Shown here in pieces: positions 1-64,000 of a stretch of 64,000 nucleotides of DNA. A program made the position numbers and the translations under genes. The notes below the pieces were generated by a model. That model had not been told where the DNA came from. It worked only from the letters and a program-made list of their open reading frames with translations, and ran no database searches. How positions within the stretch are numbered: the stretch's first letter is position 1; the number at the start of each line of letters is the position of its first letter. Source of the stretch: Bacillota bacterium (GTDB lineage: Bacteria > Bacillota > Negativicutes > Sporomusales > CTSoil-080); NCBI GenBank assembly GCA_017889635.1, contig JAGGAC010000019.1, forward strand, positions 1-64,000, written 5' to 3'.

Positions 1-276
1 GCCGCATAAAAAACTGCCAGCAACCCATTTATTAGGGTTGCTGACAACAGAAATGATTTTATATATTTCATTGTTCACTTGACGGGTAGCAGTTCATACG
101 CTATGGGACAGTCCCTTTTAAGTTATTTGGCAATTATCTATGATGCTGCCGGGGATGACAAATATAGGGAAAGTTTATTTTAGTCTGAAAAGTTAATTTT
201 AGCAGGAGTTTTGGCACTTCGGGCGAATAAAAACATGTCTTAGTTGCAAGGACAATTATAGTTGGAGGAGAGAAAT
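1..276. other. Upstream intergenic region of the efflux operon
   Basis: No gene is recognised here. A perfect 9-bp inverted repeat (CAGCAACCC at 18-26, GGGTTGCTG at 35-43) is followed on the minus-strand side by a run of six T, so it could terminate a minus-strand transcript, although no such gene is seen. A weak sigma-A-like promoter (TTGACG at 79-84, 17-nt spacer, TATGGG at 102-107) could drive the efflux operon. An open frame runs from position 10 to a stop at 181-183, but it has no ribosome site and no family resemblance. Confidence 0.35.
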
Positions 277-1401
277 GTGGTAAGAAATAGAAAAACAATA
301 GCAATAATAGCTATTGTTGTTGTTTTTGCTGGCATTATCGGCTACAGGATTTATGCTAATTATGCAGCTAATAAGGAACGGGCGGCTAAAGTAACCGAGG
401 GACGGGCGGTTACGGTGGAAGTTGGGCATGTTACAAGGCAGGATGTTCAACCAGTGCTTTCTTTTTCTGCTAATCTTGAGCCGTTGTGGAGTGCGGATAT
501 TTCCTCTAAAGTGGATGGACGAATAGAAAATTTGTATGTTGATGAAGGCGATTTTGTTGAGGCTGGTACGGTAATTGCCGTTCTGGATACTAGTGAACTG
601 GCGGCCCAGGTGGCTCAAGCTGAAGGTACTCGCTATTCGGCGTTAGCTACTTTAGAACAGGCTGAACTTGATTTGAAACGCAGCAGCATTCTTGCAGCGC
701 AGGGAGCAGTTTCGCAACAGACTCTTGATACTGCTAGGATAAAACGCGATTTGGCTGTTGGCCAGCTCAATACAGCTGATGGTTCGCTGACCCAATTAAG
801 AGCCAGGTTGAATAGTGCTCGGGTAGAGGTGCCGCGCAGTGGCATTGTGACCAAACGATATTTGCAATCAGGTTATTACACAAAAACCGGAACAGCCATT
901 GTTACGGTGTCGGACGTTACTTCGCTTTTAGTAAAAGCAACTGTTGGTGAAGCGCAATTAACCCAGATTGCGGTGGGTTCATCGGCTAAGGTCAATGTTA
1001 ATGCCCTTGGTGGTCAGCAATTTTCTGGGGTGGTAACTCGTATTTCGCCGGTTGCTACTTTGCCGGCACGCTCATTTACTGCTGAAATCACTGTTGCCAA
1101 TCCGGATGGACGGCTAAAATCAGGGATGTTTGCTAAGGCTGATGTGCCGGGGCAGGTGCATAAAAACGCGCTGGTCGTTCCTGAGGGAGCACTGGTACTG
1201 CGCGAGGATCAACAGACGGTTTTTGTAGTGACTGCCGATAATAAGGTCCAGCAAAAAGTTCTGAAATTAGGGTATATCGGCGGCGGCTGGGCTGAAGTTC
1301 TTGAGGGGGTTCAAGAAGGTGAGTCAATAGTGGTTGCCGGGCATAACAAGCTCAAGGATGGAGCCAGTATAACGGCGTCAACCGGGGCAGGTGAGAACTA
1401 G
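277..1401 (+). CDS. RND efflux periplasmic adaptor (membrane fusion protein)
   Basis: Adaptor subunit that bridges an inner-membrane RND pump to an outer-membrane channel. The 374-residue product starts with one membrane anchor (residues about 7-24, a run of I, V and A), followed by the usual barrel-sandwich segment (KVDGRIENLYVDEGDFVEAG), an alpha-hairpin rich in A, L and Q, and C-terminal beta-barrel and membrane-proximal domains. GTG at 277 is chosen because GGAGGAG lies at 264-270; a TTG at 262 in the same frame sits in front of that site. The pump gene begins on the next base after the stop. No cysteine lipobox is seen, so it is probably anchored by the helix. The matching TolC-like channel is not in the window and the substrate cannot be read. 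Confidence 0.9.
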   Translation: MVRNRKTIAIIAIVVVFAGIIGYRIYANYAANKERAAKVTEGRAVTVEVGHVTRQDVQPVLSFSANLEPLWSADISSKVDGRIENLYVDEGDFVEAGTVIAVLDTSELAAQVAQAEGTRYSALATLEQAELDLKRSSILAAQGAVSQQTLDTARIKRDLAVGQLNTADGSLTQLRARLNSARVEVPRSGIVTKRYLQSGYYTKTGTAIVTVSDVTSLLVKATVGEAQLTQIAVGSSAKVNVNALGGQQFSGVVTRISPVATLPARSFTAEITVANPDGRLKSGMFAKADVPGQVHKNALVVPEGALVLREDQQTVFVVTADNKVQQKVLKLGYIGGGWAEVLEGVQEGESIVVAGHNKLKDGASITASTGAGEN

Positions 1402-4400
1402 GTGGGGGCGATATTTACTTTTATAAAGCGACCAGTATTTACGACGATGTTGGTTCTGCTTTTGGTGGTATTTGGACTAAATTCATATCCGTCGCTGGGG
1501 ATTGATTTATATCCTGATATTGACCTGCCGGTGGTGGTAGTGCAAATTACTTATACTGGCGCGTCTCCGGAGGAAATGGAAAGCCTGGTATCCAAGCCGG
1601 TGGAGGATGCCGTTAGTTCGGTATCAGGCATAAAGACGCTTTCCTCTGTGTCCCGTGAGGGCGTATCGCAGACTGTGTTGCAATTTGAGTATGGTATAGA
1701 TCCCAAACTGGTGGCTAATGATGTTCGGGAAAAAGTAGCAGGTATTCGTAAAAAGCTGCCGGATGAGATTGATGAGCCGACAGTTCAGAGGGTGGATATT
1801 AGCGCCCAGCCGATCGTCTATTTTAGCTTGGCGTCAGACAGCCGTAGTCGTGGTGACATTCGTAAAATTGCCACTGATGTGGTTAAGGATGAACTGCAGC
1901 GGTTGGACGGTGTGGCCTCTGTCAGTGTTTACGGAGCCTCAGAGCGGGAAATACATGTATATGTTGATCCGCGCCAACTTGAAGCCTATAATATCGATAT
2001 CCAACTGGTTTATAATGTTATTAATACGCAGAATATTAATACTCCTGGCGGCCGGGTAAGTGAAAAAGGCACTGAAATTACGGTGCGGACCCTTGGAAAG
2101 CTTAAATCCGTGGATGAGATTAAGAATATTGTTGTTGTAAATCAGTCGGGTAAACTCATTCGGGTCGGTGATGTAGCGAAGGTTGAAGATAGTTGGGCTG
2201 AGGAGCGGACTTCGGCTCAGACTAAAGGGGTTCCAAGTGTAATTGTTGCCGTGCAGAAACAGTCCGGTACTAATACAGTGGATATAGCCGACCGGGTTAA
2301 AGCACGGATGGTGGAGCTGCAGAAAAAGGATTTGCCTGCTGATATTAAGGTGGATACTGTTAAGGACAGTTCGCAGTATGTTCGCAGTAGTGTGGAAGAT
2401 GTTATGGTGTCGCTTGTTTTCGGCGGATTTCTAGCAGTGGTGATAACATTCTTGTTTTTACAGAATTCAAGGGCTACGTTAATCGGGGCAATAGCAATAC
2501 CGACGTCAATTATTTCAACTTTTTTCCTGATGAAGGTTATGGGCTTTACTTTGAATACCATGTCGCTAATGGGGCTAAGTCTGGCGGTAGGTATTTTGAT
2601 TGACGACGCTATTGTTGTAATTGAAAATATTTTCCGGCATCTTGAAGCAGGAAAATCTCCACTTGAGGCGGCTCGCGATGGTACTAGCCAGATTGCGTTA
2701 GCGGTGCTGGCGACAACATTTTCAATTTTGGCGGTATTTGTGCCTATCGGCAATATGAAAGAAGTAATTGGCCAGTTTTTTAAACAGTTTGGGCTGACAA
2801 TTGCCTTTGCGGTTGCATTCTCGTTATTTGTGGCCTTCACAATGACGCCGATGCTTTCAGCATACTGGCTAAAAAAGGTTGACCATAGTGAAGCAGGTAA
2901 GCTTAAGGGGCGTCTGCGCTTCCTGCAGAAAATACTTGATGCCTGGGAAAGTGGTTTCCTGTCAGTGCAGGAGATGTACAAAGAAACACTTAAGTGGGCA
3001 ATTAAAAGGCCATGGAAGATTATTGGTGTTGCAGTTGTGGCGTTTGTGCTGTCTCTTGTGCCGTTAAAGCTAGGGTTAATTGGCAGTGAAATGACACCGA
3101 CTTACGACTCGGGTGAGTTTCAGATTAATGTTGCCGCTCCGGCGGGAACGTCGATTGACAAGATGCGTGAGTATGTGGCGCCGCTTGAAGCTGAATTGCT
3201 GCAGATACCGGAACTTGAAACGGCATATATGGTTATTGGCAGTCAAAATCAAGGTGTTTATAAAGCGGTTATTGGTGTTAAATTGAAGGATTCCGGCAAG
3301 CGGGCACGTGAATGGAACGATATTGTGTTTCATTCCAAGTCGTTTGGTGATTTTACTGCTGGTGTAAGTTCTAAATTTAAAGTGCGTTCAATGCAGGATA
3401 TTATGGATGATCTAAGGGTTAAGTTCCGTAATGTGGAAGGTCTTAAGGTTTCGGTGGTTAGTCAGCAGGGGATGGGGGGCGGCGATGCCCGACCGGTGCA
3501 GATAGGGCTTAGAGGCTCGGATCTTGGGGTTTTGAAAGGGTTAGCCCTTGAACTTGCTGATAAGATTCGACAAATTCCAGGTACTACTGATGTTGATATA
3601 TCGAGTGAGCAATCGCAGCCGGAAGTACAGGTGCAGTTTGATCCGGCCAGGATGGCAGGAGCTGGAGTTAATGCTTCTACCGCCGGAAATGTTATTCAAA
3701 TGGCTTTTCTTGGTTCGGCAACAAGCAACCAGTATAATATCGCGGATAGCGACTACAATATTCGGGTGCAGCTAAATCCTGCTTATCGCTTAAGTCAGGC
3801 TGATGTGGCTAATTTGCGGATTTCAACGCAAAGTGGAACATTTGTGCGGCTTGGTGATATTGCTGATGTGAAGTTTTCTTCCGGACCAACCCAAATTGAT
3901 CGGGAAGGGCGTCAGCGTCAGGTAATTGTGTATGCTAACACTGTTGGTATAACGCCCGGTGAAGTGGTGCAAAAGGTTGAGGGATCAATAATTCCTCAGA
4001 TGGATCTGCCGCTTGGCTACGGCTATAAATTAGTGGGCCAGAGTCAGCAGCAAAAGGATTCGTTTAAAGAAATTTTCGGGGCGCTAGTACTGGCTATTGT
4101 GCTGATTTATATGGTGCTGGCTGCCGAATTTGAAAGTTTTATTCATCCCTTTACTATTATGATATCGCTGCCATTCTCGTTGATTGGCGCAATTGTCGGA
4201 CTTTTGATGACCGGAAAAACGTTTAGTATTATATCGCTAATCGGCATTATTATGCTGATGGGGATTGTAACTAAGAATGCCATTTTGCTGGTGGATTATA
4301 CTAATCAACTGCGGGCGACAGGAATGACGGTGGCGGAAGCTTTGGTCGAGGCTGGTTCGGTACGGCTCAGGCCGATTCTTATGACCACCATGGCGATGAT

Positions 4401-4605
4401 TTTTGGTATGGCGCCGATTGCTCTTGGCATAGGCTCAGGAGCTGAACTTCGCCAGTCAATGGGAGTTGTTCTTGTTGGTGGACTGATAACTTCGACGCTG
4501 CTTACGCTGATTGTAGTTCCGCTCATCTATCTGTTGATTGAGAGGTTGCAGCAACGATTTAAACAACGTAAGAGTGCGGGTTCGACCAGTAGTATTTCCG
4601 GCTAA
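1402..4605 (+). CDS. RND-family efflux permease (HAE1 type)
   Basis: Proton-driven inner-membrane pump of the AcrB/MexB superfamily. At 1067 residues it has the family's normal length. The N-terminus (IKRPVFTTMLVLLLVVFGL) is the typical first membrane helix, and GILIDDAIVVIENIF in TM4 carries the paired aspartates of the proton relay. The second half repeats the fold, with KNAILLVDYTNQLR in the second repeat. The GTG start directly abuts the adaptor stop, so the two genes are translationally coupled. A strong terminator follows. HAE1-type pumps export drugs, bile salts or lipids; the sequence does not say which. Presence of such a pump supports a two-membrane envelope. Confidence 0.93.
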   Translation: MGAIFTFIKRPVFTTMLVLLLVVFGLNSYPSLGIDLYPDIDLPVVVVQITYTGASPEEMESLVSKPVEDAVSSVSGIKTLSSVSREGVSQTVLQFEYGIDPKLVANDVREKVAGIRKKLPDEIDEPTVQRVDISAQPIVYFSLASDSRSRGDIRKIATDVVKDELQRLDGVASVSVYGASEREIHVYVDPRQLEAYNIDIQLVYNVINTQNINTPGGRVSEKGTEITVRTLGKLKSVDEIKNIVVVNQSGKLIRVGDVAKVEDSWAEERTSAQTKGVPSVIVAVQKQSGTNTVDIADRVKARMVELQKKDLPADIKVDTVKDSSQYVRSSVEDVMVSLVFGGFLAVVITFLFLQNSRATLIGAIAIPTSIISTFFLMKVMGFTLNTMSLMGLSLAVGILIDDAIVVIENIFRHLEAGKSPLEAARDGTSQIALAVLATTFSILAVFVPIGNMKEVIGQFFKQFGLTIAFAVAFSLFVAFTMTPMLSAYWLKKVDHSEAGKLKGRLRFLQKILDAWESGFLSVQEMYKETLKWAIKRPWKIIGVAVVAFVLSLVPLKLGLIGSEMTPTYDSGEFQINVAAPAGTSIDKMREYVAPLEAELLQIPELETAYMVIGSQNQGVYKAVIGVKLKDSGKRAREWNDIVFHSKSFGDFTAGVSSKFKVRSMQDIMDDLRVKFRNVEGLKVSVVSQQGMGGGDARPVQIGLRGSDLGVLKGLALELADKIRQIPGTTDVDISSEQSQPEVQVQFDPARMAGAGVNASTAGNVIQMAFLGSATSNQYNIADSDYNIRVQLNPAYRLSQADVANLRISTQSGTFVRLGDIADVKFSSGPTQIDREGRQRQVIVYANTVGITPGEVVQKVEGSIIPQMDLPLGYGYKLVGQSQQQKDSFKEIFGALVLAIVLIYMVLAAEFESFIHPFTIMISLPFSLIGAIVGLLMTGKTFSIISLIGIIMLMGIVTKNAILLVDYTNQLRATGMTVAEALVEAGSVRLRPILMTTMAMIFGMAPIALGIGSGAELRQSMGVVLVGGLITSTLLTLIVVPLIYLLIERLQQRFKQRKSAGSTSSISG

Positions 4606-4627
4606 TGATTTCTAGAAGTAGATATAG

Positions 4628-4655
4628 AAAGGACTCGGCATTATCCGAGTCCTTT
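4628..4655 (+). terminator. Terminator after the RND operon
   Basis: Perfect 11-bp stem AAAGGACTCGG (4628-4638) and CCGAGTCCTTT (4645-4655) around a CATTAT loop, 22 bases past the pump stop codon. The A-rich and T-rich ends suggest it works in both directions; the adjacent minus-strand gene ends at 4687. Confidence 0.8.
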
Positions 4656-4686
4656 CTGGTATGCAAATATAATTATTAAGGACAAA

Positions 4687-4935
4687 TTAATCCAGTTTTT
4701 TCTTAATTAACGCTTTAACATCGGCATCTATTTTTTGATTGTTGGCGTCAATGACATCGATCATTGCCTTTAACATTGACATCAGGGCGCGTTGAAAAGC
4801 TTCTTCGTTGTCTTTGCTTTTCTCCATCCGGTCATCAAAAAATTGCCGATGAAGTTTGCCAAGTTCTTTACGAGTATAACCTACGCTCATTGGTATTGCA
4901 CCATCCTCTTTGTAATGTATTACACACTTCAACAT
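4687..4935 (-). CDS. Small hypothetical protein, 82 aa
   Basis: Family not recognised. The start at 4935 (MLKCVIHYKED) is preceded by AAAGGAA at about 12 nt. A TTG at 4962 and an inner ATG in front of SVGYTRKEL are alternatives. The C-terminal two thirds are strongly helical and charged (KLHRQFFDDRMEKSKDNEEA, then a run ending in KALIKKKLD). No signal peptide or membrane segment is present. It stands alone, convergent with the RND operon and divergent from the HD-GYP gene. It reads like a cytosolic helical protein. Confidence 0.6.
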   Translation of the reverse strand: MLKCVIHYKEDGAIPMSVGYTRKELGKLHRQFFDDRMEKSKDNEEAFQRALMSMLKAMIDVIDANNQKIDADVKALIKKKLD

Positions 4936-5199
4936 AATTTCTATATTTCCTTTATGAAACAATAAAAAGGTCTTTTTTTTGATAATGATAATTTTTTAAA
5001 CTAAAAGTACTGAATTTGTTAGTTTTTTCTGTTAATTGCGGCAGGAAAGTATTATATTACGTCGAAATATGTTAGCGTTTTAAAAGATAATATTTATCCT
5101 TATACCGTAGGATGCTGTGAAGTGTGATAAAATATGTAGTTATTTATTTTACGCCGAGCAAGTAGTTAATCCTCCGATCAATTGGTTAGGAGGGATTTT
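4936..5199. other. Divergent intergenic region with hairpin over the HD-GYP ribosome site
   Basis: AT-rich spacer that should hold the promoters of the two divergent genes; no clear -35/-10 pair was assigned. Its right end has AATCCTCC (5168-5175), able to pair with GGAGGGATT (5189-5197). That right arm contains the ribosome site of the HD-GYP gene and is followed by a T run (5196-5201). The hairpin could hide the ribosome site or act as an intrinsic terminator. Confidence 0.4.
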
Positions 5200-6261
5200 T
5201 TGTCGCCGGAGGTGACGGCTATTATCGAGGTGCCGCTTAAATATGCTAATGAGAGCATGATTTTAGTCAGAGACATTATTAATGTCAATGGTAGTGTTCT
5301 TGTTACAGCTGGGACGGTTTTACGCCAGGAAATATTGGTTTCTTTGCGAAAGCATAATATTGAAACAATCTGGGTGAATGATACACCTAAACTGAAACCG
5401 CTAAACCAGGAGATTACAGAGGTGCCGCATCTTATCAGTACTGCTACCCGGCAAAAAATGATTAAAATATTACAGAACTCTTTTCAGCGGGGCAGCATAG
5501 CAGTTTACTTGCCGTATTTGCGTGAAGCGATTGATGAGGTGATCAGGGAGCTATCGCTTCATGATCACTTGCTAATATATTTGACAGATATCCGGAAGAA
5601 AAGCGACTATTTGTACGGGCATTGTGTCGATGTAGGTGTTTACGCGATTGTTATCGGCTTGGCAATGGGGCTGGTTAAAGAGGATATATATGTATTGGGG
5701 CTTGGCGGTATGTTACATGATTATGGCAAGACTACCATTTCTGACGCAATTTTAGAAAAGCGTGGATCATTAACTCTTGATGAGTTTGCCAAGATAAAAA
5801 CCCATGCATCAGCCGGGTATAACATTCTGCGGGCTGAAACGAAGGTCGACTCACGTATTGCTTTGCTGGCTTTGCAGCATCATGAACGGCCAGATGGTCG
5901 CGGTTATCCTTGGGGCAGCAAAATGGAAGAAATTCATCCTCTAGCTCGGATTGTTGCTGTGGCTGATGTCTATGATGCACTTACTACAGAAAGGGTTTAC
6001 CGTCCGGCGATAGCTGTTTACGAAGCAAAACGAATTATCAATGAATGCAGTAGTACCCAGTTTGATCCTAAGGTTGTTGCAGCTTTTAACAAAGTTGCTG
6101 TTCCGGTTTATATTGGCAGCTCGGTTAAGCTGAATAACGGGTTGGCTGGTGCTGTCCTCAGAATTAATAGTGCTGATCCGTCGCGGCCTGTTGTGTGGAC
6201 TAGGAACGGAGCAATTAATCTTTTGAATAATAATGATGTGGATATTATTGCCGTTATATAA
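5200..6261 (+). CDS. HD-GYP domain protein (probable c-di-GMP phosphodiesterase)
   Basis: Likely hydrolyses cyclic di-GMP. Counting from TTG at 5200 the protein has 353 residues. An N-terminal domain of about 125 residues (with VLVTAGTVLRQEILVSLRKH, common in HD-GYP proteins) precedes the HD-GYP domain: GMLHDYGKT with the metal-binding HD at about 173-174, HHERPDGRGYP with HHE at 227-229 and GYP at 235-237. All signature residues are present, so it should be active. There is no membrane or receiver domain. TTG 5200 is placed behind AGGAGGG (5188-5194); TTG 5182 lies before that site and GTG 5212 is another option. The hairpin over the ribosome site could control translation. Confidence 0.88.
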   Translation: MSPEVTAIIEVPLKYANESMILVRDIINVNGSVLVTAGTVLRQEILVSLRKHNIETIWVNDTPKLKPLNQEITEVPHLISTATRQKMIKILQNSFQRGSIAVYLPYLREAIDEVIRELSLHDHLLIYLTDIRKKSDYLYGHCVDVGVYAIVIGLAMGLVKEDIYVLGLGGMLHDYGKTTISDAILEKRGSLTLDEFAKIKTHASAGYNILRAETKVDSRIALLALQHHERPDGRGYPWGSKMEEIHPLARIVAVADVYDALTTERVYRPAIAVYEAKRIINECSSTQFDPKVVAAFNKVAVPVYIGSSVKLNNGLAGAVLRINSADPSRPVVWTRNGAINLLNNNDVDIIAVI

Positions 6262-6264
6262 TGA

Positions 6265-6294
6265 AATGCCAAAGGCCAAGACCTTTGGCATTTT
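6265..6294 (+). terminator. Terminator after the HD-GYP gene
   Basis: Perfect 11-bp stem AATGCCAAAGG (6265-6275) and CCTTTGGCATT (6282-6292), loop CCAAGA, then a short T run. It begins 3 bases after the stop codon. Confidence 0.85.
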
Positions 6295-6397
6295 GGGTGT
6301 TTGATTGGTTTAAAGGCTTGTCTGAAAAGTAAACATAACCCGTGATTCAGGAATAGTATATAGTGACTATTGTTATGCGTCATGGAGGTGGGTGTTA

Positions 6398-6877
6398 GTG
6401 GATTTACAGAATTTCCACCTCGTGTCCTACCGGGGGGCTGAATTCGGGGATGTTCTGTCATTGATTCAGTTACAAAACTCATATATAAGCCAAATTTACA
6501 AACTGGTGTATATATTGAATAGTGATTTAGCTGTTTCCGGTAACAGCGAGTTTCGGGAATTTATGGTGCATTTTAATATATTTGCCCAGCATCAGGCAGG
6601 TAGTGAGGGTTTTAGTAAGGCGATGGAAGTGTTGCAGGTATTCCATTATGTACTTTTAGAAAAACTTTTGGATAGTTTGGTATTGGCAGCCGCCGAACAG
6701 CTTGAGTTGTCTGCCATTCATTTAGAGGGCATTTCCAGGGATAAGAGGCTGCGTGGCAATCCGCAGGTTTTACTATTAAATCAAAGCATAAACCTTTTGG
6801 AGGAAACCCAACTAAAAATAATGGAAAGCTTAGAAGCTTTGGTGGTAGGGTGCCGGGAAAAACATTTGCAAAATTAA
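6398..6877 (+). CDS. Hypothetical helical protein, 159 aa
   Basis: Family not recognised. GTG at 6398 is chosen because GGAGGTG (6384-6390) lies 7 bases upstream; GTG 6392 is too close. The product appears all-helical and leucine-rich with no signal peptide or transmembrane run. Segments such as YKLVYILNSDLAVSGNSEF and NLLEETQLKIMESLEALVVG suggest a helical bundle. It follows the HD-GYP terminator and precedes the larE promoter, so it is probably a single-gene unit. No function is proposed. Confidence 0.6.
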   Translation: MDLQNFHLVSYRGAEFGDVLSLIQLQNSYISQIYKLVYILNSDLAVSGNSEFREFMVHFNIFAQHQAGSEGFSKAMEVLQVFHYVLLEKLLDSLVLAAAEQLELSAIHLEGISRDKRLRGNPQVLLLNQSINLLEETQLKIMESLEALVVGCREKHLQN

Positions 6878-6894
6878 CGAAGATAATTTAATTC

Positions 6895-6924
6895 TTGATA
6901 AGATTAGATGATTTGTGCTAAAAT
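6895..6924 (+). promoter_or_regulatory. Sigma-A-type promoter of the lar operon
   Basis: TTGATA (6895-6900), an 18-nt spacer and TAAAAT (6919-6924) lie just after the preceding gene. The start of transcription would be near 6931, giving a leader of about 70 nt before larE that contains the hairpin at 6946-6980. Confidence 0.55.
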
Positions 6925-6945
6925 AATAACAGAATACATGTCAGG

Positions 6946-6980
6946 AAGACATAACTTTCAGGGGAAGGTTATGTCTTTTT
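6946..6980 (+). terminator. Leader terminator/attenuator upstream of larE
   Basis: AAGACATAAC (6946-6955) pairs with GTTATGTCTT (6968-6977) and is followed by TTT and ATT. It has the form of an intrinsic terminator but lies between the predicted promoter and the larE ribosome site (GGAGGG, 6986-6991). It may attenuate the lar operon, or simply end transcripts from the gene upstream. No known riboswitch class was recognised in the short leader. Confidence 0.6.
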
Positions 6981-6999
6981 ATTATGGAGGGACTATTTT

Positions 7000-7809
7000 A
7001 TGACGCTTGGGGAAAAATTAAATCGGTTGACTGAGCTTCTATTAGCGATGAATAGTATTGCAGTAGCATTTTCAGGCGGCGTGGATAGCACTTTTTTGGC
7101 TCGGGCGGCCCAAAGAGTACTGGGAGACCGGGTAATTTTAGTAACCGCTTCGTCGGACAGTTCATCCGAATCGGAGATTGCTGCTGCCAATGAGTTAGCA
7201 TTATTGATGGGGATTAGTCATGTTTGGCTTGCAACAGCGGAGTTTAGCAATCCGCTGTTTACCGCCAATACTGCTGAACGTTGTTATTATTGCAAACGGG
7301 ATAGATTTGGTGCACTTATAGCTTGGGCAAAAGAAAACGGTTACGCTTGGGTGGTTGAAGGAAGTAATGTTGATGATACCGCGGATTATCGGCCAGGAAT
7401 GCGGGCGGTTAAGGAATTGAGTGGGATAAAGAGTCCCTTGCTTGAGGTCGGCTTTACAAAGCAGGAAATAAGAAATTTATCGCAGGAGTGGGGGTTGCCT
7501 ACCTGGAACAAACCTAGTGCTGCTTGTCTTGTTTCGCGGTTGGCTTATGGAATAAGGATTACTCCTGAAGTCATGCACCAGGTAGATTTAGCTGAATCGC
7601 TAATACGGCAGTTTTGCCAAGGTCAAGTTCGCGTTCGCCATCATGGCAGTATTGCCAGGGTGGAGGTTTCGCCAGCCGAATTTCCAAAAATATTTCAGTC
7701 CCAAGCGGCAGAAGTTATTGTTAATGGTTTGAAAAAAATAGGTTTTACTTATGTAACAATTGATTTGTTGGGCTATAGTACCGGAAGTATGAATGCCGAG
7801 CTATTGTAG
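7000..7809 (+). CDS. larE: LarE, ATP-dependent sulfur transferase for the nickel-pincer cofactor
   Basis: LarE activates the carboxylates of the LarB product with ATP and gives sulfur to make the thiocarboxylates of the nickel-pincer nucleotide. The 269 residues open with a PP-loop (SGGVDS at 25-30) and carry CYYCK at 95-99. AACLVSR places a cysteine at residue 176, the position at which Lactiplantibacillus LarE sacrifices its own sulfur; this suggests the single-turnover sacrificial type, although a [4Fe-4S] type cannot be excluded by eye. ATG 7000 has GGAGGG 8 bases upstream. larB follows after 11 bases. No larA (racemase) lies in the window, so the enzyme using the cofactor is encoded elsewhere. 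Confidence 0.92.
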   Translation: MTLGEKLNRLTELLLAMNSIAVAFSGGVDSTFLARAAQRVLGDRVILVTASSDSSSESEIAAANELALLMGISHVWLATAEFSNPLFTANTAERCYYCKRDRFGALIAWAKENGYAWVVEGSNVDDTADYRPGMRAVKELSGIKSPLLEVGFTKQEIRNLSQEWGLPTWNKPSAACLVSRLAYGIRITPEVMHQVDLAESLIRQFCQGQVRVRHHGSIARVEVSPAEFPKIFQSQAAEVIVNGLKKIGFTYVTIDLLGYSTGSMNAELL

Positions 7810-7820
7810 AGGTGTAGAAA

Positions 7821-8573
7821 ATGGATGATAGAAATATGATGGCGCTCTTAGAACGGTTTCAAGGCGGCAAGATTTCTATGGAAGAGGTATTAGAACAATT
7901 AAAAAAATGGCCGTTCGAGGATTTAAATTATGCAAAAATTGATCACCACCGTGCGCTGCGGCAGGGGTTTCCTGAGGTAGTATTCGCCCAAGGCAAGACG
8001 GTTAAGCAAGTTGCTGAAATTATGGAGCATTTGGCGGCATGTAACCGTAATGTGCTGGCAAGCCGTGCAACCTGTGAAATGTTCACGGCAGTGAAAGCAC
8101 TCGTACCTGACGCAGAATTTCATGAGCTTGCTAGAATGATTGTAGTGCGGCGGGAGGCAAGTGTCGTTGACGAAGCGAGAGTTATTTTAGTGATTACCGC
8201 TGGTACCAGCGATATTCCGGTAGCGGAAGAGGCTGCCATTACCGCTGAAGTTATGGGTAATAAGGTTACCCGGGTTTTTGATGTCGGGGTAGCTGGTATT
8301 CACCGCTTGTTTGCCCAGCGCCAAATTATTGAAGCAGCCAATGTGATTATTGTTGTTGCCGGAATGGAAGGGGCTTTGGCCAGCGTGGTCGGTGGAATGG
8401 TGGACAAGCCGGTGATTGCTGTTCCAACAAGTGTGGGGTATGGAGCGAGTTTCGGCGGAATAGCTGCGCTTCTTGCGATGTTGAATAGTTGTGCTGCAGG
8501 GGTTGCGGTTGTTAATATCGATAATGGCTTTGGCGCAGGCCGAATGGCAAGTATAATTAATAGTATGAGGTGA
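7821..8573 (+). CDS. larB: LarB, pyridinium-3,5-biscarboxylic acid mononucleotide synthase
   Basis: LarB carboxylates and hydrolyses nicotinic acid adenine dinucleotide, the first committed step of nickel-pincer synthesis. The C-terminal half is a PurE-like fold: VILVITAGTSDIPVAEEAA, then GMEGALASVVGG and PVIAVPTSVGYGASFGG, which are the LarB hallmark segments. The 250-residue length is normal. The N-terminal 100 residues contain DHHRALRQGFPEVVFAQGKT, also typical. The gene sits 11 bases after larE and abuts larC, as expected for one transcript. Confidence 0.93.
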   Translation: MDDRNMMALLERFQGGKISMEEVLEQLKKWPFEDLNYAKIDHHRALRQGFPEVVFAQGKTVKQVAEIMEHLAACNRNVLASRATCEMFTAVKALVPDAEFHELARMIVVRREASVVDEARVILVITAGTSDIPVAEEAAITAEVMGNKVTRVFDVGVAGIHRLFAQRQIIEAANVIIVVAGMEGALASVVGGMVDKPVIAVPTSVGYGASFGGIAALLAMLNSCAAGVAVVNIDNGFGAGRMASIINSMR

Positions 8574-8578
8574 TTGCT

Positions 8579-9757
8579 GTGCAAACGTTATATCTGGATT
8601 GTTTTTCCGGGATTAGCGGCAACATGTTCTTGGGGGCAATGCTTGATTTAGGAGTTAGCGAGGAATGGCTTCGGCTGGAACTTGGAAAGTTGCCGCTAAA
8701 TGGCTATGAATTACATATTAGTAAGGTGATAAAAGCCGGGATTAATGCTATATATGTCGATGTAAAGATTGTAGAGCACCATCACCATCGCTTTTTGGCT
8801 GATATCAACAAAATAATTGATGACGCGCCGCTTAGTGCTGTGGTAAAGGATAATAGCAAAAAGGTTTTTCGGCGATTAGCCGAGGCAGAAGCTAAGGTGC
8901 ATTCTGTGGATATTGACAGTATTCATTTTCATGAGGTGGGGGCTGTTGACGCTATTATTGATATTGTTGGCGCTGCTATTTGTCTTGAGTATCTGGGGAT
9001 TGAGCGTATTTATGTCTCAAAACTGCAAACTGGAACTGGCTTTGTAAAGTGCAGTCACGGAACTATGCCTGTGCCGGCCCCGGCTACAGCCGAACTGCTC
9101 AAAGGCATTCCATATTATACAGGCGATATTGCCCAAGAATTGGTAACGCCTACAGGCGCAGCGCTAATCGCTGCTCTTAGCCAAGGTAATGGTTGTATGC
9201 CAACGGGATTTATCAGTCAAAGAATTGGCTATGGCGCAGGGACCTGGGAGCTAGTCATTCCTAATGTTCTTCGGGCGATGATGGGAGAAATGGGCTATGA
9301 TTCCGCTGACGAAGAACTGTTGGTAGTGGAGGCTAATATTGATGATCTTAATCCGCAAATTTATCCTTATGCAATAGAAAAACTGATGGCTACAGGGGCA
9401 ATTGATGTCTGGCTGACGCCGATAGTTATGAAGAAGGGGCGACCGGCGGTTACTCTGTCTGTTCTAGTTAGTGCCGTGGTTAAGGATAAAATTGTTTCAT
9501 TGCTTCTGGCGGAGACTACGACAATTGGTGTTCGCTGTTATTCTGTAGATCGGGTTGTTGCTGACCGAAATTTCGTTGATGTTGAAACGGCATGGGGGAC
9601 GGTGCGGGCTAAGGTAAGTTCATATCAGGGCCGGGTTTGTAATATTGCCCCAGAATATGAAGATTGCCGTCAACTTGCTGAAGTGACAAGCCAGCCACTG
9701 AAAGTTATCTGTCAGGACGCGCTTACTAAGGCCTGGAGTTTATATGGGCAAGATTAA
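8579..9757 (+). CDS. larC: LarC, nickel insertion enzyme of the pincer cofactor
   Basis: LarC is a CTP-dependent nickel cyclometallase that puts nickel into the pincer nucleotide. The 392-residue protein carries the N-terminal signature LYLDCFSGISGNMFLGAML, a histidine-rich stretch (VEHHHHRF) and the C-terminal domain in one frame. In Lactiplantibacillus, larC is split and joined by a programmed frameshift; no shift is needed here. The usual GISGDM reads GISGNM. GTG 8579 is preferred because GAGGTG (8567-8572) lies 6 bases upstream; a GTG at 8570 overlapping the larB stop is the alternative. Confidence 0.92.
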   Translation: MQTLYLDCFSGISGNMFLGAMLDLGVSEEWLRLELGKLPLNGYELHISKVIKAGINAIYVDVKIVEHHHHRFLADINKIIDDAPLSAVVKDNSKKVFRRLAEAEAKVHSVDIDSIHFHEVGAVDAIIDIVGAAICLEYLGIERIYVSKLQTGTGFVKCSHGTMPVPAPATAELLKGIPYYTGDIAQELVTPTGAALIAALSQGNGCMPTGFISQRIGYGAGTWELVIPNVLRAMMGEMGYDSADEELLVVEANIDDLNPQIYPYAIEKLMATGAIDVWLTPIVMKKGRPAVTLSVLVSAVVKDKIVSLLLAETTTIGVRCYSVDRVVADRNFVDVETAWGTVRAKVSSYQGRVCNIAPEYEDCRQLAEVTSQPLKVICQDALTKAWSLYGQD

Positions 9758-9803
9758 TTCTTAACTTAATTTCATATGGGGTTATAGAGATTAGCTTTAG
9801 CAG

Positions 9804-9830
9804 GTATTTAGACAAAATTTGTCTAAATAC
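9804..9830. promoter_or_regulatory. Perfect 27-nt palindrome upstream of queC
   Basis: Two 13-nt arms (GTATTTAGACAAA and TTTGTCTAAATAC) meet around a single A at 9817. There is no T run on either side, so it looks more like a dimeric repressor operator than a terminator. A TATAAT at 9877-9882 lies about 50 bases further on, without a good -35. A preQ1 riboswitch was looked for in this leader and not found. Confidence 0.5.
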
Positions 9831-9913
9831 AACAAACGTGGCAATTGTGGAAGCATACTTCCAACCGTAAAATCCGTATAATATGGATACGATAGAAATA
9901 AGGGGTGTTTACT

Positions 9914-10585
9914 ATGAAAGCTGTTGTACTACTTTCCGGCGGGCTTGACTCAACTGTTTGCATGGCGGTAGCTCGCGATGCGGGGTTCGAGCTATGGCCG
10001 GTGAGTTTTGACTATAACCAGCGCCATAGCAGAGAACTAGAATCAGCATGTCGAGTTGCTGAGCATTTTGGCGTAAAGCGGCATCTTGTAATAAAAACTA
10101 ATATGGATTCAATTGGTGGCAGTGCGCTTACCGATCAGTCAATTGCTGTGCCTGAAGGAGAGGTTGCCAGAACGGATATTCCTCCAACTTATGTACCAGC
10201 TCGAAACCTGATTTTTTTGAGCTATGCTTTAGGGTATGCTGAAGTAGTTGGTGCTGACAAAATTTTTATTGGGGTTAACTCGCTTGATTATAGCGGTTAT
10301 CCCGACTGCCGCCCGGAGTTTATTGGCCTTTTTCAGCAATTGGCTAATTATAGTACCAAAGCAGCAGTTCAGGACGGAAGAAGCATTGTTGTTGAAACAC
10401 CACTTATTAATTTGACTAAGAAAGATATTGTTTTATTAGGTACCAAACTACAAGCACCGCTTTTTTTGACACAGAGTTGCTATGTTGGCGGTGAGAAGGC
10501 TTGCGGTAAATGTGATAGCTGCCTTCTGCGGCTGAAGGGTTTTTCCGAGGCTAAACTAATTGATCCTATTGAATATCAGGGCTAA
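9914..10585 (+). CDS. queC: QueC, 7-cyano-7-deazaguanine synthase
   Basis: Converts 7-carboxy-7-deazaguanine to preQ0 with ATP and ammonia, a step of queuosine synthesis. The 223 residues open with a PP-loop (SGGLDS at 8-13). Zinc cysteines are at about 189, 197, 200 and 203 (CYVGGEKACGKCDSC). YVPARNLIFLS and GVNSLDYSGYPDCRPEF are QueC hallmarks. ATG 9914 has AGGGG (9901-9905) upstream; GTG 9905 lies inside that site. folE2 follows after 49 bases, so the pair makes the first and last enzymes of preQ0 synthesis; queD and queE are not in the window. GluQ, which modifies queuosine tRNA, is at 55815. Confidence 0.95.
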   Translation: MKAVVLLSGGLDSTVCMAVARDAGFELWPVSFDYNQRHSRELESACRVAEHFGVKRHLVIKTNMDSIGGSALTDQSIAVPEGEVARTDIPPTYVPARNLIFLSYALGYAEVVGADKIFIGVNSLDYSGYPDCRPEFIGLFQQLANYSTKAAVQDGRSIVVETPLINLTKKDIVLLGTKLQAPLFLTQSCYVGGEKACGKCDSCLLRLKGFSEAKLIDPIEYQG

Positions 10586-10634
10586 TTTTTTGAGGGGCGG
10601 TCACCGATTTGCCTGCTCACTGGAGGTAGATATA

Positions 10635-11423
10635 ATGAAAGATGTGCAAAATTTGGCAGACGAACGGGGCATAGCCATTCAAAAAGTAGGGGTGAGCGAT
10701 GTTCATTTGCCGTTTCTTATAAAAACAAAGGCTGGTGACTTTCAGTCGGTGCTGGCTAATATCAGGCTTGTTGTCGATTTACCGGAAGAGTACAAGGGAA
10801 CACACATGAGCCGATTTATCGATATTTTGAACGAGTGGCGACAGCAGCCGATTTCTTTTAAAGAAATGGCGTTGATTTTGGGAGACATCATAAAGCGGTT
10901 AGCGGCTAAAAGCGCTAATATTGATGTATCTTTTAAGTATTTCATTGAAAAGGAGGCTCCGGTCAGTGGCATGAAAAGTTTGCTTGACTACGATTGCCAG
11001 TTTTCCGGCAGCCTGGTTGACGGGGAAGAACTGGACTTTACTTTAGGGGTAACTGTTCCGTTTACTTCAGTCTGCCCGTGTAGTAAAGAAATTTCTGTTT
11101 ATGGCGCTCATAATCAGCGAGGGCTAATGAGAGTAAAAGTAAAACATCGGCCAGGTAAATTTATTTGGATCGAGGACCTTGTCAGAAAAATGGAAACTCA
11201 GGGGAGTGCTCCAGTATATTCGCTTTTAAAGCGCGAAGATGAGAAATATCTTACAGAGACAGCCTACGAGAACCCAAAGTTTGTTGAAGATGTGCTTAGG
11301 GATTTGGTTCTGATGCTGCGGGGACTCAAGGGTGTGACTTGGTTTGAAGTCGAGTGCGAGAATTATGAATCGATACATAACCATAGTGCGTATGCCGCTC
11401 ATGTAGAGTTAATTGAATCATGA
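10635..11423 (+). CDS. folE2: FolE2, GTP cyclohydrolase IB
   Basis: Converts GTP to 7,8-dihydroneopterin triphosphate for folate and queuosine synthesis, using the metal-flexible type IB fold (COG1469) instead of zinc-dependent FolE. The 262-residue length and the segments VSDVHLPF, GTHMSRF and VCPCSKEISVYGAHNQRG fit; the cysteines in CPCSKE include the metal ligand. ATG 10635 has GGAGG at 10622-10626; an open frame continues upstream to 10560 but lacks a ribosome site. Pairing with queC suggests the product mainly feeds queuosine. FolE2 is often used where zinc is scarce. Confidence 0.93.
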   Translation: MKDVQNLADERGIAIQKVGVSDVHLPFLIKTKAGDFQSVLANIRLVVDLPEEYKGTHMSRFIDILNEWRQQPISFKEMALILGDIIKRLAAKSANIDVSFKYFIEKEAPVSGMKSLLDYDCQFSGSLVDGEELDFTLGVTVPFTSVCPCSKEISVYGAHNQRGLMRVKVKHRPGKFIWIEDLVRKMETQGSAPVYSLLKREDEKYLTETAYENPKFVEDVLRDLVLMLRGLKGVTWFEVECENYESIHNHSAYAAHVELIES

Positions 11424-11504
11424 TAAATTTGGTATGAAAAATATTATGTCCGGAATATAACTTATGATAGTAATCACAAAACGGCGGTAATGAGGTTAGG
11501 TACA

Positions 11505-13460
11505 ATGAACTGGAAGGATTTCATCGCTGAGAGCCAAGAACTGAAAGGGTGGCTGCAGGCGCAGGGGTTTAACCATACCGATTTAATCTTGTTGCGAGTA
11601 GTTATTTTCATTTTTCGCGGATATTTGGCGCCGGAGGAGATTATCCAAAAGTCGCTTGCTGCTTCTTCGCTGCTTGCAGCTATTGACGGAAAAATTGAGG
11701 CCGATTTTAAATGTGATATTCCTGATGCGATATATAATATTGTGGCCAGGTGGCGGTGTGTAGTACCTTGTGACGCCTGGTTTTTAGGCGAAATGTATGA
11801 GAAAATGGCGGAGAACCCAAGAGCACAAGGGTTATTTTATACCGCTCCCGAGATTATTGAATATATTTTGGACAATACCGTTGTGCATGCCGATATTGTC
11901 AGTAAACCTGCTATAAAGATTCTTGATCCGGCCTGTGGCTGCGGTAATTTTTTACTTAAAGCTTATGACTGCTTATGGGTTAAATACACTGGTAAGCGTG
12001 CTGAGTTGATCGCTAAATATCCTGATCAGGATTGGTCAGATGACGGTATTCATCGGCATATTGTTAGCCAAAATTTATGGGGGGCCGACATTGATCGTGT
12101 TGCCGCTGAAGTAGCGTCTGCAGCTATATTATTAAAGCGGCCAACTGCGAGTTTATTCCTCAAGCCGAATGTGCTTGTATGTGATAGTTTGCGTTTGGAA
12201 CAGGATATCGATCGGACTTTTTGGGCGGCAAAATATGATTATGTTATTGGTAATCCACCATATCTTTCTTTTGGCCTACGTGGCGCTAAAAAGATTGATG
12301 CTGAATATGCTGTATATTTGAGACAGGCCTTTCCTGCTTCGGCTGAGTATAAGTTGAGTTATTATGTCTTATTTATGGAGCGGGGTATCCGAATGCTTTG
12401 CCAGGGAGGAAAGTTGGGATTTATCGTGCCTGACAGCTTTTTGTTGGGTCGCTATTATTCGAAGATCAGACGGTACATTTTAGAAAATACTACTATTGAG
12501 AAGATCACTCACATAGTTGCGCCAGTATTTAAGAAGGCATCGGTTGGCAGGTCGGTTATTTGTATTTTGACCAAGGAGAGCGATGTTGACGTAAGGGCAA
12601 AGCAAGAGCTAACTGTTCATCAAGTCGAAACAAGGCTAGATTTGAGCAGGGTTAACAAAGGTTGTTGTTATGGGCAGAGTTATTTTATAGGGCTTCCATA
12701 TAATCGGTTTCGGCTTTTTACTGATTTGACGATTAAAAAGTTGATTGATAAAATAGATGCTAAGAGTAGCTATCTGGGAGAATTTTCTTCCGGCCATAGC
12801 GGTATTCGATCTTTGTCAAAACAAATTGATGTTATCGCCACAGCCCCAGAAGGAAAGAACTGGCAGCGTGGGCTTATATCCGGCAGTCAGGTGGAGCGTT
12901 ATGGACTAATTTATAAAGGCCATTGGATAAATATTGATCCAAGCACTTTATATAAAGGTGGTTGGGATGACGCCGTGGTTAAAGAACGGAAAATATTGGT
13001 GAGGCAAACCGGCTTTTCGTTGACGGCCTGTATTGATGATCAGGGATATTATCATTTGAATAATTTACATAGCTTCGTTTTAAAGAGCGACAGTAAAGTT
13101 TGTCTAGATTATTTATTATTGCTACTAAATTCACGGTTAATGTCTTTTTATTACCATGCTGTTTCAATGGAATACGGTCGGGCTATGGCCCAGACTGATA
13201 TTGATACCCTTGAACTTTTGCCTGTGTTGCTTGATGATAATATCAACCAACAAGCTGCGAGTCTGGTAAGTATTATGCAAAATATGGTCAAGCGTCGAAT
13301 CGCCGGAGAAGAAGGCATAAGTGGCAAGATTATTGCTTTGGATGACCTTTTTAATCAACTTTTTTACCGTGTTTATGGTATCGCGGATGACGAAATTCGA
13401 CAAATTGAAAGTTACGAAGCTAGGCTTATTGCTGGCCGACGGCGTCATAAGGGGCGTTAA
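11505..13460 (+). CDS. Orphan N6-adenine DNA methyltransferase, CamA-like / Eco57I class
   Basis: Predicted S-adenosylmethionine-dependent adenine methyltransferase, about 651 residues. GLFYTAPEIIEYIL, the SAM-binding motif I (DPACGCGNFL, about 141-150) and the catalytic NPPY (250-253, in YVIGNPPYLS) are all present; the C-terminal 350 residues would hold the target-recognition domain. GIHRHIV followed by GADID resembles, from memory, the same region of CamA of Clostridioides difficile, an orphan enzyme linked to sporulation. No restriction nuclease or specificity subunit is adjacent. ATG 11505 has GAGG 9 bases upstream; ATG 11490 is the alternative. A bifunctional Eco57I-type enzyme is less likely because no nuclease domain fits. 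Confidence 0.82.
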   Translation: MNWKDFIAESQELKGWLQAQGFNHTDLILLRVVIFIFRGYLAPEEIIQKSLAASSLLAAIDGKIEADFKCDIPDAIYNIVARWRCVVPCDAWFLGEMYEKMAENPRAQGLFYTAPEIIEYILDNTVVHADIVSKPAIKILDPACGCGNFLLKAYDCLWVKYTGKRAELIAKYPDQDWSDDGIHRHIVSQNLWGADIDRVAAEVASAAILLKRPTASLFLKPNVLVCDSLRLEQDIDRTFWAAKYDYVIGNPPYLSFGLRGAKKIDAEYAVYLRQAFPASAEYKLSYYVLFMERGIRMLCQGGKLGFIVPDSFLLGRYYSKIRRYILENTTIEKITHIVAPVFKKASVGRSVICILTKESDVDVRAKQELTVHQVETRLDLSRVNKGCCYGQSYFIGLPYNRFRLFTDLTIKKLIDKIDAKSSYLGEFSSGHSGIRSLSKQIDVIATAPEGKNWQRGLISGSQVERYGLIYKGHWINIDPSTLYKGGWDDAVVKERKILVRQTGFSLTACIDDQGYYHLNNLHSFVLKSDSKVCLDYLLLLLNSRLMSFYYHAVSMEYGRAMAQTDIDTLELLPVLLDDNINQQAASLVSIMQNMVKRRIAGEEGISGKIIALDDLFNQLFYRVYGIADDEIRQIESYEARLIAGRRRHKGR

Positions 13461-13513
13461 TGCGACTTAAGCATGCACTCTTAATGGAGGAAATGGAACC
13501 CTGTGAGGAGAAG

Positions 13514-13546
13514 GTACAAGGGAGCCAAATTATGGCTCCCTTGTAC
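13514..13546. terminator. Bidirectional terminator between convergent genes
   Basis: Perfect 14-bp stem GTACAAGGGAGCCA (13514-13527) and TGGCTCCCTTGTAC (13533-13546) with loop AATTA. It lies between the methyltransferase stop and the end of the minus-strand gene at 13554. There is no strong T run, so termination would rest on the stem. Confidence 0.65.
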
Positions 13547-13553
13547 AGTAAGT

Positions 13554-13814
13554 TTACTTGCGATTATTTTTGCTTGAAGTTTGTGCGCTTTTTCCACTTG
13601 CCTGACTTGCGGTATCTTTTTGGGTATCGTAGTCGTTGTTTGCGTCATATTTTGCGGTTAGGGTGCTGTTTGCCATTTCGCTGACGCTGCTTGTGGCTCC
13701 ACTGGAACTTCCACCAGCGGCGGACGGTGTTTTAGAGGAGTAGTCGTTGTTTGCGTCTTGGGTGGCTGTAAGAGTACCATACTGAGCTTTAGATTGCTGA
13801 TTTTTTTTATCCAA
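13554..13814 (-). CDS. Small Asn/Ser-rich protein resembling gamma-type spore protein
   Basis: Eighty-six residues, hydrophilic, rich in S, A, N, T, D and K, with no cysteine, signal or membrane segment. It contains two copies of a motif: YGTLTATQDANNDYSSKT (near residue 11) and STLTAKYDANNDYDTQKDT (about 37 residues later). The pattern Q-x-Q/Y-GT-x-x-A-T/S resembles the repeats of Bacillus SspE (gamma-type small acid-soluble spore protein), an amino-acid store used at germination; this likeness is judged from memory. The start is TTG 13814 behind AAGGAGG, 8 bases upstream. It is divergent from the deacetylase gene. Another low-complexity protein remains possible. Confidence 0.5.
   Translation of the reverse strand: MDKKNQQSKAQYGTLTATQDANNDYSSKTPSAAGGSSSGATSSVSEMANSTLTAKYDANNDYDTQKDTASQASGKSAQTSSKNNRK
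13629..13757. repeat. 18-nt direct repeat encoding DANNDY
   Basis: The same 18 bases (GTAGTCGTTGTTTGCGTC on the plus strand) occur at 13629-13646 and 13740-13757, 111 bases apart. On the minus strand they encode the core of the two protein repeats of the spore-protein-like gene, so this is internal duplication of the gene. Confidence 0.8.
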
Positions 13815-13964
13815 GAACAAAACCTCCTTAAATACTATGTGAATCCGGTTTTATTTTTAGATGTTAGTGCAAAAGTGATACCTGGAAAATTGCTGCAAAA
13901 AATATAAACAACTTGTAGCGGTAATTATATTAATGCAGTTATTTTTATTGCGAGGGCTGACGCT

Positions 13965-14819
13965 ATGAAAAGATTAATTATCAATGCGGATGACTTTGGT
14001 CTTCATCCTGCGGTCAACCAGGGAATTATTGAAGGATACCAAGCTGGTTGTGTCACAAGTACGACTATTATGGCATGCGGCAAGGCTTTCGCTGCGGCGG
14101 CCGAGCAGGCACTTGGGCAGCCGGGGCTTGGTGTTGGAGTTCATTTAACACTGGTGGGAGAAAAACCAGTAACTGATGCCGGGAATGTTCAATCATTGGT
14201 GGATAGTGAAGGGCAGTTTCCGTCAAGTTATCCGCAATTTTTGAGCCGCTTTTTTCAGCGCAAGATAAAGTTAGATGAGGTTTACTGCGAATTAAGATCC
14301 CAGGTTGTAAAGGCCGCGGCTAGTGGCCTGGCGTTGACTCACCTGGATAGTCATCAGCATTTGCATGTATTGCCTGGAATTATTGATATTGTGCTTAAAA
14401 TCGCCAGCGAGTTTTCCATTAAAGCCCTAAGGATTCCAGCCGAGCCATTTTTATTTACTGGTGGATACCCTGTGGCAATAGGCAGGGTGATCGGACGTTC
14501 AGGTTTGTCGACACTTGCTGTATTAGCGCGGCGTAAAGCAAAACGCCAGGGGTTAAAGGTGCCTGATTGCTTCTATGGCATGTTGGCCGGAGGTAATTTA
14601 GAAGAAAAGTACTTGCTTAATATAGTGGACAGGTTACCAGATGGCGTTAGTGAAATTATGATGCATCCTGGCGGAGACGATGCCGCTATTAGAGAACTTT
14701 ATGACTGGCGGTTAAGCTGGCAGGCTGAACTAGCAGCCCTGAAAAGTGCTGTGGTGCGTCGTCATCTGGTTGAAAGGGATATTAAATTAATGTCATTTAA
14801 GGAGTTGGCGGATGGGTAA
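13965..14819 (+). CDS. YdjC/ChbG-family sugar deacetylase
   Basis: Metal-dependent carbohydrate deacetylase of the YdjC family. The 284 residues start with INADDFGLHPAVNQGI (metal-binding DD) and contain LTHLDSHQHLHVLPG (metal-binding histidines), plus EIMMHPGGDD near the end. The family includes ChbG (chitooligosaccharides) and HpnK (hopanoid sugars). Its place ahead of a flippase-like protein, an epimerase and ArnT-like transferases favours a glycolipid substrate. It overlaps the next gene by 8 bases, so it is the first gene of that operon. It has no signal peptide, so it would act in the cytoplasm. A second family member, at 51564, sits in a salvage operon. Confidence 0.85.
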   Translation: MKRLIINADDFGLHPAVNQGIIEGYQAGCVTSTTIMACGKAFAAAAEQALGQPGLGVGVHLTLVGEKPVTDAGNVQSLVDSEGQFPSSYPQFLSRFFQRKIKLDEVYCELRSQVVKAAASGLALTHLDSHQHLHVLPGIIDIVLKIASEFSIKALRIPAEPFLFTGGYPVAIGRVIGRSGLSTLAVLARRKAKRQGLKVPDCFYGMLAGGNLEEKYLLNIVDRLPDGVSEIMMHPGGDDAAIRELYDWRLSWQAELAALKSAVVRRHLVERDIKLMSFKELADG

Positions 14820-15795
14820 ATTTTATAAGCGACTGGCAGTGCTTATCCTATTCACGGGCGGCATTTCTGGTGCGGTGATTTACTTGACTCTTGATATTAA
14901 TACTTTGCATTACTTAACAGCCTTCCAGCCGTGGTCGCTATTTGCAGTTGCGGTGTTACTTGCGTTGGGGATGTATTTTGATGGCACCAGATTGTTGCAC
15001 TTGGTTCGGATCGCTGGGCAGCGGATAACTTTGCTGCAGGCTGTGCAGGTTATATTCAGTAATTACTTTTTAGCGCTTTTGACACCGGGGGCCACTGGTG
15101 GTGCGGTGGCTCAGGTAATGTTCCTAAGACGGGCCGGAGTTCCGATTGGTATCGCTGGTGTGGTGGTATTTATTCGCACGATTATGTCCATATTGTTTTT
15201 ATTGCTCTGTTTACCACTGATATTTTATTATGATCCCGGTCTTTTGCCTTGGATTCCGGCCGAGGTACTTGTGACCGTGTCACTCCTAATGCTTGGTAGT
15301 TGTATTTTTGTTGTTTGGTTTTTACGGTCCGGGATGTCAACCTTGTTTGTAATTAGGTGGACAAAGAGGATAAAGCCTGTGCGCCGACGGAAGATTTTTG
15401 CCTTATACCGTGATATTCGCGACGCCGTGTTTATGATGCTGGCAGCTCCTTTAAGCATGTTTAGAGTGTTTGCTGAGTCGGCGGCTAGTTTGCTGTCGCT
15501 ATATAGTATGGTACCTATTTTATTTATGGGGCTAGGTATACATTTCGACTGGAATATTGTAGTTGGTCGGATGATTTTTATAAATATTCTATTATACTTT
15601 GCCCCTACTCCTGGTGGGTCAGGCATCGCCGAGGGAGGCTTTGTTCTTTTGTTCGGCTCTATTCTACCGCCTGGAACGGTTGGAATTTTAGCGGTTGCTT
15701 GGCGGATTGCTCAGGAGTATGTTCCGTTTCTCATTGGATTTTACTTTGCAGTAAAAGTATTTGGTCGGGACTTTTTGATGAATGAAGTGAAATAG
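14812..15795 (+). CDS. Flippase-like integral membrane protein (LPG synthase TM / YbhN family)
   Basis: Polytopic membrane protein of 327 residues with about eight hydrophobic segments and the family's conserved FAPTPGGSGIAEGGFVLLFG near residue 265. This domain (UPF0104) occurs in MprF as the lipid flippase part, in hopanoid HpnL and in archaeal AglD. There is no soluble transferase domain here, so a lipid- or glycolipid-translocating role is more likely than lysyl transfer. It overlaps the deacetylase gene by 8 bases and is 13 bases before the epimerase. The precise substrate is unknown. Confidence 0.82.
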   Translation: MGKFYKRLAVLILFTGGISGAVIYLTLDINTLHYLTAFQPWSLFAVAVLLALGMYFDGTRLLHLVRIAGQRITLLQAVQVIFSNYFLALLTPGATGGAVAQVMFLRRAGVPIGIAGVVVFIRTIMSILFLLLCLPLIFYYDPGLLPWIPAEVLVTVSLLMLGSCIFVVWFLRSGMSTLFVIRWTKRIKPVRRRKIFALYRDIRDAVFMMLAAPLSMFRVFAESAASLLSLYSMVPILFMGLGIHFDWNIVVGRMIFINILLYFAPTPGGSGIAEGGFVLLFGSILPPGTVGILAVAWRIAQEYVPFLIGFYFAVKVFGRDFLMNEVK

Positions 15796-15808
15796 GGGGC
15801 ATAATATT

Positions 15809-16723
15809 GTGAAGGTGTTGGTTACCGGCGGGGCTGGATTTATTGGTTCACATATTTTGGACAAGCTGCTTCGTGAAAATTGCCAGGTCGTTGTTATTGA
15901 TAATCTGAGTACTGGGCGAAGAGAAAATGTGCCTAGTGCGGCCAAATTGCTGGAAATGGATATTGCTTGCGACGATTTAACCGAACTTTTTAAGACCGAA
16001 TTATTTGACTATGTTATTCATTTGGCCGCTCAGACCTCGGTTCCGGCATCATTGAATGATCCGGAGCACGACTGTCGGATAAATATTTTGGGATCAGTCA
16101 AGGTGCTGGACGCGGCCCGTAAATTTGGCGTGAAACGAGTAGTGTTTTCTTCCAGTGCTGCTGTTTATGGCGATGCGGCTGCAGTTCCTATTAAGGAAGA
16201 TTCCGTGCTCCGGCCATCTTCTTTTTACGGTCTGAGCAAGTTGACGGTGGAGCAGTATTTACGATTGTATAAGGAACTGTTCGATTTAGACTACGCTATT
16301 CTGCGCTACGCTAACGTGTATGGCGAGCGACAGGGAGACAACGGTGAAGGCGGGGTCATTAGTATTTTTGCCCGCCGTATTTTAGCTGGGCAGTCGCTCA
16401 GCATTTTCGGAGATGGTGGTCAGACGCGGGATTTTGTTTATGTCAGTGATGTAGCGGATGCTAACTTTCTGGCTCTAACTGCCCATGGCAGTGGTTTGAC
16501 AGCTAACATCAGTACTGCCACTGAAATAAGTATCAATAATCTGATTGAAGTTATGACTGACATTGCCGAAAAGAAGGTGGAAAAGAGGTACTCAGTCGCC
16601 CGCGAAGGTGATATTTACCGTTCGTCTCTTGCTAATGATGTTGCATTGGAGACTTTAGGCTGGCGACCGGAAACTAGATTGTCTTCCGGCCTCTTAAATA
16701 CGCTACAGGCACATAGAAGTTAG
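15809..16723 (+). CDS. NAD-dependent sugar epimerase/dehydratase (UDP-glucose 4-epimerase-like)
   Basis: Short-chain dehydrogenase of the extended type acting on nucleotide sugars. The NAD-binding TGGAGFIGSHI is at residues 6-16, the catalytic SSAAVYG is near residue 113, and YGLSK (Tyr-x3-Lys) near 138. DNLSTGRREN is typical of UDP-glucose 4-epimerases. The 304-residue length is normal. The start is GTG 15809 after AGGGGG. In this operon it would make the sugar donor handled by the two GT39 enzymes. The exact sugar cannot be read; UDP-GlcNAc or a uronic acid would also fit. Confidence 0.85.
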   Translation: MKVLVTGGAGFIGSHILDKLLRENCQVVVIDNLSTGRRENVPSAAKLLEMDIACDDLTELFKTELFDYVIHLAAQTSVPASLNDPEHDCRINILGSVKVLDAARKFGVKRVVFSSSAAVYGDAAAVPIKEDSVLRPSSFYGLSKLTVEQYLRLYKELFDLDYAILRYANVYGERQGDNGEGGVISIFARRILAGQSLSIFGDGGQTRDFVYVSDVADANFLALTAHGSGLTANISTATEISINNLIEVMTDIAEKKVEKRYSVAREGDIYRSSLANDVALETLGWRPETRLSSGLLNTLQAHRS

Positions 16724-16752
16724 ACTGTTGGTTATTATAAAAGGAGGTAAAT

Positions 16753-18291
16753 ATGGGACAACGGTTCGGGTTTAGTTTTGTATTGATTGTTTTTATCACT
16801 GCTCTAATTTTGTTTTTCAATCTTGGTGGTATTGCGCTTACCGATCCTGATGAGACTGTTTATGCTGAGACTGCCAGGGAAATGATTCAGTTTAATGACT
16901 ATTTGTCGCCACGTATTTATGGAGAATTTTGGTATGATAAACCGCCAATGTATTATTGGCTGACTGCAGGTTCATTTCATTTGTTTGGCGATGGCGAATT
17001 CGCCGCTAGGTTTCCCTCGGCTCTCTTAGGTGTCTTTTGTGTGCTATATGTCTATTTCGCAGGCGCACGACTATTCAATGAACGGGCTGGGTTGGCCGGG
17101 GCCTTAACGCTGGCAACAAGTATCGAATTTTTTTATTTGGGCAAAGGTGCAGTCACTGATATGACCTTGAACTTGTTTTTGACTGTGGCACTGTTAGCCT
17201 TCATTGAAAGAAAATATTATTTGCTGTATGTTTTTGCTGCTTTGGCTACCGTTACAAAAGGGCCGATTGGACTAGTATTTCCAGGGGTAATAATCTTTTT
17301 GTATCTGGCTATGACACGCAATTTTTCAAGCCTTTTAAAGATGAAGTTGCCGATAGGAATTATTATTTATGCAGTAATAGCTGTTCCATGGTATGCATTG
17401 ATGTATCAGCATCATGGCACTGTATTCATTGATACCTTTTTGGGATTTCATAATTTAACCAGGTTTACAACGCCGGAGCATCCAGAAACGTCAGCTTGGT
17501 TTTTCTTTGTTCCGATTTTATTAGTAGGCTTTGTGCCTTGGACATCGGTTATGATTCAGGCAATTTGGCGAGCCTTGACTGAAGGAAATCAATATAGGCG
17601 GCCGCTTGCGTTTTTAATGATCTGGGCGGCGTTTGTGTTTATCTTTTTTTCTGTTTCACAAACAAAACTTGTTTCATATATCCTGCCAATGTTTCCACCC
17701 TTGGCAATGATTGTTGGTTGGTATCTTGATCGCATATGGGATTTAAAGCGCGGTTCGCGGCCATTTACCTGGCCGGTGCTTTTAACGGTATTTGGTGCGC
17801 TGTTATCGTTTGCGCTGGTTTCGTTGGCGAAAAGCATGCCTGACGTAATGCAGGGCGCTGTAGCGGCGGCACTGGTTTTCACGGTTATGATCATTGGTGT
17901 TTGGCATGCGATTTTCCGCTGGAATATAGGCCGGGCTTTTTGGATTCAAGTGCTGGGAATGGCTGTATTTTCTATTATATTAATAACGCTATTGCTGCCA
18001 CAAGCATCTCCGATGCTTCAGTCCAGAGAGGTTGCTAAGGAGTTTGTCAGTCAGTATGATGGTAATTCGCCGGTTTATGTTGAAAAGCAATTACATCCTG
18101 GTTTTGCTTATTACTCCGGTTGTTATGGTACAGAAATTAAGGTTGGTGAGTTAAAAACGGTAATAGATGCAAATAAGCGGGCTTATTTTGCTGTACGGCA
18201 CTCGGAATACAAGCTTCTTAATGAAGCTGATAAGCAAAAGGTAACAACTCTGGCAGAATTTGGTGATAAGATGTTGCTACTCAAGCCGTAG
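16753..18291 (+). CDS. ArnT-like glycosyltransferase (GT39/GT83)
   Basis: Integral-membrane transferase that moves a sugar from a polyprenyl phosphate to an envelope lipid or protein. The 512 residues have about 11-12 hydrophobic segments. The luminal motif is complete: DPDETVYAETAREM, then YLSPRIYGEFWYDKPPMYYW, with the acidic residues expected for metal and lipid-phosphate binding. A C-terminal soluble tail follows. It has GGAGG 5 bases before ATG 16753. It is followed at 21 bases by a paralogue, giving a tandem pair. In Gram-negative bacteria ArnT adds aminoarabinose to lipid A; the local sugar is unknown. Confidence 0.85.
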   Translation: MGQRFGFSFVLIVFITALILFFNLGGIALTDPDETVYAETAREMIQFNDYLSPRIYGEFWYDKPPMYYWLTAGSFHLFGDGEFAARFPSALLGVFCVLYVYFAGARLFNERAGLAGALTLATSIEFFYLGKGAVTDMTLNLFLTVALLAFIERKYYLLYVFAALATVTKGPIGLVFPGVIIFLYLAMTRNFSSLLKMKLPIGIIIYAVIAVPWYALMYQHHGTVFIDTFLGFHNLTRFTTPEHPETSAWFFFVPILLVGFVPWTSVMIQAIWRALTEGNQYRRPLAFLMIWAAFVFIFFSVSQTKLVSYILPMFPPLAMIVGWYLDRIWDLKRGSRPFTWPVLLTVFGALLSFALVSLAKSMPDVMQGAVAAALVFTVMIIGVWHAIFRWNIGRAFWIQVLGMAVFSIILITLLLPQASPMLQSREVAKEFVSQYDGNSPVYVEKQLHPGFAYYSGCYGTEIKVGELKTVIDANKRAYFAVRHSEYKLLNEADKQKVTTLAEFGDKMLLLKP

Positions 18292-18312
18292 ACAGGGGAG
18301 CTGACATAATAG

Positions 18313-19872
18313 ATGCGTGTGCTGCTGGTTTTTTTAGTGGCTTTGACCGTATTTTTGCCATTTAATGCCTATCTTACGATAACCGATCCGGTAGAAGCCA
18401 ATTATGCATTGACTGCGAAGGAAATGCTCGCAAATGGCGATTGGCTGTCGCCGCGCATTTATGGCCAGTTCTGGTATGATAAGCCAGCAATGTTTTACTG
18501 GCTTATCATGTTAGGTTATAAAGCTTTTGGTGTGAATGAGTTCGCGGCACGGTTTCCTTCGGCTTTATTCAGCGCTGCCAGTGTTAGTTTTATCTATTGG
18601 TTTGGCCGACGGATTTTTGGTAGTAGCCGGGCGGGTATTTTTGCGGCGGTAGCGTTGGCCACTTCATTGCAGTATTGGGTGATGGCCAGAATGGTCATTA
18701 CTGACGCGGTTTTGTTTTTTTATTTCAGTGTGGCGTTGGCTGCGCTGTATCTTGGTCTTAATGGTCAGAGCAAGAAGTGGTATATAGTGGCATATGCCTG
18801 TGCCGGGTTGGCGGTTTTGACTAAAGGACCAATGGGCATAGTTCTTCCGGCGCTTATTGTGTTTGTGTATATAATAGTGGAGCAGCGGTGGGAACTTTTT
18901 GGCAAGCTGTATATTATACCGGGGATGATGATTTTTTCATTGGTAGCTCTTCCTTGGTTTGTGGCAATGTACAAGGTACACGGGCAGCCGTTTATCGATA
19001 CTTTTTTTGGGTTGCATAATTATTTGAGGGCTACAGTGTCGGAACATCCTAAGGATAATGTGTTTTATTATTATTTAGTGCTTTTTCCTGTTAGCCTGCT
19101 TCCATGGACCGGCGTTTTTTTTCATAGTCTGATCGGGAAAAAACCTAAGGATTTTAATTTTTTGGTGGTTTGGCTGGGGGTAATTATCGGTTTTTTTACT
19201 TTGATGGCAACCAAGTACCCAACATACGTATTTCCAGCAAGTTTTCCAGCTGCGCTTATTATTGGTTGGAAAATAGATCAAATGTTGGTTAAGCGACATT
19301 TGGCCTGGTGGTGGCTGACAATTCCAGCTCTGCTGTTTGTGGTTGCTTTTGGCGTTGGCGTAGAGGTTTTGCCAGGAATAGGCTGGGGCGGAGTTACTGT
19401 TGTTAGTGTAATTGCTGCCATGGTAATTATGTGGATGCAACTTTATAATAAGAGTTATCTTCTTCCTTGGTCAGTGGCAGTGGTAGCGGTGGCACTTTCA
19501 CTGGTGACTATTAGCAGCGAGTTTATTCCTTTGGCTAAAACCCATTCAGCGAAAAACTTGGTACAATACCTTCCAAGTGAGGGAGCGATAATAGCTGCTT
19601 ATGGCGATTATTCTGCTTCAGCGGTATTTTATAGTGGTTACTCTATACCAAGGCTGGTAGAAAGTGAAGAGCAGCTTGCGTCCAAGGGAGTGTGGGCAGG
19701 TAAATATACTATGCCCAGCGAGACGACGAAGTCATTTGCGGTGCGAACGGCTAATGTTTCAGATACATATATTTTGGTCAGTGGGCTTGATAAAACGCCG
19801 CTTGAAGGATTTAGCCAAGTGGCGATGTTTGAGAAGATGAAGCTGTATAAACGTAATGTAAGAGAGAAATAA
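18313..19872 (+). CDS. Second ArnT-like glycosyltransferase (GT39/GT83)
   Basis: Paralogue of the preceding gene, 519 residues, with the same topology and the same signature order (DPVEANYALTAKEM, then WLSPRIYGQFWYDKPAMFYW). The second acidic residue of the DPDE motif is V here (DPVE), though the D and following E remain. TKGPMGIVLPALIVF matches the loop of its neighbour. The level of divergence shows an old duplication, not an assembly artefact. The two may act on different acceptors or different positions. ATG 18313 lies only 21 bases after the first copy. Confidence 0.83.
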   Translation: MRVLLVFLVALTVFLPFNAYLTITDPVEANYALTAKEMLANGDWLSPRIYGQFWYDKPAMFYWLIMLGYKAFGVNEFAARFPSALFSAASVSFIYWFGRRIFGSSRAGIFAAVALATSLQYWVMARMVITDAVLFFYFSVALAALYLGLNGQSKKWYIVAYACAGLAVLTKGPMGIVLPALIVFVYIIVEQRWELFGKLYIIPGMMIFSLVALPWFVAMYKVHGQPFIDTFFGLHNYLRATVSEHPKDNVFYYYLVLFPVSLLPWTGVFFHSLIGKKPKDFNFLVVWLGVIIGFFTLMATKYPTYVFPASFPAALIIGWKIDQMLVKRHLAWWWLTIPALLFVVAFGVGVEVLPGIGWGGVTVVSVIAAMVIMWMQLYNKSYLLPWSVAVVAVALSLVTISSEFIPLAKTHSAKNLVQYLPSEGAIIAAYGDYSASAVFYSGYSIPRLVESEEQLASKGVWAGKYTMPSETTKSFAVRTANVSDTYILVSGLDKTPLEGFSQVAMFEKMKLYKRNVREK

Positions 19873-19954
19873 GGCTGCTAATAATAAACAAGGGTTTAAT
19901 AATCCAGCAGAGGGTCAATACTATTCCTATAGTACTCTGTTGGAGGTGAAAGTC

Positions 19955-20107
19955 TTGGATCTGGTGCGGCTGGTTAGCGGTCCAGTAATTATTGGTTTTA
20001 TTTTTGGCCTTATGTTTAATCCGTTATTGGGCGGTTTAGGTTTAATGGTTTGGCTAGTATTTATTTGTTATTTGATGAAGCGGTTGGATAATGGCACTGA
20101 ACAATAA
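19955..20107 (+). CDS. Small membrane protein, 50 aa
   Basis: TTG 19955 is preceded by GGAGGTG (19942-19948) with 6 bases between. The 50 codons start MDLVRLVSGPVIIGFIFGLM and end CYLMKRLDNGTEQ. Two hydrophobic stretches, about residues 6-20 and 24-41, flank NPLLGG. The good ribosome site, the steady codon use and the terminator 37 bases after the stop support a real gene at the end of the glycolipid operon. It could be an accessory subunit of the ArnT-like enzymes; that is inference. No family is recognised. Confidence 0.6.
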   Translation: MDLVRLVSGPVIIGFIFGLMFNPLLGGLGLMVWLVFICYLMKRLDNGTEQ

Positions 20108-20143
20108 GGTAGACTTTTGTTGTTATTAGGCCGCAAGGCCGTT

Positions 20144-20172
20144 AGCGCGCGTGCGGTTACGCGCGCTTTTTT
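20144..20172 (+). terminator. Terminator of the glycolipid operon
   Basis: AGCGCGCGT (20144-20152) and ACGCGCGCT (20159-20167) form a perfect GC-rich stem around GCGGTT, followed by five further T. It separates the glycolipid operon from the cobalamin operon. Confidence 0.92.
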
Positions 20173-20423
20173 CGTAATGGTTTTTTTATACATGTGAGCA
20201 GGAATATGTATGATAATGGCAGAATATATAGAAGCAAAATATATGTAGCTTTCGTTTGTTGTGTAGTTTATGTTGGTAAACCAGAGACCTGCCGGTTTCG
20301 ACACACGCCGTTATGACCTATGGAAGATAGGCAGGTGGGTAGTAAATAACCGATAGTTTTCTATAATGTTATTTATAATCCCATTATTTAACCCCCCTGC
20401 CTGGATACAGGGGGGATTAATAT
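20173..20423 (+). promoter_or_regulatory. Structured leader of the cobalamin operon, possible B12-responsive element
   Basis: This 250-base stretch holds no gene. CCAGAGACCTGCC (20280-20292) resembles the B12 box that ends cobalamin riboswitches, but the rest of the aptamer (for example GCCACTG) was not found upstream, so it is either degenerate or another element. ACCTGCC (20286-20292) can pair with GGCAGGT (about 20331-20337), with an inner CCTAT/ATAGG hairpin that competes for the same GG. CCCCCCTG (20392-20399) pairs perfectly with CAGGGGGG (20408-20415), burying the ribosome site 8 bases before the cbiD TTG start. That is the usual off-state design for translational B12 control. Confidence 0.4.
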
Positions 20424-21527
20424 TTGTCGCAGAATATTTTGCGATCAGGAATAACAACAGGAAGTTGTGCCGCTGCGGCGGCTAAAGCAGCGGTTTTAGC
20501 TTGGTTAGGTACGCCTTCGACGACGGTAGAAGTTACGACTCCACAGGGCCAATCAATCTGCATACCGGTTGCTTCGTCTATGGCTAATGCTCATGGAGGG
20601 ATGGCATCGATTGTAAAGGATGCCGGCGATGATCCGGATATCACTAACGGAGTTACAATAACCGCAGTGGTAACGATTGGTGATGTTCCAGGAATTATTA
20701 TAAATGCGGGGGCCGGGGTAGGGCGGGTAACAAAGCCTGGTCTGACCATACCGGTTGGTGAACCGGCGATTAATCCCGGGCCGCGCAGGATGATTATTTT
20801 GGCGATGGAGGAAGTTTTGCCGCCAGGAAAAGGCGTGGCGGTTACGATAAGTATTCCCGAGGGGGACAAGCTGGCTGAGCATACTCTTAACCCCGTGCTA
20901 GGCATTATTGGAGGACTGTCGATTCTTGGTACTACAGGCATAGTAGAGCCTATGTCTGAGGAGGCTTATAAGTCCTCACTTGTGCCTCAAATCAGTGTGG
21001 TGCAGGCGCTTGGGTTTGATAAAATAGTATTTGTGCCAGGAAAAATTGGTCAGAATATAGCGGTGAATAGGTTTGGACTTCCTGCTGAGTTAACGGTGCA
21101 AACAAGCAACTTTGTCGGATATATGTTGGAAAATGCTGTTAGATGCGGTATTCGTGAGGTGTTGCTCTTTGGACATATCGGGAAAATTGTAAAAGTGGCA
21201 GCAGGGATCTTTCATACTCATAACCGCGTTGCTGACGCTAGGATGGAAACTCTGGCTGCGTATGCGGCGGCTCATGGGGCACAACCGCAAACTGTGCGTG
21301 ACATTTTGGCCTGTGTAACTACTGAAGCGGCTATGCCGATTGTTGAAGAGAACGGTCTAATGGAAATATACCAAGCTTTAGCCGGACGAGCCAGCGAGCG
21401 TGCCAAACGTTATGTTTTTGGCGAGCTTAGCATTGGAACGGCAATAGTGACAATGGATGGTAAACTGCTTGGAATGGATGACGGAGCCCGGGAAATAGGA
21501 GGCAAGATGGGATGGTCTATAAAATAA
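20424..21527 (+). CDS. cbiD: CbiD, cobalt-precorrin-5B C1-methyltransferase
   Basis: Methylates C1 of the corrin ring in the oxygen-independent cobalamin route. At 367 residues it is of normal length. RSGITTGSCAAAAAKAAV at the N-terminus and GLPAELTVQTSNFVGYML and GHIGKIVKVAAGIFHTHNRV further on are strong CbiD signatures. The start is TTG 20424, with GGGGGG 8 bases upstream, buried in a hairpin. The start of cbiE overlaps its end by 16 bases. CbiD shows the anaerobic pathway is used, since aerobic organisms employ CobF instead. Confidence 0.96.
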   Translation: MSQNILRSGITTGSCAAAAAKAAVLAWLGTPSTTVEVTTPQGQSICIPVASSMANAHGGMASIVKDAGDDPDITNGVTITAVVTIGDVPGIIINAGAGVGRVTKPGLTIPVGEPAINPGPRRMIILAMEEVLPPGKGVAVTISIPEGDKLAEHTLNPVLGIIGGLSILGTTGIVEPMSEEAYKSSLVPQISVVQALGFDKIVFVPGKIGQNIAVNRFGLPAELTVQTSNFVGYMLENAVRCGIREVLLFGHIGKIVKVAAGIFHTHNRVADARMETLAAYAAAHGAQPQTVRDILACVTTEAAMPIVEENGLMEIYQALAGRASERAKRYVFGELSIGTAIVTMDGKLLGMDDGAREIGGKMGWSIK

Positions 21528-22138
21528 CTGTGGTCGGGATTGGACCAGGTTCGCCAGATTATTTAACGCCAGTGGCAAAAAGGGCGATAGACGGAGCCCG
21601 AGTGCTGGTAGGAAGCGCCCGGGCACTGCCAGTTTTTAAACCGGCTGAATGTGAAACCAAGATAATTGATAAAGATCTTGCCGGGGTGATCACGTTTATT
21701 TCCTCGAAATTGGCTGAAAGTGATGTTGTGGTGATGGTGTCCGGCGACCCTGGATTTTATAGTTTGCTGGCAGCTTTAAAAGAGCAGTTTCCTTCAGATA
21801 TAATTAAAGTGATTCCAGGCATCAGTTCGATGCAGCTGGCTTTTGCCAGATTGGGTTTTAACTGGCAGGATGCGGAGATTTTCAGCTTACATGGGCGTGA
21901 TCCGGGTGAGACTGATCTAGCCTACCGCCCACAGCGGAAAATTGCTTTCTTAACTGACGGTCAGTATTATCCGGGCCGGATTGCGCAGCGGTTGCAGGCA
22001 AACGGCTGGCCGAAAACAACCGATATTTGGCTGTGCAGTGATTTGTCCTATGAAAATGAACAAATATTACAATTAAATTTGAGTGAGGCAGCCGGACTAT
22101 CAGGGTTTGAATATTGCGTGATGGTGGTGGTGGGATGA
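21512..22138 (+). CDS. cbiE: CbiE, cobalt-precorrin-7 C5-methyltransferase
   Basis: Tetrapyrrole methylase that methylates C5. The 208 residues have VVGIGPGSPDYLTPVAKRAI at the N-terminus (SAM-binding GxGxG) and the GDPGFYSLL and PGISSMQLAFARLG segments of the family. It is separate from CbiT here; in many aerobes the two are fused as CobL. ATG 21512 lies inside cbiD and the stop overlaps the cbiT start by 4 bases, so translation is coupled on both sides. Confidence 0.95.
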   Translation: MVYKITVVGIGPGSPDYLTPVAKRAIDGARVLVGSARALPVFKPAECETKIIDKDLAGVITFISSKLAESDVVVMVSGDPGFYSLLAALKEQFPSDIIKVIPGISSMQLAFARLGFNWQDAEIFSLHGRDPGETDLAYRPQRKIAFLTDGQYYPGRIAQRLQANGWPKTTDIWLCSDLSYENEQILQLNLSEAAGLSGFEYCVMVVVG

Positions 22139-22746
22139 ACCCAGAGTATCCCGGGATACCGGATGATGCTTTTATTCGTGGCGATGTCCCGATGACCAAA
22201 GCGGAAGTACGGGTACTGGCGTTGACAAAAGCACGCATAAAAGAAAGGGATATTGTGGTGGACGTGGGAGCTGGCACAGGTTCAATAAGTATCGAAGCAG
22301 CGCTTTTGGCTTCGCAAGGCAAAGTTTTCGCCATTGAAAAAGAAACGGCAGGAATTGAACTGATAAAGGCCAATGCTGCACGGTTTTTGACCACGAATGT
22401 TGAAACTATCCACGGGAGTGCGCTAGAGAAACTTGGCAATCTGCCTATGGCTGACGTTATTTTTGTTGGCGGCAGTGGCGGACACATTAGGAAAATCCTT
22501 GAGGCAGCCAACCAAATTCTAAAGCCGGACGGCCGTCTGGTGGTTATGGCAGTGACGGTGGAAACGTTGCAGGAAGCGCTTGATGTTATGCAGTCGCTGG
22601 ACGGTTATCAGGTAGACGCAGCCGGTATACAGATTACCAGGTTGCGCCGAGTGGGGTCCAAGAATATGTTTCAGGCGCTAAATCCAGTATATATTGTTGC
22701 TTGTACCAGGAGAGAAAGTAGTGACCGGGAAGTTTCACATATTTAA
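22135..22746 (+). CDS. cbiT: CbiT, cobalt-precorrin-6B C15-methyltransferase (decarboxylating)
   Basis: Methylates C15 and removes the acetate carboxyl at C12. The 203 residues form a class I methyltransferase fold: FIRGDVPMTKAEVRVLALTK, then VVDVGAGTGSISIEAALLA (SAM motif I) and DVIFVGGSGGHIRKIL. ATG 22135 overlaps the cbiE stop as ATGA. A TTG further upstream would give an unlikely glycine-run N-terminus. cbiF starts 14 bases later. Confidence 0.95.
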   Translation: MNPEYPGIPDDAFIRGDVPMTKAEVRVLALTKARIKERDIVVDVGAGTGSISIEAALLASQGKVFAIEKETAGIELIKANAARFLTTNVETIHGSALEKLGNLPMADVIFVGGSGGHIRKILEAANQILKPDGRLVVMAVTVETLQEALDVMQSLDGYQVDAAGIQITRLRRVGSKNMFQALNPVYIVACTRRESSDREVSHI

Positions 22747-22760
22747 CGGGAGGGTCTCTA

Positions 22761-23510
22761 GTGCAAGTTTATTTTATTGGTGCCGGGCCGGGTGATCCGG
22801 AACTTATTACTGTCAAAGGAGCACGGCTGGTTAAAGAAGCTGACATGATAATTTATACAGGGTCATTAGTAAATCCGGCTGTGCTTAATAAAGTTAAACC
22901 GGATGCGGCTGTTTATAACAGTGCTTCAATGACGCTGGATGAAGTGGTTGCCATGATAGTATCAGCTGTAGAGGCCGGAAAAATGGTGGTACGGCTGCAT
23001 ACTGGAGATCCCAGTATTTATGGAGCGATCAAGGAGCAGATGGATGCTCTGGATGCACATGGAATTATTTATGAGGTAGTGCCGGGTGTTAGTTCGTTTT
23101 TGGCAACGGCGGCGGCTTTAAAGTGCGAGTATACGTTGCCTGAGGTCACTCAGTCGGTAATTATAACCAGGCTGGAAGGCCGGACGCCGGTGCCGGAGCA
23201 GGAAAGGCTGGCTGCATTGGCATCTCACGGTTGTACTATGTGTATTTTTCTTAGCGTACATATGCTTGACGGTGTGATTTCAGAGTTACTGCGCGGCGGT
23301 TATAGTGAGGATACTCCGATTGCCGTTGTAGAGAAGGCTTCATGGCCAGAGGAAAAGATTGTGCGTGGTACGTTGGCAACAATTGCTGATAAATTGAAAA
23401 ATTCGGGGGTGGATCGGACGGCAATGATTGTAGTAGGAAGGTGCTTGGGCAGCAATTATGCTTTGTCCAGGCTATACCATCCCGAGTTTAAGCATATGTA
23501 CAGGAGGTAG
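22761..23510 (+). CDS. cbiF: CbiF, cobalt-precorrin-4 C11-methyltransferase
   Basis: Methylates C11 of cobalt-precorrin-4. The 249 residues have VYFIGAGPGDPELITVKGAR, IYTGSLVNPAVL and LHTGDPSIYGAIKEQMD, the CbiF/CobM pattern. GTG 22761 is preceded by GGGAGGG. Three bases separate it from cbiG. Confidence 0.96.
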   Translation: MQVYFIGAGPGDPELITVKGARLVKEADMIIYTGSLVNPAVLNKVKPDAAVYNSASMTLDEVVAMIVSAVEAGKMVVRLHTGDPSIYGAIKEQMDALDAHGIIYEVVPGVSSFLATAAALKCEYTLPEVTQSVIITRLEGRTPVPEQERLAALASHGCTMCIFLSVHMLDGVISELLRGGYSEDTPIAVVEKASWPEEKIVRGTLATIADKLKNSGVDRTAMIVVGRCLGSNYALSRLYHPEFKHMYRR

Positions 23511-23513
23511 CAG

Positions 23514-24581
23514 ATGAAACTGGCAATTATTTCGGTAACTAAAAATGGAGCGGTTTTAGCTGATAAGTTGGCAAAAAATATGGGCATGCCTGTTGATGTA
23601 TACGCCAGAATGGGGCGGGAGGCCGGAGCTACTGTGCTGCGCTACGATAGTCTGAGCAGGCTGATTGCCGATATTTATCTCCGTTATGACGGGTTGGTAT
23701 TTATTATGGCAGCTGGTATAGTGGTACGGGTACTGGCGCCACATGTCCGTGATAAACGCTTTGATCCGGCGGTGGTTGTGCTAGACGAGGCAGGAGAACA
23801 TGTGATTAGTCTTTTATCCGGCCATATTGGAGGGGCAAATGAGTTGGCAAAGATGATCGCTGAAATCATTGATGCCCGTCCGGTTATTACTACCGCTACT
23901 GATGTTATGAATAAACCTGCGGCAGATCTTCTGGCGGTACGGATGGGGCTGGAAATAGAACCTTTTGATAAAATGAAGGCCATAAATGCTGCTATTGCTA
24001 ACGGTGAACGGGTGGCGTTTGCCATTGACCGGGATTTGGTAAAGCGCGACCACTATGTTCGGCTGGCTGGGGAACTGGGAGTTGAGCGGGTGGTTGATTT
24101 GGAAGAACTTGCTGATAGTGACAGTTATGATGCTGCGGTGCTTATAACTGACAAAGAGTACAGTCTGGAAAAACCACATGTGTTTTTGCGGCCTGCTACT
24201 TTGGCTGTTGGTATTGGTTGCCGCCTGGAAACGGACAGCGAACAGATTGACAGCGCACTGGAGCATGCGTGCAAAAGGATAGGTCGCAGCAAACGAAGTA
24301 TTGCAATTATTGGTACCGCCAGGGCTAAGAAAGATGAGGTTGGCCTGTTAGCGGTGGTGCAACAATTGGGTGTACCGCTAGAAATATTTTCAAACGAAGA
24401 TTTGGAAGCCTGTATTGAAAATTACCAGCTTGACACATCGATGTTTGTCAAAGCGCAGATTGGGGTGGGAAATGTATGCGAACCGGCAGCTCTACTAGGG
24501 GGGCAGACGGACAAACTTCTGCTGCCCAAGACAATTTATGGAAAAACGACGGTGGCCATTGCCGAGGTAAAATTTCGGTAG
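23514..24581 (+). CDS. cbiG: CbiG, cobalt-precorrin-5A hydrolase
   Basis: Opens the delta-lactone ring and releases acetaldehyde in the anaerobic pathway. The 355 residues hold an N-terminal domain with YDGLVFIMAAGIVVRVLAPH and LLSGHIGGANELAKMIAE, and a C-terminal domain with VGIGCRLETDSEQI. ATG 23514 has AGGAGG 7 bases upstream. The last 106 bases are also read in another frame as the start of cbiH. Confidence 0.95.
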   Translation: MKLAIISVTKNGAVLADKLAKNMGMPVDVYARMGREAGATVLRYDSLSRLIADIYLRYDGLVFIMAAGIVVRVLAPHVRDKRFDPAVVVLDEAGEHVISLLSGHIGGANELAKMIAEIIDARPVITTATDVMNKPAADLLAVRMGLEIEPFDKMKAINAAIANGERVAFAIDRDLVKRDHYVRLAGELGVERVVDLEELADSDSYDAAVLITDKEYSLEKPHVFLRPATLAVGIGCRLETDSEQIDSALEHACKRIGRSKRSIAIIGTARAKKDEVGLLAVVQQLGVPLEIFSNEDLEACIENYQLDTSMFVKAQIGVGNVCEPAALLGGQTDKLLLPKTIYGKTTVAIAEVKFR

Positions 24582-25300
24582 TTGGGCTTGGGCCTGGCAG
24601 TCAGGCGGATATGAGCCACCGGGCCTATGACGCTATTAGTGGCGCCAAGGTAATTGTTGGCTATGATACTTATTTGAAATTGATTGAGGATATGCTTGCC
24701 GGAAAAGAAGTAATCGGTACCGGAATGACGCAGGAGATTGACCGGTGTCAGGCGGCGGTGGAAGAGGCTTTAGCCGGAAAAACCGTTGCTGTTGTATCAA
24801 GTGGCGATCCGGGAATCTACGGCATGGCCGGACTGGTGCTGGAGCTTGTAAATAAATATCCGTTAGCGGTACAGCCAGAGGTTGTTATTGTGCCTGGGAT
24901 TAGCGCCATAGGGGCGGCGGCAGCTATTTTGGGAGCGCCGCTGATGCACGATTTTGCGGTGATAAGTTTAAGTGATCTGCTTACTCCGTGGGATGTTATT
25001 GAAAAACGGATTGAAATGGCGGCAGCAGGTGATTTTGTTGTTGCGCTGTATAATCCCAAAAGTACTAGACGGGTGATTCAGATTGAGAAGGTAAGGGAAA
25101 TAATGCTCCGCTATCGCTCAGACAGTACTCCGGTGGGGATAGTCCGTCATGCTGCCCGTCCTAAGCAAAGTATGAAGCTTGCTGAACTTGCTAGTTTTAC
25201 CAGTGAACATATAGACATGTTTTCTTTGGTGGTTATCGGCAATAGTCAGACCTATGTTAGTGGTGACCGTATGATAACGCCCCGGGGTTATGTTATATGA
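24476..25300 (+). CDS. cbiH: CbiH, cobalt-precorrin-3B C17-methyltransferase
   Basis: Methylates C17 and drives ring contraction. The conserved part starts at KISVVGLGPGSQADMSHRA, about 34 residues into the 274-residue frame. SSGDPGIYGMAGLVLEL and VPGISAIGAAAAILGAPL are typical. The N-terminal 30 residues are not typical of the family: no ATG, GTG or TTG lies in frame between 24476 and the conserved part. Either translation starts at 24476 within cbiG (GGTGGG upstream) or at a rare ATT near 24571 behind CGAGG. The stop overlaps cbiJ by 4 bases. Some CbiH proteins carry an added iron-sulfur domain; none is seen here. Confidence 0.9.
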   Translation: MRTGSSTRGADGQTSAAQDNLWKNDGGHCRGKISVVGLGPGSQADMSHRAYDAISGAKVIVGYDTYLKLIEDMLAGKEVIGTGMTQEIDRCQAAVEEALAGKTVAVVSSGDPGIYGMAGLVLELVNKYPLAVQPEVVIVPGISAIGAAAAILGAPLMHDFAVISLSDLLTPWDVIEKRIEMAAAGDFVVALYNPKSTRRVIQIEKVREIMLRYRSDSTPVGIVRHAARPKQSMKLAELASFTSEHIDMFSLVVIGNSQTYVSGDRMITPRGYVI

Positions 25301-26061
25301 TACTGGTGTTAGCAGGTACAAAGGACGGTAGGGAAATTGCGGCGCAAATTGAGAACGCTGGCTATTCGGTGCTGGTTTCAGTTGTCAGTGAATATGGCCG
25401 TAGTTTGGTCGAGGAGCAAGGCCTTGTGGCAAGTGCCAGTTCGTTGGATGCTACCGGACTAGCTGGGCTTATTCGTGAGCGGGGGATTAAAGTGGTGATT
25501 GACGCCACCCATCCTTATGCTTCGGCAGTGTCTAGTAACGCTATAGAGGCTTCTAAATTTGCTGGGACGAAATATCTTCGCTATGAAAGAATGCCAGCCA
25601 CACTTCCCGCGTATGGAAGGCTGCATACGGCAAAGGATGCGGCTGAGGCAGCTGTACTTGCAGCCGACTTAGGCAAGGTAATATTTTTAACTACCGGTAG
25701 CCGGGCGCTCAAGATATTTAAGACTGAACCGCGCTTAGCAGGTCATCGCCTAGTTGCAAGAGTTTTGCCTGAGCCGGCGGTGCTAGATGAGTGTTTAGCA
25801 ATTGGATTTTTACCGCGGGATATCGTTGCGGTCCAGGGACCGTTTTCCCGAGAACTTAATATCGCGTTATTTAAAGAGTATGGCAGTGACGTTGTGGTAA
25901 CCAAAAATAGCGGCCTTGTGGGCGGCAGTGATGAAAAGTTCAATGCTGCGGTTGAATTGGGGCTGCATCTAGTGGTAATTGATCGCCCAGAAATCGATTA
26001 TCCGACTATAGTTAACTCCGGTGAGGCTGTAATTAGTTTTATTAAGGAGATTTTGGAGTGA
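25297..26061 (+). CDS. cbiJ: CbiJ, cobalt-precorrin-6A reductase
   Basis: Reduces the macrocycle at the 6A stage using a nicotinamide cofactor. The 254 residues begin ILVLAGTKDGREIAAQIENA and contain VIDATHPYASAVSSNAIEA and FLTTGSRALKIFK, the CbiJ/CobK signatures. ATG 25297 overlaps the cbiH stop. Fifty bases separate it from cbiC, the largest gap in this part of the operon. Confidence 0.94.
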   Translation: MILVLAGTKDGREIAAQIENAGYSVLVSVVSEYGRSLVEEQGLVASASSLDATGLAGLIRERGIKVVIDATHPYASAVSSNAIEASKFAGTKYLRYERMPATLPAYGRLHTAKDAAEAAVLAADLGKVIFLTTGSRALKIFKTEPRLAGHRLVARVLPEPAVLDECLAIGFLPRDIVAVQGPFSRELNIALFKEYGSDVVVTKNSGLVGGSDEKFNAAVELGLHLVVIDRPEIDYPTIVNSGEAVISFIKEILE

Positions 26062-26111
26062 AGGTCGGGTACGATTTGATGGAGAGATGAGTGAGGTATG
26101 GAGGTTAAAAC

Positions 26112-26735
26112 GTGAATTTTATTACCGATCCCAGAAGTATTGAAGCAAGAAGTATGGAGATTATTGCGCCTTATCTTAGGGATTTAAAACTGGGTCAAGA
26201 GGAAGTAAAAGTATTTTCGCGGATTATCCATGCCTCCGGTGACCCGGATTACGCTAATTGCATACGCCTTCATCCGGAAGCTATTGCGGCTGCTGAACAG
26301 GCACTGAAGCGTGGTTGTGATATATATTGTGATGTGGAGATGGTACGGACAGGCATCAATCGGCGTACTTTGGCAGAGTTTGGCGGTCAAACCCATTGTC
26401 TGATTAGGGATGCCGCTATTGCTCAAGCGGCTAAAAGCGAGGGGATAACTCGTTCTATGGCAGCGATGCGGGCATTCGGAGCTAAAATGAATGGGGCAAT
26501 TGTTGCTATTGGCAACGCGCCAACGGCGCTGTTTGAGGTACTAAGGTTAATGAGAGAAACTTCCCTCAGGCCCAGTATGATTGTCGGCGTGCCGGTTGGG
26601 TTTGTTGGTGCTGCCGAGTCAAAGGAGCTTTTAATGACCGAGTCGCCGGTGCCATTTATTACTGTTGTTGGTAGTAAAGGCGGTAGCCCGATTGCCGCGG
26701 CAGCAGTTAATGCGCTGCTGTATATGCGGCAGTGA
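26112..26735 (+). CDS. cbiC: CbiC, cobalt-precorrin-8 methylmutase
   Basis: Moves a methyl group from C11 to C12 to make cobyrinate. The 207 residues include DPRSIEARSMEIIAPYL, VFSRIIHASGDPDYANCIRL with the catalytic histidine, and MRAFGAKMNGAIVAIGNAPT. The C-terminal ITVVGSKGGSPIAAAAVNAL is typical. GTG 26112 is used, with GGAGG 7-8 bases upstream. cbiA follows after 21 bases. Confidence 0.96.
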   Translation: MNFITDPRSIEARSMEIIAPYLRDLKLGQEEVKVFSRIIHASGDPDYANCIRLHPEAIAAAEQALKRGCDIYCDVEMVRTGINRRTLAEFGGQTHCLIRDAAIAQAAKSEGITRSMAAMRAFGAKMNGAIVAIGNAPTALFEVLRLMRETSLRPSMIVGVPVGFVGAAESKELLMTESPVPFITVVGSKGGSPIAAAAVNALLYMRQ

Positions 26736-26756
26736 GGGTTAGAAAGGCTGAGGGTA

Positions 26757-28145
26757 ATGAATAAGCACGAAATACCGCGGCTGGTTATTGCCGGGACCGG
26801 CAGCGGAGTGGGGAAAACTACAATTGTTGCCGGGTTGCTTGCGGTTTTGAAGCAGCGTGGCCTTGCTGTTCAGTCGTACAAAGTTGGACCGGACTATATC
26901 GATCCCGGCTATCATCGTTTAGCTAGCGGCAAACCAGCACACAATCTTGATACTTGGCTGGTATCGGCGGAAAACCTAGTTGAGCTTTTCGCTACTACGG
27001 CCAAGGGGTGTGATGTGGCTATTATTGAAGGGGTTATGGGGTTGTATGACGGCGGTCGTGGCGGTATCAGCAGTACGGCGGCTATTGCAAAACAGCTGGC
27101 GGCGCCTGTTATTTTAGTGCTTGACGCCAAGGCGGCAGGGGAGAGCATTGCCGCTACAGCGCTGGGGTTTAAGGCGTATGATACGGAGGTTAACTTAGCA
27201 GGCGTGATTGTTAACCGTCTGGGGTCGTCTTCACATAAAGCTATGGTTGGCGAAGCTCTGGAGCGACTTTCTATAACGGTCTTTGGCCAACTATTGCGTA
27301 CTGAGGCTTTGATGATCAAGGAACGGCATTTAGGGTTAACACCGGTAACTGAGAGTGATGCTGCTCAGGCCCTTGGGGCTATGGCTTGGCAAGTTTCCCG
27401 CGATGTGGCTGTTGATAAGCTGCTGGAGGCGGCGCGCTCCGCGCCGCCTTTACCTATTTCAAAGAAAATTGCGTCACCTAAAGAAAAGAGTGTGCGGATC
27501 GGTGTAGCCCAGGATGAGGCATTCTCCTTCTATTATCCAGAAAGTTTAGCGGTTCTGGAAACGCTGGGGGCGGAGCTTGTACCATTTAGTCCACTTGGCG
27601 ACAAGGCGCTACCAGTTGTGGATGGATTGATTTTCGGCGGCGGATTTCCGGAGATGTTTCTGCCTGATTTATCGGCCAATATGGTGATAAAGGCGGCGAT
27701 TGGCAGAGCCGCTCAGCGCGCTATGCCAATCTATGCGGAATGCGGCGGTCTGATGTATCTGGCGCGGCAAATCGAGAGTTTTGACGGGCAGAGTTTTGAG
27801 ATGGTCGGGTTAGTGCCGGCGGTATGTCGGATGCAGTCGCGATTACAGACGGTGGGATATGTTGAGGCAACTGCCCTTAAGGATAATATTTTTTGTCAGA
27901 GAGGGGAAAGTCTGCGCGGTCATGAATTTCACTTTTCCAGTATGACTGTTGATGCTGATGCTGATTTTAATTGGGCGTTTGAGTTTCGCAAGCTAAGAAC
28001 CGGAGCGGTTTATCCCGGCGGTTATGCCGCTGGGAGCGTACTGGCGTCTTATTTGCACCTGCATTTTTCTGGAAATCAGGCGGCGGCAGCGCGGTTTATT
28101 GCAAAATGTAAGGAATTTCAGAGGCAGCGGGAGATGATACCATGA
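26757..28145 (+). CDS. cbiA: CbiA, cobyrinate a,c-diamide synthase
   Basis: Amidates the a and c side chains with ATP and glutamine. The 462 residues have the P-loop GTGSGVGKTTIVAGLLAVL at about 13-31, YKVGPDYIDPGYH, and a C-terminal glutamine amidotransferase domain with AECGGLMYLARQI holding the nucleophilic cysteine. The stop overlaps cobU by 4 bases (ATGA). Confidence 0.96.
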   Translation: MNKHEIPRLVIAGTGSGVGKTTIVAGLLAVLKQRGLAVQSYKVGPDYIDPGYHRLASGKPAHNLDTWLVSAENLVELFATTAKGCDVAIIEGVMGLYDGGRGGISSTAAIAKQLAAPVILVLDAKAAGESIAATALGFKAYDTEVNLAGVIVNRLGSSSHKAMVGEALERLSITVFGQLLRTEALMIKERHLGLTPVTESDAAQALGAMAWQVSRDVAVDKLLEAARSAPPLPISKKIASPKEKSVRIGVAQDEAFSFYYPESLAVLETLGAELVPFSPLGDKALPVVDGLIFGGGFPEMFLPDLSANMVIKAAIGRAAQRAMPIYAECGGLMYLARQIESFDGQSFEMVGLVPAVCRMQSRLQTVGYVEATALKDNIFCQRGESLRGHEFHFSSMTVDADADFNWAFEFRKLRTGAVYPGGYAAGSVLASYLHLHFSGNQAAAARFIAKCKEFQRQREMIP

Positions 28146-28705
28146 AGGGAAAGATAGTTTTGGTGACCGGTGGCGCGCGAAGCGGTAAAAGTTCTTTTGC
28201 TGAACGCTATGTCACTGGTTTGGGAACTAAAGTAGCGTATATCGCTACTGCTCAGGTACTGGACGATGAAATGGCGCAGCGTGTTTCGTTGCACCGGGAG
28301 CGGCGTCCGGATGACTGGCTTACATATGAGGCACCGGTTGACGTAAGTGACGCGCTTGTACAGGCGATGGATAATGCAGAAGCAGTAATGGTAGACTGTC
28401 TGACGCTGTATGTCAGCAATCTTCTATTAGGGCCTGGTGCTCCTGATTCATTAGAGGAGCGAGCGGCAGTTGTTCAATATAAGGTTGCCGATTTGTTGAA
28501 GTGCGCTAAGGCTGGCAAAGCAACGGTGGTTTTTGTAACTAATGAAGTTGGGCAAGGGATAGTTCCTGATAATGCCTTGGCCCGGGAGTACCGGGATGTG
28601 GCTGGCTTGGTAAACCAGGCGGTAGCTGCTGTGGCTGACGAGGTGTACCTTGTTGTATGCGGTGTGGCAGTGGAACTGAAGAAGAATGCTATAGTTCTAA
28701 ATTAA
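28142..28705 (+). CDS. cobU: CobU, adenosylcobinamide kinase/guanylyltransferase
   Basis: Phosphorylates adenosylcobinamide and adds GMP to activate it for loop assembly. The 187 residues show GGARSGKSSFAERY (P-loop), YIATAQVLDDEMAQRVSLHR and VDCLTLYVSNLL, the usual CobU pattern. It allows salvage as well as de novo synthesis. The start overlaps cbiA and cbiP follows after 10 bases. Confidence 0.95.
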   Translation: MKGKIVLVTGGARSGKSSFAERYVTGLGTKVAYIATAQVLDDEMAQRVSLHRERRPDDWLTYEAPVDVSDALVQAMDNAEAVMVDCLTLYVSNLLLGPGAPDSLEERAAVVQYKVADLLKCAKAGKATVVFVTNEVGQGIVPDNALAREYRDVAGLVNQAVAAVADEVYLVVCGVAVELKKNAIVLN

Positions 28706-28715
28706 GGGGTGTAGT

Positions 28716-30236
28716 ATGGCGAGAACAATTATGTTACAGGGGACGAGCTCCCATGTAGGAAAAAGTATCCTTACTACAGCGTTGTGCCGAATTTTTCTTC
28801 AGGATGGCTATAAGGTGGTGCCATTTAAAGCGCAAAATATGGCCCTGAATTCTTATGTCACAAAGACCGGGGGCGAGATGGGCAGGGCTCAGGTTGCTCA
28901 AGCTGAGGCTGCCGGACTGGAACCGGTGGTGGAAATGAATCCGGTACTTTTAAAACCAACAGGAAACGCTTCGTCGCAGGTGGTGGTGCTGGGGCGTCCG
29001 GTTGGGAATATGTCTGCCAGCCAGTACCATGAAGGCTACAGCAAAAAAATGCTTGGGATTATTGAGAGCAGTCTGCGAAAACTTGAGGCTGAGTTTGAGG
29101 TTGTGGTTATCGAGGGGGCTGGAAGTCCGGCGGAAGTCAATCTCAAGGCCAATGATATTGTTAATATGCGAATTGCAAAAATGGCTAACGCACCGGTGTT
29201 GTTAATTGCTGATATTGATCGCGGCGGAGCGTTGGCGGCAGTGGTTGGTACGCTGGAATTATTAGAGTCTGATGAACGTGAACTGGTAAAAGGTATTATT
29301 ATTAATAAATTTCGCGGTGATATTAAACTGTTAAACCCGGCACTTGAATTTTTGGCTACTAAAACTGGTAAGCCAGTGGTAGGGGTTGTTCCCCATATAA
29401 GCCAGATGGGGATAGATAATGAGGACTCGGTTTCGCTTGACGAAAAAGCAGTAGATAGTGGTGGCGAAATTGAAATTGCGGTGCTTAGAACACCGCGGAT
29501 TTCTAATTTTACTGATTTTGATGTTCTAGCAGCTGAAAGCGGTGTTGTTGTAAGGTATGTATGTCAGGGAGAACGACTGGGGAAGCCTGATATGGTTATT
29601 TTACCTGGCAGCAAGAATACGACCGAAGATTTACTGTACATAAAAGCGGTGGGTTATGACCGAGATATCTATCGGTTGGTGGAAAGCGGTATACCGGTGG
29701 TTGGGATTTGCGGAGGGTTCCAGATGCTGGGACGCGAAATTCGCGATCCGGAGCATACTGAATCTGAGTGTTATCAGGTGGCTGGTCTGGGGCTTTTTGA
29801 TACGGTGACAGTATTTGCTAAGGATAAGGTTACTCATCAGGTAACCGCAGCATGTCAGAACCATACTTTTTTGGGAATTGGTTATACTGGCGCTAATTTA
29901 ACCGGCTATGAGATTCATATGGGAAGAACTGAGATTCCGGCTAATGCTAAACCAGCCTTTACCATTACCAGCCGTTCGGATCAGATGAGTGGTGATTACG
30001 ACGGGGTTGTTAGAGCGGATGGTTTGGTTATGGGGACATATATTCATGGCATTTTTGATAATGATGATTTTCGCCAGGCAATTATAAATGCTTTGCGGAA
30101 ACGAAAAGGCCTGGAGCCACTTCCACATGGAAGTAATACTATTCGGCGCAAAGAGGCCAGTTATGATCGACTGGCTGATACTGTCCGGCGCAGTCTGAAT
30201 ATGGAATTAATTTATGATATAATGGGTGTGAAATGA
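28716..30236 (+). CDS. cbiP: CbiP/CobQ, cobyric acid synthase
   Basis: Amidates the b, d, e and g side chains. The 506 residues begin with IMLQGTSSHVGKSILTTALC (P-loop) and FKAQNMALNSYVTKTGGEMG. The C-terminal amidotransferase domain has PVVGICGGFQMLG with the nucleophilic cysteine, and ATGA at its end overlaps cbiB. Length and motif order match the family. Confidence 0.96.
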   Translation: MARTIMLQGTSSHVGKSILTTALCRIFLQDGYKVVPFKAQNMALNSYVTKTGGEMGRAQVAQAEAAGLEPVVEMNPVLLKPTGNASSQVVVLGRPVGNMSASQYHEGYSKKMLGIIESSLRKLEAEFEVVVIEGAGSPAEVNLKANDIVNMRIAKMANAPVLLIADIDRGGALAAVVGTLELLESDERELVKGIIINKFRGDIKLLNPALEFLATKTGKPVVGVVPHISQMGIDNEDSVSLDEKAVDSGGEIEIAVLRTPRISNFTDFDVLAAESGVVVRYVCQGERLGKPDMVILPGSKNTTEDLLYIKAVGYDRDIYRLVESGIPVVGICGGFQMLGREIRDPEHTESECYQVAGLGLFDTVTVFAKDKVTHQVTAACQNHTFLGIGYTGANLTGYEIHMGRTEIPANAKPAFTITSRSDQMSGDYDGVVRADGLVMGTYIHGIFDNDDFRQAIINALRKRKGLEPLPHGSNTIRRKEASYDRLADTVRRSLNMELIYDIMGVK

Positions 30237-31201
30237 CGGATTTCGCAAAGTTTACTCCGGTGTTTGCGATGGTGGTGGACAGCTTTATCGGTGACCCACG
30301 GGTGAGCTGGCATCCGGTTGTATTAATCGGTAAATTAATAACTTGGTTGGAAGGGCTATTTTTACGGTTTCGTCTGAGCCCCGGATTAAAGAGGTTAGCC
30401 GGATTTGCGCTGGTGCTATTGGTATTGGCGGTGACATATGGTGTTAGCTGGGGTATTATGTGGGGGCTGGCATTTGTTCATCCATTTTTAGCCTGGAGTG
30501 TTGGCGCGGTACTGTTGGCCTTTACTATATCACCGCGCAGCCTGGCGGAGTCTGCGCGCGAGATTAAGGAGTGCCTGGATGCCGGAGATATTGTAACCGC
30601 AAGATTTAAGGTTGGCTGGGTTGTTGGTCGCGATACCGCGCAAATGGATGCTATTGAAGTGACTAGAGCCACGGTGGAAACGGTGGCGGAAAATGTTGTT
30701 GATGGTGTTATCGCGCCCTTGTTTTATGCTTTTATCGGCGGGGTGCCGCTGGCATATCTTTATCGGGCTGTGAATACACTGGATTCGATGGTCGGTTACA
30801 GAAATGATAAATATATAGATTTCGGAATGGTGGCCGCCAGAGTTGATGATTGTTTTAATTATATTCCAGCCCGGATTACCGGTTTATTAATGGTTATAGC
30901 GGCACTTTTGGCTGGCTATGATGCCAAGGGGGCAATACGGACTGTTTGGCGGGATGCTGCAAAGCATCCCAGCCCTAACAGTGGTATTGCCGAAGCGGCT
31001 GTGGCTGGCGCGCTAGGTATTCGGCTGGGAGGTCAGAACTATTACGGCGGTGTTATGTCGTTCCGAGCCTATATGGGTGAACCGTGCAAAACGTTGAAAC
31101 CGTCTGATATTGCGAAAACTATTAGGATAATGTATGTTGTCACTGCAGAGTTTATTGTGGTGGCTACCGCACTGGTCTTTGGCGGAGCCGGATTTTTTTG
31201 A
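30233..31201 (+). CDS. cbiB: CbiB, adenosylcobinamide-phosphate synthase
   Basis: Membrane enzyme that attaches aminopropanol phosphate to cobyric acid. The 322 residues include DSFIGDPRVSWHPVVLIGKL, the family's early DPxxxxHPV motif, and DGVIAPLFYAFIGGVPLAYL and NTLDSMVGYRNDKYIDFG. Several hydrophobic helices match its membrane location. It pairs with PduX and CobD downstream, which make its phosphorylated amino-alcohol substrate. CobS begins 25 bases after the stop. Confidence 0.95.
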   Translation: MTDFAKFTPVFAMVVDSFIGDPRVSWHPVVLIGKLITWLEGLFLRFRLSPGLKRLAGFALVLLVLAVTYGVSWGIMWGLAFVHPFLAWSVGAVLLAFTISPRSLAESAREIKECLDAGDIVTARFKVGWVVGRDTAQMDAIEVTRATVETVAENVVDGVIAPLFYAFIGGVPLAYLYRAVNTLDSMVGYRNDKYIDFGMVAARVDDCFNYIPARITGLLMVIAALLAGYDAKGAIRTVWRDAAKHPSPNSGIAEAAVAGALGIRLGGQNYYGGVMSFRAYMGEPCKTLKPSDIAKTIRIMYVVTAEFIVVATALVFGGAGFF

Positions 31202-31226
31202 CGGAGGATGGTGCACCGCGCGCCGA

Positions 31227-31988
31227 ATGAGGATGAAAAGCTTTGTTACTGCTTTGCAATTTTTAACCCGTATTAATTTTTACCATCAAAATGTGGTTTC
31301 GGCTGAAGAGTTTGGGCAGAGTGTGAAGTTTTTTCCACTGGTGGGAGCAGTTATCGGTCTGGTGCTGGCTGGTTTCGGTTATTTGGCGTTAGGCTATTTT
31401 CCTATTCATGTGTTGGCGGCAAGTCTTGTTGTTCTTGAACTTGTCCTGACCGGCGGAATTCATAGCGATGGTCTTATGGATACGATGGATGGCGTGTTTT
31501 CCGGGCGACCGCGGGAGCGAATGCTGGAGATTATGAAGGACAGCCGGGTGGGAGCTAATGCTGTTATGGGATTTGGCGCATTATTACTGCTGAAATGGTC
31601 GCTTATTTTGGATTTATTATCCACCGGGGTGATTGCTGCTGCATTATTCTTAATGCCGGTGTTTGGTCGCTTGGCGATGGTTATTGCTGTTACGACATTT
31701 TCTTACGCTAGGCCTGAGGGGATTGGCAAGGCTTTCGCACAATTTGCCGGTCGGCCAGCGTTATATTTTGCGTTTGCTACGGCGGTGATAATTGCTTTAC
31801 CGCTGGGGAAAGTCGCTTGGATAAGTTTGACAGCTTCAGTAATTTTTGCGGTGTTGCTTGGCCGGTGTTTTTGTAAGTGGCTAGGTGGTCTTACCGGCGA
31901 TGTTTACGGAGCTATCAATGAGTTGACTGAACTTTTGGTGCTGATAGTATTTTTAAGCAGGGAATGGGTGCTGCTGTGGTTAAGATGA
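31227..31988 (+). CDS. cobS: CobS, adenosylcobinamide-GDP ribazoletransferase
   Basis: Joins GDP-cobinamide and alpha-ribazole phosphate to form the cobalamin loop, in the inner membrane. From ATG 31227 the protein has 253 residues: SFVTALQFLTRI, GGIHSDGLMDTMDGVFSG with the metal-binding aspartates, and DSRVGANAVMGFG. Several membrane helices are present. An open frame continues back to 31134 inside cbiB, but that extension is unlike the family and has no ribosome site. ATG 31233 is an equal alternative. The ribosome site is weak, so coupling with cbiB is likely. Confidence 0.93.
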   Translation: MRMKSFVTALQFLTRINFYHQNVVSAEEFGQSVKFFPLVGAVIGLVLAGFGYLALGYFPIHVLAASLVVLELVLTGGIHSDGLMDTMDGVFSGRPRERMLEIMKDSRVGANAVMGFGALLLLKWSLILDLLSTGVIAAALFLMPVFGRLAMVIAVTTFSYARPEGIGKAFAQFAGRPALYFAFATAVIIALPLGKVAWISLTASVIFAVLLGRCFCKWLGGLTGDVYGAINELTELLVLIVFLSREWVLLWLR

Positions 31989-32908
31989 ATGCGGGTCATG
32001 ATTATGAGGGAGACGGAGAGTCCGATGTTTTTGTTCAGGCCCCGGGATCATGCGGCGAACTGGTGCAGGGAACTATCGACGGCAATAATTTTTTAATAAC
32101 CTGCCCTGTTGATATGTATACCAGAGTAACTGTATGTCTTGGAGGTAAGCGTCTGGCTGCCGGAGAGAAGACAGTGGAGGCGGTAAAAAGAACGTTGGAT
32201 TATCTGGGGATTGGCAGCATGCCATTTTCGGTAACTGTGGAATCTGATTTGCTTCAGGGCAAAGGGATGGCATCCAGCAGCGCCGATATCAGTGCTGCCT
32301 GCCAGGCCGCGGCTTTGGCGGTTGGTAAAACGCTGACTGAAGACGAGATTGCGGATATTGCACTCAGTATTGAACCAACCGATGGCGTTTTTTATCCGGG
32401 AATTGTTATGTTTGACCATGTAAGCGGCAGTATTCGCCGCTATCTGGGGATTCCGCCAGCAATCGCGATTGCCATATTTGACTTTGGCGGCGAGGTTGAC
32501 ACATTGCAATTTAACGGTCGCAGCGATCTTGCTGTACTAAATAAGGCCAAGGAACCTTTGGTTCTCCAGGCGGTGGAGTTAGTAAGGCTGGGACTGCTAA
32601 AGGGTGATGCGGCTTTAATTGGTAAGGGCGCTACTTTAAGTGCTTTGGCTAATCAATATATTTTACCCAAGAAATGTTTGCCGAAAATTATTGAGATAGT
32701 AAGAGAGTATGGGGCTGTTGGTGTCAACACCGCCCACAGCGGAACGGTAGTTGGTGTACTTTTTGCTGATTTGGACTATGGGCGTATTGAGGCAGGCATC
32801 AAGGCAATTAAGAAGGCCTGCCCGGAAATTGAATATCTGCGGACGGTGCAAATGGTCGGAGGCGGGCTGATAATAGAAGGAGACTATGGGTATGAGCGCT
32901 ATGGATAA
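31985..32908 (+). CDS. pduX: PduX-like L-threonine kinase (GHMP kinase)
   Basis: Phosphorylates L-threonine to feed CobD, giving the aminopropanol arm of cobalamin. The 307 residues hold VQAPGSCGELVQGTIDG, the PduX N-terminal signature, and LLQGKGMASSSADISAACQA, the GHMP kinase ATP-binding loop. ATG 31985 overlaps the cobS stop as ATGA; ATG 31964 is an alternative with weaker support. It lies directly before cobD, its functional partner. Confidence 0.92.
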   Translation: MNAGHDYEGDGESDVFVQAPGSCGELVQGTIDGNNFLITCPVDMYTRVTVCLGGKRLAAGEKTVEAVKRTLDYLGIGSMPFSVTVESDLLQGKGMASSSADISAACQAAALAVGKTLTEDEIADIALSIEPTDGVFYPGIVMFDHVSGSIRRYLGIPPAIAIAIFDFGGEVDTLQFNGRSDLAVLNKAKEPLVLQAVELVRLGLLKGDAALIGKGATLSALANQYILPKKCLPKIIEIVREYGAVGVNTAHSGTVVGVLFADLDYGRIEAGIKAIKKACPEIEYLRTVQMVGGGLIIEGDYGYERYG

Positions 32909-33998
32909 GTTTGAGCATGGCGGAAAATTGTATGCGGCAGCGTGGCGTGAGGGTGGGACAGTTCAAGAATTGCTGGATTTTAGCGTTAATATAAACCCTT
33001 TTGGTTTGCCTGAAAGTGTTAGGCAGGCTGTTAAAGAAGCTTTAGAGCATATCGTAAATTATCCTGATGCTACGGCAACTCTTTTGAAAGCGGCGTTAGC
33101 TAAGCGATACAGTTTGGAGCGGGATATGTTCAGCGTGGGAAATGGCGCGGCTGAATTAATGTATGTGCTCTGTCACAGAATGCGCCCTAAACGGGTCTTG
33201 ATTCCAGCTCCTACTTTTAGCGAATATGAGCGTGCGGCCCGCTCAAGCGGGGCAGCGATAAAATATGTTTCTTTAAACGCGATAGATGGTTTTGCACTGA
33301 ACACGGGAGAAATTATAAATCAGCTTTCCCAGGTAGACCTGGTATTTTTATGTAATCCCAATAATCCTACCGGGAGGATCGAGGAACGGGAAAAGTTAGC
33401 GGCTATTATCGCTGCTGCTCATAAAAGTGATACTTATGTGGTGATCGATGAATCGTTTATTGACTTTGTGACTGATAATGATTTATTTACCTGTAAACCG
33501 CTGGTTGCTAAATACCCGAAGCTAATTATTTTGCAATCAATGACAAAAACTTACGCCATTCCCGGCCTCAGGCTGGGATTTGCTATTGCCGATAATGCTA
33601 TTATCCAGTTGTTGGACAGTGGCAAGGACCCCTGGAACGTCAATTCGCTGGCTCAGGCCGCGGGGGTTGCAGCGCTTGATGATGCTGAATATCTGAAAAG
33701 AAGTGTGGAGGCAGTAACTTTAGCGCGGCAGACAATGATTGCTGAATTACGGAGAGTGCCTGGGTTTACTCCTTATCCTGGGGCCGCTAATTATTTGCTT
33801 GTTAACATTGCCGGAAGCGGTTTTAATGCGCCGAGGCTGGGACAAGCTCTTTGGAAATATAATATAATAATTCGCGACTGCAGCAATTATCCCGGTCTTT
33901 CACCGGATTATATCCGGTTGGCGGTTAAATTAGCGTCACAAAACGGAATGCTTGTGGCGACTCTGCTTAAATTGTGCAAGGACGGTGCTGGATTTTGA
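32886..33998 (+). CDS. cobD: CobD, L-threonine-O-3-phosphate decarboxylase
   Basis: PLP enzyme that makes (R)-1-amino-2-propanol phosphate for CbiB. The 370 residues start HGGKLYAAAWREG, contain DFSVNINPFGLPESVRQAV and the aminotransferase class I pattern FLCNPNNPTGRIEER, with the PLP lysine in SMTKTYAIPGLRLG. It overlaps pduX by 23 bases; AAGGAG precedes ATG 32886, and ATG 32892 is possible. Histidinol-phosphate aminotransferase is a relative, but the cobalamin context decides. Confidence 0.94.
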   Translation: MGMSAMDKFEHGGKLYAAAWREGGTVQELLDFSVNINPFGLPESVRQAVKEALEHIVNYPDATATLLKAALAKRYSLERDMFSVGNGAAELMYVLCHRMRPKRVLIPAPTFSEYERAARSSGAAIKYVSLNAIDGFALNTGEIINQLSQVDLVFLCNPNNPTGRIEEREKLAAIIAAAHKSDTYVVIDESFIDFVTDNDLFTCKPLVAKYPKLIILQSMTKTYAIPGLRLGFAIADNAIIQLLDSGKDPWNVNSLAQAAGVAALDDAEYLKRSVEAVTLARQTMIAELRRVPGFTPYPGAANYLLVNIAGSGFNAPRLGQALWKYNIIIRDCSNYPGLSPDYIRLAVKLASQNGMLVATLLKLCKDGAGF

Positions 33999-34612
33999 CA
34001 AAGCTAATTTTGGTACGCCACGGTCAGACGCTTTGGAATAAGGAATTGAAGTATCAGGGCCACTCTGATGTTGTTCTTGATGAAGATGGCCTGCGGCAGG
34101 CTGCTCTGGTAGGCGAACGTCTTAAAGGGGAAAAGATTGACGCTGTGTATTCGAGTGATCTTAAACGGGCGTTCGCAACTGCTGAAGCAATTGCGAACCA
34201 CCATAGCTTGCCGGTTTTTATAATGCCGGGGCTTCGGGAAATGAAGTTCGGTGAATGGGAAGGCTTTACTTTTAAGTTTATTTATGAGCGCTGGCCTGAG
34301 GAAATGGATAAGCTGTTTGCTAATGCCAGAGAGGCAAGGGTTCCCGGGGGCGAGACTTTCGATGAAGTAAAGAGCCGTGCTGCGGCAGCGGTGGACGAGC
34401 TGGTGGCTAAACACCCGGAGCAAACTGTTGTCGCAGTTTGCCATGGTGGAACTATCCGAACTATTATTTGCAATGTACTTGGCATTGATCTCAATCGGGT
34501 ATGGGATATTAAACAGGATAATACAGCAGTGAATATTATTGAGTTTTATCCTGAACGGGCGATTATTTCGCTGCTAAATGATACCCACCATTTAGTGGAA
34601 ACAAAAACCTGA
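33995..34612 (+). CDS. cobC: CobC, alpha-ribazole phosphatase
   Basis: Histidine-phosphatase family member that removes the phosphate from alpha-ribazole phosphate or cobalamin phosphate. The 205 residues have ILVRHGQTLWNKELKYQG at the N-terminus (catalytic RHG), EMKFGEWEG and VAVCHGGTIRTII with the second histidine. TTG 33995 overlaps the cobD stop; GTG 33974 would add seven atypical residues. It ends the sixteen-gene operon. A phosphoglycerate-mutase relative is excluded mainly by context. Confidence 0.9.
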   Translation: MTKLILVRHGQTLWNKELKYQGHSDVVLDEDGLRQAALVGERLKGEKIDAVYSSDLKRAFATAEAIANHHSLPVFIMPGLREMKFGEWEGFTFKFIYERWPEEMDKLFANAREARVPGGETFDEVKSRAAAAVDELVAKHPEQTVVAVCHGGTIRTIICNVLGIDLNRVWDIKQDNTAVNIIEFYPERAIISLLNDTHHLVETKT

Positions 34613-34684
34613 TAATAATTTTGTTTGCGAAAAAGGTAATGGAGTTCAAAAGGGTACATTCTTTTTGGGCTTATTTTCTTTTTA

Positions 34685-34713
34685 TTGCACGATATACCAT
34701 ATTATGCTAATGT
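34685..34713 (+). promoter_or_regulatory. Promoter shared in form with the second oppA gene
   Basis: TTGCAC (34685-34690), 17-nt spacer, TAATGT (34708-34713), inside TTTATTGC plus 14 bases plus TATGCTAATGTAATA. Nearly the same blocks at the same spacing lie before the paralogue at 38242, so this is likely the true promoter or a shared control site. Confidence 0.5.
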
Positions 34714-34791
34714 AATACCGACAACTAATAAATGGAAAAATGGTAGATTAGAGTAATTGATCTAAAAGCACAGGAGGAGGAATATTACAGG

Positions 34792-36387
34792 ATGACAAAA
34801 AGGTGGATTGGCTTAGCAATTATCATGGCAATGCTGGGAACGCTGCTGGCCGGGTGCGGCGGATCGGCGAGCAAGGAACAGGTGTTGCGCATGGTAATTG
34901 GTGGTGAGCCGCAAACGCTGGACCCGGATAAACTGACGGGGGTGCCGGAAGCCAACTATACGCAAGCGCTATTTGAAGGTTTAACCGAACTGGACGCCAA
35001 TGGGCAGCCGTTACCGGCTGCGGCCGACAAATGGGAGGTTTCGCCGGACGGACTGAAATATGTTTTTCATCTCCGGGCTAATAAGTGGTCGAACGGCGAG
35101 CCGGTGACCGCAAGGGATTTCGAGTTTGCCTGGAAGCGAATTTTAAATCCGGCAACAGCGGCGGAGTATGCTTATATGCTGTTCCCGGTCAAAGGCGCGG
35201 AAGCATATAACAGCGGTAAAGCCAGCGCCGATGCAGTTGGAATAAAAGCGCTTGATGATAATACGTTGGAGGTTAGCTTAGAAAAGCCGACCGCGTATTT
35301 CTTGGCACTGTTGGCTCACCAGTCGACATTCCCGTTAAATCAAAAGATTGTTGAGGCTAATGGCGACAACTGGGCGTCCGATACCAGCACCCTAGTCGGC
35401 AACGGGCCGTTTAAGCTGAAGGAATGGGTGCATGGCGGCAAACTTGTTATGGTAAAAAATGATCAGTACTGGGATAAAGATAATGTTAAGTTGGCGCGGA
35501 TAGAGTGGTCGCTGGTGGAAGAGATGGGAACAGCGTTGTCGATGTTTGAAAACAACCAGCTGGATTTTGCCTATCAGCCGCCGATGACTGAAGTGGAGCG
35601 CCTGAAAAAGGAAAGTAAACTGCGAACTTCAAAATTGATTGGAACCTATTACTATGAATTTAATACCAGAAAAGCGCCATTTGATAATATCAAAGTACGG
35701 AAGGCTTTTGCGCTGGCGATTGACCGCGAGTCAATAGTTAAGAATGTGCTGCATGATGTCCATAAACCAGCTTATGCCTGGATACCGTCAGGTTTTACCA
35801 ACCCGGCTACCAAAGCAGATTTCCGGGACGAGGGAGGAACGTTATTGCAGGCTAATGTCGCGGAAGCAAAAAAACTGTTAGCTGAAGCTGGTTATCCGGA
35901 TGGCCAAGGTTTGCCGCCAATTACGCTCTTGTATAATACTAATGAAGACAATAAGGCGGTGGCTGAAGCGGTCCAGGAAATGTGGAAGAAGAACCTGGGC
36001 GTAACGGTGGAGCTCATGAATCAGGAATGGAAGGTTTATATGGATGCGCGGCAAGCAGGCAATTTTCAGATTGCGCGGGCGCGCTGGATCGGCGATTATA
36101 CTGATCCGATGACTTTCGGGGACTATCTGTTAACCAATTGCGGCAACAACTATGGTAAATACAGCAATCCAGCGTACGATAAACTGATTGCAACCGCTCA
36201 AGCGAGTAATGACCAAGCGGTGCGGATGCAGGCGATGCATGACGCGGAAAAGATTGCGATTGGGGATATGGCAGTATTGCCGGTTTATTTCTATTCTGAA
36301 TGGTATTGCATAAACCCCAAAGTTAATGGCATGATTATGCCGCCGAACTCGATTTATAATTTAAAATATGTATCAATAGAAGACTGA
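34792..36387 (+). CDS. Oligopeptide ABC transporter substrate-binding lipoprotein (OppA-like, copy 1)
   Basis: Extracytoplasmic solute-binding protein of family 5 (SBP_bac_5). A lipoprotein signal ends in LLAGC with the lipidated cysteine at 22. The body has EPQTLDPDKLTGVPEANYTQ, KWEVSPDGLKYVFHLRANKW and KVRKAFALAIDRESIVKN, all typical of OppA. At 531 residues it is of normal length. ATG 34792 has GGAGGAGGAA upstream. It is separated from the transporter genes at 39912 by a porin and a close paralogue, so it may supply the same permease with different peptides. Nickel- or haem-binding relatives exist; the peptide call is the more likely. Confidence 0.88.
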   Translation: MTKRWIGLAIIMAMLGTLLAGCGGSASKEQVLRMVIGGEPQTLDPDKLTGVPEANYTQALFEGLTELDANGQPLPAAADKWEVSPDGLKYVFHLRANKWSNGEPVTARDFEFAWKRILNPATAAEYAYMLFPVKGAEAYNSGKASADAVGIKALDDNTLEVSLEKPTAYFLALLAHQSTFPLNQKIVEANGDNWASDTSTLVGNGPFKLKEWVHGGKLVMVKNDQYWDKDNVKLARIEWSLVEEMGTALSMFENNQLDFAYQPPMTEVERLKKESKLRTSKLIGTYYYEFNTRKAPFDNIKVRKAFALAIDRESIVKNVLHDVHKPAYAWIPSGFTNPATKADFRDEGGTLLQANVAEAKKLLAEAGYPDGQGLPPITLLYNTNEDNKAVAEAVQEMWKKNLGVTVELMNQEWKVYMDARQAGNFQIARARWIGDYTDPMTFGDYLLTNCGNNYGKYSNPAYDKLIATAQASNDQAVRMQAMHDAEKIAIGDMAVLPVYFYSEWYCINPKVNGMIMPPNSIYNLKYVSIED

Positions 36388-36399
36388 TTTAGACTGAAT

Positions 36400-36435
36400 A
36401 AGGGCGGAAGTTGGCATGCGTCAGCTTCCGCCCTT
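36400..36435 (+). terminator. Terminator after oppA copy 1
   Basis: AAGGGCGGAAG (36400-36410) and CTTCCGCCCTT (36425-36435) form an 11-bp stem around a 14-base loop, followed by ATTTATTT. It lies 12 bases after the stop codon. Confidence 0.85.
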
Positions 36436-36708
36436 ATTTATTTAAAACTGAAAAAAAGGAACTAACCTAAAATAAAGCAGAATTGATAAATATTTACAAT
36501 TATATAATTATATTCTATAATGTTGAATATAATAGTAATTTGATTCTGCAAAAGATGGGATATCAAGAGTATGTTCCTTTTGAAAAACTTTTATAGCAGA
36601 TTGTCGGCGTAAAACATTAAACTGTTGTGGATTATTACCAGAAAAGAGAGGGGGAGAGTTTTAGCAATAAGTTATCTATGGAAAAGAATATGAATAGGGG
36701 GAGAGAAA
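36436..36708 (+). promoter_or_regulatory. Promoter and long leader of the SLH porin gene
   Basis: AT-rich region without a gene. TTTACA (36493-36498), a 17-base spacer and TATAAT (36516-36521) make a near-ideal sigma-A promoter. Transcription from it would give a leader of about 180 nt before the GTG start. No stable hairpin or known riboswitch was recognised in the leader. Confidence 0.55.
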
Positions 36709-37998
36709 GTGAAAAAATTAGTACTGACACTGACTTTGGTATTTTTACTAAGTCTGACCGGGAGTGTCTTTGCTGCAAATCCATTTGAACTTGTACCTAC
36801 TGACAATTGGGTGTATGGAGCAATAGACAGTTTGGTGCAAAGTGGGATTTATGTTGGTTATAGTGAGGTTAATTTTCAGAAAAGTAAAACTTTAACTCGT
36901 AATGAATTGGCAATTCTTGTGGCCAAGGCAATGGCTAACGGAAAGAATGCAGGCGCTGACCAAAAGGCGACAATTGACAAATTGGCAGCGGAATTCAAAA
37001 CTGAACTCGAGGCTTTGGGGGTGAAAGCTGATAGTAGTACTGCTGGTGTGAATTTTTCGGGGCACTATCGCCTGCGGTATCAGAATTTGACTGATGATAA
37101 AACGAAAAGTAACAATTTTCACCAGTTTTATAGCCAGATTGAACTTGACGCGACGGCTAAGATAACTGATTTCTGGACGGCAAATCTGGCGGTGGAAGGC
37201 TATAGAAACTTTTATACCGATGCCGGAAGAACCAATGGTACTTTTTCCAGCGCTTGGGGCTATAGTAAAGATAATAGTTATAACGGTGCGTTTGATCTGA
37301 CTGGGGCCAGTGTGACCGGACAGGTAGGCTGCGTGATGATGACGGTCGGTAAATTTACAAATACCTTTGGTTCAGGGCTGATTTTTGACGACTATCTTAG
37401 TGGGGTAAAATTTGAATTCGGTAAAGCTGTTAAAACTAAACTACTTTACGGAGAAGCGGATTCCAATATTGAAGCTAATACTCCTTCTTCCAGCAGCTAC
37501 CTTTACAAGTTAGATAAAGTTATTTCAGCTGAGTTTGTCTACAGTTTGAGCAAAGCAAGCATGCTGACTGGATCACTTCAAAACTGGCAATCCAAGACTG
37601 CTGGGGTTGGTTCGATGACAGTTTGTGATCTTAATGTAACTTCGGCGCTAAATAAGGATTACTCAGTATATGCAACTTTTGATAAAACCAGCAAAGAAAC
37701 CGGCAATAGGGCGTATGTGTTTGGCGTAAGCTATAAGGCTGCTGATCCCAAAGTAGCCGGAAGCTTTGGTGCATGGCTAGATTACGAAAGCTTTGAAAAG
37801 AATACCGCAATTGACACCACTAACTGGATGTGCGCGGGTCAGAAGGGGATTGCGGCAGGCTTCAACTATGTGCCGGTTAAGAATATAAAGTGGACCAATG
37901 TTTTTGTTTATGCCAAAGCTTTAAGTGACAATGATTTGAGCCTAGCGTCCGGTGAAGAACAGAAATTATTCCGGACTCAGTTATTCTACTACTTCTAG
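36709..37998 (+). CDS. SLH-domain outer-membrane porin (OmpM-like)
   Basis: Secreted protein of 429 residues: a Sec signal (residues 1-22, ending VFAA), one SLH domain (about 25-70, NWVYGAIDSLVQSGIYVGY and TLTRNELAILVAKAMANG), a short helical linker (to about 105), then an alternating beta-strand region from FSGHYRLRYQNL to the end. The last residue is F (LFYYF), the outer-membrane barrel assembly signal. This layout is that of OmpM-type proteins of Negativicutes, which tie the outer membrane to the cell wall while forming a pore. The start is GTG 36709 behind GGGGGAGAG. It lies between the two oppA copies, so it might admit peptides; that is inference. Confidence 0.88.
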   Translation: MKKLVLTLTLVFLLSLTGSVFAANPFELVPTDNWVYGAIDSLVQSGIYVGYSEVNFQKSKTLTRNELAILVAKAMANGKNAGADQKATIDKLAAEFKTELEALGVKADSSTAGVNFSGHYRLRYQNLTDDKTKSNNFHQFYSQIELDATAKITDFWTANLAVEGYRNFYTDAGRTNGTFSSAWGYSKDNSYNGAFDLTGASVTGQVGCVMMTVGKFTNTFGSGLIFDDYLSGVKFEFGKAVKTKLLYGEADSNIEANTPSSSSYLYKLDKVISAEFVYSLSKASMLTGSLQNWQSKTAGVGSMTVCDLNVTSALNKDYSVYATFDKTSKETGNRAYVFGVSYKAADPKVAGSFGAWLDYESFEKNTAIDTTNWMCAGQKGIAAGFNYVPVKNIKWTNVFVYAKALSDNDLSLASGEEQKLFRTQLFYYF

Positions 37999-38016
37999 TA
38001 TTTTAAGCAGGCAAGC

Positions 38017-38072
38017 TAGGGGGACAACCATTGACAGCATGATTAGTAGTTAGCTTTGGTTGCATCCCCCTA
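38017..38072 (+). terminator. Long hairpin after the SLH porin gene
   Basis: TAGGGGGA (38017-38024) pairs with TCCCCCTA (38065-38072), and CAACCA (38025-38030) pairs with TGGTTG (38057-38062), leaving two unpaired bases on one side and a 26-base loop. There is no T run, so it may stabilise the mRNA end as much as terminate. Confidence 0.6.
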
Positions 38073-38132
38073 AGTTGCGAGAAAATACTTTTTGCCAGAA
38101 GTTATGGAATGGCATGGAATTTATTTCTTTTA

Positions 38133-38161
38133 TTGCTGAAATTTACAAGTTATGCTAACGT
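38133..38161 (+). promoter_or_regulatory. Promoter of oppA copy 2
   Basis: TTGCTG (38133-38138), 17-nt spacer, TAACGT (38156-38161). The surrounding TTTATTGC and TATGCTAACGTAATA match the blocks upstream of oppA copy 1, while the bases between differ. This conservation supports function. Confidence 0.5.
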
Positions 38162-38241
38162 AATAATGTTAACCATAAACTGAAGGTGCAGGGCCAGATC
38201 AAAAAAATGGTGCCGGAGATAAAAGAGGGGAGTTTTAGAGG

Positions 38242-39837
38242 ATGTCGAATAGATTGATTGTCCTAGCAATAATTATGGTTATGCTGGGAACGATGCTGGC
38301 TGGATGCGGCGGGTCAGCCAGCCAGGAACAGGTGATGCGTTTATATATGGGAGCTGAGCCGGAGACTCTGGACCCGGATAAAGCGACTGGGGTGCCGGAT
38401 GCCAACTACCTGCAGGCGATGTTTGAAGGTCTGACTGAAATGGATGGGGAAGGGCTGATTGTTCCGGCAGCGGCTGAAAAATGGGAGGTTTCGCCGGATG
38501 GACTGAAATACACCTTCCATCTGAGGGCCAATAAGTGGTCGAACGGCGACCCAGTGACAGCCAGGGATTTTGAATATGCCTGGAAACGGCTATTAAATCC
38601 GGCTACGGCGTCAACATATGCCTATATGCTGTTTTCTTTAAAAGGGGCGGAAGCTTATAACAGCGGCAAGGGCAGCGCCGACGCGGTCGGGGTAAAAGCG
38701 CTGGATGATAATACGCTGGAGGTAACGTTTGAAAAACCGACCGCATATTTCCTGGCCCTGTGTACCCATCAGTCGACATATCCGGTAAATCAAAAGGTGG
38801 TTGAGGCTAATGGCGACAAATGGGCGGGCGAAGTTAGCACCTTAGTCGGCAACGGACCGTTTAAGGTGACAGAGTGGGTGCATAACGGCAAGCTGGTGAT
38901 GGTGAAAAATGACCAGTATAGGGATAAAGACAAGGTAAAGCTGGCGAGAATAGAATGGATACTGATCGAAGAGTCAGGAACTGCGCTCTCAATGTTTGAA
39001 AATAATCAATTGGAGTATGTATGGGAGCCGCCAATGGCTGAAGTGGAACGACTAAAAAAGGAGAATAAACTACAGCTTTCAAAGCTGTTTGGTAGCTATT
39101 ACTATGAATTTAATACCAAGAAAGCGCCATTTGATAATCCTAAAGTGCGCCGGGCGCTGGCGCTGGCGGTTGACCGCGAGGCGATTGCGAAAAATGTGCT
39201 TCATGATGTTCACAAACCGGCTGATGCCTGGGTGCCGTACGGGTTTACCAACCCGATAACCAAACAGGATTTTCGGGAAGAGGGGGGCGCGCTGTTCCAG
39301 ACTAATGTCGAGGAAGCAAAGAAACTGTTAGCTGAGGCCGGGTATCCGGATGGCCAAGGAATGCCGCCGATTACGCTACTGTATAATACCAATGAAAACC
39401 ATAAGGCGATTGCTGAAGCGGTCCAGGAAATGTGGAAGAAGAACATAGGCGTCAATGTTGAATTAGTCAACCAGGAATGGAAGGTTTATCTGGCATCGCG
39501 AAAATCAGGCGATTTTCAGCTTGCCCGCGCCGGCTGGAATGGAGATTATGCTGATCCGATGTCGTTTGGGGACTATCTGTTGACGAACGGTGGTAATAAC
39601 TGGGGGAGATACGGCAATCCGGTCTATGACAAATTGATTGAAACTGCCCAGAACACCAATGATCAGGCGGTCCGGATGCAGGCAATGCATGATGCCGACA
39701 AGGTTGCGATTGAGGATATGGCGGTATTACCGATTTATTTCTATACTGAATGGTACTGTCTCAGTCCTAAAGTCAAAGGACTTATTTATCCAGCAACAGG
39801 GGTTCTTAATTTAAAATATGTATTAATTCAAAATTAA
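38242..39837 (+). CDS. oppA: Oligopeptide-binding lipoprotein (OppA-like, copy 2)
   Basis: Family 5 solute-binding lipoprotein, 531 residues, the same length as copy 1 and highly similar throughout. The signal ends in MLAGC (Cys 22), followed by EPETLDPDKATGVPDANYLQ and KWEVSPDGLKYTFHLRANKW. Differences cluster in the ligand-facing middle (for example YVWEPPMAEVERLKKENK here, FAYQPPMTEVERLKKESK in copy 1), hinting at different peptide ranges. It is followed at 74 bases by oppB, so it is the dedicated binding protein of this transporter. Confidence 0.9.
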   Translation: MSNRLIVLAIIMVMLGTMLAGCGGSASQEQVMRLYMGAEPETLDPDKATGVPDANYLQAMFEGLTEMDGEGLIVPAAAEKWEVSPDGLKYTFHLRANKWSNGDPVTARDFEYAWKRLLNPATASTYAYMLFSLKGAEAYNSGKGSADAVGVKALDDNTLEVTFEKPTAYFLALCTHQSTYPVNQKVVEANGDKWAGEVSTLVGNGPFKVTEWVHNGKLVMVKNDQYRDKDKVKLARIEWILIEESGTALSMFENNQLEYVWEPPMAEVERLKKENKLQLSKLFGSYYYEFNTKKAPFDNPKVRRALALAVDREAIAKNVLHDVHKPADAWVPYGFTNPITKQDFREEGGALFQTNVEEAKKLLAEAGYPDGQGMPPITLLYNTNENHKAIAEAVQEMWKKNIGVNVELVNQEWKVYLASRKSGDFQLARAGWNGDYADPMSFGDYLLTNGGNNWGRYGNPVYDKLIETAQNTNDQAVRMQAMHDADKVAIEDMAVLPIYFYTEWYCLSPKVKGLIYPATGVLNLKYVLIQN

Positions 39838-39911
39838 TTTGGCATGGATGCAGGCGGAAGCAAGCGGCTCATAGAGGAGCGCGGTTTTCGCTTAATAAAA
39901 GGAGAGAAGTC

Positions 39912-40844
39912 ATGCTTAGTTATACGCTGAAGCGCATTTTAAACGCGGTTGTTGTACTATGGTTTGTTATTACGATTACTTTTTTCCTTATGCATGCTAT
40001 TCCCGGCGGGCCGTTTACGGGTGAGAAAAATCTGCCGCCAGCTGTTATGAAGAATATTGAAGAACGCTATAAATTGAATGACCCGTTATGGAAGCAATAT
40101 ACCGATTATATGGTTAATTTGGGGCATTTGGATTTGGGACCGTCATTTAAGTATCAGGGACGGTCTGTAAATAATATTATTGCCGAAGGGTTTCCGGTTT
40201 CTTTTCAGTTAGGGATGAACAGTATTGTTCTTGCGGTGGTGCTGGGAATTCCGGCGGGGGTTATATCGGCTTTAAAACGCAATAAATGGCAGGACCGGAC
40301 AATAATGTTTCTGACAACGTTAGGGGTAGCGGTGCCGAGTTTTGTGTTGGCGGCAGCGCTTATTCATGTGTTTGCAATTAAGTTGTCGCTGCTTCCGGCG
40401 GCCATGTGGAGTGGCTGGAAGTTCCAGATCTTGCCGTCGGTGGCGCTGGCCGGAATGCCGACTTCGTACATTGCCAGGCTGACCCGCTCAAGTATGTTGG
40501 ATGTGCTGGGACAGGATTATATCAAGACCGCGAAGGCAAAAGGGGTGGCCCAGTATGTAATTATGTACCGGCATGCGTTAAAAAATGGTTTAATTCCTGT
40601 GGTGACTTATATTGGTCCAATGGCAGCCGGAATTTTGACAGGCAGTTTTGTAATCGAGACTCTGTTCGCTATTCCCGGGCTAGGGCGTCACTTTGTGACA
40701 AGCATTTATAACCGGGATTATACTGTTATTCTCGGGGTAACAATTTTCTACAGTTTTTTGGTGGTGGCTCTCAATATGCTGGTGGACTTGATCTATCCGC
40801 TGCTTGATCCACGGATTAAACTGGGCGGCAAGCAGGAGGGATAG
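39912..40844 (+). CDS. oppB: OppB, oligopeptide ABC transporter permease
   Basis: Inner-membrane permease of 310 residues with six predicted helices. The start (LSYTLKRILNAVVVLWFVITI) and GGPFTGEKNLPPAV are typical OppB. The coupling helix is in DYIKTAKAKGV. ATG 39912 has GGAGAG upstream. oppC starts 3 bases after the stop. Confidence 0.94.
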   Translation: MLSYTLKRILNAVVVLWFVITITFFLMHAIPGGPFTGEKNLPPAVMKNIEERYKLNDPLWKQYTDYMVNLGHLDLGPSFKYQGRSVNNIIAEGFPVSFQLGMNSIVLAVVLGIPAGVISALKRNKWQDRTIMFLTTLGVAVPSFVLAAALIHVFAIKLSLLPAAMWSGWKFQILPSVALAGMPTSYIARLTRSSMLDVLGQDYIKTAKAKGVAQYVIMYRHALKNGLIPVVTYIGPMAAGILTGSFVIETLFAIPGLGRHFVTSIYNRDYTVILGVTIFYSFLVVALNMLVDLIYPLLDPRIKLGGKQEG

Positions 40845-40847
40845 GTT

Positions 40848-41759
40848 ATGCAGTTGACACCAGATTCATTTACGCCAGTTACCAGAGATAATGCCGAACA
40901 GGAAATCCTCCGGCCAAGTCTTACCTACTGGCAGGATGCCTGGCAGCGCCTCAAACGAAATAAACTGGCGATGTTGGGGTTATATATTATAGTTTTTCTG
41001 CTGCTGGCAGCAGTTTTTGGTCCATTATTTTCGAATACTTCTTATTCGGATCAGAATTTGCTGCAGGCTAACAGGCCGCCAAGCAGCGAGCATTGGTTTG
41101 GAACTGACAACTTAGGGCGAGATCTGTTTATCCGGGTGCTGTATGGAGCGCGCATTTCGTTGGCGATTGGTATTGTTGCCAGTCTGCTCAACTTTACTGT
41201 CGGGGTAGCCTATGGCGGCATCGCCGGGTTTGTCGGCGGACGGACGGATCGGTTTATGATGAATGTTGTTGATGTTTTATATGGTGTGCCGGTGCTGCTG
41301 TATGTGATATTGTTGATGGTGGTGTTGAAGCCTGGTCTGACTAATATTTTTATTGCGCTCGGTATTGCTTATTGGCTGCAGATGGCCAGAATTGTCCGCG
41401 GACAAATCTTGGTTATTAAAGAACAGGAGTATGTATTGGCGGCCCGTACTATCGGAGCCGGTAAATGGAGGATTTTGCTGCGGCATTTGATTCCTAACAG
41501 CATGGGGGCAATTATTGTTACCATGACGTTAGCCATTCCGGATGCCATTTTTACTGAAGCTTTTCTCAGTTTTATTGGGCTGGGGGTAGCGGCACCGATG
41601 GCTAGTTGGGGTGTACTAGCTTCAGAAGGAATTAACAGCTTGCGGTCATATCCGTTCCAATTACTTTTTCCCGCGCTGGCAATCAGTATAACAATGTTGG
41701 CCTTTAATTTCTTGGGCGACGGCCTTCGGGACGCGCTCGATCCACGCATGCGGCGTTAG
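40848..41759 (+). CDS. oppC: OppC, oligopeptide ABC transporter permease
   Basis: Second permease, 303 residues. The cytosolic N-terminus is followed by WQRLKRNKLAMLGLYIIVFL (first helix), then HWFGTDNLGRDLFIRVLYGA, which is diagnostic of OppC/DppC, and EYVLAARTIGAGKWRI (coupling helix). It pairs with OppB to make the channel. oppD follows after 12 bases. Confidence 0.94.
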   Translation: MQLTPDSFTPVTRDNAEQEILRPSLTYWQDAWQRLKRNKLAMLGLYIIVFLLLAAVFGPLFSNTSYSDQNLLQANRPPSSEHWFGTDNLGRDLFIRVLYGARISLAIGIVASLLNFTVGVAYGGIAGFVGGRTDRFMMNVVDVLYGVPVLLYVILLMVVLKPGLTNIFIALGIAYWLQMARIVRGQILVIKEQEYVLAARTIGAGKWRILLRHLIPNSMGAIIVTMTLAIPDAIFTEAFLSFIGLGVAAPMASWGVLASEGINSLRSYPFQLLFPALAISITMLAFNFLGDGLRDALDPRMRR

Positions 41760-41771
41760 GAGGAAGTGACA

Positions 41772-42716
41772 ATGAAACCGATATTAGATGTTCAAGATTT
41801 AGCAGTATCTTTTAATACTTATGCTGGAGAAGTCAAGGCGGTGCAAGCAGTTAGTTTTTCTGTTCAGCCAGGCGAGGGGCTTATTCCCAGTCCGCCAGGG
41901 CGGATCGTTGGCGGGAAAATACTATTTAACGGCGTTGATATCTTAAAAATATCAGAGCAGGAATTTGCCAAAATCCGTGGGAATGATATCGGGATGATTT
42001 TTCAGGATCCGATGACTTCGCTTAATCCGGTACTGACAGTGGGGCGGCAGATAGCTGAGAGTCTTGAGGTGCATAAAAAGTTGCCTAAAGGTGAGGCTTT
42101 GACGAAAGCTGTGGAGCTGTTAGACCTGGTGGGAATTCCTTCAGCAAAAGAACGGGTAAAGGATTATCCCCACCAGTTTAGCGGCGGCATGCGCCAGAGA
42201 GCAATGATTGCCATGGCTTTGGCATGCAGTCCTAAACTGCTTATTGCCGATGAACCGACCACTGCCCTGGACGTAACAATTCAGGCCCAGATTTTGGATT
42301 TAATTAAAGATTTGAAGCGCCAGCTTAATACTGCGGTGATAATGATTTCTCATGATTTAGGGGTTATTGCCAGCCTGTGCAGCCGAGTAATTGTCATGTA
42401 TGCTGGAAAAGTGGCGGAAGCCGGTACGGTGGATGATGTTTTTAATAGCCCGCAGCATCCTTATACTTGGGGGTTATTAAAGTCGCTGCCACGAATGGAT
42501 GCTGACAGAAAAGAGGCGCTGGCGGTTATTGAAGGACAGCCGCCTGATCTCTTAAAGCCCCCGGCAGGGTGTCCTTTTCACCCTCGATGCCGCTATGCGA
42601 TGAAGGTTTGCCAAGAATGTTATCCGGAGACAACTAAGCTGAATGGCGAGCATAGTGTAAAATGCTGGTTAATGCATCCGGATGCGCCAAAGCAAGCGCA
42701 GGAGGTGGCTAGATAA
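41772..42716 (+). CDS. oppD: OppD-like ATPase lacking Walker A
   Basis: ATP-binding subunit of the peptide transporter, 314 residues. Walker B and D-loop ([18 protein letters not shown]), the signature motif ([15 protein letters not shown]), the Q-loop region ([15 protein letters not shown]) and the C-terminal cysteine-rich tail ([14 protein letters not shown]) are intact. The phosphate-binding Walker A loop is absent: SFSVQPGE runs directly into [13 protein letters not shown], where relatives have about 20 residues between GE and GL. The junction is at base 41877 and the frame is kept. The protein is probably unable to bind ATP normally at its own site. ATG 41772 has AGGAGG 8 bases upstream; GTG 41766 is too close. 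It overlaps oppF by 1 base. Confidence 0.9.
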
Positions 42717-43684
42717 TGGCGGGCGAGACTTTGTTGGAAGTACGGAATTTAAAAAAACATTTTACTGTAGAGGCTGACATTTTTGGCCGGCCTACCGCTC
42801 AGTTAAAGGCTGTGGATGATGTTAGTTTCAGCATTGCCGCAGGTGAAACATTAGGGTTGGTCGGCGAGAGCGGCTGTGGCAAGTCGACAACCGGGCGGAC
42901 GATTATCGGGTTGTACCAACCGACTTCTGGTGAGGTGCTATTTAAAGGGGAAAATATTTCGGCGGCTGATAAGCAGGTAATGCGCCAAGAAATCCAGATG
43001 ATTTTCCAGGACCCTTATGCATCCTTAAATCCACGGATGACGGTTGGCGATATTATTGGTGAACCGCTTGATATTCACCGGTTGGCTAAAGGGCAGGAAC
43101 GAACGAAGCGGATTCAGGAACTGTTAAAGTTGGTTGGCCTAAATGCCGAGCATGCCAATCGCTTTCCCCATGAATTTAGCGGCGGACAACGCCAGAGGGT
43201 TGGTATTGCAAGGGCGCTTGCTGTGAATCCTAGTTTGATTATTTGCGATGAGCCTATTTCGGCGCTGGATGTATCCATTCAGGCGCAGGTAGTTAATTTA
43301 CTTGAAAGGCTGCAGCGCGAGCTGGGATTAACTTATCTGTTTATTGCACATGATTTAGCGATGGTGAAGTATATCAGCCGCCGGGTGGCGGTTATGTATT
43401 TGGGCAAGATCGTTGAATTAGCTGAGACTGACAAGCTTTACGCCAGTCCGCGCCATCCCTATACCCAGGCTTTGTTATCAGCTATTCCTATACCTGATCC
43501 GGCGGTGGAGCGAAATAGGGAACGGATTCGGTTGGAGGGGGATGTGCCAAATCCGATAAATCCGCCGTCGGGTTGCCGGTTCCGTACTCGTTGTCAATAT
43601 GCGATGGCGGTATGCGCCGAGCAAGAGCCAAAGCTTACGTATATTAACGGTCATGCAGTTGCTTGTCATTGGGCTGCGGAATAA
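42716..43684 (+). CDS. oppF: OppF, oligopeptide ABC transporter ATPase
   Basis: Second ATP-binding subunit, 322 residues, with every motif present: GLVGESGCGKSTTGRTI (Walker A), MIFQDPYASLNPRMTVG (Q-loop), FSGGQRQRVGIARAL (signature), LIICDEPISALDVSIQAQ (Walker B) and the oligopeptide C-terminal domain with cysteines (CRFRTRCQYAMAVC). It would supply the only complete Walker A loop in the OppDF pair. The start overlaps the oppD stop (TAATG). Confidence 0.95.
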   Translation: MAGETLLEVRNLKKHFTVEADIFGRPTAQLKAVDDVSFSIAAGETLGLVGESGCGKSTTGRTIIGLYQPTSGEVLFKGENISAADKQVMRQEIQMIFQDPYASLNPRMTVGDIIGEPLDIHRLAKGQERTKRIQELLKLVGLNAEHANRFPHEFSGGQRQRVGIARALAVNPSLIICDEPISALDVSIQAQVVNLLERLQRELGLTYLFIAHDLAMVKYISRRVAVMYLGKIVELAETDKLYASPRHPYTQALLSAIPIPDPAVERNRERIRLEGDVPNPINPPSGCRFRTRCQYAMAVCAEQEPKLTYINGHAVACHWAAE

Positions 43685-43694
43685 GCATAATTTA

Positions 43695-43725
43695 AGGGGC
43701 TACCTTTAGGGGTAGTTCTTTTTTT
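43695..43725 (+). terminator. Terminator of the opp operon
   Basis: GGGGCTACC pairs with GGTAGTTCT (five Watson-Crick pairs plus wobble pairs) around TTTAGG, followed by a long T run. It lies 10 bases after oppF. Confidence 0.82.
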
Positions 43726-43881
43726 ATGCCAAAGTTTATTAGTTTGGTAATTGGGGGCTTTACTTGTCATGATGAGCTTAATGGTTCAGCGGCGCTTTTT
43801 TGATTCATATATTTGTGGTGTTTGCATATTTTCGTATATGAGATGGTTACAAGAAAAATCCCCCTGGAGAGGAGGAGAGCT

Positions 43882-44604
43882 GTGAGGCTAATTATCAACT
43901 TTATAAAGAAGGTTAGACGGCAGCACCTGGTTTATGGAATAGCTATGTTTTTGTTTTTTGGCTTGGTTATCGGGGTTATGGGGCTGGATTATCTGGATGA
44001 GATAGATTTGGCGGCTATACCCAATCAACCAAATGAGATGCCGACAGGGAAGGTTAGCGTTGTTATTTACGTGCCGGAACGGATGCTAGAAGTTTATAGT
44101 GATACACAGTTATATAAGAAATACCGGATTGCTGTGGGGGAAGGGAGAACTCCGACTCCTGTTGGTGAATGGAAGGTTGTCTGGAAGGATTATAACTGGG
44201 GGACTGGGTTTGGTACCCGATGGATGGGGCTGAATGTTCCCTGGGGGATTTATGGTATTCATGGTACTAATAAACCTTGGTCGATAGGCAGATTCGCCAG
44301 CCACGGCTGTATCCGTATGCGCAACAAAGATGTAGAGGAGTTATTTGAATGGGTACCGGTTGGGACTGAGGTAAAAATCGTTGGGCGAAAGGTCAGGGTT
44401 GAGCGCAAGCTGAAGTATCAAATGAGTGGGCCTGATGTGGCGACTGTGCAAATAAAACTGAAAGAGCTGGGGTATTTGTCAGGAAGGGCGGACGGCATTT
44501 TTGGACAGTCAACAGAAGCGGCTGTAAAGGCTTATCAGCTTGATAAAGGTTTGGCGGTCAACGGTATAGTTGACGCGGAAATGACCGGACAGCTTGGTAT
44601 ATAG
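43882..44604 (+). CDS. L,D-transpeptidase (YkuD) with peptidoglycan-binding domain
   Basis: Makes 3-3 cross-links or trims peptidoglycan. From GTG 43882 (GGAGG at 43871-43875) the protein has 240 residues: one membrane anchor (about 18-36), the YkuD domain with GIYGIHGTNKPWSIG and SHGCIRMRNKDVEELF (catalytic Cys about 143, His about 141), then a C-terminal PG_binding_1 domain (GPDVATVQIKLKELGYLSGR). The next gene, a deacetylase, follows after 10 bases, so the two form a wall-modifying pair. Spore-cortex or vegetative use cannot be told apart. Confidence 0.9.
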   Translation: MRLIINFIKKVRRQHLVYGIAMFLFFGLVIGVMGLDYLDEIDLAAIPNQPNEMPTGKVSVVIYVPERMLEVYSDTQLYKKYRIAVGEGRTPTPVGEWKVVWKDYNWGTGFGTRWMGLNVPWGIYGIHGTNKPWSIGRFASHGCIRMRNKDVEELFEWVPVGTEVKIVGRKVRVERKLKYQMSGPDVATVQIKLKELGYLSGRADGIFGQSTEAAVKAYQLDKGLAVNGIVDAEMTGQLGI

Positions 44605-44614
44605 GAGGAAGGTC

Positions 44615-45313
44615 ATGCACAGGAAAACGAGGTTTTGGAGTGTTTTTGCGGTGGTCGGTATTATGGGGATGGTGCTGGCTGGCGGGAGTATCAGCCATAC
44701 GATGCAGGTAATAAAAAAGGTGCCAACAACCCACAAGGTGGTTGCGCTTACTTTTGACGATGGGCCGCATCCTAAGATAACTCCTACGCTCTTAGCGGTG
44801 CTTAAAGAAAAAGACGTTAAAGCTACATTTTTTGTTTTGGGAGAAAACGCCGAAAAATTTCCGGCTGCGCTGAAAAGTATTGCCGACGCTGGAGAAGAAG
44901 TGGCTAATCACGGTTATTCGCACAAGTTCTCACGTCAATTAAGCGACAACGATTTTATTAAGGATGTATCACGAGCAGAGGAAGCTATTGCAAGGATTGC
45001 GCCAAGACCGACTTTGTATCGCCCCCCTGGAGGAGGCTATACTGACCGAAGGGTAATGGATCTGAAGCAACGCGGCTATACAACGGTGCTTTGGACGGTA
45101 GATACCCGTGACTGGGATGGTAGAAGCAGTAATGATATAGTCAATAATGTATTAAGTAATGTTAAACCTGGCGATATAGTGCTTTTGCATGAGGGCGATT
45201 TTGCGGCAGCAACTCCGGCGGCTGTCGCGATTATTATTGATAAGCTGAGGGAGAAGGGATACAGTTTTGTAACGGTAGGTCAACTTTTGCAGTATTATGA
45301 GCTACGTGAATGA
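44615..45313 (+). CDS. Polysaccharide deacetylase (CE4 family)
   Basis: Zinc-dependent deacetylase of peptidoglycan or a related polymer. The 232 residues start with a membrane anchor or signal (about 5-24). The catalytic core has LTFDDGPHPKITPTLLAVL (Asp pair 48-49), NHGYSHKF (zinc histidines 99 and 103), RPPGGGYTDRRV and LLHEGDF near the end. It resembles PdaA/PdaB, which in Bacillus act on spore cortex, but the substrate is not shown by the sequence. ATG 44615 has AGGAGGAAGG upstream. Confidence 0.9.
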   Translation: MHRKTRFWSVFAVVGIMGMVLAGGSISHTMQVIKKVPTTHKVVALTFDDGPHPKITPTLLAVLKEKDVKATFFVLGENAEKFPAALKSIADAGEEVANHGYSHKFSRQLSDNDFIKDVSRAEEAIARIAPRPTLYRPPGGGYTDRRVMDLKQRGYTTVLWTVDTRDWDGRSSNDIVNNVLSNVKPGDIVLLHEGDFAAATPAAVAIIIDKLREKGYSFVTVGQLLQYYELRE

Positions 45314-45482
45314 TGACAAGTTAAAAAAATTGCTAAGACAATGACAAGTCTTTCCTTGATCTTACAGGCAGGAATTAGGAGAAGTAAGCAAGAATATTCC
45401 GTAGGGAACTAAGCTACCCAGGCCGAAGATCTATACGGGAAACGGTGGCTGTTTAATTGTAGTAATAAACGGAGGTAGTTTA
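45314..45482 (+). other. Intergenic leader before the D,D-carboxypeptidase
   Basis: A 169-base spacer with no gene. It includes short self-complementary stretches (for example GGGAACTAAGCTACCC near 45406-45421), but no known RNA class and no clear terminator. The ribosome site GGAGG lies close before ATG 45483. Confidence 0.4.
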
Positions 45483-46292
45483 ATGTTGCGTCGTGTAAGT
45501 TGTTTGATGTTGTTGTTGATTTTTTGGTTACAGGCACTTGCTGCTGCTGCTGCCGCGCCGCCAAAGATAAGCGCGCAGGCAGCTGTCCTAATTAATGCTA
45601 AAACAGGGCAGGTGTTATTTGGGAAAAATGAACACAACATCATGTATCCGGCAAGTACCACGAAGATGATGACGCTTATTACGGCTTTGGAGAAAGGTGA
45701 TTTGAATAGCAAGGTAACTGTAAGTTCAAGGGCAGCAGCTTGCGATGGTTCAAGTCTTGAGCTGCGGGCGGGAGATCAGCTGTCGCTCAGACAGCTTTTA
45801 ACAGGGATGATGCTGGTTTCAGGCAATGATGCTGCTGAAGCGACGGCGGAGAATGTTGCTGGATCGGTATGGAAATTTGTTGGCATGATGAATAATAATG
45901 CCTTAAAAATGAGGCTTGAGAACACCCATTTTTCCAATCCGCATGGGTTGCCTGATCGTACTCATTACAGCACGGCCTTGGATTTGGCCCGAATTGCAGC
46001 TTATGGTTTAAAAAATCCAACGTTCGCGAAAATAGTTTCGACTCCTGAGTATAGCTTTTCTTTTTATAATCGGCCCGGAGTACGGCATATAGTAAACACC
46101 AATAAATTATTGAAAACCTTTTCCGGCGCCAATGGTGTGAAGACCGGTTCTACCCAGGCAGCAGGCGACTGTTTGGTAGCCGCCGCTAAGCGCAATGATA
46201 TTGAACTTATCGCGGTTGTTTTAAATGATGATGAGCGCTGGGATGATGCCCCTAATTTATTGGAATATGGTTTTAAAAGGATGGCGGAGTAG
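45483..46292 (+). CDS. D-alanyl-D-alanine carboxypeptidase (peptidase S11)
   Basis: Penicillin-binding protein of the PBP5/DacF type that removes the terminal D-Ala of wall peptides. It has a signal peptide (1-25, ending AAAAA). The active-site motifs are all present: STTK at 58-61, SGN at 113-115, KTG at 220-222. At 269 residues it ends soon after the KTG motif and lacks the C-terminal beta domain and amphipathic anchor of PBP5, so it is either a periplasmic soluble form or held by an uncleaved signal. A terminator follows at once. Confidence 0.92.
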   Translation: MLRRVSCLMLLLIFWLQALAAAAAAPPKISAQAAVLINAKTGQVLFGKNEHNIMYPASTTKMMTLITALEKGDLNSKVTVSSRAAACDGSSLELRAGDQLSLRQLLTGMMLVSGNDAAEATAENVAGSVWKFVGMMNNNALKMRLENTHFSNPHGLPDRTHYSTALDLARIAAYGLKNPTFAKIVSTPEYSFSFYNRPGVRHIVNTNKLLKTFSGANGVKTGSTQAAGDCLVAAAKRNDIELIAVVLNDDERWDDAPNLLEYGFKRMAE

Positions 46293-46301
46293 AGGGCGAT
46301 G

Positions 46302-46327
46302 ACGGGCAGCTAGGCTGCCCGTTTTTT
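46302..46327 (+). terminator. Terminator after the D,D-carboxypeptidase gene
   Basis: ACGGGCAGC (46302-46310) and GCTGCCCGT (46314-46322) form a perfect 9-bp stem around TAG, followed by five T. Confidence 0.93.
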
Positions 46328-46455
46328 CAGCGATGGGAAAAAATACTCCAGTGTACTTGTTGGCTTTTCTACAGAGAGAACAGGAATGTATTCGTGTGGC
46401 GTCTAATATTTTAAGTGAAGGTTGGTTAAGTCCTAGAGGACAAGGATGGATGAAT

Positions 46456-47379
46456 ATGAAATGGATTATGGGGATTGACGGTGGTGGTACTAAGACTGTG
46501 GCTTGTGCCGCTGATATGACAGGGAGACTGTTGGGGCGGGTGGAACAAGGTCCGGCCAATTATCATGTATTGGGACTGGAGAAGTTTGCAAGGCGGATTC
46601 GTGAATTGGTAGAAGCTGTGGCGCTGACAGCAGGTATGAAAATTTCTGATTTAGTGATAATGAGTCTTGGCCTGGCTGGTGTTGACCGAGGCAGGGACAG
46701 GGAGCTTATTTTTTCAGCACTGACAAGTTTAGGGTTGAGCTGCCAGTTTATTGTGAATAATGATGCGCGCATTGCGCTGGCGGCTGGGCTTGGAACAAAA
46801 GAAGGAATTGTATTAATCGCTGGTACGGGGTCTATTGCTTATGGCGTCAATGAACGGGGAGAACAAGTTCGGTCCGGTGGTTGGGGTCATATTCTTGGCG
46901 ATTCGGGCAGCGGCTATGATATTGGGCGGCAAGCCTTAGCGCGAGGGCTTAAAGCTTTGGACGGCCAAGAGAAGGCTACTGTTTTGCTTAACCGGATTAT
47001 GAATTATTTACAGGTAACTGATGTGGACGGTATTATAGGTTTTGTATACCATTGTGATACGTCCAAAGAAAAGATTGCAGCATTGGCTGTAGTTGTGGCT
47101 GAGGCGGCAGACGCCGGAGACGTGGTGGCCAGAGAGATAATTGAGGAGGCGGCTGCGGAACTGGCTGCGCTGGTGGAGGCGGTTATAGTTCGCGGTGGTT
47201 TTACGGTTCAACCAGTGACTGTGTGTACCTATGGCGGTGTACTCAATAATATTCCGTTTATACGGCGGCGAATTGCTGAGATACTTGCTGATAAAGCGGT
47301 TGTGATAGCTTTAGACAAAGAACCGGTAATGGGGGCACTAGAAATCGGCCATGCTATGGTAGTAAGAAGAGAAGCATAA
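46456..47379 (+). CDS. MurK-like N-acetylmuramate/N-acetylglucosamine kinase
   Basis: Sugar kinase of the BadF/BadG/BcrA ATPase family (ASKHA fold). The 307 residues start WIMGIDGGGTKTVACAADM (phosphate 1), then VNNDARIALAAGLGTKEG and LIAGTGSIAYGVN. In Clostridium acetobutylicum a relative next to murQ (MurK) phosphorylates both GlcNAc and MurNAc; the same neighbour here supports that role. ATG 46456 has AAGGA 9 bases upstream; ATG 46450 is an alternative. A longer frame to 46333 would run into the terminator above and is rejected. murQ begins after 11 bases. Confidence 0.82.
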   Translation: MKWIMGIDGGGTKTVACAADMTGRLLGRVEQGPANYHVLGLEKFARRIRELVEAVALTAGMKISDLVIMSLGLAGVDRGRDRELIFSALTSLGLSCQFIVNNDARIALAAGLGTKEGIVLIAGTGSIAYGVNERGEQVRSGGWGHILGDSGSGYDIGRQALARGLKALDGQEKATVLLNRIMNYLQVTDVDGIIGFVYHCDTSKEKIAALAVVVAEAADAGDVVAREIIEEAAAELAALVEAVIVRGGFTVQPVTVCTYGGVLNNIPFIRRRIAEILADKAVVIALDKEPVMGALEIGHAMVVRREA

Positions 47380-47390
47380 TAAATGGAGCG

Positions 47391-48317
47391 ATGGATTTGG
47401 AACATGAAACAGCAAAGCTTATGACAGAGGCGGCTAATCCCCGTACCGCCAATTTGGATTCAATGGCTATTGGTGAACTATTACAAGTGATGAATGATGA
47501 GGATAAAAAGGTAGCATTGGCGGTAGAAAATGAGCTGCCACAAATAGAGAAGGCGGTCAAGGCTACTGTTTATGCTTTCGGTCGGGGCGGACGGCTAGTG
47601 TACATCGGCGCTGGGACGAGCGGCAGGCTGGGGGTACTTGATGCGGCCGAGTGTCCGCCGACTTTCGGAGTTGATCCTAATCTTGTTTTGGGGTTGATTG
47701 CCGGAGGCGAAACGGCTTTGCTGCAGGCGGTAGAAGGAGCCGAAGATGATGCCGCACTGGCGGTAAGCGAGTTAGAGAAGATTGAGTTCTCTGCTGATGA
47801 TGTCTTGGTGGGGATTGCAGCCAGCGGACGAACGCCATATGTTCTTGGGGGGCTGCGGTATGCTGAGGCACAGGGGGCGGTTACAGTGGCGATAAGCTGC
47901 AGCCCTAATTCGGCGATCAGTAAGATTGCTAATATACCGATTACGCTCTTGGTAGGGCCTGAGGTGGTTACCGGATCGACCAGGCTAAAAGCTGGTACGG
48001 CGACTAAAATGGTGCTTAATATGCTTACTACTGCCGCCATGGTGCGAATAGGTAAGGTGTATGGTAACCTTATGGTGGATGTCAAGACGTCAAATCATAA
48101 GCTGATTGAGCGGGCCAGACGTATTGTAGCCCAAGCCGCCGGGGTAGATGATGAGCAGGCGGCAGTTGCTCTCGAAAAAGCCGGTATGAATGCAAAAGTA
48201 GCGATAGTTATGATCAAACGCAATTGCTCTGCCGAAGAAGCAGAGGAATTGCTTAAAGCGGCCGATGGTTTTATTAGAAAGGCACTAAGCAATAATAGAA
48301 GGGGGATTAGTCTGTGA
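47391..48317 (+). CDS. murQ: MurQ, N-acetylmuramic acid 6-phosphate etherase
   Basis: Splits MurNAc-6-phosphate into GlcNAc-6-phosphate and D-lactate. The 308 residues contain TEAANPRTANLDSMAIGELL, the SIS domain with YIGAGTSGRLGVLDAAECPP, and GLIAGGETALLQAVEGAEDD, all MurQ signatures. The C-terminal UBA-like helices end near NNRRGISL. Position directly after the kinase and before a PTS indicates supply of MurNAc-6-P from both routes. It overlaps the IIB gene by 4 bases. Confidence 0.96.
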   Translation: MDLEHETAKLMTEAANPRTANLDSMAIGELLQVMNDEDKKVALAVENELPQIEKAVKATVYAFGRGGRLVYIGAGTSGRLGVLDAAECPPTFGVDPNLVLGLIAGGETALLQAVEGAEDDAALAVSELEKIEFSADDVLVGIAASGRTPYVLGGLRYAEAQGAVTVAISCSPNSAISKIANIPITLLVGPEVVTGSTRLKAGTATKMVLNMLTTAAMVRIGKVYGNLMVDVKTSNHKLIERARRIVAQAAGVDDEQAAVALEKAGMNAKVAIVMIKRNCSAEEAEELLKAADGFIRKALSNNRRGISL

Positions 48318-48622
48318 TGAAAGTATTACTTGTTTGTTCGGGCGGCATGTCTAGCGCCATTGTGGTAAAGGCCATTGAAAAAGAAGCCGAACGCGAGGGG
48401 CTTAGTATGGTTGTAAAATCTGTCGGCACAGGGGAATTGGCCGAAGAACTTAAGAATGGCTGGAATTTGGTATTGGTGGCACCTCAGGTACGGCATCGGT
48501 TAGACGAGCTTCGCCAAAAGGCGTCGGTACATAATGTACCGGTGGCGCTTATTCCGCCGCAAGGCTATAGTCCTCTGGGCGGGGCTATTGTTTTGGCGGA
48601 GATAAAAAAGCTCGGCAGTTAG
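48314..48622 (+). CDS. PTS enzyme IIB, lactose/cellobiose family
   Basis: Phosphocarrier of a lactose/cellobiose-type sugar permease, 102 residues. VLLVCSGGMSSAIVVKAIE holds the phosphorylated cysteine (residue 8). LVAPQVRHRLDELRQKA and VPVALIPPQGYSPL complete the pattern. GTG 48314 overlaps the murQ stop; ATG 48317 is equally possible. The family includes ChbB for chitobiose, which fits the neighbours. Confidence 0.92.
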   Translation: MMKVLLVCSGGMSSAIVVKAIEKEAEREGLSMVVKSVGTGELAEELKNGWNLVLVAPQVRHRLDELRQKASVHNVPVALIPPQGYSPLGGAIVLAEIKKLGS

Positions 48623-48635
48623 TCAGGAGGATAGG

Positions 48636-49901
48636 ATGAAAAAATTATTCGAGTTGCTTGACCGGTATCTTATACCGGTTATGACTAAGCTTTCGGAACA
48701 GCGCCATCTCCGGGCGATTCGCGACGGGATTATTTCGACAATTCCGCTTATTATTGTGGGAAGCTTTTTTATGATTATTGCCTTCCCGCCAATACCCGCT
48801 TTAGCGGCGATGGTCAAGCCTTATGCCAATCAGATATTGCTGCCATTTAGGTTTACGATGGGGTTGATGGCGTTATATGCCTGCCATAGTATCGGCTATC
48901 ATCTCGCTAAGTCCTATAATTTGGATGGAGTGTCAGGAGGCCTTTTAGCGCTGGCGGCATTTTTCCTGACCAGTGTTCCGGTTAGTATGGAAAATAAAGG
49001 TCTGGCCCTGTTGATGGAAAACCTTGGCGGCGGCGGTATGTTTGTAGCTATTATTATGGCGATATTTGCGGTGGAAGTGCTGCGGTTCGCTAAAGAAAGA
49101 AAGCTGACTATCCGCATGCCGGAAGGGGTGCCGGATTCTGTTGCCCGCTCGTTTGAGGCTCTTATTCCGGCGGCTCTAATTATACCGGCGGTATGGCTGG
49201 TACGTGACGTAGTAGGGTTTGATATTCAGCAGTTTGTTATGGGGTTGTTTCAGCCACTAGTTTTGGCTGGCAATTCTCTGGCCGGTGTTTTGACGCCAAT
49301 TATTCTTATTACGTTACTCTGGGCTACCGGCATTCACGGCGACTCGGTGGTAGGAACGGTGGCTCGCCCGATATGGCTGGTGCTCCTGGACCAAAATATT
49401 GCCGCCGCAGCAGCGGGACAACCTATTCCCAATATTGCGCCAGAGCCTTTTTTTCAATGGTTTGTTTGGATTGGCGGCAGCGGTGCTACTATTGGACTGG
49501 TGTTTTTAATGCTTCGGTCACGGTCGCCTTATCTTAGGAGCGTTGGTAAAGCGACGCTTTTGCCAGGTATTTGCAACATTAATGAACCGGTGATTTTTGG
49601 TGTGCCGGTGATGCTTAACCCGCTTCTATTTGTGCCGTTTTTGGTTGGTCCGGTTGTGGCAGGAACGTTGACTTATTTTGCTATGCAACTGGAATTGGTG
49701 ACAAAACCGTATATTCTGGTGCCGTGGACGCTTCCGGCACCGATTGGTGCATATCTGGCCACAGGTGGTGACTGGCGAGCCATGGTGTTGGTGCTGGTTA
49801 ATATTAGTATTGTAACAGGGTTGTATTATCCGTTTTTTAAAGCTTATGAGCGAAAATTACTAAGTGAAGAAGCTAATTTGATTCAGGAGGAAGCTAGATG
49901 A
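48636..49901 (+). CDS. PTS enzyme IIC, lactose/cellobiose family permease
   Basis: Membrane channel of the same PTS, 421 residues and about ten helices. RYLIPVMTKLSEQRHLRAIR at the start, WATGIHGDSVVGTVARPIW and NINEPVIFGVPVMLNPLLF are family landmarks. Substrate class (beta-linked disaccharides such as chitobiose or cellobiose) is family knowledge; the local substrate is inferred from MurQ, ChbG and NamZ. It overlaps the IIA gene by 4 bases. Confidence 0.93.
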   Translation: MKKLFELLDRYLIPVMTKLSEQRHLRAIRDGIISTIPLIIVGSFFMIIAFPPIPALAAMVKPYANQILLPFRFTMGLMALYACHSIGYHLAKSYNLDGVSGGLLALAAFFLTSVPVSMENKGLALLMENLGGGGMFVAIIMAIFAVEVLRFAKERKLTIRMPEGVPDSVARSFEALIPAALIIPAVWLVRDVVGFDIQQFVMGLFQPLVLAGNSLAGVLTPIILITLLWATGIHGDSVVGTVARPIWLVLLDQNIAAAAAGQPIPNIAPEPFFQWFVWIGGSGATIGLVFLMLRSRSPYLRSVGKATLLPGICNINEPVIFGVPVMLNPLLFVPFLVGPVVAGTLTYFAMQLELVTKPYILVPWTLPAPIGAYLATGGDWRAMVLVLVNISIVTGLYYPFFKAYERKLLSEEANLIQEEAR

Positions 49902-50230
49902 TTGAGCAAATAGTGTTTGATATTATTGTTCATGCCGGAAATGCCAGAACTGAGGCCTATGCTGCGCTAAAGGCAGCGGAGGCAGGGGATTTTGAGCAAG
50001 CCGCGGAACTTTTACAGCGGGCTGAAGAGGAGATGGCTATAGCCCATAAAGTTCAGACCGGCATTATTCAGCAGGAGGCTGCCGGTAAGAATATCGAGGT
50101 AACGCTACTAGTGGTTCATGCCCAGGATCATTTGATGACTGCTATTGCTGAGAAGAATCTTATTGAAAGTATGGTTGGTATGCAGAAGACCATCAGAGAG
50201 CTTTCCAATAAGCTTGAGGGTGTGCAATGA
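49898..50230 (+). CDS. PTS enzyme IIA, lactose/cellobiose family
   Basis: Phosphoryl carrier of 110 residues, all-helical trimer fold. LLVVHAQDHLMTAIAEKNL carries the conserved HAQDH at 74-78, with the active histidine at 78. The start (EQIVFDIIVHAGNARTEAY) is typical. It overlaps both neighbours by 4 bases, so IIB, IIC and IIA are made together. Confidence 0.93.
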   Translation: MIEQIVFDIIVHAGNARTEAYAALKAAEAGDFEQAAELLQRAEEEMAIAHKVQTGIIQQEAAGKNIEVTLLVVHAQDHLMTAIAEKNLIESMVGMQKTIRELSNKLEGVQ

Positions 50231-51564
50231 ACGGATTGAGGATAGTGGTTATTGGCGGCGGATCAAGTTATACGCCGGAGATTATTGACGGTCTGATCGG
50301 CAGAGCACATGAGCTTCCGGTGGACAGCTTGTATTTGGTGGATGTTCCGGCAGGAAAGGATAAGCTGGAGATTGTCGGAGCGCTAGCTGAGCGGATGCTG
50401 AAAAAGGCTGGACTCAGTACTAAAGTTATGCTGACGCTTGATCGCCGAGCGGCTTTACAAGGCGCTGATTTTGTTATAACTCAGTTTCGCGTGGGTGGTC
50501 TGGCTGCCAGAATGCGGGATGAGCGGTTTCCTTTACCCTATAATGTGTTAGGGCAGGAAACTACTGGTCCAGGCGGATTTGCTAAGGCGATGCGGACTAT
50601 CCCGGTTATCCTTGATATTTGCCGCGATATGGAAGAGCTTTGCCCGGAAGCATGGTTGATAAATTTCACCAATCCATCGGGGTTGATTACTGAAACGGTA
50701 ATAAAACATAGCAGTGTTAAGTGTATTGGGTTGTGCAATGTGCCAATAAATATGGTGATGACAACCGCTAAGTTGCTTGAGGTTGATAAGAAAGACATTT
50801 TCATTGATTTTGCAGGACTAAACCATTTGGTATGGGGGCGTAAGGTGTTTTGCCGCGGACAGGACGTAACCGCTGTGGTACTTGAAAAGCTAGCGGACGG
50901 GGCGACACTGACGATGAAGAATGTGCCGGACATGAAATGGGATGGTGACTTTCTGAGAGCGCTGGGGATGTTGCCCTGCCCATATCACCGATATTACTAT
51001 ATGACTGACCGGCTTTTGGCTGAAGAGCTGGAAGCCGCTGCGCCGGAAGGCAAGGGCACACGGGCTGAACTGGTCAAGGCAGTGGAGGATGAACTGTTTC
51101 GACTTTACCGTAGTGAAACACTGAATGAAAAGCCTAAAGAACTTGAAAGCAGGGGCGGAGCCTATTACTCTGAGGCGGCAGTATCGTTGATAAGCGCGAT
51201 TTATAATGATAAGCGTGAAATCCATACCGTGGACATCGCCAACCAAGGTGCAATTCAGGGTCTTCCTGATGACTGTGTGGTAGAAATCAACTGTGTTATT
51301 GGCAAAAATGGAGCTACGCCGTTGGCGGGAGGACCTTTACCGTCGAAGATAGCCGGACTGGTGCAAGCGGTTAAAGGCTATGAGGTTTTAGCGGTGGAGG
51401 CCGGAGTGACAGGCAGTTGGGATAATGCGCTCTTAGCGTTGACTAATCATCCGCTGGTGCCGTCAGTGGATGTGGCTAAGCAGCTGTTAAACGATTTAAT
51501 TGCTATAAATAGAGAGTACTTGCCTCAGTTTGCGGGCGAGTCACAAAAAGCGGTGAAGCTATAA
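50227..51564 (+). CDS. GH4 6-phospho-beta-glycosidase (ChbF/LicH-like)
   Basis: NAD- and metal-dependent hydrolase that cleaves the 6-phospho-disaccharide after PTS uptake. The 445 residues have the NAD-binding VVIGGGSSYTPEIIDGLI, TGPGGFAKAMRTIPV, LINFTNPSGLITE, and IGLCNVPIN with the metal cysteine, followed by GLNHLVWG with its partner histidine. In E. coli ChbF of this family acts on deacetylated chitobiose-6-P with the help of ChbG, whose homologue is the next gene. It overlaps IIA by 4 bases and chbG by 1. Confidence 0.93.
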   Translation: MNGLRIVVIGGGSSYTPEIIDGLIGRAHELPVDSLYLVDVPAGKDKLEIVGALAERMLKKAGLSTKVMLTLDRRAALQGADFVITQFRVGGLAARMRDERFPLPYNVLGQETTGPGGFAKAMRTIPVILDICRDMEELCPEAWLINFTNPSGLITETVIKHSSVKCIGLCNVPINMVMTTAKLLEVDKKDIFIDFAGLNHLVWGRKVFCRGQDVTAVVLEKLADGATLTMKNVPDMKWDGDFLRALGMLPCPYHRYYYMTDRLLAEELEAAAPEGKGTRAELVKAVEDELFRLYRSETLNEKPKELESRGGAYYSEAAVSLISAIYNDKREIHTVDIANQGAIQGLPDDCVVEINCVIGKNGATPLAGGPLPSKIAGLVQAVKGYEVLAVEAGVTGSWDNALLALTNHPLVPSVDVAKQLLNDLIAINREYLPQFAGESQKAVKL

Positions 51565-52319
51565 TGTTAAAGCTGATTATAAATGCCGATGATCTGGGCT
51601 TGACTCCCGGTTGTAGCACAGGTATTGTCAAGGCATTGACGGAAGGCATTGTTAGTGATACTACACTAATGATTAATACCGAGCACGCTCCTCAGGCGAT
51701 TGAACTGGTAAAAGCCAACGGAATTAAAAGGGTAGGGCTGCATCTCAATCTAACGTATGGGCAACCGGTACTTCCAGCAGCGTCTGTACCGACGCTGCTG
51801 GATGACTCGGGACGCTTTCGCCGCAGGATTGCCGTGTCCGCTCCGTTGTTGGCGACAGAGGAAGTTGAGCGGGAACTTGAGGCCCAGGTGGAAAAATTTC
51901 TGGCTACTGGTTTGGAACTAACGCATCTTGACAGTCACCATCATTCCCATTCCTATCCCCAGGTGTTGGATATAGCTATAAAACTAGCCAGTCAACTTAA
52001 GACGCCACTTAGGCAAACAAGCCCGGAGGTACGCGATAGAATTATCGCCGCCGGGGTAAAAACTACTGATTGGTTTACTACCGATTTTTATGACCAAGGG
52101 GTCGACCTGGAAAATCTACAGATGATTATAGCCGGTCATGATGGCGGGGTATTGGAGATAATGTGCCACCCTGCCAGGGAGGATGAACTGCTGTTTGCAG
52201 TCAGTTCTTATAATGCCTGCCGGTTTAAGGAATTGGCGATTTTAACAGCTCCAGAAATCAAACGATTTCTTAGTGAACATGGTGTAAAATTAATTAGTTT
52301 TGCTGAGCTAACAGGGTAA
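51564..52319 (+). CDS. chbG: ChbG-like chitooligosaccharide deacetylase
   Basis: YdjC-family deacetylase, 251 residues. INADDLGLTPGCSTGIVKAL at the start and LTHLDSHHHSHSYPQVLDIA carry the metal ligands; VLEIMCHPAREDEL is the C-terminal site. In E. coli ChbG removes one acetyl from chitobiose-6-P so that ChbF can cut it. The 1-base overlap with the GH4 gene supports the same pairing. It is clearly diverged from the homologue at 13965. Confidence 0.9.
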   Translation: MLKLIINADDLGLTPGCSTGIVKALTEGIVSDTTLMINTEHAPQAIELVKANGIKRVGLHLNLTYGQPVLPAASVPTLLDDSGRFRRRIAVSAPLLATEEVERELEAQVEKFLATGLELTHLDSHHHSHSYPQVLDIAIKLASQLKTPLRQTSPEVRDRIIAAGVKTTDWFTTDFYDQGVDLENLQMIIAGHDGGVLEIMCHPAREDELLFAVSSYNACRFKELAILTAPEIKRFLSEHGVKLISFAELTG

Positions 52320-52347
52320 AGGCGAATTTATTATAAGTGGAGGCGAT

Positions 52348-53595
52348 ATGATGAGGCAGTTTAATAAATTGATAAGTTATAGCGTTTTTTTACTAGCAGC
52401 AGTTATGGTTATTGCATTTTCCGGCACTTGTTTGGGTGCAACTCCAAATGAAGTCAAAGCTCCGGTGGTACGGCTGGGAATTGACAATATTGATCAGCAT
52501 TTGAAGATCTTTGCCGGAAAACGGATTGGACTCATTACTAATGCTACAGGCATAAACAGTAACTATCAAAGTAGTATTGATGTCCTTTATGCTAAGACTA
52601 AGCTGGTGGCATTGTTTTCGCCCGAACATGGAATACGGGGGGCGGTCAAAGCCGGGGACGATGTAAACAGTCAGAAGGATGCTAAAACCGGTTTGCCGGT
52701 TTATAGCTTGTATGGTGATACAAAGAAGCCAAAGCCCGAGATGCTGAAGGACATTGACATTTTAGCTTTTGATATCCAGGATATTGGTGCAAGATCCTAT
52801 ACTTATATTTATACGATGGCCTACGCAATGCAGAGTGCCAAAGAAAATGGCAAGACCTTCGTGGTTTTTGACCGACCAAACCCAGTTGGTGGGGTGGAAG
52901 TGGAAGGCGGACTGATAAAGAGCGGCTATGAATCCTTTATCGGCATGTATCCTATTCCTATTCGTCATGGAATGACAGTGGGAGAATTGGCCAGGCTGTT
53001 TAACAAGGAGTTCAAAATAAACTGTGACCTTGTAGTTGTGCCGATGACTGGCTGGAAACGGGATATGTATTATTCTGATACCGGCTTGCCCTGGGTTATG
53101 ACTTCACCCAATATTCCTACACCGGATACGGCGCTGACTTATCCGGCCACCGGAATTTTTGGCGGTACTAATGTTTCGGAAGGTGTGGGGACTACCAGGC
53201 CGTTTGATTTTGTCGCCGCGCCGTGGCTCAATGCTGAGGCCTTTGCTGATCGGATGAATGCCCTGAAACTGCCTGGCGTAGTATTCAGACCAGCTTATTT
53301 CCGGCCTCAGTTTGGACAATTTGTGGGTAAAGAGTGCGGGGGTGTACAACTGCATATTACTGACCGCCGCGCTTTTCGGCCTGTTCGGACAGGAATGACG
53401 TTGCTGTATACTATCCAGGAGCTAAATACGGATTTTTCGTATAATTTAACAGGCAAATCAACTCCGACAATTGATCTTGTTACTGGCGATAGTTCTGTAC
53501 GGTTGGGACGCTACGGCCTTGACGAGTTACTGGCCGAATGGGATAAGGAGGCCACAGCATTTAAAACGATGGCCAAGCAGTATTATCTCTATTAA
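52348..53595 (+). CDS. namZ: NamZ-like exo-beta-N-acetylmuramidase (DUF1343)
   Basis: Predicted exported enzyme that releases MurNAc from the non-reducing end of peptidoglycan fragments, as shown for Bacillus NamZ. The 415 residues begin with a signal peptide (about 1-30, ending TCLGA). VRLGIDNIDQHLKIFAGKRI, LFSPEHGIRGAVKAGDDVNS and FDIQDIGARSYTYIYTMAYA are strong DUF1343 signatures. It lies 28 bases after chbG, ends the operon and is followed by a terminator. It would act in the periplasm and hand MurNAc and GlcNAc-ended sugars to the transport and kinase steps upstream. Confidence 0.9.
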   Translation: MMRQFNKLISYSVFLLAAVMVIAFSGTCLGATPNEVKAPVVRLGIDNIDQHLKIFAGKRIGLITNATGINSNYQSSIDVLYAKTKLVALFSPEHGIRGAVKAGDDVNSQKDAKTGLPVYSLYGDTKKPKPEMLKDIDILAFDIQDIGARSYTYIYTMAYAMQSAKENGKTFVVFDRPNPVGGVEVEGGLIKSGYESFIGMYPIPIRHGMTVGELARLFNKEFKINCDLVVVPMTGWKRDMYYSDTGLPWVMTSPNIPTPDTALTYPATGIFGGTNVSEGVGTTRPFDFVAAPWLNAEAFADRMNALKLPGVVFRPAYFRPQFGQFVGKECGGVQLHITDRRAFRPVRTGMTLLYTIQELNTDFSYNLTGKSTPTIDLVTGDSSVRLGRYGLDELLAEWDKEATAFKTMAKQYYLY

Positions 53596-53644
53596 TGATG
53601 GTTTGGTGATTGTCCAAAGTTACCGTTGGTTGGTATAATAATTA

Positions 53645-53683
53645 AAGCGAGTAGCCTTTATGATTATAAAGGGCTACTCGCTT
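53645..53683 (+). terminator. Terminator of the amino-sugar salvage operon
   Basis: A long stem: AAGCGAGTAGCC (53645-53656) and GGCTACTCGCTT (53672-53683), extended by TTTAT/ATAAA-type pairs on the loop side, then TGTATTTATTTT. Confidence 0.9.
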
Positions 53684-53751
53684 GTATTTATTTTAATAGG
53701 ATGATAAATAGTTAAGCTTACGGTTAAGTTCCTATACCTTTACCGCTAGTA

Positions 53752-54183
53752 CTAGTTTTGATTAGACGGGTTATCTTGGGCTTGGGGTTCAACATCGGGA
53801 ATTGATTTGCCATCAATAAAAATATTAGTTCCAACAAGACAGCCAGGAGCATACTGTTGTACAGCGTCCATAATTGCTTCACCAAACTTTTCGTAACTGG
53901 TATGTTCGCTAGGATACAAAATAATTGCCGGCTCATCTTTAATATGTGCTTCTACGCCGGCAGTATAACCATCCAGGCGGCCGGTTTTAAACGCCATTGT
54001 AATAAAGGATTTTATTAAGGCTGGGTCTTGTCCTAAGAAAACTTTACCTGCCAATTCAAATAGTCCATCTAAGATGGCCTGAGGGTCGGACCCAGAATCA
54101 AAAACAAAGGTTTTGCTGGAATCGGTATGTTCTGTTTTTAGTGACAGTTGTCTTAAATCTTGGAATAGGTCGGTCTTATCCAT
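53752..54183 (-). CDS. Hypothetical protein, 143 aa
   Basis: Family not recognised. ATG 54183 has AAAGGGTG 8 bases upstream; a longer frame to 54222 lacks a better site. The product looks soluble and mixed alpha/beta: an N-terminal helical part (DLFQDLRQLSLKTEHTD), FVFDSGSDPQAILDGLFELA, and a C-terminal half with TAGVEAHIKDEPAIILYPSE and GTNIFIDGKSIPDVEP, then a disordered Q, D and N tail. It is alone on the minus strand with large spacers either side. No function is proposed. Confidence 0.6.
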   Translation of the reverse strand: MDKTDLFQDLRQLSLKTEHTDSSKTFVFDSGSDPQAILDGLFELAGKVFLGQDPALIKSFITMAFKTGRLDGYTAGVEAHIKDEPAIILYPSEHTSYEKFGEAIMDAVQQYAPGCLVGTNIFIDGKSIPDVEPQAQDNPSNQN

Positions 54184-54483
54184 GCTAATACACCCTTTCT
54201 TGTTATTTAGGAAACTCGTCATAAAAGAAGCAATTACTCATGAAATTCGCGTTTCATTAGTTCTTCTTGTTGCAAACCAACCTTTTTAGTAAAGAGCTGA
54301 ACATTCTAAACCCAATAAGTTACTATATACGGATGCTAAGTATTTTGGAATGATCAGTCTATACTATCTTACCAGATAAAAAGGTTAAATTTCTTATAAA
54401 TTGAACCCTGATTGTAGCAATTAAATATCAACTATTTTTATTAATTAAAAACCTTTGAAACATTATAAAGCTATATAATGCTT
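54184..54483. other. AT-rich intergenic region
   Basis: About 300 bases with no gene, between the unknown protein and the pfkA terminator. It should hold the promoter of the minus-strand gene at 54183. A short inverted repeat ATGAAA (54240-54245) and TTTCAT (54252-54257) is the only structure seen. Confidence 0.5.
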
Positions 54484-54549
54484 CTGGAATAAAGAAAATG
54501 CTGTCTCAGTTTAGTTTTTTTTACTGAGACAGCATTTTCTTTATTCCAG
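54484..54549. terminator. 27-bp perfect hairpin after pfkA
   Basis: The arms at 54484-54510 and 54523-54549 are exact reverse complements over 27 bases, with a 12-base loop containing eight T on the plus strand. Each arm ends in AAAGAAAA or TTTTCTTT, so both directions have the A-stem-T form of a terminator. It lies 30 bases past the pfkA stop on the minus strand. The unusual length and perfection could also reflect a small mobile hairpin. Confidence 0.75.
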
Positions 54550-54579
54550 GTAAATAGAAGCAAGTATTGTTAATGTAAA

Positions 54580-55662
54580 TTAATCGCCAAAGCAAATGCC
54601 GATGGATCTGCCAAATTCAAGAAAAGATAGGGGGACGTTACTGGGTTTGCCGGCAAGAGTTTCGATAGGTACACGGACAATTTGATTGTTTTGAAGAGCT
54701 ACCATGCATCCTGTTTGACCAGCGGCAAGCGCATTTACGGCGGCTACACCATAGCGGGTTGACAGAACTCGATCAAAGGCGGTAGGGCTGCCGCCGCGTT
54801 GCAGGTGTCCGAGGACTGTGCAGCGAGACTCGATGCCGGTTAGTTTTTCGATTTCTCGGGTTAACTTTTCGCCAACGCCACCTAACCGAATTTTTTCGGG
54901 GCTGTTTTCGATAATCATTGCAACCGTTTGCTCACCGTCCATCGGGAAAGCGCCTTCAGCGACAACAATGATGCTAAAAAGTTTTCCACTTTTCTTGCGC
55001 TTAGCGATTTTATTTATAATCGAATCAATGTTGTAGGGAATCTCCGGGATGAGAATAGCATCTGCTCCACCGGCAAGGCCGGAGTAAAGAGCGATCCAGC
55101 CAGCATAGCGGCCCATTACTTCCAGCACCATTACCCTGTGGTGAGATTCAGCGGTCGTGTGGAGGCGGTCCAAGGCATCGCAGGCACAACTAACAGCGGT
55201 ATCGAAACCGAAGGTTCGCTCGGTGCCGGGGATGTCGTTGTCAATAGTTTTTGGGACAGCTACTACCGGCAGGTCGAGTTTGCTGAATTCATTAGCGATA
55301 CGCAGGCTGCCGTCGCCACCAATGACTATTAGGGCTTCAATTTCCTTTTTGCGAAGATTTTTGAGGGCTTGACCGGACATGTCCTGATATTTGGTAATAC
55401 CATTTATATTTACTGCATAGTTGAAGGGATTGTCGCGGTTAGTTGTTCCGAGGATGGTACCGCCGCGATGGAGAATACCTGATATTTCATGATCAGTTAA
55501 TTTTTCAATTTGATCTTCTACTAAGCCGCCAAAGCCATTTTTAATTCCCCAGACCTTAAAACCATAGCTGAAACAAGACCTGGATACACTGCGGATGACG
55601 GCGTTAAGTCCAGGGCAGTCTCCGCCGCCGGTTAGGATGCCTACGCTTTTAAATTTAGTCAT
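54580..55662 (-). CDS. pfkA: 6-phosphofructokinase
   Basis: Phosphorylates fructose-6-phosphate in glycolysis. ATG 55662 has AAGGAGG close upstream and gives 360 residues; an upstream extension to 55737 is unlike the family. GILTGGGDCPGLNAVIRSV opens the protein. VIGGDGS (115-119) carries the glycine typical of ATP users, but PKTIDND (137-143) has the lysine found in pyrophosphate-dependent and group III enzymes, where classic PfkA has glycine. This mixed pattern is that of group III (long) bacterial PFKs; ATP is the likelier donor. A good promoter lies upstream. Confidence 0.92.
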   Translation of the reverse strand: MTKFKSVGILTGGGDCPGLNAVIRSVSRSCFSYGFKVWGIKNGFGGLVEDQIEKLTDHEISGILHRGGTILGTTNRDNPFNYAVNINGITKYQDMSGQALKNLRKKEIEALIVIGGDGSLRIANEFSKLDLPVVAVPKTIDNDIPGTERTFGFDTAVSCACDALDRLHTTAESHHRVMVLEVMGRYAGWIALYSGLAGGADAILIPEIPYNIDSIINKIAKRKKSGKLFSIIVVAEGAFPMDGEQTVAMIIENSPEKIRLGGVGEKLTREIEKLTGIESRCTVLGHLQRGGSPTAFDRVLSTRYGVAAVNALAAGQTGCMVALQNNQIVRVPIETLAGKPSNVPLSFLEFGRSIGICFGD

Positions 55663-55708
55663 GAGAGCCCTCCTTAGCGTGGTAGTAGTATTTGTCGCTA
55701 ATGGTGAA

Positions 55709-55737
55709 ATTATATAATAGCAGATCACCGTGGACAA
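55709..55737 (-). promoter_or_regulatory. Promoter of pfkA
   Basis: Read on the minus strand: TTGTCC (55737-55732), 17-nt spacer, TATAAT (55714-55709). The start would be near 55702, giving a leader of about 40 nt. Confidence 0.6.
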
Positions 55738-55814
55738 GTCTGATTAGGGAAGGATTTGGCAAAAAGAGTGTGGAAATTAGCAATAAGTATTGAATTTATA
55801 GAAGGAGAAACTGG

Positions 55815-56771
55815 GTGGCGAGTTTAGAAAAGGTTCGTGGGCGGTTTGCGCCCAGTCCGTCCGGAGAAATGCATCTGGGAAACGCCTGGACTGCGCTTCT
55901 TGCATGGCTTGAAGTGCGCAGCCAAAGTGGCACAATGGTGCTCAGGATGGAAGACCTTGATCCTGAGCGTTCTCGTGCAGAGTATGCGAATGGAATAATG
56001 CGTGATTTGGTGTGGTTGGGGTTGGATTGGGATGAAGGGCCGGATGTCGGTGGTCCGTATTCTCCATATGTTCAGAATGAACGGCGTCAGTTATATCAAG
56101 TCATGTTGGACAAGTTAATATATGCTGATTTAGTTTATCCATGTTATTGTAGTCGGGCCGAAATTTTGTCTGCTGCATCGGCACCTCATACCGGAGAAGG
56201 GGAAAGCGGATATCCGGGAACGTGCCGCAATTTAGGGGACAAGAGAAACAGGTATGATGGCCGAAAACCGGCTTTAAGGATTATGGTGCCGGATAAAACG
56301 CTATCTTTTAATGATGGAGTACGAGGTCAAGTTGGACAGAATCTGGCCAAGACGACCGGTGATTTTATTGTTCGCCGGTCGGATGGAGTTCATGCTTATC
56401 AATTGGCGGTGGTGGTAGATGACGCAATGATGAAGATTAGCCATGTGCTTAGGGGAAATGATCTATTGCTATCAACACCCCGGCAACTTTTTCTTTATCA
56501 GGTGCTTGGGTTTACGCCGCCGCAGTTTACACATGTGCCGCTTTTATACAGTCCTGACGGACATCGGCTGGCGAAACGACAGCAACAGCTGACTTTGGCG
56601 GCGCTTCGCCAAGAAAAAGTAGCGGCAGAAAAGATTGTCGGTTATCTGGCGTGGAAGGCTGGCCTAGTGGATAGCTGGCAGCCAGTGCGCCCCAAGGATC
56701 TGGTTAGTTGTTTTTCGTTGTCAAGGCTTTCTGGAGAGGCGGTGGTTGTTGACTACAACGCATTTTTATGA
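55815..56771 (+). CDS. gluQ: Glutamyl-Q tRNA(Asp) synthetase
   Basis: Attaches glutamate to the queuosine base of tRNA(Asp) (GluQ-RS, YadB). It is a truncated glutamyl-tRNA synthetase of 318 residues without the anticodon-binding domain. RGRFAPSPSGEMHLGNAWTA holds the HIGH-type motif, VYPCYCSRAEI and YPGTCRN form the zinc site, and HRLAKRQQQLTLAALR is the KMSKS-equivalent. GTG 55815 has GGAG upstream. Queuosine synthesis by QueC and FolE2 elsewhere in the window fits this role. Confidence 0.92.
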   Translation: MASLEKVRGRFAPSPSGEMHLGNAWTALLAWLEVRSQSGTMVLRMEDLDPERSRAEYANGIMRDLVWLGLDWDEGPDVGGPYSPYVQNERRQLYQVMLDKLIYADLVYPCYCSRAEILSAASAPHTGEGESGYPGTCRNLGDKRNRYDGRKPALRIMVPDKTLSFNDGVRGQVGQNLAKTTGDFIVRRSDGVHAYQLAVVVDDAMMKISHVLRGNDLLLSTPRQLFLYQVLGFTPPQFTHVPLLYSPDGHRLAKRQQQLTLAALRQEKVAAEKIVGYLAWKAGLVDSWQPVRPKDLVSCFSLSRLSGEAVVVDYNAFL

Positions 56772-56790
56772 AGAAGTACAGATTATTATG

Positions 56791-57693
56791 TTATCTATAG
56801 CGTCTAGCACCCCAGTATTCGTCGCCATAGCTGCCAACGGTAAATTGTTCCTCGCGAATGGCTGACCTGGAGTTTGGAGCATGAATCATTCTGTCGTCGC
56901 CAGAGTAAAGGCCGACATGATGGATGGCTCCTTGGCCGTTAGCATTGGCAAAAAACAGGAGATCGCCTAATTCGAGATCGGCTTTGTCAACCGGTGAGCC
57001 GCCACTAGCCTGATCGTCGGCATCACGCGGAATGAATATTTCCTGGGAGGCGTAAAGTCGCATGACGAAACCGGAACAATCAAAGCCAAATGCTGATGTG
57101 CCGCCCCAGATATATCTGAGACCAAGAAATTTTCTAGCCTCAGTAACTATGGCTTGTGCCGAGAAGGGTGCTTTGGTTTGCGGCATGGCTTGACTGCGGT
57201 AGATATGCCCAACATTGCCTGACGGCAAGCGAACCGAATAATATTCGCTGTCTTCAGCAGTTACGAGCGGTAGTCTGGTTTGGTAACTGAGCTCACAAAT
57301 GCTGGCGTTATCTTGGTAAAGTGGTGCTTTGGCAGCGGTGATGGTTAATAATGGGGAGTGGAGTTGGTCTTCTAAAAAGCCAATATCTGACCTTACCTGA
57401 GCTGCGGGGAGCCAGCCGGGGTAGCCATGAGTGTTCAGGCTGGTAGTTTGTTCAACGGCAGCTACTTTAATCCAGTCGTTATGACGTTCGAGGATGAGCA
57501 AGCGTTCACCATAGAGAAGCTGGGTTTCTACTTTTCCTACTAGCCAAAGCCGCATTTCATCATCCATTGTATCAGCCCAGGCTAAAGGGTTGGTGACAGG
57601 TTCCAAGATGAGGTTATCATGGGGGCGTTTGGGGCCGGGTTCAGACCATAATACAGCCAGCGGTACATTTACCGCCGCAAAAATTTCCGTCAT
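56791..57693 (-). CDS. NlpC/P60 peptidase with SH3-like domains (YkfC-like)
   Basis: Predicted gamma-D-glutamyl-L-diamino-acid endopeptidase that cuts peptidoglycan stem peptides. The 300 residues hold two SH3-like regions (about 50-170) and a C-terminal NlpC/P60 domain with GFDCSGFVMRLY (nucleophile Cys 206), DLELGDLLFFAN, HHVGLY (His 259) and His 271. No signal peptide is seen, so it is likely cytosolic and acts on imported murein peptides as YkfC does. ATG 57693 has GGAAGGAGC upstream. It follows the serine hydrolase by 27 bases and converges with gluQ. Confidence 0.88.
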   Translation of the reverse strand: MTEIFAAVNVPLAVLWSEPGPKRPHDNLILEPVTNPLAWADTMDDEMRLWLVGKVETQLLYGERLLILERHNDWIKVAAVEQTTSLNTHGYPGWLPAAQVRSDIGFLEDQLHSPLLTITAAKAPLYQDNASICELSYQTRLPLVTAEDSEYYSVRLPSGNVGHIYRSQAMPQTKAPFSAQAIVTEARKFLGLRYIWGGTSAFGFDCSGFVMRLYASQEIFIPRDADDQASGGSPVDKADLELGDLLFFANANGQGAIHHVGLYSGDDRMIHAPNSRSAIREEQFTVGSYGDEYWGARRYR

Positions 57694-57720
57694 GATTTAG
57701 CTCCTTCCACAGCGATGTTT

Positions 57721-58515
57721 TTAATCCAGTGTATGAAGATACTGATAAATAGTTTGGGTTAGTTTGGCGATTATTGTCTGTCCGCGCTCGGCGTCAGGCA
57801 GGTTCTCGGTCATAAAAACAGCAATGAAATGGCAATTTGGTCCGTAGATAATACCAGCATCGTGTTCGATTCCGTCAAGCTCTCCGGTTTTGTGGGCAGC
57901 TACGGTTCCGGGGGGGAGTCCCAGGGGGATTTTACAGCGGTCTTGTTGGCCTTTAAGGATAGTCAGCATGGTTTCGTCCAGTTCGGGGATGAGGCAACTA
58001 TGGTTATACAGCTGTTCGAAAACCCTAAGTATATCGGTTACAGAGGTATAGTTTTCATAGCCTTGAGCGGCGCTGGCGAAGTCCATCATTTTTCGCTGAA
58101 GAAGGGTGTCAGGGCAGTCGAGCCGCTGAATTGTGGCGTTAATGGCATTCATTGAAAGCTTGTTAATAAGAATGTTAGTTGCGGTGTTATCACTTTCGGT
58201 AATCATCAGTTCGATGAGTTTTTGGTAGGTTACCATGGTGCCCGGCAACGCATGCTCGAGCGGTCCTGCACCGCCTACCTGGTCACAGGTCCTAATAGGT
58301 TGTTCTTGGTTTAAGGTTAAAGTCCCGTGGGCGTATTGACGAAAGGCTTCAATCATGATAAAAATTTTTATAAGGCTGGCTGAGGGTTGGCGGCGGGGAT
58401 TTATCATCCAGCGGCGTCCGGTATTTAGGTCTTTAGCCGCTATAGAGTAAACTCCGGCTTCAGGGGATAGAATATCGGACAGAATATTGTCCAGAGAAAC
58501 TTTATCATTAGTCAA
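57721..58515 (-). CDS. Class A beta-lactamase-like serine hydrolase, not secreted
   Basis: Penicillin-recognising fold of 264 residues. SLIK at 47-50, SDN at 108-110 and KTG at 209-211 are all present. The Omega-loop region (about 145-160, FASAAQGYENYTSV) lacks the ExxLN glutamate that true class A lactamases use for deacylation, so antibiotic hydrolysis is doubtful. The N-terminus (MTNDKVSLDNIL) has no signal peptide. It is cotranscribed with the NlpC/P60 gene, so a role on wall peptides in the cytoplasm is possible. The ribosome site before ATG 58515 is weak. Confidence 0.8.
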   Translation of the reverse strand: MTNDKVSLDNILSDILSPEAGVYSIAAKDLNTGRRWMINPRRQPSASLIKIFIMIEAFRQYAHGTLTLNQEQPIRTCDQVGGAGPLEHALPGTMVTYQKLIELMITESDNTATNILINKLSMNAINATIQRLDCPDTLLQRKMMDFASAAQGYENYTSVTDILRVFEQLYNHSCLIPELDETMLTILKGQQDRCKIPLGLPPGTVAAHKTGELDGIEHDAGIIYGPNCHFIAVFMTENLPDAERGQTIIAKLTQTIYQYLHTLD

Positions 58516-58608
58516 AATAAATCAGCTCCATCATTAATGTTATCAGTACAAAAGTCTTAGACGGATTACTAAAATAATTATTTCGCCATTTACGGATAAA
58601 AAACCTTG

Positions 58609-58631
58609 CCGTATGGTTTGACTATATACGG
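58609..58631 (+). promoter_or_regulatory. Inverted repeat and possible promoter before oppA copy 3
   Basis: CCGTAT (58609-58614) and ATACGG (58626-58631) flank TTGACT, a possible -35 element at 58618-58623. The arrangement suits repressor control, but the matching -10 is not clear. Confidence 0.3.
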
Positions 58632-58674
58632 TGCAAATTATCATTGATGGCTGACTGGAAAGGATGTAAAAATA

Positions 58675-60276
58675 GTGTTAACGAAAAAAACATCTGTTAT
58701 TATCAGTATGCTGATATTAGGCTTAGTGGTGGCTGGTTGCGGTTGGTTTGGCGGTAAGCCGGAAGCCAAGCAGCTTCGCTATGCTGTCGGGGCTGAGCCG
58801 GAGACGCTTGATCCCAGAAAATCTACTAGTATTGCTGCTTCAAATATTGAGGCTCAGGTATTTGAGGGGCTAACGTCTATTGATAGCAATAACATGCCTA
58901 TTCCCGGTGCTGCTGAGCGATGGGAAGTGTCTCCGGATGGTCTGAAATACACTTTTTATTTGCGACAAAATGCAAAATGGTCAAATGGTGATCCGGTTAC
59001 AGCCCATGATTTCGAATATGCATGGAAATCGACGCTTGATCGGGAGCTGGCGTCCAGTTATGCTTATCAGCTATTCTACATTAAGAATGGTGAAGACTAT
59101 AATGCCGGAAAGGTTTCCGCTGATCAGGTTGGAGTAAAGGCCATCGATGACTATACTTTGGAAGTCAATTTGGAAAAGCCAACACCGTATTTTTTGTCGT
59201 TAGTTTCTTTCCATACATATTACCCTGTTAATAAGAAGGTTGCGACCGCTAATCCTAAGTGGTCAGATGACGCTTCGACTTTTATTGGCAATGGGCCGTT
59301 TAAATTTGCAAGTTGGGTTCATGAAAATAAAATCGAGCTTGTTAAGAATGATCAGTATTGGGATGTCGCTAAGGTAAAGCTGAGTGGGATGGAACTGATT
59401 TTGGTGGACTCTAATAGCACGGTTATGACGATGTTTGAAAATGGCCAACTTGATATGGCTGAAAATCCACCTAACACCGAAGTGCCACGCTTGGAACGGG
59501 AGGGCAAAATTAAGTCTATGCCGTTTCTTGGCACTTACTTTTACACTTTTAATGTGAAACGTCCACCATTTGATAATGTTAAGGTGCGGAAGGCGTTCAG
59601 CTTGGCTGTAAATAGACAGGACATAGTTACAAGGGTTTTGCAGGGCGGGCAAAAAGCGGCGTTGGCTTTAGTTCCTTACGGAGTGCCTGATGTGGCACCA
59701 GGCGAGGATTTTCGAGTAAAAGGCGGCGATTATATAGCTGATAATGATGTGGCAAAAGCGCAGCAATTATTGTCCGAGGCCGGATATCCCGGCGGAAAAG
59801 GCTTGCCACCTGTTGTTCTCTTGTTTAATACCAGCGATAATAATAAGACTCTTGCCGAAGCTGTGCAGGAGATGTGGAAGAAGAATCTCGGCGTGAATGT
59901 TGAGCTTAGTAATCAAGAACGAAAGGTGTTTAACGATAATCTGGATAATCATAATTTTCAGCTGTCACGTAATGAGTGGGTCGGTGATTATGCCGATGCT
60001 ATGACATTTATTGAACTGTTTGAATCTGATAATGGTAATAATGACCCTGGGTATAGTAATCCGGCTTATGATGAACTTGTCCGCACGGCTAAAACATCAA
60101 ATGATCAAACGGTTAGGATGGCAGCGATGCATAATGCTGAAAAGATCTTATTGGATGATGCAGTTATTGTGCCGATTTACTTTTATACAAATCCGGTTTT
60201 GGTGTCAAATAATGTAAAAGGATATACCAGAACGGTGCTTGGCGTAATTTATTTAAAGGAAGCATACGTAGAGTAA
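58675..60276 (+). CDS. Oligopeptide-binding lipoprotein (OppA-like, copy 3)
   Basis: Family 5 solute-binding lipoprotein of 533 residues. The signal ends VVAGC (Cys 22). EPETLDPRKSTSIAASNIEA, RWEVSPDGLKYTFYLRQNAK and KVRKAFSLAVNRQDIVTRVL show the same fold as the other two copies but at clearly lower similarity. There is no permease beside it, so it may share OppBCDF. It is divergent from the two murein-peptide-type hydrolases, which raises an MppA-like role in wall-peptide uptake. The start is GTG 58675. Confidence 0.86.
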   Translation: MLTKKTSVIISMLILGLVVAGCGWFGGKPEAKQLRYAVGAEPETLDPRKSTSIAASNIEAQVFEGLTSIDSNNMPIPGAAERWEVSPDGLKYTFYLRQNAKWSNGDPVTAHDFEYAWKSTLDRELASSYAYQLFYIKNGEDYNAGKVSADQVGVKAIDDYTLEVNLEKPTPYFLSLVSFHTYYPVNKKVATANPKWSDDASTFIGNGPFKFASWVHENKIELVKNDQYWDVAKVKLSGMELILVDSNSTVMTMFENGQLDMAENPPNTEVPRLEREGKIKSMPFLGTYFYTFNVKRPPFDNVKVRKAFSLAVNRQDIVTRVLQGGQKAALALVPYGVPDVAPGEDFRVKGGDYIADNDVAKAQQLLSEAGYPGGKGLPPVVLLFNTSDNNKTLAEAVQEMWKKNLGVNVELSNQERKVFNDNLDNHNFQLSRNEWVGDYADAMTFIELFESDNGNNDPGYSNPAYDELVRTAKTSNDQTVRMAAMHNAEKILLDDAVIVPIYFYTNPVLVSNNVKGYTRTVLGVIYLKEAYVE

Positions 60277-60338
60277 TGGCTTGGTGATATTTTCTAAGTA
60301 ATCATCAATTGCTCGGCTTGGAATCAAGGAGGCTTAAT

Positions 60339-60728
60339 GTGAATAATATTGAACAAATGCTTAGTTTAAAGACCTGGGCAGTAATCGGGGCCAACAATAA
60401 CAAAGAAAAATTTGGCTGTAAGATATTTCAGTTTTTACTTAAGCAAGGTGAGTATACTGTATTTCCAGTTAATCCGGGGCTGAGTGAAGTTCTTGGGGAA
60501 AAATGCTATACGTCACTGAGCGAATTACCCCAAAAGCCAGATGTAGTCAATCTGGTGGTACCACCGCGGGTGGGGGAACAGATTATACGGGAATGCGCTG
60601 AATTGGGAATAAAGAACGTTTGGTTTCAGCCAGGTACTGACTCTGAGGCGGTTGTTTCTCTTGCCCGTGAACTGGAGTTGACTGTGGTTCAAGCCTGTGT
60701 GATGGTTGAAAGCCGTAACCGCTCGTAA
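60339..60728 (+). CDS. CoA-binding domain protein (YccU-like)
   Basis: Small Rossmann-fold protein of 129 residues that matches the CoA_binding_2 family. TWAVIGANNNKEKFGCKIFQ binds the nucleotide, followed by VFPVNPGLSEVLGEKCYTSL and NVWFQPGTDSEAVVSLAREL. GTG 60339 has AAGGAGG 6 bases upstream. Its cellular role is unsettled in any organism. It is followed by a thioredoxin gene. Confidence 0.85.
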   Translation: MNNIEQMLSLKTWAVIGANNNKEKFGCKIFQFLLKQGEYTVFPVNPGLSEVLGEKCYTSLSELPQKPDVVNLVVPPRVGEQIIRECAELGIKNVWFQPGTDSEAVVSLARELELTVVQACVMVESRNRS

Positions 60729-60764
60729 CAGCGGGAGAAATCACTAATAATAGGGGGGATTATA

Positions 60765-61088
60765 ATGGCGAATATTACTGAAGTGAACTCCAATAATTTC
60801 CATGAAGAAGTATTGGAGGCCGGTAAAGCAGTATTGGTTGATTTTTGGGCACCTTGGTGTGGTTACTGCGGAAAACTTGTACCGGTGCTAGAGGATTTGG
60901 CATCCGAGCTTGGTGATAAGGTTAAAATAGTAAAGCTTAATGTCGACGATAATCGGGGATTAGCTGAACAGTACAGTGTTAAAAATCTGCCGACCATGAT
61001 TTTATTCAAGGATGATGAGCCTGTGGAAAGATTGCTTGGCTTTATGCCGAAAGCAACGATTTTAGCAAAGATTTCACCTTTGGTTTAA
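60765..61088 (+). CDS. trxA: Thioredoxin
   Basis: Disulfide reductase of 107 residues. DFWAPWCGYCGKLVPVLEDL places the active cysteines at 32 and 35; the usual CGPC is CGYC, which should shift the redox potential. NLPTMILFKDDEPVERLLG holds the cis-proline. There is no signal peptide, so it is cytosolic. A strong terminator follows. Confidence 0.93.
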   Translation: MANITEVNSNNFHEEVLEAGKAVLVDFWAPWCGYCGKLVPVLEDLASELGDKVKIVKLNVDDNRGLAEQYSVKNLPTMILFKDDEPVERLLGFMPKATILAKISPLV

Positions 61089-61103
61089 CATTTTATATGA
61101 AAA

Positions 61104-61135
61104 AACGGTTGCCGACTGGCAATCGTTTTTTTTTT
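61104..61135 (+). terminator. Terminator after thioredoxin
   Basis: AACGGTTGCC (61104-61113) pairs with GGCAATCGTT (61118-61127), one G-U pair, loop GACT, followed by a long T run. Confidence 0.93.
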
Positions 61136-61298
61136 GTTAAAAGTGAGTACAATTGGCTAATTTGATGTAGGGAGGTCTAATTTACACTAATGGTGTCTAG
61201 GCCTTATATGTTGTTTAGTTTCATGGATTTTAGCTGGTATAAATGGGTTAATGTTAGAATAGAAAAATAACATATTGATTGCCGGGGAGGGGTTGGGG

Positions 61299-63224
61299 AT
61301 GGGACGGCAGGTTATTTTGGTCGGGAATCCCAATGTTGGCAAAAGTGTAATATTTAATCAATTAACCGGAAGGTATGTTAATGTATCGAATTATCCTGGA
61401 ACGACGGTAGAAATAGCGGTTGGACAAAGCCGACTATGTGGTAGGGAGTATGATATTATAGACACCCCAGGTGTGTATTCGTTATCACCGCTTACGGATG
61501 AGGAACAGGTGACCAGACGACTTTTGCTTAGGCGAAGAGCTGATACGGTAGTGCATGTTATTGATGCTAAAAATATCCGGCGGATGTTGAATTTGACGCT
61601 GCAACTTATTGATGCTGAGTTGCCAGTAATTTTGAATATTAATCTTATGGATGAGGCCAAGAGTGCGGGGCTTAGTTTTAACTTTTCGTTGCTTGCTAAA
61701 GTCATTGGGATTCCGGTGGTGGCTACAACTGCGGTGGAAAAGGCCGGAATTGATAATTTGAAAAAAACGATAGCTGATTACCGGTGTAAGCCTGTGGTTG
61801 CACCAAGGTTTAGTGCTCCGATTGAGCAGGCTGTTGCCGCTATTAGTGCAAGAATCAAAAAAGAATATGTTTTTTCAAAACGTATGTTAGCATTGTTGCT
61901 TCTCCAGGACGATAGGGAGACCCATGCTTGGGCTAGCGATGAGGCTGAGTATTTGGAAATACTGAAGATTATTCGCGATTTGGGGGCGCGTTATCAGCAA
62001 CCGATTTCTCTTGTTATCGCCATTGAACGCCAGAAGATGGTGGATGATCTGCTGAGTAATGTAGTACGGTTTGGAATGCCGCGGCATCGTAAACTACGAA
62101 ATATATTTGACCGACTGACAAGGGAGCCGGTTACCGGCATTCCGATTTTGGTTTTGGTTATATATTTTGGTTTATACAAGGTTGTAGGCGGGATTGGTGC
62201 CGGGGTTATGGTGGATTATATCAATAATCAGATTTTTGGCAGTGTTTTGACGCCGCTTATGGGGTATGCTGCTGACAGGTATCTTCCTTGGGAGTGGATG
62301 AAGTCATTGCTTGTGGGATCGTACGGTCTCTTCACCTTTGGTTTGCGCTATGCCGTTGCCATCATCTTACCGGTGGTGGGAACATTTTTTATTGTTTTCG
62401 CAGTTCTGGAAGACTCTGGATATCTACCCAGATTGGCGATGCTTGTGGATGGGCTATTTAAAAAGATCGGCTTAAACGGTCGAGCCGTAATTCCGGTTGT
62501 GTTAGGATTAGGGTGCGGAACGATGGCTGTCTTTGTAACAAGGACCCTTGAAACTAAACGGGAACGACTGTTGGCAACTTTTTTATTATCGCTGGCAATT
62601 CCTTGTTCGGCTCAATTTGGTGTTGTGTTGGCAATTCTATCATTCAGCAATGTAGTGGTAGGGCTTTGGGCTGCCTATGTTTTGTTGGTGTTTATTTCAG
62701 CAGGTTGGTTAGGGGCAAAGCTGCTGCCAGGGCAGCGTAGTCCGTTTTATATGGAATTACCGCCGCTTAGGTTGCCAAATATCCAGAATGTATTAACAAA
62801 AGTTTATACTCGGATGGTGTGGTATTTTACGGAGATTATTCCAGTTTTTATTGTTGTCAGTGTTGTTTTATGGCTTGGTGACCAAACCGGAGTGCTAGCA
62901 TATATTATAGAAGTGGCAGAGCCTATCATGGTGTCACTTGGGCTGCCGCCGCAAACCGCCCAGACGTTTTTGTTGGGCTTTTTTCGGCGGGACTATGGTG
63001 CGGCAGGACTTTATGACATGACTGGAAATGGAATGCTCGATGAACAGCAATTGTTGGTAGCTGCGGTGACAATGACATTATTTGTGCCTTGTGTAGCCCA
63101 ACTTATAGTGATAATAAAAGAACAGGGAATTTCAGTGGCGGCAATGATGATGGTACTGATTTCTATGATTGCCTGGATGTCTGGTTGGTTGATGATGCGT
63201 TTTGCCGGTCTGCTTTTTTTCTGA
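61299..63224 (+). CDS. feoB: FeoB, ferrous iron transporter
   Basis: GTP-regulated ferrous iron importer of the inner membrane. From ATG 61299 (GGGGAGGGG upstream) it has 641 residues. The N-terminal G domain shows ILVGNPNVGKSVIFNQLTGR (G1), SNYPGTTVE (G2), DTPGVYSL (G3) and NINLMDEA (G4), followed by the membrane part with FGLRYAVAIILPVVGTFFIV, LGLGCGTMAVFVTRTLE and PCSAQFGVVLAIL. An earlier TTG at 61275 is less likely. feoA follows after 17 bases; the usual order is feoA then feoB. An inverted repeat ATGTTA/TAACAT at 61251-61273 may be a regulator site. Confidence 0.94.
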   Translation: MGRQVILVGNPNVGKSVIFNQLTGRYVNVSNYPGTTVEIAVGQSRLCGREYDIIDTPGVYSLSPLTDEEQVTRRLLLRRRADTVVHVIDAKNIRRMLNLTLQLIDAELPVILNINLMDEAKSAGLSFNFSLLAKVIGIPVVATTAVEKAGIDNLKKTIADYRCKPVVAPRFSAPIEQAVAAISARIKKEYVFSKRMLALLLLQDDRETHAWASDEAEYLEILKIIRDLGARYQQPISLVIAIERQKMVDDLLSNVVRFGMPRHRKLRNIFDRLTREPVTGIPILVLVIYFGLYKVVGGIGAGVMVDYINNQIFGSVLTPLMGYAADRYLPWEWMKSLLVGSYGLFTFGLRYAVAIILPVVGTFFIVFAVLEDSGYLPRLAMLVDGLFKKIGLNGRAVIPVVLGLGCGTMAVFVTRTLETKRERLLATFLLSLAIPCSAQFGVVLAILSFSNVVVGLWAAYVLLVFISAGWLGAKLLPGQRSPFYMELPPLRLPNIQNVLTKVYTRMVWYFTEIIPVFIVVSVVLWLGDQTGVLAYIIEVAEPIMVSLGLPPQTAQTFLLGFFRRDYGAAGLYDMTGNGMLDEQQLLVAAVTMTLFVPCVAQLIVIIKEQGISVAAMMMVLISMIAWMSGWLMMRFAGLLFF

Positions 63225-63241
63225 AAGAGGATGGGCGTGTA

Positions 63242-63490
63242 ATGAATAAATCTTTGTCTTTGATAGAACTAAAACGAGGGGAAAAGGCGATAATTAGCGC
63301 ATTGCCCACTAAGGCCGTAAACTTACGCAAACTATTAGTTTTCGGGCTGCTGCCAGGGGTAGAGATTAATGTGCTGCAGGTTTCCCCAAGCTATGTGGTA
63401 GCGGTGGGGAATACATATTTGGCATTGGATAGGGAGATTGCCAGGGGGATACTAGTAATGGATAAAAAATGGGCAAGAAAAATTAAGTGA
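63242..63490 (+). CDS. feoA: FeoA-domain protein
   Basis: Small cytosolic SH3-like protein of 82 residues thought to modulate FeoB. LSLIELKRGEKAIISALPT and LLVFGLLPGVEINVLQVSPS, then TYLALDREIARGILV, fit FeoA. ATG 63242 is used; the open frame runs back to 63089 in the end of feoB, but that part is not FeoA-like. Confidence 0.85.
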   Translation: MNKSLSLIELKRGEKAIISALPTKAVNLRKLLVFGLLPGVEINVLQVSPSYVVAVGNTYLALDREIARGILVMDKKWARKIK

Positions 63491-63493
63491 AAA

Positions 63494-63517
63494 AACCTAA
63501 CTTGCAGTGGTTAGGTT
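63494..63517 (-). terminator. Terminator of the metallopeptidase gene
   Basis: AACCTAAC (63494-63501) and GTTAGGTT (63510-63517) form an 8-bp stem. On the minus strand it is followed by TTTTTT, and it overlaps the metallopeptidase stop codon. Confidence 0.7.
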
Positions 63518-64000
63518 ATTGTATACAATATATTGTATTTTTGTCTGGAATAATACCTACTGCGTTGAAAGCACTTTCAATGGCCTTAATTTTTTTTTGA
63601 TCACAAGGATATATATCATGGCAGGCGTTAATTAGCGCTTGGCGGAAATCCAAAAACGTAGCATGGCTGCAACCGATAAGTTGATAAGCTTGGACGTTGT
63701 ATAATAACGTTTCCATAATATTAATGCCCAGTCTGGGAACTTTAATTTTTGTTTTTCTGTGGAGTCCTCCGTTGCTAAGCAGGTAGATGGCATGACTGAT
63801 AATGGTAGAGTTGCAATGGACTTCTATATTGCATTTTTCTTCATTAGCTTGCCCTTGATACTGATACCGATCACTATAATGATCAGGGTAGTTTCCGATG
63901 GCTATGCTTTCTTGTGGGTTATTGGGATTATATCGTCCATTGTTTGTTGGGTTAGTTAAGTTACGCATACCATGAGTATTCAATAGCCAAGTATCTTCTG
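63516..64000 (-). CDS. M4 (thermolysin-like) metallopeptidase, C-terminal part, cut by the window edge
   Basis: The frame is open to the right edge, so the gene begins outside the window. The visible 161 residues match the C-terminal domain of M4 proteases: GMRNLTNP, then EVHCNSTIISHAIYLLSNGG (family VHTNSGI...AAYL), LETLLYN-type helix with MLYNVQAYQLIG-like sequence, and FRQALINACHDIYP and IESAFNAVGI at the end. The histidine of the VHxNS segment, a catalytic residue in thermolysin, is present. The HExxH zinc motif would lie outside. Extra cysteines (CNIEVHC) are unusual. It is probably secreted; whether it is intact cannot be seen. Confidence 0.82.
   Translation of the reverse strand, partial: EDTWLLNTHGMRNLTNPTNNGRYNPNNPQESIAIGNYPDHYSDRYQYQGQANEEKCNIEVHCNSTIISHAIYLLSNGGLHRKTKIKVPRLGINIMETLLYNVQAYQLIGCSHATFLDFRQALINACHDIYPCDQKKIKAIESAFNAVGIIPDKNTIYCIQ

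Follow-up and report, generated by a model that had tools for sequence, protein, structure and literature searches.

An orphan adenine methyltransferase family of spore-forming Negativicutes that resembles CamA in fold but not in its target-reading residues

CamA, an adenine DNA methyltransferase of C. difficile, is the one well-studied example of an enzyme whose DNA methylation guides the formation of endospores. It acts at spoIIE, via a site of methylation adjacent to a predicted Spo0A box (PMC13395437); the residues with which it contacts its target, CAAAAA, have been listed, and outside C. difficile it is said to be rare (PMC8187626). More generally, conserved orphan methyltransferases tend to be associated with promoter sites whose methylation is incomplete (PMC4752239). 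A preliminary description of the DNA analyzed here (the window, a 64,000-nucleotide stretch from a bacterium of the Negativicutes) had proposed an orphan adenine methyltransferase with CamA-like features in a spore-forming diderm. The reading that we favor, with reasonable rather than strong confidence, is that the gene encodes a conserved orphan epigenetic methyltransferase with a fixed target other than CAAAAA, which is kept in spore formers and plausibly acts on sporulation-stage genes among others. The existence of a separate orphan family at one locus, in numerous spore-forming Firmicutes with an outer membrane, would reveal whether sporulation came under epigenetic control on more than one occasion. 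The carriers are mostly environmental bacteria, which can be handled safely.

The methyltransferase gene and its closest solved relatives

The gene (11505..13460, + strand) encodes an orphan gamma-class N6-adenine DNA methyltransferase of 651 amino acids. Its frame is open and uninterrupted from 11490 (ORF 11490-13460, +), and 11505 is the correct start, the conserved MNWK found there also opening most syntenic relatives. The protein begins with a helical extension (aa 1-94; 11505..11786, +) that evolves fast (dN/dS 0.30-0.50) and is modeled with low confidence. The catalytic domain follows (approximately aa 95-390; 11787..12674, +) and contains the SAM-binding motif I, DPACGCGN (aa 141-148; 11925..11948, +), and the catalytic motif IV, NPPY (aa 250-253; 12252..12263, +), both located by alignment and read directly in the sequence; the two are invariant or nearly so across the alignment of relatives. 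The C-terminal part is a TaqI_C-type target-recognition domain (approximately aa 391-651; 12675..13457, +). Pfam matches were obtained to Eco57I (1.1e-25), N6_Mtase (5.6e-18) and TaqI_C (7.6e-18), and the features that define gamma-class m6A methyltransferases, namely a motif I of the form (S/A)xGxG, NPPY and a C-terminal recognition domain, are all present. The protein is presumably an active enzyme. The genome holds one full-length copy, a second weak match being a different frame of 1037 aa.

A nuclease domain was sought with Pfam and by Foldseek comparison of the AlphaFold model, and none was found by either route; this agrees with the preliminary description, which had recognized an adenine methyltransferase from its SAM and NPPY motifs and had named a nuclease domain in a predicted structure as evidence against its proposal. 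The model (pLDDT 83, pTM 0.83) was built from a 40-row alignment. When it was searched against the PDB, CamA chains occupied the top 33 places (E 1.8e-36 to 3.6e-32; TM by target 0.74-0.78 over approximately 600 columns), with BrxX, M.BseCI and M.TaqI ranking after them. CamA was also the best PDB match by sequence (E 1.5e-40 over aa 95-387), followed by BrxX-type enzymes at approximately 2e-10. In a defense library the closest models were those of Type II methyltransferases; an identity as BREX PglX/BrxX was rejected, the best score being 96.8 bits against a model cut-off of 500.

The preliminary description had based its likeness to CamA on two motifs. Both matches, CGCGNFLL and IHRHI...GADID, are literally true, but the second (aa 183-197; 12051..12095, +) is not diagnostic: the strict HRHI...GADID pattern occurs in only 3 of 18 rows of the CamA clade, and yet is found in a 1068-aa enzyme of fusion size.

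Inheritance, gene neighborhood and the link to sporulation

Among 380 genomes of the class, 34 contain a match at E < 1e-20, and 31 of these matches belong to the same clade as the window protein (the window clade). Within the order, 23 of 28 genomes carry a member of the clade; the five that do not comprise two incomplete drafts (72% and 58%), one genome that is 87% complete and two from family f2, which have only a distant homologue. Pairs of close relatives give dN/dS values of 0.11-0.21 for the whole gene and 0.10-0.27 for the recognition domain, and, contig ends apart, no broken copy was seen among the relatives. No close relative was found in phage, plasmid or viral-contig collections, in 382 Clostridia-like genomes or in the sampled other classes of the phylum. 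A more distant homologue (26% identity) is carried by large (approximately 130 kb) Clostridioides phages and plasmids (H3-H5, H20-H22).

The window gene lies directly after queC (9905..10585, +) and folE2, encoding GTP cyclohydrolase (10560..11423, +), and upstream of a YdjC-family gene (13965..14819, +), all of which are conserved neighbors. The genes larE, larB and larC (nickel pincer cofactor) and queC and folE2 (queuosine precursor) are consecutive at 7000-11423, an order common to many families. In 18 of 19 syntenic loci, drawn from eight families of this and other orders, the methyltransferase gene comes immediately after folE2, and in most cases it is preceded by queC and the lar genes and followed by YdjC and a lysylphosphatidylglycerol-synthase-like gene; where neighbors have been inserted, they are a PLP aminotransferase or a small repeat gene. 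As the preliminary description had stated, there is no restriction partner: no restriction gene adjoins the methyltransferase gene in the window or in the inspected loci of its relatives. The gene is found in most genomes of the order, with no linked nuclease at any inspected locus. In contrast to typical restriction-modification genes, it resides on the chromosome and is inherited vertically, and the clade constitutes an intact, conserved orphan family of the gamma class, which is CamA-like in its fold and not in its target-reading residues.

Family f7 (L053-L059, L064) has its copy at another locus, and there the N-terminal extension is absent. In five of the eight f7 loci the methyltransferase gene directly follows yabG, which belongs to a sporulation protease family (PF05582, E 3.5e-114 in L055), and in two more it lies within a few kilobases of it; a CAP-domain gene and SPOCS/SipL-domain genes follow.

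The host was described beforehand as a spore-forming diderm, and this holds at the level of genes, as the genome encodes Spo0A, SpoIIE and LpxC. The class as sampled combines sporulating families with small non-sporulating families that have an outer membrane, a mix that points to the Negativicutes. With Spo0A called above its curated cut-off, 55 of the 380 class genomes are positive; the window clade is present in 30 of these and in 1 of the 325 others. The lone carrier lacking Spo0A, G002, is a 65%-complete draft from a family that is Spo0A-positive. For the 55 genomes placed in an rpoB tree, the gene occurs in 26 of 44 with Spo0A and in 0 of 11 without it (Fisher 3.5e-4). Because the loss of Spo0A lies so deep in the tree, however, a phylogeny-aware test finds a single independent contrast on supported branches and hence has no power, so common descent explains the co-occurrence equally well. 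About half of the Spo0A-positive families of the class (e.g., f9, f11, f12 and f19) are without the gene, which is therefore dispensable for sporulation as such.

A small gene that converges on the methyltransferase gene (13554..13820, - strand) encodes an 88-aa protein in which TLTAxxDANNDY occurs twice. It faces the methyltransferase gene in the window and in several families. A search of 60 genomes located relatives in 38, all of them Spo0A-positive except the incomplete G002, and in none of the non-sporulators; the gene often stands beside the methyltransferase gene, and is also present in sporulators that have no methyltransferase. The protein matches no family model in Pfam or NCBIfam, and its assignment to the known small acid-soluble spore proteins was dropped on that ground; the earlier remark that it resembles a spore protein is borne out by its distribution, and it may be a new spore protein. 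Upstream of the repeat gene, f3 relatives have a GTATT-N17-(C/A)ATACTA stretch that resembles a sigma-G-type promoter and is not kept in the window copy.

Conserved Spo0A-like boxes also occur at the spoIIE promoter of relatives of the window genome. In the upstream regions of spoIIE (L179-L208), the Spo0A-like boxes TGTCGG(A/T)TTTTTT...CAGACAAA are strongly conserved class-wide, as is a -10 element, TGTAAAAT. A methylation motif was sought in the spoIIE upstream regions of 30 relatives, and nothing was tied to the presence of the methyltransferase.

The distribution of the gene and two of its neighborhoods are suggestive of a role for the methylation in sporulation, which is plausible although we would not wager on it, and which is the least certain part of the favored explanation. 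A conserved orphan methyltransferase kept by descent for housekeeping, in replication timing, mismatch repair or general transcription, has not far short of an even chance of being the better account: its neighbors queC, folE2 and the lar genes are metabolic, it is missing from about half of the families that sporulate, and the co-occurrence test is without power. Set against this are the facts that no lineage that has lost Spo0A retains the gene and that the f7 copy sits in a yabG/SPOCS neighborhood; the latter, together with the small repeat gene confined to sporulators, adds weight to the sporulation link. An epigenetic methyltransferase that would have a regulatory role, plausibly with sporulation-stage genes among its targets, continues to be favored. 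If it acts in this way, spore-forming Negativicutes may possess a second, independent methylation input to sporulation, comprising a class-wide methyltransferase with a non-CamA target that places heritable m6A at sporulation promoters, a proposal that we advance tentatively.

It is improbable that the enzyme instead protects the DNA from foreign restriction enzymes, or is the modification half of a restriction-modification system with a nuclease encoded elsewhere. Its Pfam families are those of type IIG enzymes, the nearest defense-library models are of Type II, distant Type II pairs exist (PMC4752239), and a restriction enzyme that cuts at its target might be encoded far from the gene; nonetheless, both a nuclease domain and a nuclease neighbor are absent, no close relative was found on mobile elements, and the locus is fixed and the recognition-domain residues are uniform across a class.

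Target-reading residues and phylogeny

The CamA residues listed in PMC8187626 were compared between the window clade and 23 Clostridial CamA-type proteins that are 35-89% identical to CamA over the methyltransferase domain; those considered were H171, K172, Q346, I349, R425, Q438, W439, R441, Y455, K456, S472, A473 and Y521 (CamA numbering). In all 23 Clostridial enzymes H171, K172, Q346, I349, R425, W439, R441, K456, S472, A473 and Y521 are invariant, and Q438 and Y455 are nearly so. None of them is retained throughout the window clade: only a lysine aligns in the window protein, at CamA 172, and this is not conserved among its relatives. The clade has other residues at these positions, which are themselves nearly uniform (S/T, R, W, Q, T, L, N, G, M/L, D), and a gap at the segment that holds R425-W439. 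Two alignment methods agree on this loss; the alignment of the recognition domain to CamA rests on approximately 20% identity and is imperfect at such a distance, but the missing R425-W439 segment and a different NPPY loop are independent of its fine detail.

The replacement of CamA's contact residues by others that are uniform in the clade implies a target sequence that is different but shared, and from the sequence comparison the window clade very probably marks a DNA site other than CAAAAA. It would thus combine the chemistry and fold of CamA with a single target that differs from that of CamA. Literature searches found no methylome of any member of this group.

In the Clostridia-like class, 54 of 391 sampled genomes have a match to the CamA type at E < 1e-20, approximately 47 of them with frames of 550-700 aa, and 23 were aligned. 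As CamA-type target-reading residues are spread through the sampled Clostridia, the mark that CamA makes may also be of wider occurrence. The same class also contains a separate clade of single-chain methyltransferases of approximately 560 aa that have NPPW instead of NPPY (L266, L267, L270 and L271).

Trees built from 55-65 proteins resolved three well-marked groups: the window clade, consisting of the syntenic and f7 proteins (100/100), the Clostridial CamA clade (100/100) and the type IIG fusions. Those comparators that were tested as type IIG bear an HSDR_N nuclease domain and are recognized by REase_MTase_IIG models. In the first tree the CamA clade and the Negativicutes rows were joined against the fusions (95/98), but this sister grouping was lost on wider sampling, in which Clostridial homologues retrieved by a search with the window protein were added, and an AU test of a joint CamA and window clade neither supported nor rejected it (p-AU 0.187). 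CamA is accordingly not claimed as the sister clade. The preliminary description had staked its proposal on phylogeny, a grouping with type II restriction-modification fusions counting against it; the family forms a clade of its own, and the trees do not settle the deep order of CamA, the fusions and the window clade. Its term CamA-like stands insofar as CamA is the closest solved homologue by sequence and by fold, and fails insofar as orthology was meant, since the enzyme falls outside the CamA clade and the CAAAAA-reading residues are absent.

That the protein is a true CamA orthologue, with CAAAAA as its methylation target and the same promoting effect on sporulation that CamA has in C. difficile, is very improbable: although CamA is its top match by sequence and fold, the catalytic domains are similar, the host is a spore former and a joint clade is not rejected, Q346, R425, Q438, W439, Y455, K456, S472, A473 and Y521 have each been either replaced or lost, the R425-W439 segment is missing, the two clades are separate at 100/100, and the 23 Clostridial enzymes retain nearly all of the contact residues down to 35% identity with CamA.

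Proposed mechanism and comparison with known systems

In the favored explanation, the protein would act alone, with no paired nuclease, as a DNA N6-adenine methyltransferase of the Eco57I/TaqI (gamma) class. SAM would be bound through motif I, and the adenine flipped into the NPPY pocket and methylated there. The TaqI_C-type domain would read one fixed, probably asymmetric sequence other than CAAAAA. Vertical descent in the spore-forming families of the class would keep the enzyme as the source of an epigenetic mark, and the m6A may alter the binding of regulators at promoters, plausibly including those of sporulation-stage genes.

Among the known systems, the conserved orphan families (Dam, CcrM and those of PMC4752239) share with the window clade conservation at the level of a class or family without a nuclease, but belong to different sequence families. 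M.TaqI and M.BseCI have the gamma-class fold and a TaqI-type recognition domain; they are, however, restriction-modification enzymes with palindromic sites, and score lower by both fold and sequence. Type IIG fusions (Eco57I-like; REase_MTase_IIG in PADLOC) have the same methyltransferase and TaqI_C Pfam domains and are 25-28% identical to the window protein over approximately 540 aa, whereas those tested are 900-1050 aa long and bear an N-terminal HSDR_N nuclease (PF04313) that the window protein does not have. CamA (CD2758; PDB 7LNI, 7RFK, 8CXZ) is likewise an orphan gamma-class m6A methyltransferase of a spore former, with a methyltransferase domain and a C-terminal recognition domain, motif I, NPPY and a fold that matches over the whole length. 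It differs in that overall identity is approximately 20%, that the window enzyme has the additional 94-aa N-terminus and a clade of its own, and that the target-reading residues, common to a broad Clostridial clade, are not those of the window clade. The family therefore probably works like CamA without being CamA.
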